A stretch of 21,915 nucleotides of DNA. Source: Candidatus Vogelbacteria bacterium CG22_combo_CG10-13_8_21_14_all_37_9 (GTDB taxonomy: Bacteria; Patescibacteriota; Minisyncoccia; Phycocordibacterales; XYD1-FULL-46-19). A model generated the notes under the pieces. The model was not told where the DNA came from. It made no database searches and worked only from the letters and a program-made list of their open reading frames with translations. Positions 1 to 21,915 of this stretch are shown here, piece after piece (positions within the stretch are counted from its first letter, which is position 1; every line of letters begins with the position of its first letter). Where the stretch lies: contig PCSX01000035.1 in the NCBI GenBank assembly GCA_002772495.1, positions 1 through 21,915 of the forward strand, in the 5' to 3' direction. Both the position numbers and the translations under genes were made by a program.

Positions 1-56
1 CTATGCGAGGCGGTGGTGGGGAGATTATCCGAGCGTACGCTTCAGTTTCGCTTCAC

Positions 57-73
57 CACGCGCTTCGCGCGTG
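57..73. repeat. GC-rich hairpin near the window start
   Basis: Perfect inverted repeat with 7-base arms CACGCGC and GCGCGTG around a TTC loop. It lies in a GC-rich stretch (about positions 1-75) that contrasts with the AT-rich DNA after it. GGTGGTG near position 12 could also pair with CACCAC near 54. I see no gene in positions 1-143 and no tRNA cloverleaf. It may be the edge of a repeat or of a gene to the left. Confidence 0.5.
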
Positions 74-86
74 CCACATCATTTGT

Positions 87-114
87 TTGAAAGTAAGTTT
101 GAGTTTGGTACAAT
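87..114 (+). promoter_or_regulatory. Orphan promoter-like sequence
   Basis: TTGAAA, 16 bases, TACAAT, with a TGG extended -10. It points rightward into the 3' end of the leftward holA-like gene, and no rightward gene follows. It could drive an antisense transcript, or be a chance match in AT-rich DNA. Confidence 0.2.
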
Positions 115-143
115 AAATACACCAATATCTGACTTTCCCAAAA

Positions 144-860
144 TTAAATCTCCAGCAATATCCGCTCTAAGTGAAAATCAAAGGCTTCGGATCCAAAATA
201 ATATTGATGATAATGACGTAGAAATCGGCCGGCTAAAATTTTTAATTCTTCTTCCGTATAATTCTCACTCCCCCGTTTAGCTTTACTAAATAAATACGGC
301 CTAATATTTTTAGGCGCTTTAACTGTGGTAGTCTTAGCTAAAAGTAATAATTTTAACTGACTCCATAATAGCCAGAAAATATCAAAATCTTCGACCCCAC
401 TTAATTTCGCCTGCCAAAAAGCTAACCACAATTTTTGCTTGTTTCTAGAAATTAAAGCATCTGAAAGAGTATAACGATTGAAAGTAGCTTTTAGAGGAAC
501 TGGTTTTTGATCAAAACATAAAATTTTCTCGGCTTGACCAGCTATTTTTTTCAAAATCTGAGGGTCTAATTCCGCTTCGAGAAAAATAAAAACATTCGGT
601 GATTCAGCTAATTCGGATAATTTACCAAGAATAATCGGGCTAGAGTTTTTGTGACTTAAAAGTTGATTAAGACCAATCAAATATTTTTGATAAAACAAAC
701 CTTGGCTAACAAGTAGCTCGGCTAAATTAGCTTCGCTAAAGTTTTCATTGTCCCACAAAAAAACCGAACCTTCAGGGTGGCGCAATAAAAGTGAATCAAT
801 CAAGCTGTGGTATTTAGCCTGACTTTTATCAAAATTTGTGCCGTGAATTAGATAGAACAT
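144..860 (-). CDS. holA: DNA polymerase III delta subunit-like protein
   Basis: Protein of 238 residues that resembles clamp-loader delta proteins of uncultivated bacteria. It opens with MFYLIHGTN, like the start of the delta N-terminal domain that normally binds DNA. A hydrophobic strand VFIFLEAELD near residue 90 matches the usual position where delta proteins state that the subunit is non-ATPase. The C-terminal 100 residues are helical and rich in Leu, Lys and Phe, as in the delta collar region. Delta loads the DnaN sliding clamp, whose gene is also in this window. The length is well below the roughly 340 residues of E. coli HolA, so it is a minimal form. It is the last gene of the mgtC-udg-xth-holA leftward run and follows xth after 60 AT-rich bases. 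The assignment comes from overall pattern, not a catalytic motif, so it is less certain than its neighbours. Confidence 0.6.
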   Translation of the reverse strand: MFYLIHGTNFDKSQAKYHSLIDSLLLRHPEGSVFLWDNENFSEANLAELLVSQGLFYQKYLIGLNQLLSHKNSSPIILGKLSELAESPNVFIFLEAELDPQILKKIAGQAEKILCFDQKPVPLKATFNRYTLSDALISRNKQKLWLAFWQAKLSGVEDFDIFWLLWSQLKLLLLAKTTTVKAPKNIRPYLFSKAKRGSENYTEEELKILAGRFLRHYHQYYFGSEAFDFHLERILLEI

Positions 861-920
861 AATTTAAAATTTAAAAATCAAAATGAAAAATTACAAAGCA
901 AAATTAAAAAATAGACAGAT

Positions 921-1760
921 TTAGATATCTAACTCCAAACCAATAGGGGCGTGGTCGGACCCATAAACCTCCGTTTCAATCCAAGCTCGTTTAATTTTCG
1001 GCGCCAACTTTTGACTAACCCAAAAATAATCAATCCGCCAACCAACATTACGATCCCGAGCTCCGGCTCGATAACTCCACCAAGAGTACTCTACCTGATC
1101 AGGATGAAGATAGCGATAAGTATCAACAAAGCCAGCTTGAGCTAATTCATCAGCCCAAGCTCGTTCTTCAAAGGTAAACCCTGGATTACCGACATTTTCT
1201 TTCGGTCGAGCTAAATCTATTTCTTGGTGAGCCACATTAAAATCACCGCAAATTACGATTGGTTTAATTTTTTCTAAATCTTTTAGGTGTTTTAACAAAG
1301 CTTTATTAAAAGCCAGTTTGTAGTCTAAACGAGATAATTCACTATTAGCATTCGGAAAATAGACATTGATAAAATAAAATTTAGCTAAATCGGCAATCTG
1401 AACTCGACCCTCCTCATCTCCACCTAAGGCGCCCTGCCCGCCGGCAGGCAGGGATCCGTCTGGGTCGGAAAATTCTTGTGATCCAAAACCATTAGCTATC
1501 TTGGTCGGAATCTTAGATAAAATTGCTGTGCCACTATAACCGGGACGTTTGGCCGGATGCCAATACTCTTCATAATGATCAAAATCCCAGCCCAAGGCTG
1601 GTCCGCCTTGGGCGGAAAAAGTTTCCTTCAGTCTGGCCTCGTTGCTGATTTTAATTTCCTGTAAACCTAGTAAGTCCGGTTTAGCTTTTTTAAGCCAGTC
1701 AGAAAAACCCTTTTTACTCACCGCCCTAATTCCATTTACATTCCAAGAGATTAATTTCAT
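921..1760 (-). CDS. xth: Exodeoxyribonuclease III (AP endonuclease)
   Basis: Protein of 279 residues of the exonuclease III / ExoA family, which cuts DNA 5' of abasic sites in base excision repair with a divalent metal. Family motifs are clear: ISWNVNGIRA at residues 4-13, LQEIK with the metal-binding Glu near 35, PGYSGTAILSK near 73-83, GDFNVAH near 172-178, and the C-terminal GSDHAPIGLEL with the catalytic Asp-His pair. The start MKLISWNVNG is the usual start of the family. It lies 9 bases after the uracil-DNA glycosylase gene, so the two repair steps (base removal, then abasic-site cutting) are probably co-transcribed. Odd point: two short GC-rich palindromes sit in-frame and add Gly/Ala/Pro-rich stretches around residues 49-57 and 98-115, in loops between conserved blocks. 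Confidence 0.95.
   Translation of the reverse strand: MKLISWNVNGIRAVSKKGFSDWLKKAKPDLLGLQEIKISNEARLKETFSAQGGPALGWDFDHYEEYWHPAKRPGYSGTAILSKIPTKIANGFGSQEFSDPDGSLPAGGQGALGGDEEGRVQIADLAKFYFINVYFPNANSELSRLDYKLAFNKALLKHLKDLEKIKPIVICGDFNVAHQEIDLARPKENVGNPGFTFEERAWADELAQAGFVDTYRYLHPDQVEYSWWSYRAGARDRNVGWRIDYFWVSQKLAPKIKRAWIETEVYGSDHAPIGLELDI
1432..1453. repeat. In-frame GC-rich palindrome inside xth (site 2)
   Basis: A 22-base near-perfect palindrome, CCCTGCCCGCC followed by GGCAGGCAGGG, with one mismatched pair. On the coding strand it encodes about residues 103-110, within an insert of about 18 residues (SDPDGSLPAGGQG and onward) between QEF and DEEGRV, where related enzymes read through almost directly. 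Palindromes built on CCTGCC/GGCAGG are, from memory, common in Parcubacteria-like genomes. Confidence 0.7.
1590..1613. repeat. In-frame palindrome inside xth (site 1)
   Basis: Inverted repeat with 9-base arms GCCCAAGGC and GCCTTGGGC and a 6-base loop. On the coding strand it encodes residues 50-57, AQGGPALG, a loop after the metal-binding region. The arms are much more GC-rich than the surrounding gene. Confidence 0.65.
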
Positions 1761-1769
1761 TGACTCATT

Positions 1770-2396
1770 CTACTTAAAAGTCTTTAGAACCGCAAAATCT
1801 TTAATTAAAGTGGCTTTGAGCGCTTGATTGTAGATAGTGGCCGCCGGATGATAAAGCGGGACAAAATTAATCAAACCAAAACTCATTTCCAGTGGTAAAA
1901 CTTGCCCATGTAATTGACCAATTGTTCCAGTGGCTAATTTATATTTAGTTAATAAATAATCCATCGAGAAACGTCCGAGGGTGACAATCACACTTGGTTG
2001 GATAATTTCAATCTGTTGATCCAAAAAAGGAGCATAGTAATTAATTTCTTCTGGTAAAGGATCTCGATTGGTTGGCGGTCGATCTTTGACAATATTAGTG
2101 ATATAAACTTCGGCTCGCGACAAAGCAATACTATTCAATAATTTATCGAGGATTTTACCAGACGAACCACAAAACGGCCGGCCGGTTAAAGCTTCGTTTT
2201 TACCAGGGGCTTCTCCAATTAACATTATTTTGGCTTCAGAAGAACCATCGCCAATTACCGGCCAATATTGATTAGCGGTTCGATAAGCAAAAAGTGGCGC
2301 TTCGGTCGCCACTAATAACTGCTCTTTAATTTTTTTTAAGGCCAGATCTTTTTCAGCCTTAGTTTTAATTTTAGAGTGATTTTTTTTCTTCATCAT
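1770..2396 (-). CDS. Uracil-DNA glycosylase superfamily protein without Fe-S cysteines
   Basis: Protein of 208 residues resembling family 4 uracil-DNA glycosylases, which remove uracil from DNA. The catalytic motif GEAPGKNE is at residues 61-68, TGRPFCGSSG at 71-80, ITNIVKDRPPTNRDP at about 99-113, and the second active-site motif HPAA at 183-186. Classical family 4 enzymes bind a 4Fe-4S cluster with four cysteines (a CxxC before the first motif, VKCRPP, and one about 15 residues later). Here those places read APLFA, VKDRPP and NYYAPF, and the only cysteine is C76. So the fold and active site are kept but the cluster is absent. The N-terminal 25 residues are Lys-rich and the exact start among MMKKKNHS is uncertain. 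The gene overlaps mgtC by 26 bases and precedes xth by 9. Confidence 0.85.
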   Translation of the reverse strand: MMKKKNHSKIKTKAEKDLALKKIKEQLLVATEAPLFAYRTANQYWPVIGDGSSEAKIMLIGEAPGKNEALTGRPFCGSSGKILDKLLNSIALSRAEVYITNIVKDRPPTNRDPLPEEINYYAPFLDQQIEIIQPSVIVTLGRFSMDYLLTKYKLATGTIGQLHGQVLPLEMSFGLINFVPLYHPAATIYNQALKATLIKDFAVLKTFK

Positions 2397-2853
2397 TTTC
2401 TACCGTCAAATGATTACTTAAATGTTCTTGAAATGGTCGTTCAATAAAACCCAATAAGAAAACTAGAAGTGATAATAAAGCGGCGACAGTAGCCAGTCCA
2501 AACAAACCAAAACCACAAGCCATTCCGACTCCGGCCGCCAACCATAAACCAGCGGCAGTAGTCAGACCAGTTAATTTTGATTCTTTTAAAATAACTAAGC
2601 CTGCTCCTAGAAATCCAATCCCGAGAGGAATTTGACCGGCCATTCGAAGAGGATCAAAATTGGTCAGATTTAAATATTGAATCGAAACTTGCTCGGCAAT
2701 GACAATAAACAAAGACGCCCCTAAAGAGACTAGAGCATAGGTTCGTAAACCCGCCATTTTTCCAGCGGCAGTTCGTTCAATCCCTAAAATTGACCCTAAT
2801 AAAATTGCGACCACTAAACGCCAAGTAAGCGTGACTAAAGAATAGGTAATCAT
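2371..2853 (-). CDS. MgtC/SapB family membrane protein
   Basis: Protein of 160 residues with four or five hydrophobic segments. The family block ILGIERTAAGKMAGLRTYALVSLGA is at about residues 20-45, and the second conserved stretch, GIGFLGAGLVILKE followed by GLTTAAGLWLAAGVGMACG, at about 77-113. MgtC proteins sit in the inner membrane. In pathogens they are linked to Mg limitation and to modulation of ATP synthase, but their role in small-genome bacteria is unknown. This copy has the membrane domain and only a short charged C-terminal tail (VENDEEKKSL), so it lacks the soluble domain of Salmonella MgtC. It appears to be the first gene of the leftward operon with the glycosylase and xth, and a promoter ends 8 bases before its ATG. 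Confidence 0.88.
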   Translation of the reverse strand: MITYSLVTLTWRLVVAILLGSILGIERTAAGKMAGLRTYALVSLGASLFIVIAEQVSIQYLNLTNFDPLRMAGQIPLGIGFLGAGLVILKESKLTGLTTAAGLWLAAGVGMACGFGLFGLATVAALLSLLVFLLGFIERPFQEHLSNHLTVENDEEKKSL

Positions 2854-2861
2854 ATTTAAAA

Positions 2862-2890
2862 AGTATAAAGGGTTCTAAACCCAAGAGCAA
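2862..2890 (-). promoter_or_regulatory. Promoter of the mgtC-udg-xth operon, near-leaderless
   Basis: On the minus strand: TTGCTC (2885-2890), 17 bases, TATACT (2862-2867), then 8 bases to the ATG at 2853. A start site about 7 bases after the -10 would leave an mRNA leader of only 1-3 bases. The spacer holds a small palindrome, GGGTT CTA AACCC (2870-2882), which could be an operator. Confidence 0.55.
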
Positions 2891-2916
2891 GGGTGGGGAT
2901 CTTGATTTAACATTCA

Positions 2917-2957
2917 ACAAAAAACTTCCTCCGGATTAGCAAAGGAAAGTTTTTTGT
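2917..2957 (-). terminator. Intrinsic terminator after the small membrane protein gene
   Basis: Read leftward: an A-rich 5' arm (ACAAAAAACTTTCCT), a 12-base loop, then AGGAAGTTTTTTGT, giving a stem with one bulge that runs into a T-tract. It lies 16 bases after the TAA of the small membrane protein gene and separates it from the mgtC operon. Confidence 0.75.
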
Positions 2958-2973
2958 TTTTAGTCAGTTAAAA

Positions 2974-3159
2974 TTACTGAACAGCTCCTTCGGCAGAAAC
3001 GTCAGTAGCTGGAGCGGTTGCATCAGCATTGACATCAACGTTCTCAGTAGTAATAGCACTTTGGTCATCAACTGGAGCAACAGCACCCTTGTTAGAGTAC
3101 CAAACTACGCCAGCAATAATCAAAATGATAACAATAGCGACAATGATGTAATTCTTCAT
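2974..3159 (-). CDS. Small membrane-anchored protein of unknown function
   Basis: Protein of 61 residues starting MKNYIIVAIVIILIIAG: one N-terminal transmembrane helix (residues 4-20), then WYSNKG and a 40-residue tail rich in Ala, Asp, Val and Thr with almost no aromatic residues. The tail is probably disordered and outside the cytoplasm. A TTG three codons upstream is possible, but I chose the ATG because a promoter (TTGAGA, 16 bases, TATATT) ends 8 bases before it. Own promoter and terminator mean it is a single-gene unit. The composition (helix plus acidic Ala-rich tail) is like many short surface proteins of small-genome bacteria. I do not recognise a family. Confidence 0.75.
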   Translation of the reverse strand: MKNYIIVAIVIILIIAGVVWYSNKGAVAPVDDQSAITTENVDVNADATAPATDVSAEGAVQ

Positions 3160-3167
3160 ATTTTTCA

Positions 3168-3195
3168 AATATAGGTTTTAATCGACCTTTCTCAA
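3168..3195 (-). promoter_or_regulatory. Promoter of the small membrane protein gene
   Basis: Minus strand TTGAGA (3190-3195), 16 bases, TATATT (3168-3173), then 8 bases to ATG 3159, predicting a leaderless or 1-3 base leader mRNA. A second candidate lies further upstream: TTGCCT (3235-3240), 17 bases, TATCAT (3212-3217), which would give a leader of about 45 bases. Confidence 0.5.
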
Positions 3196-3252
3196 CAATA
3201 GTTGTGGTCTAATGATAGCGTTTTTAGAATAAAAAGGCAAATCAAAATCTTT

Positions 3253-3261
3253 TGTGGATAA
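3253..3261 (-). promoter_or_regulatory. Isolated perfect DnaA box
   Basis: TGTGGATAA, the complement of the consensus TTATCCACA. It lies 13 bases upstream of the distal promoter of the small membrane protein, far from the origin. It could make that gene DnaA-responsive, titrate DnaA, or be chance. Confidence 0.35.
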
Positions 3262-3414
3262 GCCCCTCTCTCGTGGCAGTCTGTTTAGAGTACAACTTTT
3301 ACTTGCCCTCTCAAATTTTGATTCTATCAAAACTTGCTAGGGTGAACTTGCAAAAGTCTGAAGTTCTCAGCTCGACAGCTTCGAACCCCCCCCTTAAAAA
3401 ATATCACTTCGGCC

Positions 3415-5772
3415 TTATAGCTCCCCCCAACGTTGACCAGTGGCTACTTCTACCACTAAAGGCATCGAGATACCAGAAATTTTTTCCATCGCTTGTTTAA
3501 TTACTGTTGATACTTCAGTTAAATATTCAGTTTTAACTTCATAAAGCAATTCATCGTGAATTTGTAACAAAAAAAATACTTGCTCACTTAATTTTTTTTC
3601 AGCCAAAGATCGTTTAGCCTCAATCATCGCTTTTTTAATAATATCCGCCGCCGTCCCTTGAAGCGGAGCATTCATCGCCATTCGTTCAGCTTGGGCTTTA
3701 ATAAAAGACAACCTCGATTTCAAACCGGGAAAATAACGGCGCCGGCCAAAAAAAGTTTCGGTGTAGCCAACTTGAGTGGCTTGAACGACCACTTGATCAA
3801 AATAATTTTTAATCGTAGGAAAAGTGGCAAAATATTGTTGGTAAAATTTTTCCGCTTCAGCTTTGGTGCTCCCTAAATTCCGTCGCAGAGCATTGACTCC
3901 CATCCCATAGATAATCCCAAAATTAATCACCTTGGCTTGCCGACGCATATCTTTGGTCACTTCAGCGGGAGGAACTTCAAAAACTCGAGAAGCGACTGAA
4001 GTATGAATATCCGCTCCGGTTTTAAAAATACTTAATAAATCTTGATCACCTGACATCAGCGCTAAGACTCGCATTTCGATTTGCGAATAATCCAAAGCTA
4101 AAAAAGTATAACCCGGACTAGCTAGAAAAATATTACGAATCTCTGGACCTAAATTCCCTCGAGCCGGAATATTTTGCAAATTAGGATTGGTCGACGACAT
4201 TCGGCCAGTCGTTGTCCCCGCTTGATTAAGTGTACTATGTAAACGATTATTCTGATCTAATAAGTCTGGTAGATTATCCAGATAAGTTGATAATAATTTT
4301 TGCCATTCACGATGTTCTAAAATAAGCGGAATAATCGGATGAGCGTCGGCAAGTTTTTCTAATTCTGATTCTCGGGTCGATTGTCCGCCCCCAGCAGTTT
4401 TACGCAAACCCTTGAGTGGTAATTTTAATTCAGAAAATAAAATCTCACCTAACTGTTTAGGAGAATTAAGATTGAAATCATGACCAACTAAATCAAAAAT
4501 CTTCTGACTAACCACTTCTAATTTTTGACGATAAGTTTTTGCTAATTTAGCTAAATGATCTCGATCGACTAAAATCCCTCGTTCTCGAGCCGATTCTAGA
4601 ATAGGAATCAAGGGTTGTTCGATTTCTTGATAAACTTTTTCCAAACCTAAAGTTTTTAATTGTTGGAAGATTTTTGTCCGAGCAATAATAAAATCTTCTG
4701 TACCGGCATAAGCTAAAATTTCAGCTAAACCAGCGTTAGTTAATTCAGAATTAATTAACCATAGGGCAATACCGGTTTCTTGGATCAGTACCGGGTCGGA
4801 CGCTAAAGCGTCCGACCCGGACTTCTCCTCTTCCATCTTCTCTCCCCCCATCAACTGATTAAAATTTTTCACTCGTGCTAAAAGCGATTTAAATTCCAAA
4901 CTTAAAAATAATTTTTCGACTAAACCCAAATTAAAGCCCGCCAACCAAGTTTTATCAGAGAGTTTAAATTTAATCGGGGCATCACGACGAATTAAAGCAA
5001 GGGTTTTAGAAAAAATTGCTTCCTCTTCTCCTTGTTTTAATAATTCAATCATTCGTGGTTTAATTCCCGCCTTCAAAAAAGCTTCGTCACTTTTTTTCAA
5101 CTGAAGATAAATTTTTTCCAAAGTACCAAAATTACTAATCAAATCACTGGCCGTTTTTTCACCAATCCCAGTAATGCCAATAATATTATCCGACGGATCA
5201 CCACGTAAACCCTTATAATCGGGCAATAATTCTGGTCCAAAACCAAAACGCTCGCGGACGGCTTTTTCATCATAAGTAATCGTATCATTAATGCCTTTTT
5301 TCAAAGTAAAAACTAAGACCTTGTCTTTCGCAACTAATTGCAAAGTATCCATATCACCGGAAGCGATTACCACTTGCAACTCTTCATCAGCTTTAGTTTG
5401 CTCCACAATGGTGCCAAGTAAATCATCGGCTTCAAAACCGGGTACTTCATAAATCGGAATATTAAAAGACGTAAAAATATCTCGAGACCGAATCAGTTGA
5501 GCGATCAAAGCTTCATCAGCCTTAGGTCGTTTGGCTTTATAGCCAGCATAAGCCTGTTTTCGAAAAGTCATTTCTGGTCGATCATAACAAGCCACCACAT
5601 AATCAGGTTTTAATTCACTAATCAATTTAATCAACATAGTAGAGAGACCATAAAGTCCCCCCGTCGGCTCCCCAGTACTAGAACTAAATTCTGGTAAAGC
5701 GTGATAAGCGCGATGAATAATCGCGTGCGCGTCAATTAAAACTAATTTTTTAGAGAATTTTCTTTTAGCCAT
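3415..5772 (-). CDS. polA: DNA polymerase I (5' nuclease plus polymerase)
   Basis: Protein of 785 residues. The N-terminal 5'-3' nuclease domain (about residues 8-300) shows LVLIDAHAIIHRAYHAL, PGFEADDLLGT, ASGDMDTLQLV and GLRGDPSDNIIGITGIGEKTA. The polymerase domain (about 395-785) shows TTGRMSSTNPNLQNIP, motif A DYSQIEMR, the O-helix RRQAKVINFGIIYG and motif C QIHDELL. Between them only about 85 residues remain, with no DEDD exonuclease residues, so there should be no proofreading. Role: Okazaki fragment processing and repair synthesis. A phenylalanine occupies the O-helix dNTP-selecting position, as in E. coli. An in-frame 30-base palindrome encodes the linker near residues 318-328. The gene overlaps the 3' end of tsaE by 31 bases and is co-transcribed with it. 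Downstream is a short AT hairpin at 3316-3332 that may act as a weak terminator. Confidence 0.97.
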   Translation of the reverse strand: MAKRKFSKKLVLIDAHAIIHRAYHALPEFSSSTGEPTGGLYGLSTMLIKLISELKPDYVVACYDRPEMTFRKQAYAGYKAKRPKADEALIAQLIRSRDIFTSFNIPIYEVPGFEADDLLGTIVEQTKADEELQVVIASGDMDTLQLVAKDKVLVFTLKKGINDTITYDEKAVRERFGFGPELLPDYKGLRGDPSDNIIGITGIGEKTASDLISNFGTLEKIYLQLKKSDEAFLKAGIKPRMIELLKQGEEEAIFSKTLALIRRDAPIKFKLSDKTWLAGFNLGLVEKLFLSLEFKSLLARVKNFNQLMGGEKMEEEKSGSDALASDPVLIQETGIALWLINSELTNAGLAEILAYAGTEDFIIARTKIFQQLKTLGLEKVYQEIEQPLIPILESARERGILVDRDHLAKLAKTYRQKLEVVSQKIFDLVGHDFNLNSPKQLGEILFSELKLPLKGLRKTAGGGQSTRESELEKLADAHPIIPLILEHREWQKLLSTYLDNLPDLLDQNNRLHSTLNQAGTTTGRMSSTNPNLQNIPARGNLGPEIRNIFLASPGYTFLALDYSQIEMRVLALMSGDQDLLSIFKTGADIHTSVASRVFEVPPAEVTKDMRRQAKVINFGIIYGMGVNALRRNLGSTKAEAEKFYQQYFATFPTIKNYFDQVVVQATQVGYTETFFGRRRYFPGLKSRLSFIKAQAERMAMNAPLQGTAADIIKKAMIEAKRSLAEKKLSEQVFFLLQIHDELLYEVKTEYLTEVSTVIKQAMEKISGISMPLVVEVATGQRWGEL
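4791..4820. repeat. Perfect 30-base palindrome inside polA
   Basis: Arms of 14 bases, CCGGGTCGGACGCT and AGCGTCCGACCCGG, separated by AA. It is entirely open in the polA frame, encoding roughly SGSDALASDP in the linker between the 5' nuclease domain and the exonuclease remnant. This part of the protein tolerates insertions. Confidence 0.85.
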
Positions 5773-6212
5773 GGAATTTTTATCTCTCGTTCATTTTCAC
5801 TTAAATGTTTAAAGAAAATTGCTTTCGCTTTTTTACCCACCCCACCCACTTGTTCCGGCCATTCTATCACGATTAAATTTTTTGGTTCGAGCACTAATTC
5901 AGCCCACTTTAGGGGAGCCAAATCCCGAGAATCTTGGAGTCGATAAAAATCACCATGGATAAGCTGGTGAAAGCCAGTTTGAGTAGTTTTAGAAGGAGCT
6001 AAGTGATATTTTTTTAATAAAACAAAGGTCGGGCTAGTGGCCACTCCTCGCACGCCTAGCGCTTTAGCTAAAGCTTTAACGAAAGTGGTCTTACCCGAGC
6101 CTAAGTCGCCAGAGAGGGCCAAAATCGTCGCTTCCCGACCCACTCGAAGCTCCAAGGCCACTCGACGAGCCAGTTTTTCAGTCTCGCTTAAATTTTTAGC
6201 TAAAACGATCAT
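5742..6212 (-). CDS. tsaE: tRNA threonylcarbamoyladenosine biosynthesis ATPase TsaE
   Basis: Protein of 156 residues, the usual TsaE length. The P-loop GDLGSGKTT is at residues 35-43, then TSPTFVLLKKYH at 59-70, HGDFYRL at 86-92 and IEWPE at 116-120, all typical. TsaE works with TsaB and TsaD to form t6A at position 37 of ANN-decoding tRNAs. It hydrolyses ATP to reset the complex. The gene overlaps polA by 31 bases, so the two form one leftward unit. A -10-like TAGAAT ends 7 bases before the ATG. Confidence 0.95.
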   Translation of the reverse strand: MIVLAKNLSETEKLARRVALELRVGREATILALSGDLGSGKTTFVKALAKALGVRGVATSPTFVLLKKYHLAPSKTTQTGFHQLIHGDFYRLQDSRDLAPLKWAELVLEPKNLIVIEWPEQVGGVGKKAKAIFFKHLSENEREIKIPWLKENSLKN

Positions 6213-6219
6213 TTAAACT

Positions 6220-6225
6220 ATTCTA
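6220..6225 (-). promoter_or_regulatory. -10 element of the tsaE-polA operon
   Basis: TAGAAT on the minus strand, 7 bases before the tsaE ATG at 6212, the same spacing as at rpmH and the PBP gene. No good -35 is visible. It predicts a leaderless tsaE mRNA. Confidence 0.4.
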
Positions 6226-6259
6226 CAAAAATCCCTTCATTTTGCCTATTAATTAAATC

Positions 6260-6289
6260 CCCAAGCTTAGTAGGGTCTGACCCTACTTG
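6260..6289. repeat. Intergenic REP-like palindrome
   Basis: Core AGTAGGGT, loop CTG, ACCCTACT (6268-6286), with outer CCAAG and CTTGG flanks, in the AT-rich region upstream of tsaE. Its GGGTCTGACCC core resembles the GGGTCGGAC/GTCCGACCC arms of the palindrome in polA, so it may belong to the same repeat class. Confidence 0.6.
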
Positions 6290-6308
6290 GCGCTAAATAA
6301 AACAATTT

Positions 6309-6354
6309 TTATTTATAACCTAATCTAACGGTCGTTAGATTAGGTTATAAATAA
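6309..6354. repeat. Perfect 46-base palindrome
   Basis: Two perfectly complementary 22-base arms, 6309-6330 and 6333-6354, with only GT between them; a G-T wobble would extend pairing further. It lies just beyond the terminator of the lipoprotein cassette. It could be a cruciform site, a protein-binding site, a back-up terminator, or a junction left by an insertion. Confidence 0.9.
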
Positions 6355-6367
6355 GAAAATAACCAAC

Positions 6368-6408
6368 AAAAAAGGGGCGCCAGATGATGAATATCATCTA
6401 GACGCCCC
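6368..6408 (-). terminator. Strong intrinsic terminator of the lipoprotein gene
   Basis: Read leftward: GGGGCG arm, mismatch, AGATGAT, short loop, ATCATCT, then CGCCCC followed at once by TTTTTT. It lies 24 bases after the TAG of the lipoprotein gene. A second hairpin, CGGAATC/GATTCCG (6423-6444), straddles the stop codon itself. Confidence 0.88.
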
Positions 6409-6432
6409 GGATAAATCTTTTTCGGAATCTGG

Positions 6433-6843
6433 CTAACGATTCCGATTTCTCTCTCTCTGCACATCCTGCCAGAGATTACGAATCTCTCTCAGGCTCTCAC
6501 GCTGACGCCGCATCTTTTCGGCATCCGCGCGATCCTTTTGGATCTGGCGGTAAGCCTGGTCTCGACGGTAATTGTCGAGAGACCGTTGGGCCTCACGCTG
6601 ACGAGCTAGGCTGTTCCTTGCTCGATCGTTTTCGAGCTGGCGCTGTTCACGCGCCCACTCTAGACCCTCTCGTTCGGTCATCCCAAGCGAGGGCTGACCC
6701 GCCAAGACCTGTCGGGTTGACAGGACCTGTGTTCCCGATGCCCCAATTCCGGGATACATCGGAATAGTGGTCACACAACCACTACCCAGAACGACCCCGA
6801 CGAGCGCCAACAAAAAAAAGATCAAAAAACTCTTACTTTTCAT
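6433..6843 (-). CDS. Predicted lipoprotein with an Arg/Gln-rich coiled-coil tail
   Basis: Protein of 136 residues. The N-terminus MKSKSFLIFFLLALVGVVLGSGC is a lipoprotein signal peptide with lipobox LGSGC (Cys at residue 23). The mature part begins with a Pro/Gly/Thr-rich linker and continues, from about residue 54, as a long charged helix rich in Arg, Glu and Gln, probably a coiled coil, ending RERNRNR. An upstream in-frame ATG at 6915 is excluded because it lies in the -10 box. ATG 6843 has a good Shine-Dalgarno AGAGGAGA. The gene is far more GC-rich than its neighbours, stands alone between a consensus promoter and a strong terminator, and uses a TAG stop, so it looks acquired from another bacterium. 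I do not recognise the family. Its function is unknown; a surface or cell-wall location is inferred from the signal. Confidence 0.85.
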   Translation of the reverse strand: MKSKSFLIFFLLALVGVVLGSGCVTTIPMYPGIGASGTQVLSTRQVLAGQPSLGMTEREGLEWAREQRQLENDRARNSLARQREAQRSLDNYRRDQAYRQIQKDRADAEKMRRQRESLREIRNLWQDVQRERNRNR

Positions 6844-6913
6844 CCTATTCTCCTCTGACCTTGGCTCTGCCAAGATCGGTTGATTTTTCTCTATTAAACA
6901 CCATCTACCCTCC

Positions 6914-6942
6914 ATTATAGCAAATATAACCTAGTTTGTCAA
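6914..6942 (-). promoter_or_regulatory. Perfect sigma70 consensus promoter of the lipoprotein gene
   Basis: Minus strand TTGACA (6937-6942), exactly 17 bases, TATAAT (6914-6919): full consensus in both boxes. The expected transcript starts near 6907, giving a leader of about 64 bases with a hairpin (CTTGGC AGA GCCAAG, 6860-6874) and a Shine-Dalgarno sequence. No other promoter in the window is as canonical. Confidence 0.92.
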
Positions 6943-7311
6943 GGGGTGAATTTAGAGCCCTCAACTAGGCCCTTTTTAGCCTTTTCTCGCTTTTAGAGAA
7001 AAATTCAATTTTAAGATCCTAATTATTCAAACTTTTGACCCAAATTTTGATTACTCATTTTTTAAATTTTCCAAAATTAATTTTAAATCTAAAAAAATAT
7101 CAGAAAAAACTAAATTAAATTGCTTGTCCACAGTTATGCACCCTTGCTAGTCGCTCCCACTGTGCTAGGAATAGAGGTAGAGATTTTAATAACTTTAAAT
7201 TTGTTTCTAAGGTTATTAAGAGTTAAAATGAAATAAGAAAAATTTCTGACTAGCTATCATTTCTGAATGGTAATAAGTAAAAGTCAGTAGCTTAATCTTA
7301 AAAAAATTATA
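6943..7311. other. AT-rich intergenic region upstream of pilB
   Basis: No open reading frame or RNA gene that I can support. Two DnaA-box-like 9-mers lie side by side: TTGTCCACA (7124-7132) and TTATGCACC (7134-7142). A less AT-rich patch (about 7138-7170) follows. An inverted pair CTGACT/AGTCAG (near 7246 and 7285) lies close to the pilB start. No convincing pilB promoter or Shine-Dalgarno sequence is visible. Confidence 0.5.
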
Positions 7312-9006
7312 ATGAACGAGCCACTCGAAGAAAAACGAGATAAAAAACTGGCCGAACTCTACCAACAAGAGTCTGAAGAATTAGCTGTGGTTTTGGCTAA
7401 ACGTCACGGACTCCCCTATTTGGATCTTTCTAAAACGGCGATCAACACCGATGCCTTGCGTCTGATCCCCATGTTGCAAGCTCGCGAAGCTGGTATGATC
7501 GCTTTTAAAGTGATTGGTCGAACTATCTATCTAGCCACCATTGCTCCGGAAAATTCCCAAATCGCTGATTTGATTAAAGATTTTGAAAATAAAAATTTCA
7601 AAACTGAACTCTATTTAATTTCTGAAAACAGTTTATTCTTAGCTTTATCACGTTATGTGGAAATTTCCGAATCAGAAGCCTCGGATGCCGGTTTAATTCA
7701 AATTTCTGATCAACAAGTCGCCTCTTATCTGGAACGCCTTAAAACTTTTAAAGATGTTCAAGAAACTTTAACCGCGGAAAATCGCCGAGCTGAGCAAGGT
7801 TCCGGTATTTCGACAATTTTAGAAATGATTCTATCAGGCGCTCTGGCGATGAAGGCTTCGGATATTCATATTGAACCAGAACAAGAAACCACTCGTCTAC
7901 GTTATCGTTTGGATGGGGTCTTGGTTGATGTCTCCGAAATCTCCACGCGAATTTGTCGCCAAATTGTTTCGCGCATTAAATTAATGTCGGGAATGAAATT
8001 AAATATCAAATTAACCGCTCAAGATGGTCGCTTTAGTATTAAAGTATCTGGCGAAGAAATCGAAATTCGGTCTTCGGTTATTCCGAGCGCCTATGGTGAA
8101 TCAGTGGTAATGAGGGTGCTCGATCCTAAAAGTATTAAATTAAGTTTTGAAAATCTAGGTGTGGAAACTAAACTATTTAATGTTTTTAAACAAGAAATAA
8201 TTAAACCGAATGGTCTAATTCTCTTGACTGGTCCCACTGGTTCCGGAAAAACCACCACCCTGTATGCTTTCTTGCAACGAATTAATTCAGTGGGAACAAA
8301 AATTATCACGATTGAAGATCCGATTGAATATCATTTGAAAGGGGTCAATCAAACTCAAGTCAATCGCACCGCCAAATATACTTTTTTATCTGGTCTACGC
8401 AGTGCTCTCCGTCAAGACCCCGATGTGATTATGGTCGGAGAAATTCGAGATGAAGAAACGGCCGAAATTGCGATTAATTCAGCCTTAACTGGTCACCTAG
8501 TTTTTTCCACTCTTCACACTAATAATGCCGCCGGTACCATCCCCCGTTTAATCGATCTAGGAATTAATCCAAAAGTGATCAGTTCGGCTTTGACCATTAC
8601 CATCGCTCAGCGCTTGGTCCGAAAATTGTGCCCTGATTGTCGCCAAATCATTGAAACAACACCCGAAGAACAAAAACTTCTAAGGGCGGTGGTCGAATCA
8701 ATTAAAAATAAGCGCCCGGATTTGGCGCCAAGTGAAATTAGTCAGATTTATGGACCGGTCGGTTGTCTAAAGTGTAATAATACCGGCTATAAAGGACGAG
8801 AAGGAATTTTTGAAGCAATTCTAATGGACGAAGCGATTGCCAAAATTACCAACACCAATCCAGACGAGAAAGAAATTTGGAAAGCAGCCTTAGCTCAAGG
8901 GATCCTTGATATGCGTCAAGATGGAATTTTAAAAGTCTTGGCTGGAAAAACATCCCTCGATGAATTACGACGAGTAATTGATTTAACGGCTGAAATAATT
9001 TTATAG
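7312..9006 (+). CDS. pilB: Type IV pilus assembly / type II secretion ATPase
   Basis: Protein of 564 residues of the GspE/PilB family, the hexameric cytoplasmic ATPase that powers pilus extension or type II secretion. Residues 1-115 form the N-terminal MshEN-like domain. SGISTILEMILSGALAMKASDIHIEP (164-189) begins the N2 domain. The Walker A motif GPTGSGKTTT is at 307-316, the Asp box IITIEDPIEY at 331-340, Walker B DPDVIMVGEIRD at 369-380, and the His box HLVFSTLHTNNA at 395-406. Four zinc-binding cysteines are at 440, 443, 485 and 488 (CPDC, CLKC). All catalytic elements are present. No other pilus gene is adjacent, so whether it is PilB or GspE cannot be settled here. It ends with TAG. Confidence 0.93.
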   Translation: MNEPLEEKRDKKLAELYQQESEELAVVLAKRHGLPYLDLSKTAINTDALRLIPMLQAREAGMIAFKVIGRTIYLATIAPENSQIADLIKDFENKNFKTELYLISENSLFLALSRYVEISESEASDAGLIQISDQQVASYLERLKTFKDVQETLTAENRRAEQGSGISTILEMILSGALAMKASDIHIEPEQETTRLRYRLDGVLVDVSEISTRICRQIVSRIKLMSGMKLNIKLTAQDGRFSIKVSGEEIEIRSSVIPSAYGESVVMRVLDPKSIKLSFENLGVETKLFNVFKQEIIKPNGLILLTGPTGSGKTTTLYAFLQRINSVGTKIITIEDPIEYHLKGVNQTQVNRTAKYTFLSGLRSALRQDPDVIMVGEIRDEETAEIAINSALTGHLVFSTLHTNNAAGTIPRLIDLGINPKVISSALTITIAQRLVRKLCPDCRQIIETTPEEQKLLRAVVESIKNKRPDLAPSEISQIYGPVGCLKCNNTGYKGREGIFEAILMDEAIAKITNTNPDEKEIWKAALAQGILDMRQDGILKVLAGKTSLDELRRVIDLTAEIIL

Positions 9007-9017
9007 AACCACCCTAA

Positions 9018-9057
9018 ATCGATGGGAATAGAATGATCAGTTCGGCTTGAACCTTAC
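9018..9057 (+). repeat. Possible degenerate copy of a pilB segment
   Basis: This intergenic piece resembles pilB positions 8551-8602. Both have ATCGAT, then GGAAT, then an exact 15-base match TGATCAGTTCGGCTT (9034-9048 and 8576-8590), then GACC- and TTACC-like blocks in the same order with small gaps. It may be a decayed partial duplication, or coincidence extended by eye. Confidence 0.35.
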
Positions 9058-9058
9058 C

Positions 9059-9230
9059 AATCAAGACCATAAACCTCTAAGCAATCCCTTAGGTAGTGCT
9101 ACTTAAGTTAGGAAAATCTTAAAGGATAGACACAGCGTTCTCTACTACGAGGTAGAGGGCCATTACGTCCTTTTTGAAAAACCCGTTAGACCAAAATGAT
9201 CTAATTGCTTAGAGGTTTATGAGCTTGATT
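9059..9230 (+). ncRNA. Candidate structured RNA upstream of ruvB
   Basis: A closing stem of 18 perfect pairs (9068-9085 with 9204-9221) is extended, across a 2x2 internal loop, by 7 more pairs (AATCAAG 9059-9065 with CTTGATT 9224-9230). Inside are hairpins: 9088-9095/9100-9107 (8 pairs); 9121-9127/9167-9173 enclosing 9137-9145/9152-9160 (7 and 9 pairs); and a short TAGA/TCTA stem at 9187-9203. Several inner pairs are G-U when read as plus-strand RNA and would be A-C mismatches on the other strand, so the RNA probably runs rightward like its neighbours. No ORF covers it. It does not match the conserved cores I know for tRNA, SRP RNA, tmRNA or RNase P RNA, and the multi-branch form is unlike 6S RNA. 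It may be an independent RNA or a ruvB leader element, as it ends 34 bases before the ruvB ATG. Confidence 0.65.
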
Positions 9231-9264
9231 TCTCTGTTTCATAGCTTAGCATAAACAAAACCAT

Positions 9265-10287
9265 ATGTCAATAGGTAATTTACCAAATGAGGCTGACCAA
9301 TTAAATTCACCTAATGGTGATATTTTCCTTGATAAATCCTTGCGCCCAGAAATCTGGGGAGAATATGTTGGTCAAAAACCAATAAAAGATAACCTTAAAA
9401 TCTTATTGACTGCCGCTAAAGAGCGTCAGCATCCACCAGAACATCTCCTCTTTTACGGCCCACCTGGTTTAGGTAAAACCACAATGGCTTATCTTATCGC
9501 AAAAGAATTAGGGGCGCAAATCAAAGTGACCTCTGGTCCAGCGATTGAGAAGGTTGGTGACCTCGCTTCCATTCTAACAAATTTATCGGCTGGTGACATT
9601 TTATTTATTGATGAAGTCCATCGTCTAAATAAAATGATCGAAGAGGTCCTTTATCCAGCTATGGAATCTGGTTCTCTAAATATTATTATCGGCAAAGGTC
9701 CAGGAGCCCGAGTGATTCAATTGGAACTGCCACCTTTTACTTTAATTGCCGCAACCACTCGAGTGGCTTTAATTTCCTCTCCCTTACGTTCTCGTTTTTC
9801 AGGTGGTACTTTTCGTCTTGAATTTTATACGAAAGATGAAATTCAAGAAATTATTTTACGCTCCGCTAAAATTTTAGGAGTCACTCTAGCTGAAGAAGCA
9901 GCCAAAGAAATCGCCGAGCGGAGTCGTTTCACTCCCCGCATCGCTAACCATTTATTAAAACGTTGTCGAGATTATGCTCAAGTTTCTCGCCAAGATATTG
10001 ATCTTAAAAATGTTAAACAAGCACTCACTTTATTGGGGATTGATGATTTAGGTCTTAATGCCACTGATCGACAGATTCTAGAAGTAATTATTGAAAAATT
10101 TGCCGGCGGACCAGTTGGTTTAAATACCATTGCTACCGCTCTAGCCGAAGAAGACGCCACGATTGAAGATGTGAGCGAACCTTATTTAATTCAAGTGGGT
10201 TTATTAGAACGCACCCCTCGAGGACGAATGGTCACTCCTTTAGCTTATAAACATCTTGGTTTTGATTATCCGGCGGACAAACCGTAG
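9265..10287 (+). CDS. ruvB: Holliday junction branch migration helicase RuvB
   Basis: Protein of 340 residues, the usual RuvB length. [19 protein letters not shown] (26-44) opens the AAA+ domain. Walker [10 protein letters not shown] is at 65-73, Walker [11 protein letters not shown] at 112-121, the sensor [17 protein letters not shown] near 163-179, and the C-terminal winged helix [16 protein letters not shown] and [13 protein letters not shown]. RuvB hexamers drive branch migration of Holliday junctions with RuvA, which is not in this window. The 25 residues before LRP are longer and more polar than usual, but ATG 9265 is the only clear start. A weak promoter (TTGATT 9225-9230, TAGCAT 9247-9252) overlaps the end of the candidate RNA. 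It ends with TAG and is followed by a probable terminator. Confidence 0.97.
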
Positions 10288-10500
10288 AAATTTAAAATTA
10301 AAAATTAAAAATGTAAAATTAGATTAAGGTAATTTATGTTTGAAATTTAGCACGATTTTCGAACAAGTAAACTATTCAACTTTAATTCGAGAGAGGTCGC
10401 AGTAAAGTTTTTTATAAAAATTTTTAATTTTAAATTTTTAATTTATTTTAATCTGAATCAAATTTTTAATTTTACATTTTTAATTTTTAATTTTTAATTT
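10288..10500. repeat. Long inverted repeat enclosing the ruvB-yebC intergenic region
   Basis: Left arm 10288-10320 and right arm 10468-10500 are complementary over 33 bases with one mismatch. They start 1 base after the ruvB stop and end 3 bases before the yebC start. The arms are built from repeated AAAATT/AAAAATT units, a low-complexity type also seen at 861-910. The enclosed 147 bases hold a terminator-like hairpin and no ORF. Confidence 0.75.
10378..10413 (+). terminator. Probable terminator of ruvB
   Basis: AACTTTA (10378-10384), an 18-base loop, TAAAGTT (10403-10409), running into six Ts (10408-10413). The stem is AT-rich and the loop large, so it may be weak. Confidence 0.4.
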
Positions 10501-10503
10501 CCT

Positions 10504-11031
10504 ATGTCCGGTCATAATAAATGGTCTAAAATTAAGCAAAAAAAAGGACTAACTGATACTAAGCGGAGTAAATTATTTTCAATGCTGGTGCGAGCGATCA
10601 CGATTGAAGCCAAACGAGCTAGTGGTGATATAAATGATGCTGGTCTCAAAGCGGTCATTAGTAGAGCTAAGGAAGCTAATATGCCTTCAGATAATATTAA
10701 TCGAGCTATTAGCAAAGCCACCAGTAAAGAAGCCGAGACTTATGAAGAATTAATTTATGAAGTTTATGGACCCGGTGGAGTCGCGATTATTATTGAAGCC
10801 TTAACTGATAATCGCAATCGAAGCACTCCAGAAATTAAACATCTCTTATCAGAGTTTGGACTTAGTTTAGGGGCGAGTGGTTCAGCTCTTTGGGCTTTTA
10901 GTAAAGAAGATGGACAGTTTAAACCTAAAACTTTAATTCCTCTTTCCCCTACTGATCAAGCTAAATTAGCTTTAATTATTGACCAACTAGAAAATCACGA
11001 CGATGTTAAAAACGTCATCACCAACAACTAA
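10504..11031 (+). CDS. yebC: YebC/TACO1 family protein, short form
   Basis: Protein of 175 residues. It opens with the family signature MSGHNKWSKIKQKKG and continues with AKRASGDINDAGLKAVISRAKEANMPSDNINRAI and YEVYGPGGVAIIIEALTDNRNR. LGASGSALWAF is at about 125-135, and the C-terminal block NHDDVKNVITN is the normal end of the family. Between residues about 136 and 150 there are only a few residues where full-length YebC (about 240 residues) has about 65 more, so most of the third domain is deleted. YebC proteins bind DNA and regulate genes; members of the family also relieve ribosome stalling at proline stretches. The gene overlaps ruvC by 29 bases, the usual yebC-ruvC pairing. There is no Shine-Dalgarno sequence; ATG 10504 is fixed by the signature. 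Confidence 0.93.
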   Translation: MSGHNKWSKIKQKKGLTDTKRSKLFSMLVRAITIEAKRASGDINDAGLKAVISRAKEANMPSDNINRAISKATSKEAETYEELIYEVYGPGGVAIIIEALTDNRNRSTPEIKHLLSEFGLSLGASGSALWAFSKEDGQFKPKTLIPLSPTDQAKLALIIDQLENHDDVKNVITNN

Positions 11032-11530
11032 AATTAGAATCATTGGAATTGATCCAGGTTATGAACGTCTGGGAGTAGCAATTGTTGATAAAACAAAAAC
11101 TGGAGAAGTTTTGATTTTTTCGACTTGTTTGAGAACTAAAACTAAAGATTCTTTCACTCAACGTTTATTAGACTTAGGTCAAGCTTTAGAAAAAATTATT
11201 AAAACCTATCGACCCGAAGCTCTAGCTCTAGAAAGTTTGTTTATTAATATCAATCAGAAAACGGCGATGAAAGTGGCTGAAACTCGAGGGATGATTATCT
11301 ATTTAGCGGGTAAAAATCAACTACCAGTCTTTGATTTTACCCCTTTAGAAATAAAATCTTGTTTAACTGGTTATGGTCAAGCGGATAAAAAACAAGTCAT
11401 TAATTTAGTTTGCCAACTCTTAAAATTAGCGCCTAGTAAAGCCCTTGATGACGAATATGACGCTATTGCCACGGCTCTAACCCTCCTGGCTCGTTGGAAT
11501 GAAAAAGTGAGACTATTAGAATCGATTTAA
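11003..11530 (+). CDS. ruvC: Crossover junction endodeoxyribonuclease RuvC
   Basis: Protein of 175 residues. RuvC is a dimeric, metal-dependent nuclease that resolves Holliday junctions. The catalytic acids are visible: Asp in RIIGIDPGYERLG (about residues 12-24), Glu in ALALESLFI (about 73-81), and the C-terminal pair in ALDDEYDAIATAL. LEIKSCLTGYGQADKKQV is the usual K-rich DNA-binding region. The start ATG 11003 lies inside the end of yebC, so translation is probably coupled. The first 10 residues (MLKTSSPTTK) have no counterpart in the family but are needed to reach a start codon. With ruvB upstream it provides two parts of the RuvABC system; ruvA is not in the window. Confidence 0.95.
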   Translation: MLKTSSPTTKIRIIGIDPGYERLGVAIVDKTKTGEVLIFSTCLRTKTKDSFTQRLLDLGQALEKIIKTYRPEALALESLFININQKTAMKVAETRGMIIYLAGKNQLPVFDFTPLEIKSCLTGYGQADKKQVINLVCQLLKLAPSKALDDEYDAIATALTLLARWNEKVRLLESI

Positions 11531-11639
11531 AGTTATCCCCAATTTGATAGATTAGTATTTGCAAAAAAAAATGAGTGTGTTAAAAATTGAGACAATAATA
11601 AAGAATGGTCGAAAAAAGTAATCTTTAAAATTAATTTTT

Positions 11640-11780
11640 ATGGATGACGAATTAAACACTGACACCTCTTCTGAAGTTGAAGAAGAGGAATTAGACTCCG
11701 CTGATTTAGATGAAGGTGAAGGTGAAGTTATCGATTCTTCTCTCGATGATAGTGATGACACAGATGAAGAGAGTTTTTAA
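11640..11780 (+). CDS. Acidic 46-residue microprotein
   Basis: ATG 11640 to TAA 11780 encodes 46 residues, MDDELNTDTSSEVEEEELDS and onward, ending DDTDEESF. About half the residues are Asp or Glu, there is no Lys, Arg or Cys, and it should be disordered with a very low pI. A -10-like TAAAAT (11626-11631) ends 8 bases before the ATG, and a strong palindromic terminator follows 8 bases after the stop. This placement between a promoter-like element and a terminator supports a real gene. Short acidic proteins of this kind could bind basic partners, cations or nucleic-acid proteins, but the function is unknown. It is too short for standard gene-calling cut-offs. Confidence 0.6.
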   Translation: MDDELNTDTSSEVEEEELDSADLDEGEGEVIDSSLDDSDDTDEESF

Positions 11781-11788
11781 ATAGAATG

Positions 11789-11828
11789 AAATGAAAAACC
11801 CCGATTAATTAATCGGGGTTTTTCATTT
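11789..11828. terminator. Bidirectional palindromic terminator
   Basis: A perfect 40-base palindrome: each strand reads AAATGAAAAACCCCGATT, AATT, then the complement. The GC stem ends in a T-run on both strands, so it can stop the rightward acidic-protein transcript and the leftward tyrS transcript. The tyrS stop codon begins at the very next base. Confidence 0.92.
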
Positions 11829-13016
11829 TTAATTAAATTGTTTAACTTCAATTTTGATAAACCGTTTTTTACCAATCTTAATGACTGCGGTATGACTAAC
11901 TTTATGAAAAAGATCTAAAACTGGCTCACCTGATTCTAAACAAATTCCTCGACCTAAAACTAAACGTTTAAATTCACTTTTAGATTCAATCAGTTTAGCC
12001 GATACTAAAATATCCGCCAATAAATCTCCCGCTTTAGCGGAAACAGTTAAAACTTTTTCGGGAATGTTTTTTTGTTGAAAAGCTTCAATAAAATAAGTTT
12101 CAGCCAATTCCGCTAATTCAGATCCGTAATAAATTTTAACCAACTCTTTCGCTAAGGCCATCTTGGCATCACGAGGATTTTGTTTTCGATACTTTTCTAA
12201 ATCAACTAGCGACACATTCGTACAAATTTCAAATCCCGGCCAAATTATTTCATCTGGCCAACTCATCACCTTGCCATACATATTATTAGGGCTATCGGCT
12301 AAAGTAACCATATTACCTTCAGTTTTACCCATTTTTTTACCAGTGGGATCAGTTAGAAGTTTAACGGCAATGACAAATTTTTCTTGGCCTAAACGTTTTT
12401 GCATTGTTCGACCCATCAACATATTAAAAGTCTGATCATTACCGCCAATTTCCACATCGACTCCCAATTTAACTGAGTCATATCCTTGCATTAAAGGGTA
12501 AAGAAATTCATGAAGATAAATTGGGCTATTCTTTTTTAAACGTTCTTGGAACATATCTCGTTCTATCATTTGGCCAACCGTAAAACCAGAAGCTAATTTA
12601 ATAATCTCTGAAAAATTTAGTTTTGCTAACCAACGTTTATTAAAAACGAATTTGGTTTTTTTTAAGTTTAAAATTTTACCAATTTGCTCACGATAAGCTT
12701 GGTAATTAGCGGTGACTGTCGCTTCACTTAAAATTGTCCGAGTTTCTAATTTACCATCTGGGTCACCAATTTGAGCAGTAAAATCACCAATCAAGATGGT
12801 AATTTTATGACCCCAATCTTGAAGTGTTTTTAATCTCAAAAGAATAGCTCCATGACCTAAATGGAGAGTATCCCCAGTAGGATCAATACCTAAAAAAATA
12901 GCCAGTGGTTTTCTAGTTTTTAAACGATTCAAAAATTCTTCCCGAGAAGGAAAAATATTAGCAATTCCTCGTTCAGTAAATTCTTTTAAAACATCATCCG
13001 AGACTAGCTTTTTCAT
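11829..13016 (-). CDS. tyrS: Tyrosyl-tRNA synthetase
   Basis: Protein of 395 residues. It charges tRNA-Tyr with tyrosine. The class I signature HLGH is at residues 52-55 after the GIDPTGDTLHLG block, and the second signature KMGKT is at 228-232 (a variant of KMSKS). IGDFTAQIGDP (76-86), HEFLYPLMQGYDS (169-181) and VEIGGNDQTFNML (188-200) form the tyrosine pocket. The last 65 residues form an S4-like RNA-binding domain (SEFKRLVLGRGICLESGEPV). The overall pattern fits the TyrZ/type 2 branch better than E. coli TyrS. It is divergent from the PBP gene, with 67 bases between, and ends against a bidirectional terminator. Confidence 0.96.
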   Translation of the reverse strand: MKKLVSDDVLKEFTERGIANIFPSREEFLNRLKTRKPLAIFLGIDPTGDTLHLGHGAILLRLKTLQDWGHKITILIGDFTAQIGDPDGKLETRTILSEATVTANYQAYREQIGKILNLKKTKFVFNKRWLAKLNFSEIIKLASGFTVGQMIERDMFQERLKKNSPIYLHEFLYPLMQGYDSVKLGVDVEIGGNDQTFNMLMGRTMQKRLGQEKFVIAVKLLTDPTGKKMGKTEGNMVTLADSPNNMYGKVMSWPDEIIWPGFEICTNVSLVDLEKYRKQNPRDAKMALAKELVKIYYGSELAELAETYFIEAFQQKNIPEKVLTVSAKAGDLLADILVSAKLIESKSEFKRLVLGRGICLESGEPVLDLFHKVSHTAVIKIGKKRFIKIEVKQFN

Positions 13017-13067
13017 AAAAATACTTTAACATAAGCCTCGTTTCTTAGCCATTTTTTTAATCTTTTA

Positions 13068-13076
13068 TGTTATAAT
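13068..13076 (+). promoter_or_regulatory. Extended -10 promoter of the PBP gene, leaderless
   Basis: TGT followed by TATAAT (13071-13076), an extended -10, with no good -35. Seven bases (CACAATA) separate the -10 from ATG 13084, so transcription should begin at or next to the A of the start codon. Confidence 0.65.
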
Positions 13077-13083
13077 CACAATA

Positions 13084-15513
13084 ATGAAAATAAAATTTAA
13101 ACATCGCTGGCGATCTCAAATAGTTAAAATAATCCTTATTTTAAGCGCTTTTTTTCTGTTTAGTGCTGGAATATTAGCTATTTGGTTAGCTTTGATCCCG
13201 ATTCCAGATTTTGATGCTTCTCTCCAAGAGAAACGTTTAAGTAATTCGACTAAAATTTATGACCGAACTGGAAAAATCCTTTTTTATGATGTTAATGGTA
13301 ATATCCGCCGAACGATTGTGCCTTTAAATGATATTTCACCTTTAATGAAGAAGGCTGTTTTAGATACCGAAGATGATTCTTTTTATCAACATCGAGGAAT
13401 TAGTCCTAAAGCCATTTTACGTTCTATTTTTATTGATTTAAGTTCTGGTTCTATTCGTCAAGGTGGTTCCACTATTACCCAACAAGTTGTTAAAAATTTA
13501 CTTTTAACCAAAGATAAAACTATTATCCGGAAACTAAAAGAGATAATTTTGGCTTTAAAAATTGAAAAAATAATGACTAAGGACCAGATTTTTGAACTTT
13601 ATCTCAATATCGCTCCCTTTGGTGGTAATATTTATGGAGTTGAAGAAGCATCAATATCTTTTTTTGGTAAAAAGGCTAAAGATTTAACTTTACTGGAATC
13701 AGCTTATTTAGCCGCTTTACCAAAAGCTCCATCATATTTTTCTCCCTATGGTTCTAATCGAGATAAATTAGAAGAACGAAAAAATTTTGTTATTGATCGA
13801 ATGTTCGCTAATGGTGATATAAATCTCAAACAAGCGACTGAAGCTAAAAAAGAAAAAATTACTTTTTCTATTTTAGAAAATAATAGTTTGAAAGCACCTC
13901 ATTTTGTTTTTTATATTTTAAAAGATTTAGAAAAAAAATATGGTAAAGAAAATATTGAAAATAAAGGTTACCGAGTAATCACTACTTTAGATTATAGTCT
14001 TCAAATTAAAGCCGAAAAAGTCTTAGCTAAATATGGTGAAATTAATGAAAAAAACTTTAATGCCAAAAATAACAGTCTAGTAGTAATAGATCCTAAAACT
14101 GGTCAAATTTTAGTGATGGTTGGTTCACGAGATTTTTTTGATCTAGAAAATGATGGTAATTACAATGTTACTACTGCTCTTCGTCAACCAGGTTCAGCCT
14201 TTAAACCAATCGTCTACGCCACTGCCTTTAATCAAGGTTATACCCCTGAAACAGTGGTTTTTGACCTCCCAACCCAATTCAATGTTAACTGTAGTCCTGA
14301 GGTCATTTTAGGGGCTAAAAACACTAACCCTAATTGTTATGCTCCAGAAAATTATGATAATAAATTTTTAGGACCAATTAGTCTTCGTAATGCTTTAGCT
14401 CAATCGCGAAATGTTCCCGCTATTAAAGTTCTTTATTTAGCGGGAATTAATAATTCCTTAGAAATGGCTAAAAAATTAGGTCTTAGTACTTTAAAAAATA
14501 AAAACCAATATGGTTTAACTTTAGTCTTAGGAGGTGGAGAAGTTAGTCTTTTAGAATTATCTGGAGCTTATGGAGTTTTTGCTAATGATGGAATTAAAAA
14601 TTCTATTGTGGGAGTTTTAAGAGTGGAAGATAATAAAGGAAATGTTTTAGAAGAATATAAACCGGATAGTACTCAAGTTATTCCTGCTAATACCGCTCGA
14701 TTAATTTCTGATGTTTTATCAGATAATCAAGCAAAAATTCCCGCTTATGGAGCTAATTCTCCTCTCTTTTTCCCTGGTCGTCAGATTGCTTCAAAAACTG
14801 GAACGACTGATGATTATCGAGATACTTGGGTAATTGGTTATACTCCTAGTTTAGTAGTTGGAGCTTGGGTAGGAAATAATGATAATTCACCAATGGAAAA
14901 GAAAGTGGCTGGAATGATTGTAGTCCCAATGTGGAATACTTTTATGCGAGAAATTTTAGAAACTCTTCCTAATGAAAATTTTATTAAACCGGAACCAATT
15001 TCTAATGATCTTAAACCAATTTTAAGAGGAATTTGGCAGACTGAAAATTCTAATACCCATTCAATTTTATATTGGGTAAATAAAAATAATCCTAATGGTC
15101 CAATTCCTTATAATCCTTACCAAGATGGTCAATTTAGTTTTTGGGAAACTGCTGTTCAAAAATGGCTTATTAATCAAGGATATAATTCCTCTAATCAAAC
15201 TCCAATAAATATTAATTCTGAACTAATAAATAATTCAATTAGTAAAGGTTTTTCTATTATTTCTCCTAATCAAGAAGAAAATTATTCTATTAATAATCCT
15301 TTAATAATCAAACTTAAAATTGATTCTCTTAATTCTATTACTAAAGTTGATTATTTTGTTAATAATATTTTTATTGGGACTAATAAAAATTCACCCTTTG
15401 ATTTTATTATTAAAGCTGATGATTTAAAAATAGATTTAAATGAATTGAAAGTTATTATTTTTTATTCAAATGGGGAACAAAAAGAATCTTCAGTAAAATT
15501 TAAAATAATTTAA
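13084..15513 (+). CDS. Class A penicillin-binding protein (PBP1A type)
   Basis: Protein of 809 residues, a bifunctional peptidoglycan synthase. Residues 1-10 are basic and cytoplasmic, and a transmembrane helix follows at about 13-38. The GT51 transglycosylase domain has the catalytic Glu in TEDDSFYQHRG (95-104) and RQGGSTITQQVVKNLL (125-140). The transpeptidase domain has GSAFK with nucleophile S371, SRN at 441-443 and KTGTT at 571-575, all intact. Residues from about 720 form a beta-rich C-terminal domain (NYSINNPLIIKLKIDS and onward) resembling Ig-like extensions of secreted proteins. Its mRNA is probably leaderless. From about position 14900 the gene becomes distinctly more AT-rich. Its stop overlaps that of the convergent small gene by 3 bases, with no terminator between. 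Confidence 0.95.
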   Translation: MKIKFKHRWRSQIVKIILILSAFFLFSAGILAIWLALIPIPDFDASLQEKRLSNSTKIYDRTGKILFYDVNGNIRRTIVPLNDISPLMKKAVLDTEDDSFYQHRGISPKAILRSIFIDLSSGSIRQGGSTITQQVVKNLLLTKDKTIIRKLKEIILALKIEKIMTKDQIFELYLNIAPFGGNIYGVEEASISFFGKKAKDLTLLESAYLAALPKAPSYFSPYGSNRDKLEERKNFVIDRMFANGDINLKQATEAKKEKITFSILENNSLKAPHFVFYILKDLEKKYGKENIENKGYRVITTLDYSLQIKAEKVLAKYGEINEKNFNAKNNSLVVIDPKTGQILVMVGSRDFFDLENDGNYNVTTALRQPGSAFKPIVYATAFNQGYTPETVVFDLPTQFNVNCSPEVILGAKNTNPNCYAPENYDNKFLGPISLRNALAQSRNVPAIKVLYLAGINNSLEMAKKLGLSTLKNKNQYGLTLVLGGGEVSLLELSGAYGVFANDGIKNSIVGVLRVEDNKGNVLEEYKPDSTQVIPANTARLISDVLSDNQAKIPAYGANSPLFFPGRQIASKTGTTDDYRDTWVIGYTPSLVVGAWVGNNDNSPMEKKVAGMIVVPMWNTFMREILETLPNENFIKPEPISNDLKPILRGIWQTENSNTHSILYWVNKNNPNGPIPYNPYQDGQFSFWETAVQKWLINQGYNSSNQTPININSELINNSISKGFSIISPNQEENYSINNPLIIKLKIDSLNSITKVDYFVNNIFIGTNKNSPFDFIIKADDLKIDLNELKVIIFYSNGEQKESSVKFKII

Positions 15514-15755
15514 ATTAAATCTTTTATTTTAAAATTAATTAAAGATTTCAATAATTCTTTTTTATTTAAAATAATTTCACTTTTTTCAATAGAAGAAGTT
15601 TTTATTTTTAAATTAAAATTATGAAGACTTATTTGTTTAGGTTTTATTTCTAAATTTAATTTATTTTTAACGATTAAACAAAATAATTCTTTAACTTCTA
15701 TATCTTTAAGTTTAATACTTTTATAACGTTCTAAAAAAGAATCTAATTTATCCAT
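15510..15755 (-). CDS. Small DciA/DUF721-like protein
   Basis: Protein of 81 residues starting MDKLDSFLERYKSIKLKD. The second half, KQISLHNFNLKIKTSS then KSEIILNKKELLKSLINF, follows the DUF721/DciA pattern: a short strand, a turn with Asn, a strand ending in SS, then a helix with a Lys-Lys-Glu-Leu face and a final I-K-D-L-I strand. DciA loads or supports the replicative helicase in many bacteria that lack DnaC. The gene is 1 base after dnaN and in the same unit, the place where many bacteria have recF and a DUF721 gene. It is very AT-rich and lacks the usual N-terminal part of DUF721. The assignment is an inference from pattern and position. Confidence 0.45.
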   Translation of the reverse strand: MDKLDSFLERYKSIKLKDIEVKELFCLIVKNKLNLEIKPKQISLHNFNLKIKTSSIEKSEIILNKKELLKSLINFKIKDLI

Positions 15756-15756
15756 T

Positions 15757-16854
15757 TTAACGATTAATTGGCATTACTAAATAACAAAAACTATTATTAA
15801 TTTGACCTTGAATTAAAAGTGGTTTATTTTTTTCATTTAATTGAATTTTTATTTTTTCTTCAGTAATAATAGTTAAACAATCTAAAAGATATCTTACATT
15901 TAAATTTAAATTAATATCTTCACCTTTAATTTCAATTTTTAAAGTTAAAGTATTTTCTCCTATATCTTGATTAAGAGAGTGAATTATTAATTCTTTGGTA
16001 GTTGAATTTAAATCTATATTTACTTGATTAAATTTATCAGAAAAAATATTAGCTAATTTTAAAGCATTTAATAAATCAGTTTTAGAAATAAAAACTTCAG
16101 TTTTAAATTCTTTAGGAATAATTTGTTTATAATCAGGATAAACTCCATCAATAATTCTAGTAGTGAAATGAACTTCTGAAGAAAAAATAGATAATTGATG
16201 TTTATTAGTTTTAATTTCTAAATCATCTTCTATTCCATCAAAAACTCTTATAATTTCTGTAATATTTTTAAAAGGAATAATTATTGGTAAAAATTCATTA
16301 ACTGTTAGTGAAATATTTTTTTCTGCTAATCTAAAAGAATCTGTTGCTACAAAACAAATTTTATTTTGTTTTTGATAAATATAAACACTAGAAATTTCTG
16401 GTTTAATATCAGAAATAGCTGAAGCAAATAAAACAGAATGAATACCATTTAAAAAATCTTTAGAATTTATTTTAAAAGATTCTTTAGTTTCTACTTTTGG
16501 AATAATTGGAAAATCTTCAATATTTAAACTTTTAAGAATTGTTTTAGAATTTAAAGTTTCAATTTTAAGATTATTATTAATTAATTCAATTTTAATTTTA
16601 TCTTCTTTATTTAAATTAGATAAAAAATTATTTAAAACATTTGCATTAATTGCTACTAAACCATCTTCTTCAACTTTAGCATTTAATTCAATTTCTAAAC
16701 CAATTTCTAAATTAGTAGCTTTTATTTTTAATTTATTATTTTTAGCTTCTAATAAAACTGTACTTAATATAGGTAAAGTAGGATTACGACTAGTAGCTCT
16801 TTCAGCTTGGTTGACCACTTGGCGGAATTTATCTTTTAAGCATTCTAATTTCAT
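15757..16854 (-). CDS. dnaN: DNA polymerase III beta sliding clamp
   Basis: Protein of 365 residues, the normal beta-clamp length. It opens MKLECLKDKFRQVVNQAERATSRNPTLPILSTVLLEAKNNKLKIKATNLEIGLE, the family start. The middle shows VATDSFRLAE (ligand-binding and dimer region), and TTRIIDGVYPDYKQIIPKEF is the third conserved block. The C-terminus CYLVMPINR matches the normal end YLVMPMR. The clamp rings DNA and tethers polymerase III. The gene is extremely AT-rich, probably under 27 percent GC. A TATAAT ends 10 bases before its ATG, and a perfect DnaA box lies 12 bases further upstream, so DnaA may control it. Confidence 0.97.
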   Translation of the reverse strand: MKLECLKDKFRQVVNQAERATSRNPTLPILSTVLLEAKNNKLKIKATNLEIGLEIELNAKVEEDGLVAINANVLNNFLSNLNKEDKIKIELINNNLKIETLNSKTILKSLNIEDFPIIPKVETKESFKINSKDFLNGIHSVLFASAISDIKPEISSVYIYQKQNKICFVATDSFRLAEKNISLTVNEFLPIIIPFKNITEIIRVFDGIEDDLEIKTNKHQLSIFSSEVHFTTRIIDGVYPDYKQIIPKEFKTEVFISKTDLLNALKLANIFSDKFNQVNIDLNSTTKELIIHSLNQDIGENTLTLKIEIKGEDINLNLNVRYLLDCLTIITEEKIKIQLNEKNKPLLIQGQINNSFCYLVMPINR

Positions 16855-16864
16855 ATATATTTTA

Positions 16865-16870
16865 ATTATA
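16865..16870 (-). promoter_or_regulatory. -10 element of dnaN
   Basis: Minus-strand TATAAT, with 10 bases to ATG 16854, predicting a 3-4 base leader. The region where a -35 would lie (from 16888) overlaps the DnaA box at 16882-16890, which would let DnaA block or assist transcription. Confidence 0.5.
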
Positions 16871-16881
16871 ATAATAAGACT

Positions 16882-17085
16882 TGTGGATAAGGGGATAAAT
16901 AAAAAATAGGTTTAAAATAAAGGTTTTTAGATGAAATATTTTGGGGATAATTTAAAAATAAAAGATAGAAAATTAAAGATAAAAAATGAAAACTGATTAA
17001 TAATTTTAAAAACTAATTTTTTATCCATAATTTATTATTAATTAATTATTATTTTATTCCCTATTTATACACAGCTTTATACCCA
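16882..17085. other. Probable replication origin (oriC), dnaA-dnaN spacer
   Basis: A very AT-rich 234-base spacer between dnaA and dnaN with a cluster of DnaA boxes. On the minus strand: TTATCCACA (perfect, 16882-16890), TTATCCCCT (16890-16898) and TTATCCCCA (16942-16950). On the plus strand: TTATCCATA (17021-17029), TTATACACA (17065-17073) and TTATACCCA (17077-17085). The two sets point toward each other around an AT-only core (about 16951-17020) that could be the unwinding element. Position between dnaA and dnaN, beside rpmH-rnpA-yidC, is the classic bacterial origin site. Confidence 0.8.
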
Positions 17086-17088
17086 GAA

Positions 17089-18450
17089 TTAAGTTTTATA
17101 TAGTAATTCTCTAATTTGTTCTAATTCTTGAGTTAAAAGAGTATTAGTTTTAATATCAGTTTTTATTTTTTCATAAGCATGAATTACTGTAGTATGATCA
17201 CGACCACCTAATTTTTGACCAATATAAGGATAAGAAGTATTAAAATCCTCCCTTAAAAGATACATAATAATTTGTCTTGGTTTAACTACTTCTTTTCGAC
17301 GAGTTTTTTCATATAATATTTTTTCTTCAATACTATAAAAATCTGACACTATTTTTATAACATCTTTAATAGAAACTGATCGTTGAGGTTTTAAACTATT
17401 TTTAATTAAAATTTTAACTTCTTGAAGATTAAGATCTCTTTTTTTAGCTTGAGATTGACAATAAACTGTATTTAAAACCCCTTCTAATTCTCTAATACTA
17501 TCTTGAACAATAGAAGCTAAATACTCAAAAGTTTCTTCTGGTAATTGATAATTATTAATTTTAGCTTTAGCTTTAATTATTGATAAACGAGATTCATAAT
17601 TAGGTTTAGAAATATCAACAATCATTCCACCTTCAAAACGAGAACGGAGACGTTCTTCAATATCAGGAATAAATTTAGGAGATTTATCAGAAGAAAAGAT
17701 TACTTGGCGACCAGTTTCATGATAAGTATTAAATAAATGAAATAAAGCTTCCTGAGTCCCCTCTTTTTTAGAAATAAATTGAATATCATCAATAATTAAA
17801 ATATCATACTTACGATATTTTTCTCGAAAGAGATTAGCTCTTTTATTTTGAACAGAATTAATAAAATCATTAGTAAAGGTTTCGGAAGTAATATAATAAA
17901 CATTTTTTTTATTTAAATGAGTTTGGTAATAATTACCAATTGACTGGATTAAATGAGTTTTTCCTAAACCAGTGCCACCATAAATAAATAAAGGATTATA
18001 TTTTACTCCCGGATTAACCATTACTGCCTGAGCGGCGGCATAAGCCACCTCATTAAAAGAACCAACAATAAATGAATCTAGATTATAACGAGGATTTAAA
18101 TTACTATCCCGATTGATATATAACTCATTTAAACCTAACTCATTAATATTAGTTTGGTTTCTAAAAATTAATTCTTTAGGCTTTACTTCTTCTTTAGTTT
18201 CTAATTTAGAAATTAAATACTCTACTGATCTTATTTCTTGATCTAAATTTCGTAAAATTCGAATAATATTTTTATGATATTTATTATAAAGCCAGTCGCG
18301 GACAAAAGTGTTAGGTACTCCTACATAAACTATATTATCTTCTTGTTTGGAAATATTAGTATTTTTAAACCAAGTACTAAAATTAGCCTTCGAGAGAGTT
18401 ATTTCCATTTCCGCTAAAACCCCATCCCAAAGTTGTTTATTTTCTATCAT
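17089..18450 (-). CDS. dnaA: Chromosomal replication initiator DnaA
   Basis: Protein of 453 residues. Domain I (1-80) is the N-terminal interaction domain with LSKANFSTWFKNT. Domain II is a short linker (about 85-115). Domain III is the AAA+ motor: Walker A GGTGLGKTHL at 158-167, Walker B ILIIDDIQF at 217-225, and the box VII arginine region RLRSRFEGGM. Domain IV binds DnaA boxes with the signature GGRDHTTVIHAYEKI near the C-terminus. It opens oriC and loads helicase. A DnaA-box-like TTATCAACA (18510-18518) and a hairpin (18472-18492) lie in the leader, pointing to autoregulation. The likely promoter is at 18542-18569. Confidence 0.98.
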   Translation of the reverse strand: MIENKQLWDGVLAEMEITLSKANFSTWFKNTNISKQEDNIVYVGVPNTFVRDWLYNKYHKNIIRILRNLDQEIRSVEYLISKLETKEEVKPKELIFRNQTNINELGLNELYINRDSNLNPRYNLDSFIVGSFNEVAYAAAQAVMVNPGVKYNPLFIYGGTGLGKTHLIQSIGNYYQTHLNKKNVYYITSETFTNDFINSVQNKRANLFREKYRKYDILIIDDIQFISKKEGTQEALFHLFNTYHETGRQVIFSSDKSPKFIPDIEERLRSRFEGGMIVDISKPNYESRLSIIKAKAKINNYQLPEETFEYLASIVQDSIRELEGVLNTVYCQSQAKKRDLNLQEVKILIKNSLKPQRSVSIKDVIKIVSDFYSIEEKILYEKTRRKEVVKPRQIIMYLLREDFNTSYPYIGQKLGGRDHTTVIHAYEKIKTDIKTNTLLTQELEQIRELLYKT

Positions 18451-18471
18451 AATTCAAAAAAACTATAGATT

Positions 18472-18492
18472 AAAAAGGTTTTTAACCTTTTT
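18472..18492 (-). promoter_or_regulatory. Hairpin in the dnaA leader
   Basis: AAAAAGGTT, AAA loop, AACCTTTTT read leftward, 22 bases before the dnaA ATG. It resembles a short attenuator or terminator hairpin with a T-run, so it could limit dnaA transcription from the upstream promoter. Confidence 0.4.
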
Positions 18493-18541
18493 CGATTAAA
18501 ACTAGTGTTTGTTGATAAGTCAGATTATAGTCTTCTTAGAG

Positions 18542-18569
18542 ATTATAGCAAACTACTTAAAACTGTTAA
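18542..18569 (-). promoter_or_regulatory. Candidate dnaA promoter with downstream DnaA box
   Basis: Minus strand TTAACA (18564-18569), 16 bases, TATAAT (18542-18547). A second TATAAT lies at 18524-18529. A DnaA-box-like 9-mer, TTATCAACA (18510-18518), is just downstream, well placed for repression by DnaA. A second weak promoter close to the gene is TATAGT, ending 11 bases before the ATG. Confidence 0.5.
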
Positions 18570-18583
18570 TAATAAGTGGATAT

Positions 18584-18611
18584 TTGAAAAAAAGTCTTAT
18601 TTTGTTATACT
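18584..18611 (+). promoter_or_regulatory. Promoter of rpmH-rnpA-yidC, leaderless
   Basis: TTGAAA (18584-18589), 16 bases, TATACT (18606-18611) preceded by the TGT extended -10. Seven bases separate it from ATG 18619, so the mRNA should start at the start codon. The DnaA-box-like ATATCCACT (complement of 18575-18583) sits just upstream. Confidence 0.75.
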
Positions 18612-18618
18612 CTAAATA

Positions 18619-18753
18619 ATGTCTCAAACATATAAACCAAAGAAGAAAAAACGAGCTCGAACCCATGGTTTTTTAGCTCGAACAAGCTCCCCGACTGGTA
18701 AAAAGGTCCTTCTTCGTCGTCGACGTAAGGGTCGAGTGAGTTTAACTGTCTAA
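18619..18753 (+). CDS. rpmH: 50S ribosomal protein L34
   Basis: Protein of 44 residues, MSQTYKPKKKKRARTHGFLA and onward to VSLTV. It has the L34 pattern: a basic N-terminus, RxHGFLARTSSPTGKKVLLRRRRKGR, and normal length. L34 lies in the large ribosomal subunit near the peptide exit region. Its mRNA appears leaderless. It is the first gene of rpmH-rnpA-yidC, the order conserved beside bacterial origins. It is too short for many gene callers but is unambiguous. Confidence 0.97.
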   Translation: MSQTYKPKKKKRARTHGFLARTSSPTGKKVLLRRRRKGRVSLTV

Positions 18754-18757
18754 AAAC

Positions 18758-19105
18758 ATGTTATCGAAAGCTAATCGAATTAAAAAATCGGATTTTCCGG
18801 TTTTAATTAAGATTGGTCAGAATTTTAGTTCAGAAAATTTTAGCTTAAAATTTTCTCCCCAAGCTAATCCTAATCAAGTTAGTTTGTTTTCAGTTGTGAT
18901 TGCTAAAAAAATTGTTAAAACCGCAGTTGGTCGAAATAAATTAAAACGCCGAGTGCACTATGCTTTAAGCAAAAAACTCGCTAAAATAAAGACAGGTTAT
19001 CAAGTGATAATTTTTATTCGGGCTAATTTACTTAAAACCCCTTACTCTACTTTAGAGCAAGAATTATTAACTTTACTGATTAAAGCTAAACTACTTCATG
19101 CTTAA
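18758..19105 (+). CDS. rnpA: Ribonuclease P protein component
   Basis: Protein of 115 residues, the normal length. The sequence begins MLSKANRIKKSDFPVLIK, with the family RNR motif GRNKLKRRVH at 58-67 and the hydrophobic strand VIIFIRANLL near 83-92. RnpA binds the catalytic RNA and helps it cut the 5' leader from pre-tRNA. It starts 4 bases after rpmH and overlaps yidC by 8 bases, so translation of the three genes is probably coupled. No RNase P RNA gene is visible in the window. Confidence 0.95.
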   Translation: MLSKANRIKKSDFPVLIKIGQNFSSENFSLKFSPQANPNQVSLFSVVIAKKIVKTAVGRNKLKRRVHYALSKKLAKIKTGYQVIIFIRANLLKTPYSTLEQELLTLLIKAKLLHA

Positions 19106-19823
19106 AATAATTTTTTTCAATCCATTTTATAATGCCCTAGTTTTTTTGGTTTCTTGGATGCCAGCTCAAAATGTTGGTTTAGCAATTATTACTTTGACAG
19201 TTTTAGTCAAGGTAGCTATTTTTCCGATTTATCGTCGCTCTATTCAAACCAATCTTAAACTAAAGGAAATGGGGCCGGAAATTGAAATTTTAAAGAAAAA
19301 ATATGCTAATGATAAAGTTCTCCAATCACAAAAGATTATGGATTTTTATCGTCAGAATAATATTAATCCAGTTAGTGGTTTTCTAGTAATTTTAATTCAA
19401 ATTCCTATTTTTATTACTCTTTACTATGTTTTTCGAAGTGATTTAGAAACCCATCTCAGTTCACTCTATTCTTTTATTAGTTTCCCAACTCACCCTAATA
19501 CTCAATTTCTAGGTCTCTTTGATTTAAATGATTTAAAAAATTATCCTTTTGCTTTTTTGACCGCTTTAACTCAATTTATTCAAACTAAATTAACTCTTCC
19601 CGTCCCGGTTAAAACTCAAGGATCTAAAAAAGCCTTAGGAGAAGGCACTTTTGCCGAGGATCTGTCTCGAAGTATGAGTTTACAAATGACTTACGTGATG
19701 CCAATTATCATTGGTTTTTTTGCTACTACCCTACCAGCGGCGGTGGCTCTGTATTGGATCACTAGTAATACTATCCATATTATTATGGAATTATTGTGGC
19801 GTAAAAAAAAGACGAGTCCTTAA
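19098..19823 (+). CDS. yidC: Membrane protein insertase YidC
   Basis: Protein of 241 residues, the short form without the large periplasmic domain of E. coli YidC. About five transmembrane helices: an N-terminal segment (about 5-20), NVGLAIITLTVLVKVAIFPIYR (25-46) followed by a basic hairpin, NPVSGFLVILIQIPIFITLYYVFR near 92-115, NYPFAFLTALTQFIQ near 150-164, and TYVMPIIIGFFATTLPAAVALYWITSNTIHI near 196-226. YidC inserts small membrane proteins alone or with SecYEG. It overlaps rnpA by 8 bases. Its stop is one base from that of the convergent gene, with no terminator between. Confidence 0.95.
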   Translation: MLKIIFFNPFYNALVFLVSWMPAQNVGLAIITLTVLVKVAIFPIYRRSIQTNLKLKEMGPEIEILKKKYANDKVLQSQKIMDFYRQNNINPVSGFLVILIQIPIFITLYYVFRSDLETHLSSLYSFISFPTHPNTQFLGLFDLNDLKNYPFAFLTALTQFIQTKLTLPVPVKTQGSKKALGEGTFAEDLSRSMSLQMTYVMPIIIGFFATTLPAAVALYWITSNTIHIIMELLWRKKKTSP

Positions 19824-19824
19824 T

Positions 19825-21120
19825 TTACTCCAACAATCGACTAGAGTTTAAACGATAGAGAGTGCCAGTTTTTCGATCAATAAAATAAAGATTATTAAAG
19901 CGATCTTGTTTTAAGGAAATGAGATCCAAATTTTCATCTGGGGTTTTAAAATCATAAAACAAAGAAATTTTTCCTAATTCCGGATAAACCAGCCATAAGG
20001 AATCATTAAAATTAGTCTGACCTAATAGCCAGTCATTAGGGTAAGCTCCTTTCGCTACTTGTTTAGGGGCCGAGCAAAAAATAGTCGGCCAATCTTTATC
20101 CCACAGGCATTTTTCTGGAAAAGTTTTTAAATAAAGATCAGTGTTGCTATTAGTTTTATTATTATGAACTAATAAATTAAAATCATTATTGAAACTATTA
20201 GTGTAAGTAATATATTGATCATCAGGTGAAGCTAGAGCACTTAGACCTTTGACTGAGTTAATAATTTTTTTGAAACTTCGATCTTTTAGATTTAAAACAT
20301 AAAGGGAAGCACTATAATTAGCATCTGGTCGAGGATAAAAATAAACTGTATTAGTCGTTGACCAATTTATTTTCCAATCCGAGAAAGGACTAACCAACAT
20401 TAATTTTTTATTTTGGAGTTTGAAATTAGCGGTATAAGCAATTGATTTAGCCCCGATATTTTCTAAATAGAAAACCGTGGTTTTATCTGGCGAGACGCTG
20501 AAATTATAAATATTAGGCGATAATTTGACGGTTTTAATCAACCACAGATTAGTACTGCTAGCACTAGAATTAGTGGTATTGGCTTCAATTGACAGACTAA
20601 TGGTTTGGAGTTGGCGATTTTGATCTGGGAAACGAACTAAAGCTTGAACGTTTTTAGCTTGATCTAGACCAAAATAAGCCTCAAAAACGGTCGGAATGGT
20701 TAAATTAGAAAGTCTAATCAATTCAGGCTCAGTTTGGGGGCTACTAGTGGCTTGATTTTCAATTTTTAAACTAAAAATATTTCCGGATTCTTTTTCAATA
20801 TAGACTAAAATCTCTGTTTCTTTAGAGGTTTTTAATAAATCAAAAGACGCCACTGGCTTAAGGGAGATTTTTTCCAATAAAGGGGTGATAACTTGGTTTG
20901 ATTGTTTATCAGTTAGAGGATCGTTTCCAAATTGAGAGGAATTAGTACTCGAACTAACGAGAATCCGATCAAGCGCTTGAGGGAAGAAATTAACGACTGA
21001 TTGAGTGATTTTAGCACTGGATTGAATAATCGGTTGATAATTCTGATAAACCACAAAACCAATAATCCCTAGAGAAGCGATAATGGCAGTGATAGAAATG
21101 ATGATTATAAGGCGGTTCAT
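19825..21120 (-). CDS. Membrane-anchored propeller-like protein of unknown function
   Basis: Protein of 431 residues with a single N-terminal membrane helix (residues 4-27, NRLIIIISITAIIASLGIIGF) and a large outer part. The part from about residue 80 has repeated blocks of beta strands with Ser/Asn/Asp-rich turns, such as SVSPDKTTVFYLEN, LASPDDQYITYTNS and SLKQDRFNNLYFIDRKTGTLYRL, the pattern of TolB/WD40-like propellers. Residues 30-75 form a Ser/Thr/Gln-rich linker. I chose ATG 21120; an ATG at 21150 would add ten residues and overlap the upstream gene. It follows the partial VirB2-like/M15-like gene by 11 bases and is probably co-transcribed with it. The function is unknown; a role at the cell surface or in an envelope complex is inferred from topology. 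Confidence 0.8.
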   Translation of the reverse strand: MNRLIIIISITAIIASLGIIGFVVYQNYQPIIQSSAKITQSVVNFFPQALDRILVSSSTNSSQFGNDPLTDKQSNQVITPLLEKISLKPVASFDLLKTSKETEILVYIEKESGNIFSLKIENQATSSPQTEPELIRLSNLTIPTVFEAYFGLDQAKNVQALVRFPDQNRQLQTISLSIEANTTNSSASSTNLWLIKTVKLSPNIYNFSVSPDKTTVFYLENIGAKSIAYTANFKLQNKKLMLVSPFSDWKINWSTTNTVYFYPRPDANYSASLYVLNLKDRSFKKIINSVKGLSALASPDDQYITYTNSFNNDFNLLVHNNKTNSNTDLYLKTFPEKCLWDKDWPTIFCSAPKQVAKGAYPNDWLLGQTNFNDSLWLVYPELGKISLFYDFKTPDENLDLISLKQDRFNNLYFIDRKTGTLYRLNSSRLLE

Positions 21121-21131
21121 AATATTTAAAA

Positions 21132-21915
21132 TTAAAATTGGAGATCCCAATGTGGCCCATTTTCTTCTAGCCTTGAAGTTTCATCAAGTATGGTAACTGC
21201 TGAACCATTAACTACTCCATCATAAGTTGGAAGTCCACTAATCCATCTAGGTTCTGGACGAAGAGTAAAATTATTAGGATCTCTAATATAAGTTCCTACT
21301 GAAGGAGTATTTCTAAGATCAAGTTTATAACCAGTATGGTGATTTCTAGGATTAAGACGACTATGCTCTCCTTCGGTAGCGCTAGTAATGACAATTTCAC
21401 AATTTGGACAATCTGCTTTGATATTATTAATACCTTCAATTGTCATTGGTTGAACTCCAGCTAAATTGACTCCGTCTTTAACTCCAATACCAGGATTTAA
21501 TTGGCTTAATACTTCTTGATGTCCAGCTCCTGACGGGTTTACAGTGTTTCCAGGTGGATTATTTGGATCGGTAATAGGATTAGCGGGGTCAGTACCACTC
21601 CCACCAGTCGGAGATCCACTGGAAATATTAATTGGTGACAAACTAAGTCTTAGGGTGACTAAATCAGGATTGATAGTATAAAGAATTAACCAAGAAGTAA
21701 GAATTAGGATTAAGCCATATAAAGCATTTAACATTATTGTCTTCCCGTCATTAATTTTCATCGGAGTCCCACTTAAAATATACATCGCACCTCCATAAAC
21801 AATTGAAGCAATAGCCACTACAATTGCCACTGTAATCAGAGTATTAAAGGCGTTTTTTAAATAAGTAATTAAATCTTGATTGGTGGCCCCTCCAACGACA
21901 CTGGGTTCTAAAAGA
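21132..21915 (-). CDS. VirB2/TrbC-like membrane segment joined to an M15-like peptidase domain (partial)
   Basis: The frame is open to the window end, so the start is outside; about 260 residues are visible. The first 80 contain two transmembrane helices, TVAIVVAIASIVYGGAMYIL and IMLNALYGLILILTSWLILY, with a loop SGTPMKINDGK, the TrbC/VirB2 pilin pattern common in small-genome bacteria. A Gly/Pro/Asn/Thr-rich linker of about 45 residues follows. The C-terminal 125 residues carry ITSATEGEHS, HHTGYKLDLR and GPHWDLQF, matching the HxxxxxxD and H-W metal motifs of M15 D-Ala-D-Ala peptidases and of endolysins. So it may be a membrane-tethered cell-wall hydrolase, or a pilin-like subunit with a lytic domain. 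It lies upstream of the propeller-like gene. An in-frame GTG at 21830 is not the real start, since the membrane segment extends beyond it. Confidence 0.78.
   Translation of the reverse strand, partial: LLEPSVVGGATNQDLITYLKNAFNTLITVAIVVAIASIVYGGAMYILSGTPMKINDGKTIMLNALYGLILILTSWLILYTINPDLVTLRLSLSPINISSGSPTGGSGTDPANPITDPNNPPGNTVNPSGAGHQEVLSQLNPGIGVKDGVNLAGVQPMTIEGINNIKADCPNCEIVITSATEGEHSRLNPRNHHTGYKLDLRNTPSVGTYIRDPNNFTLRPEPRWISGLPTYDGVVNGSAVTILDETSRLEENGPHWDLQF

What the first reader, a model, noticed from the sequence alone, without database searches (positions are those of the whole stretch)
9059..9230. Unassigned structured RNA between pilB and ruvB
A 172-base segment closes on itself with 18 perfect pairs plus 7 more across a 2x2 internal loop, and holds three inner hairpin branches. 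Several inner pairs are G-U on the plus strand and would be A-C on the other strand, as expected for an RNA rather than a DNA-level palindrome. It has no ORF and does not match the cores of the common housekeeping RNAs as I remember them. It ends 34 bases before ruvB, so it could be a stand-alone small RNA or a leader that controls ruvB.
Basis: partly seen in the sequence, partly recalled or inferred. Interest (0 to 1): 0.8.

Follow-up and report, generated by a model that had tools for sequence, protein, structure and literature searches.

The report
New bacterial RNA gene beside ruvB

Summary
The folded segment at 9059-9230 is real (z -8.2 plus strand, -7.6 minus strand). It is best read as a stand-alone RNA gene on the MINUS strand, not a ruvB leader. 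(1) In 36 homologues 48 of 54 pairs have changes on both sides; 320 such cells against 99.5 in shuffles. (2) Model R2 finds the RNA in 38 of 40 genomes, own included; pilB> <RNA ruvB> holds at 37 of 38 main loci, and the 38th contig ends before ruvB. (3) A sigma-70-like promoter precedes the RNA on the minus strand at 54 of 56 loci, against 2 of 56 on the other strand. In the window its -35 box overlaps the ruvB start codon. No Rfam family fits. tmRNA, RNase P RNA and 6S-like RNAs of this group lie elsewhere, and SRP parts were not found. Best reading: a new structured RNA of one Patescibacteria class (Paceibacteria), probably a trans-acting housekeeping RNA bound by a protein through its conserved apical arm. 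Expression and function were not tested.

The parts
9059..9230 (-). the RNA gene: 172-nt four-way junction RNA (P1-P4) on the minus strand
   Evidence: fold z -7.62; R2 match at 9060-9229, 139.1 bits on minus against 61.5 on plus (same places); covariation. R2 was trained on minus-strand rows that include this one.
9243..9271 (-). promoter-like site: -35 TTGACA at 9266-9271, 17-nt spacer, TG-C before the -10 hexamer TAAGCT (9243-9248, 3 of 6 to consensus); the -35 lies inside ruvB codons 1-3
   Evidence: a site scoring 10 or more of 13 at 54 of 56 loci. The stricter scan tool lists none here. A start site near 9236 is inferred, not measured.
9204..9230 (-). P1 closing stem, 5' arm
   Evidence: helix 1: 26 pairs, all with double changes, 94.6% of cells paired
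9059..9085 (-). P1 closing stem, 3' arm
9187..9203 (-). P2 hairpin, flush with P1
   Evidence: 6 pairs with double changes but only 68.8% of cells paired in the 36-sequence alignment
9111..9184 (-). P3 long apical arm, from GGG to CC
9123..9171 (-). P3 core AGGAC...AUCCU, the most conserved part, with a U-G/G-U tandem in most rows; inferred protein-binding site
   Evidence: invariant columns; pairs; binding is inference
9088..9107 (-). P4 hairpin before the 3' arm of P1
   Evidence: (4 pairs)
9265..10287 (+). ruvB, divergent neighbour
   Evidence: NF000868 RuvB 461 bits, over cut-off
7312..9006 (+). pilB-like type IV pilus ATPase, convergent neighbour
   Evidence: TIGR02538 E 3.4e-147, below its curated cut-off

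Best explanation
A stand-alone, trans-acting structured RNA, a new RNA family of one Patescibacteria class (Paceibacteria by record titles and recall; the genome tool names no class). Shown by sequence: it is encoded on the minus strand, has its own sigma-70-like promoter, folds into a conserved four-way junction (long closing stem P1, hairpins P2 and P4, long arm P3 with a near-invariant core), occurs as a rule once per genome and is found in 38 of the 40 nearest genomes searched. Inferred: it is made constitutively and in quantity, P1 protects and frames the molecule, and the P3 core binds a protein, so that the RNA works as the RNA part of a ribonucleoprotein with a housekeeping role, comparable in standing to 6S or SRP RNA but identical to neither. 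I put about 0.93 on the minus-strand stand-alone RNA; the number below is for the whole statement, mechanism included.
For: Covariation: 48 of 54 pairs with double changes; 320 double-change cells against 99.5 +/- 10.2 in shuffles and at most 106 when partners are slid by 1-3 columns. Presence: 38 of 40 genomes, 16 of 16 in the same family, own genome included. Of 80 ruvB loci fetched with RuvB alone, 66 carry a minus-strand R2 match at E <= 0.01 within about 450 bases upstream of ruvB (my count from the table); 18 of the 80 are rows of the model and 6 more repeat sequences of it. Their titles name Vogel-, Nomura-, Yonath-, Campbell-, Kaiser-, Sung- and Yanofskybacteria among others. Promoter score 10 or more of 13 on the RNA strand at 54 of 56 loci against 2 of 56, and at 26 of 26 primary loci fetched later, L213-L238, some of which repeat genomes already seen. 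Strand: G-U 214 to A-C 55. Order pilB> <RNA ruvB> at 37 of 38 main loci. Nine ruvB loci not used for the model (five titled Yonathbacteria) fold into the same four-way layout on their own alignment.
Against: No transcript was seen: no RNA-seq was available. No protein partner is known. The steady neighbourhood with ruvB could mean a local role. Under the stricter filters R2 finds only 105 of 383 class genomes and none outside the class (17 of 379, all own class), so phylum-wide housekeeping is not shown. Two of 40 genomes (G016, 61% complete; G039, 97% complete) gave no match. Fourteen of the 80 ruvB loci gave none at E <= 0.01. Terminators are not consistent: a run of five T within 25 nt after the 3' end at 15 of 56 loci on the RNA strand against 7 of 56 on the other. 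P2 pairs in only 68.8% of cells. The structure was derived from the same rows on which pairs were counted, and promoters were scored after I had noticed them by eye.
Confidence: 0.6

Rival explanations
1. Local regulator of ruvB: the divergent promoter, whose -35 sits on the ruvB start codon, and the RNA, antisense to any ruvB message that starts upstream, set ruvB output.
For: ruvB is the divergent neighbour at 37 of 38 main loci; in the window the -35 box overlaps the ruvB start codon.
Against: Promoter interference or antisense pairing needs no four-way junction, yet the fold is under strong selection. pilB on the other side is just as constant (38 of 38 main loci), so the block as a whole is static. 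The estimated gap from RNA to the ruvB start varies from about 0 to about 300 nt. G033 has a copy without ruvB or pilB beside it, though that contig could come from another organism.
Confidence: 0.15
2. A second 6S RNA (6S-2-like) that binds RNA polymerase; the layout of closing stem, apical arm and 3' hairpin resembles 6S.
For: The own 6S candidate has the same order of closing stem, GGG..CCC apical arm and 3' hairpin.
Against: RF00013 gives no match to this RNA up to E 10, and among 40 genomes its six weak hits at E up to 10 all lie on other contigs than the RNA. A separate 6S candidate exists in the own genome, found by motif (18.5 bits, not listed by the whole-genome search), and 6S-like sequences in G008, G032 and G034. 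In the window the 5' side of the junction is filled by P2, so there is no open bubble. R2 on the own 6S candidate gives only an edge overlap at E 0.2.
Confidence: 0.08
3. A stand-in for the missing SRP RNA in protein targeting to the membrane.
For: SRP RNA is the one common housekeeping RNA not found: RF00169 0 of 31 genomes at E <= 1, controls 13 of 14, and 0 of 192 in the phylum at E <= 0.01 with stricter filters, controls 11 of 14.
Against: Its protein partner is not found either: SRP M domain PF02978 0 of 16, controls 14 of 14; no convincing Ffh/FtsY-like hit in the own genome, best E 0.40 (the same kind of test found E. coli trmD but missed rplS, rimM and rpsP, so its power is limited). 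The RNA gives no Rfam SRP match.
Confidence: 0.05
4. Plus-strand leader of ruvB.
For: The nearly perfect closing stem folds on both strands and the segment ends 34 bases before ruvB.
Against: Promoters, consensus energy and wobble pairs point to the minus strand; upstream of it on the plus strand only 2 of 56 loci have a site scoring 10 or more, and the mean (8.4) is no higher than in shuffles (8.7).
Confidence: 0.03

Closest known systems
6S RNA (RF00013)
   Same: RNA of similar size with a long closing stem, an apical arm and a 3' hairpin
   Different: No RF00013 match; the window's junction has a P2 hairpin where 6S has an open 5' strand; the CACCCACCT motif seen in the 6S hits of this phylum is absent; a separate 6S candidate lies elsewhere in the same genome
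Bacterial SRP RNA (RF00169)
   Same: Would be a universal stand-alone RNA; not otherwise found in this group
   Different: No RF00169 match, and the M domain of Ffh is not found
Large structured RNAs of unknown function found by comparative genomics (raiA, OLE, ROOL, GOLLD; recalled, three of them named in an abstract listed)
   Same: Conserved, structured, stand-alone, function unknown at discovery (recalled)
   Different: No match to any Rfam family; different size, layout and hosts (recalled)

Membership tests
6S RNA (RF00013) | Covariance model score at or over the gathering score | tested here: not met
   No RF00013 match in the window at gathering score nor in 8980-9300 at E up to 10; 0 of 20 relatives' loci had a match at gathering score for any family
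6S RNA (RF00013) | Open central bubble with an unpaired 5' strand | tested here: not met
   P2 hairpin fills the 5' side in the window fold; six P2 pairs with double changes but 68.8% of cells paired, weaker in the Nomurabacteria-type rows, so this holds best for the window's group
6S RNA (RF00013) | Binds sigma-70 RNA polymerase and templates pRNA | not testable with these tools
   needs biochemistry
SRP RNA (RF00169) | Match to the Rfam model | tested here: not met
   0 of 31 genomes including the own one at E <= 1
SRP RNA (RF00169) | Partner protein Ffh with M domain present | tested here: not met
   PF02978 0 of 16, controls 14 of 14
tmRNA (RF00023) | Match to the family model or to ARAGORN's tmRNA search | tested here: not met
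   The own tmRNA lies elsewhere, G000:C17:9577-9955; ARAGORN finds nothing in the window; no Rfam match here
RNase P RNA class A (RF00010) | Family model match | tested here: not met
   No match here; 28 of 31 genomes have a match at E 5.2e-9 or better, none at the RNA's place; the own genome (93.6% complete) gave none anywhere
Cis-acting leader of ruvB | Same strand as ruvB | tested here: not met
   Minus-strand promoter score at 54 of 56 loci against 2 of 56; wobble count 214 to 55
Transposon end or MITE | Many copies per genome | tested here: not met
   One copy in the own genome; one full-length location in 37 of 38 matching genomes, two in G033
New structured RNA family | Compensatory changes beyond shuffled and slid controls | tested here: met
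New structured RNA family | Expressed as a separate transcript | not tested
   No RNA-seq at hand; promoter evidence only

The most novel reading that the evidence does not exclude
A housekeeping ribonucleoprotein RNA of the class Paceibacteria that no one has described, kept in nearly every genome of the order in a lineage where SRP parts are not found, and serving a basic process such as protein targeting, ribosome function or polymerase control through a protein that recognises the P3 core.
Probability: 0.35. Interest if true: 0.9.

Novelty: categorically new. Interest (0 to 1): 0.72.

Why it matters
Patescibacteria have very small genomes and are thought to keep little that is dispensable (recalled), so a structured RNA found in 38 of 40 near genomes, as a rule once, with its own promoter, is a good candidate for an essential RNA. 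It sits outside Rfam 15, so annotation that relies on Rfam misses it. It gives a defined target for metatranscriptomics and pull-downs in a group for which my searches showed little RNA biology. That SRP RNA and the SRP M domain were not found in the genomes sampled makes the question of which RNAs these cells depend on directly testable.

Tried and rejected
Rfam at gathering score and at permissive E-values on the window and on relatives' loci gave nothing over the RNA beyond two chance-level matches. 6S was my main suspect for a while because the layout is alike. I dropped it when weak RF00013 hits in relatives fell at other loci, when three of those loci, read out, carried the 6S motif or a one-base variant of it (two more, L131 and L132, were fetched but not read), and when a 6S candidate turned up in the own genome. 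SRP RNA by elimination was dropped because its protein partner is not found. Phage collection: no match. The consensus-promoter tool found no site in 8800-9500: its rule wants four of six matches in the -10 box, and this one has three plus the TG before it. My first window pattern for the promoter had the wrong spacing and found nothing; the corrected one found it and one other site, and 3 of 100 shuffles also held two. In the first covariance model R1 I mistyped the structure, shifting P3 by three columns; R1 was used for one look at the loci, whose match ends served as coordinates for some rows of A2 and; the presence counts in this report come from R2. A fuzzy script for choosing the strand was ambiguous, so I assigned strands for the seed by eye from the ruvB direction and the core motif. 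Promoter hexamers were scored after I had noticed the promoter by eye; the other strand and loci fetched later are the controls. Dropped before counts: seven redundant or false seed loci (L029, L032, L033, L053, L065, L067 and L100) and the second tandem copy L014:1702-1879. The alignment of 6S hits was poor and no model was built from it. Papers: search listings only for (two returned no paper); passages by term search for PMC8321541, PMC11109978, PMC8632094 and PMC11383801. None of these listings or passages showed this RNA; that is the full extent of my claim that it is not in print.

Full report
What is there. Folding energy is far below shuffles on either strand (z -8.2 plus, -7.6 minus), so energy alone does not give the strand. 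There is no ORF of 20 aa or more inside and one copy in the genome.

Homologues. BLAST with the segment finds 17 of 99 relatives. A separate scan with RuvB alone brought 80 loci from named genomes. Reading upstream of ruvB showed the same RNA with much changed sequence in many of them. A 25-sequence alignment gave a consensus with 31 of 42 pairs showing double changes, and a 36-sequence alignment 48 of 54. In one search, 89.1% of cells pair, against 74.8% in shuffles and at most 52% when slid; double-change cells are 320 against 99.5 in shuffles and at most 106 when slid. P1 has double changes at all 26 pairs. Four P3 pairs never vary and say nothing for or against the structure. Relatedness inflates the shuffle test; the slid control keeps relatedness but favours a structure derived from the same rows.

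Strand. Three lines point to the minus strand. First, RNAalifold gives -89.4 for the minus and -75.1 for the plus strand of the same 25 rows. Second, G-U cells exceed A-C cells 214 to 55, with more G-U in 34 of 36 rows and P4 alone leaning the other way; the structure was chosen on the minus strand, which biases this, but P1, which both strands can form, also shows 59 to 19. Third, a sigma-70-like site (TTGACA and TATAAT matches plus one point for TG before the -10, spacer 16-18) scoring 10 or more of 13 stands within 200 bases 5' of the RNA on the minus strand at 54 of 56 loci; 50 of the 56 best sites have the exact TTGACA and 52 the TG. The other strand reaches that score at 2 of 56; the means are 11.3 and 8.4, and 8.7 in shuffles. 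Among 39 loci in the 38 matching genomes, 12 of them also in or equal to loci, it is 38 of 39 against 3 of 39. In the window the site is at 9243-9271 on the minus strand, with the -35 box on ruvB codons 1-3.

Spread. Model R2 finds the RNA in 38 of 40 genomes (own included) when laxer filters apply; among the better genomes in 32 of 33. With the stricter filters used for large sets it finds 105 of 383 class genomes, and 17 of 379 in a phylum sample, all 17 from the same class. Sixty-six of the 80 ruvB loci carry it at E <= 0.01 within about 450 bases upstream on the minus strand (my count; 18 of the 80 are rows of the model, 6 more repeat such rows). One of the 66, L084, has a record title that says Gracilibacteria, although its sequences group with the Nomurabacteria-type ones; I did not resolve this. 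Of the 14 others, one (L074) has only about 300 bases of contig upstream, two (L095 at E 0.25, L096 at E 0.015) had weaker matches at the right place, and 11 gave none. In the 38 matching genomes, ruvB is the divergent neighbour at 37 main loci; the 38th contig has only 329 bases on that side. pilB is the convergent neighbour at all 38. Four genomes also gave one extra short match of 40-46 bases each, and G033 has a second full copy with other neighbours.

What it is not. Rfam has no family for it. tmRNA is elsewhere in the own genome and over the cut-off in 28 of 31 genomes. RNase P RNA matches at E 5.2e-9 or better in 28 of 31 genomes, never at this place; the own assembly shows none, which at 93.6% completeness may be a gap. 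SRP RNA: 0 of 31 at E <= 1 with 13 of 14 controls ringing, and 0 of 192 at E <= 0.01 with 11 of 14 controls (stricter filters); the SRP M domain 0 of 16 against 14 of 14 controls. 6S: RF00013 rings in 19 of 286 phylum genomes, 3 of them over the cut-off, with no ruvB or pilB hit in the fetched flanks of about 1.5 kb, two of the 19 being cut by contig ends. Among 40 genomes six weak hits fall at other places than the RNA; three of them read out show CACCCACCT or a one-base variant. The own genome has a 6S candidate on contig C20, found by that motif, with closing stem and apical arm, 18.5 bits to RF00013, below its gathering score of 46.4; the whole-genome search with RF00013 did not list it. 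The ruvB-side RNA is therefore most likely a further RNA.

How it most likely works. Shown: a separate gene by promoter-like site, strand, structure and spread. Inferred: constitutive and strong expression, from a near-consensus promoter; a trans role, from structure conservation that neither promoter interference nor antisense pairing needs; a protein site in P3, because AGGAC/AUCCU and the U-G/G-U tandem are the least changed part and seem to recur with a shortened loop in the distant ruvB-linked sequences that I compared by eye only. Not shown: any transcript, partner or phenotype.

Novelty. It fits no catalogued family tested here and fails the membership tests for 6S, SRP RNA, tmRNA, RNase P RNA and ruvB leaders. 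It works, as far as can be said, like other stand-alone housekeeping RNAs. The literature searches named under Tried and rejected did not show it; the two RNA-discovery papers I searched by term do not mention Patescibacteria, Parcubacteria or ruvB in the main text. The odds are those of the returned draft, except that a stray separate figure for the mechanism alone (0.55) was dropped because it did not fit the overall 0.6.

Noticed in passing
own genome G000 and relatives: No SRP parts found: SRP RNA RF00169 0 of 31 genomes and 0 of 192 in the phylum, Ffh M domain 0 of 16, no convincing Ffh/FtsY-like tblastn hit in the own genome (the same kind of test also missed rplS, rimM and rpsP).
   Followed up: partly
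L186 (G000:C20) 1768-1902, minus strand: A 6S RNA candidate of the own genome, below the Rfam gathering score (18.5 against 46.4 bits) but with closing stem, apical arm and the CACCCACCU motif.
   Followed up: partly
L239 (G033:C9) 1501-1658, minus strand: A second full-length copy of the RNA with neither ruvB nor pilB beside it and no clear promoter; it starts right at the end of a small ORF. It could be a moved copy or a contig of another organism.
   Followed up: partly
L067 2550-2728, 2750-2927 and perhaps 2295-2509, minus strand: The RNA is in tandem: two good copies and a weaker third (E 5.4e-5) upstream of ruvB in one Paceibacterota genome.
   Followed up: no
window 6918-6942, minus strand: Another TTGACA..TGCTA promoter-like site, just before the ORF at 6433-6915, which matches no NCBIfam model at E <= 0.001.
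   Followed up: no
window 10504-11031, plus strand: YebC-like protein of 175 aa whose best stretch covers profile positions 1-137 of 245 and whose ORF overlaps the start of ruvC: a shortened YebC, or an annotation or frame effect.
   Followed up: no
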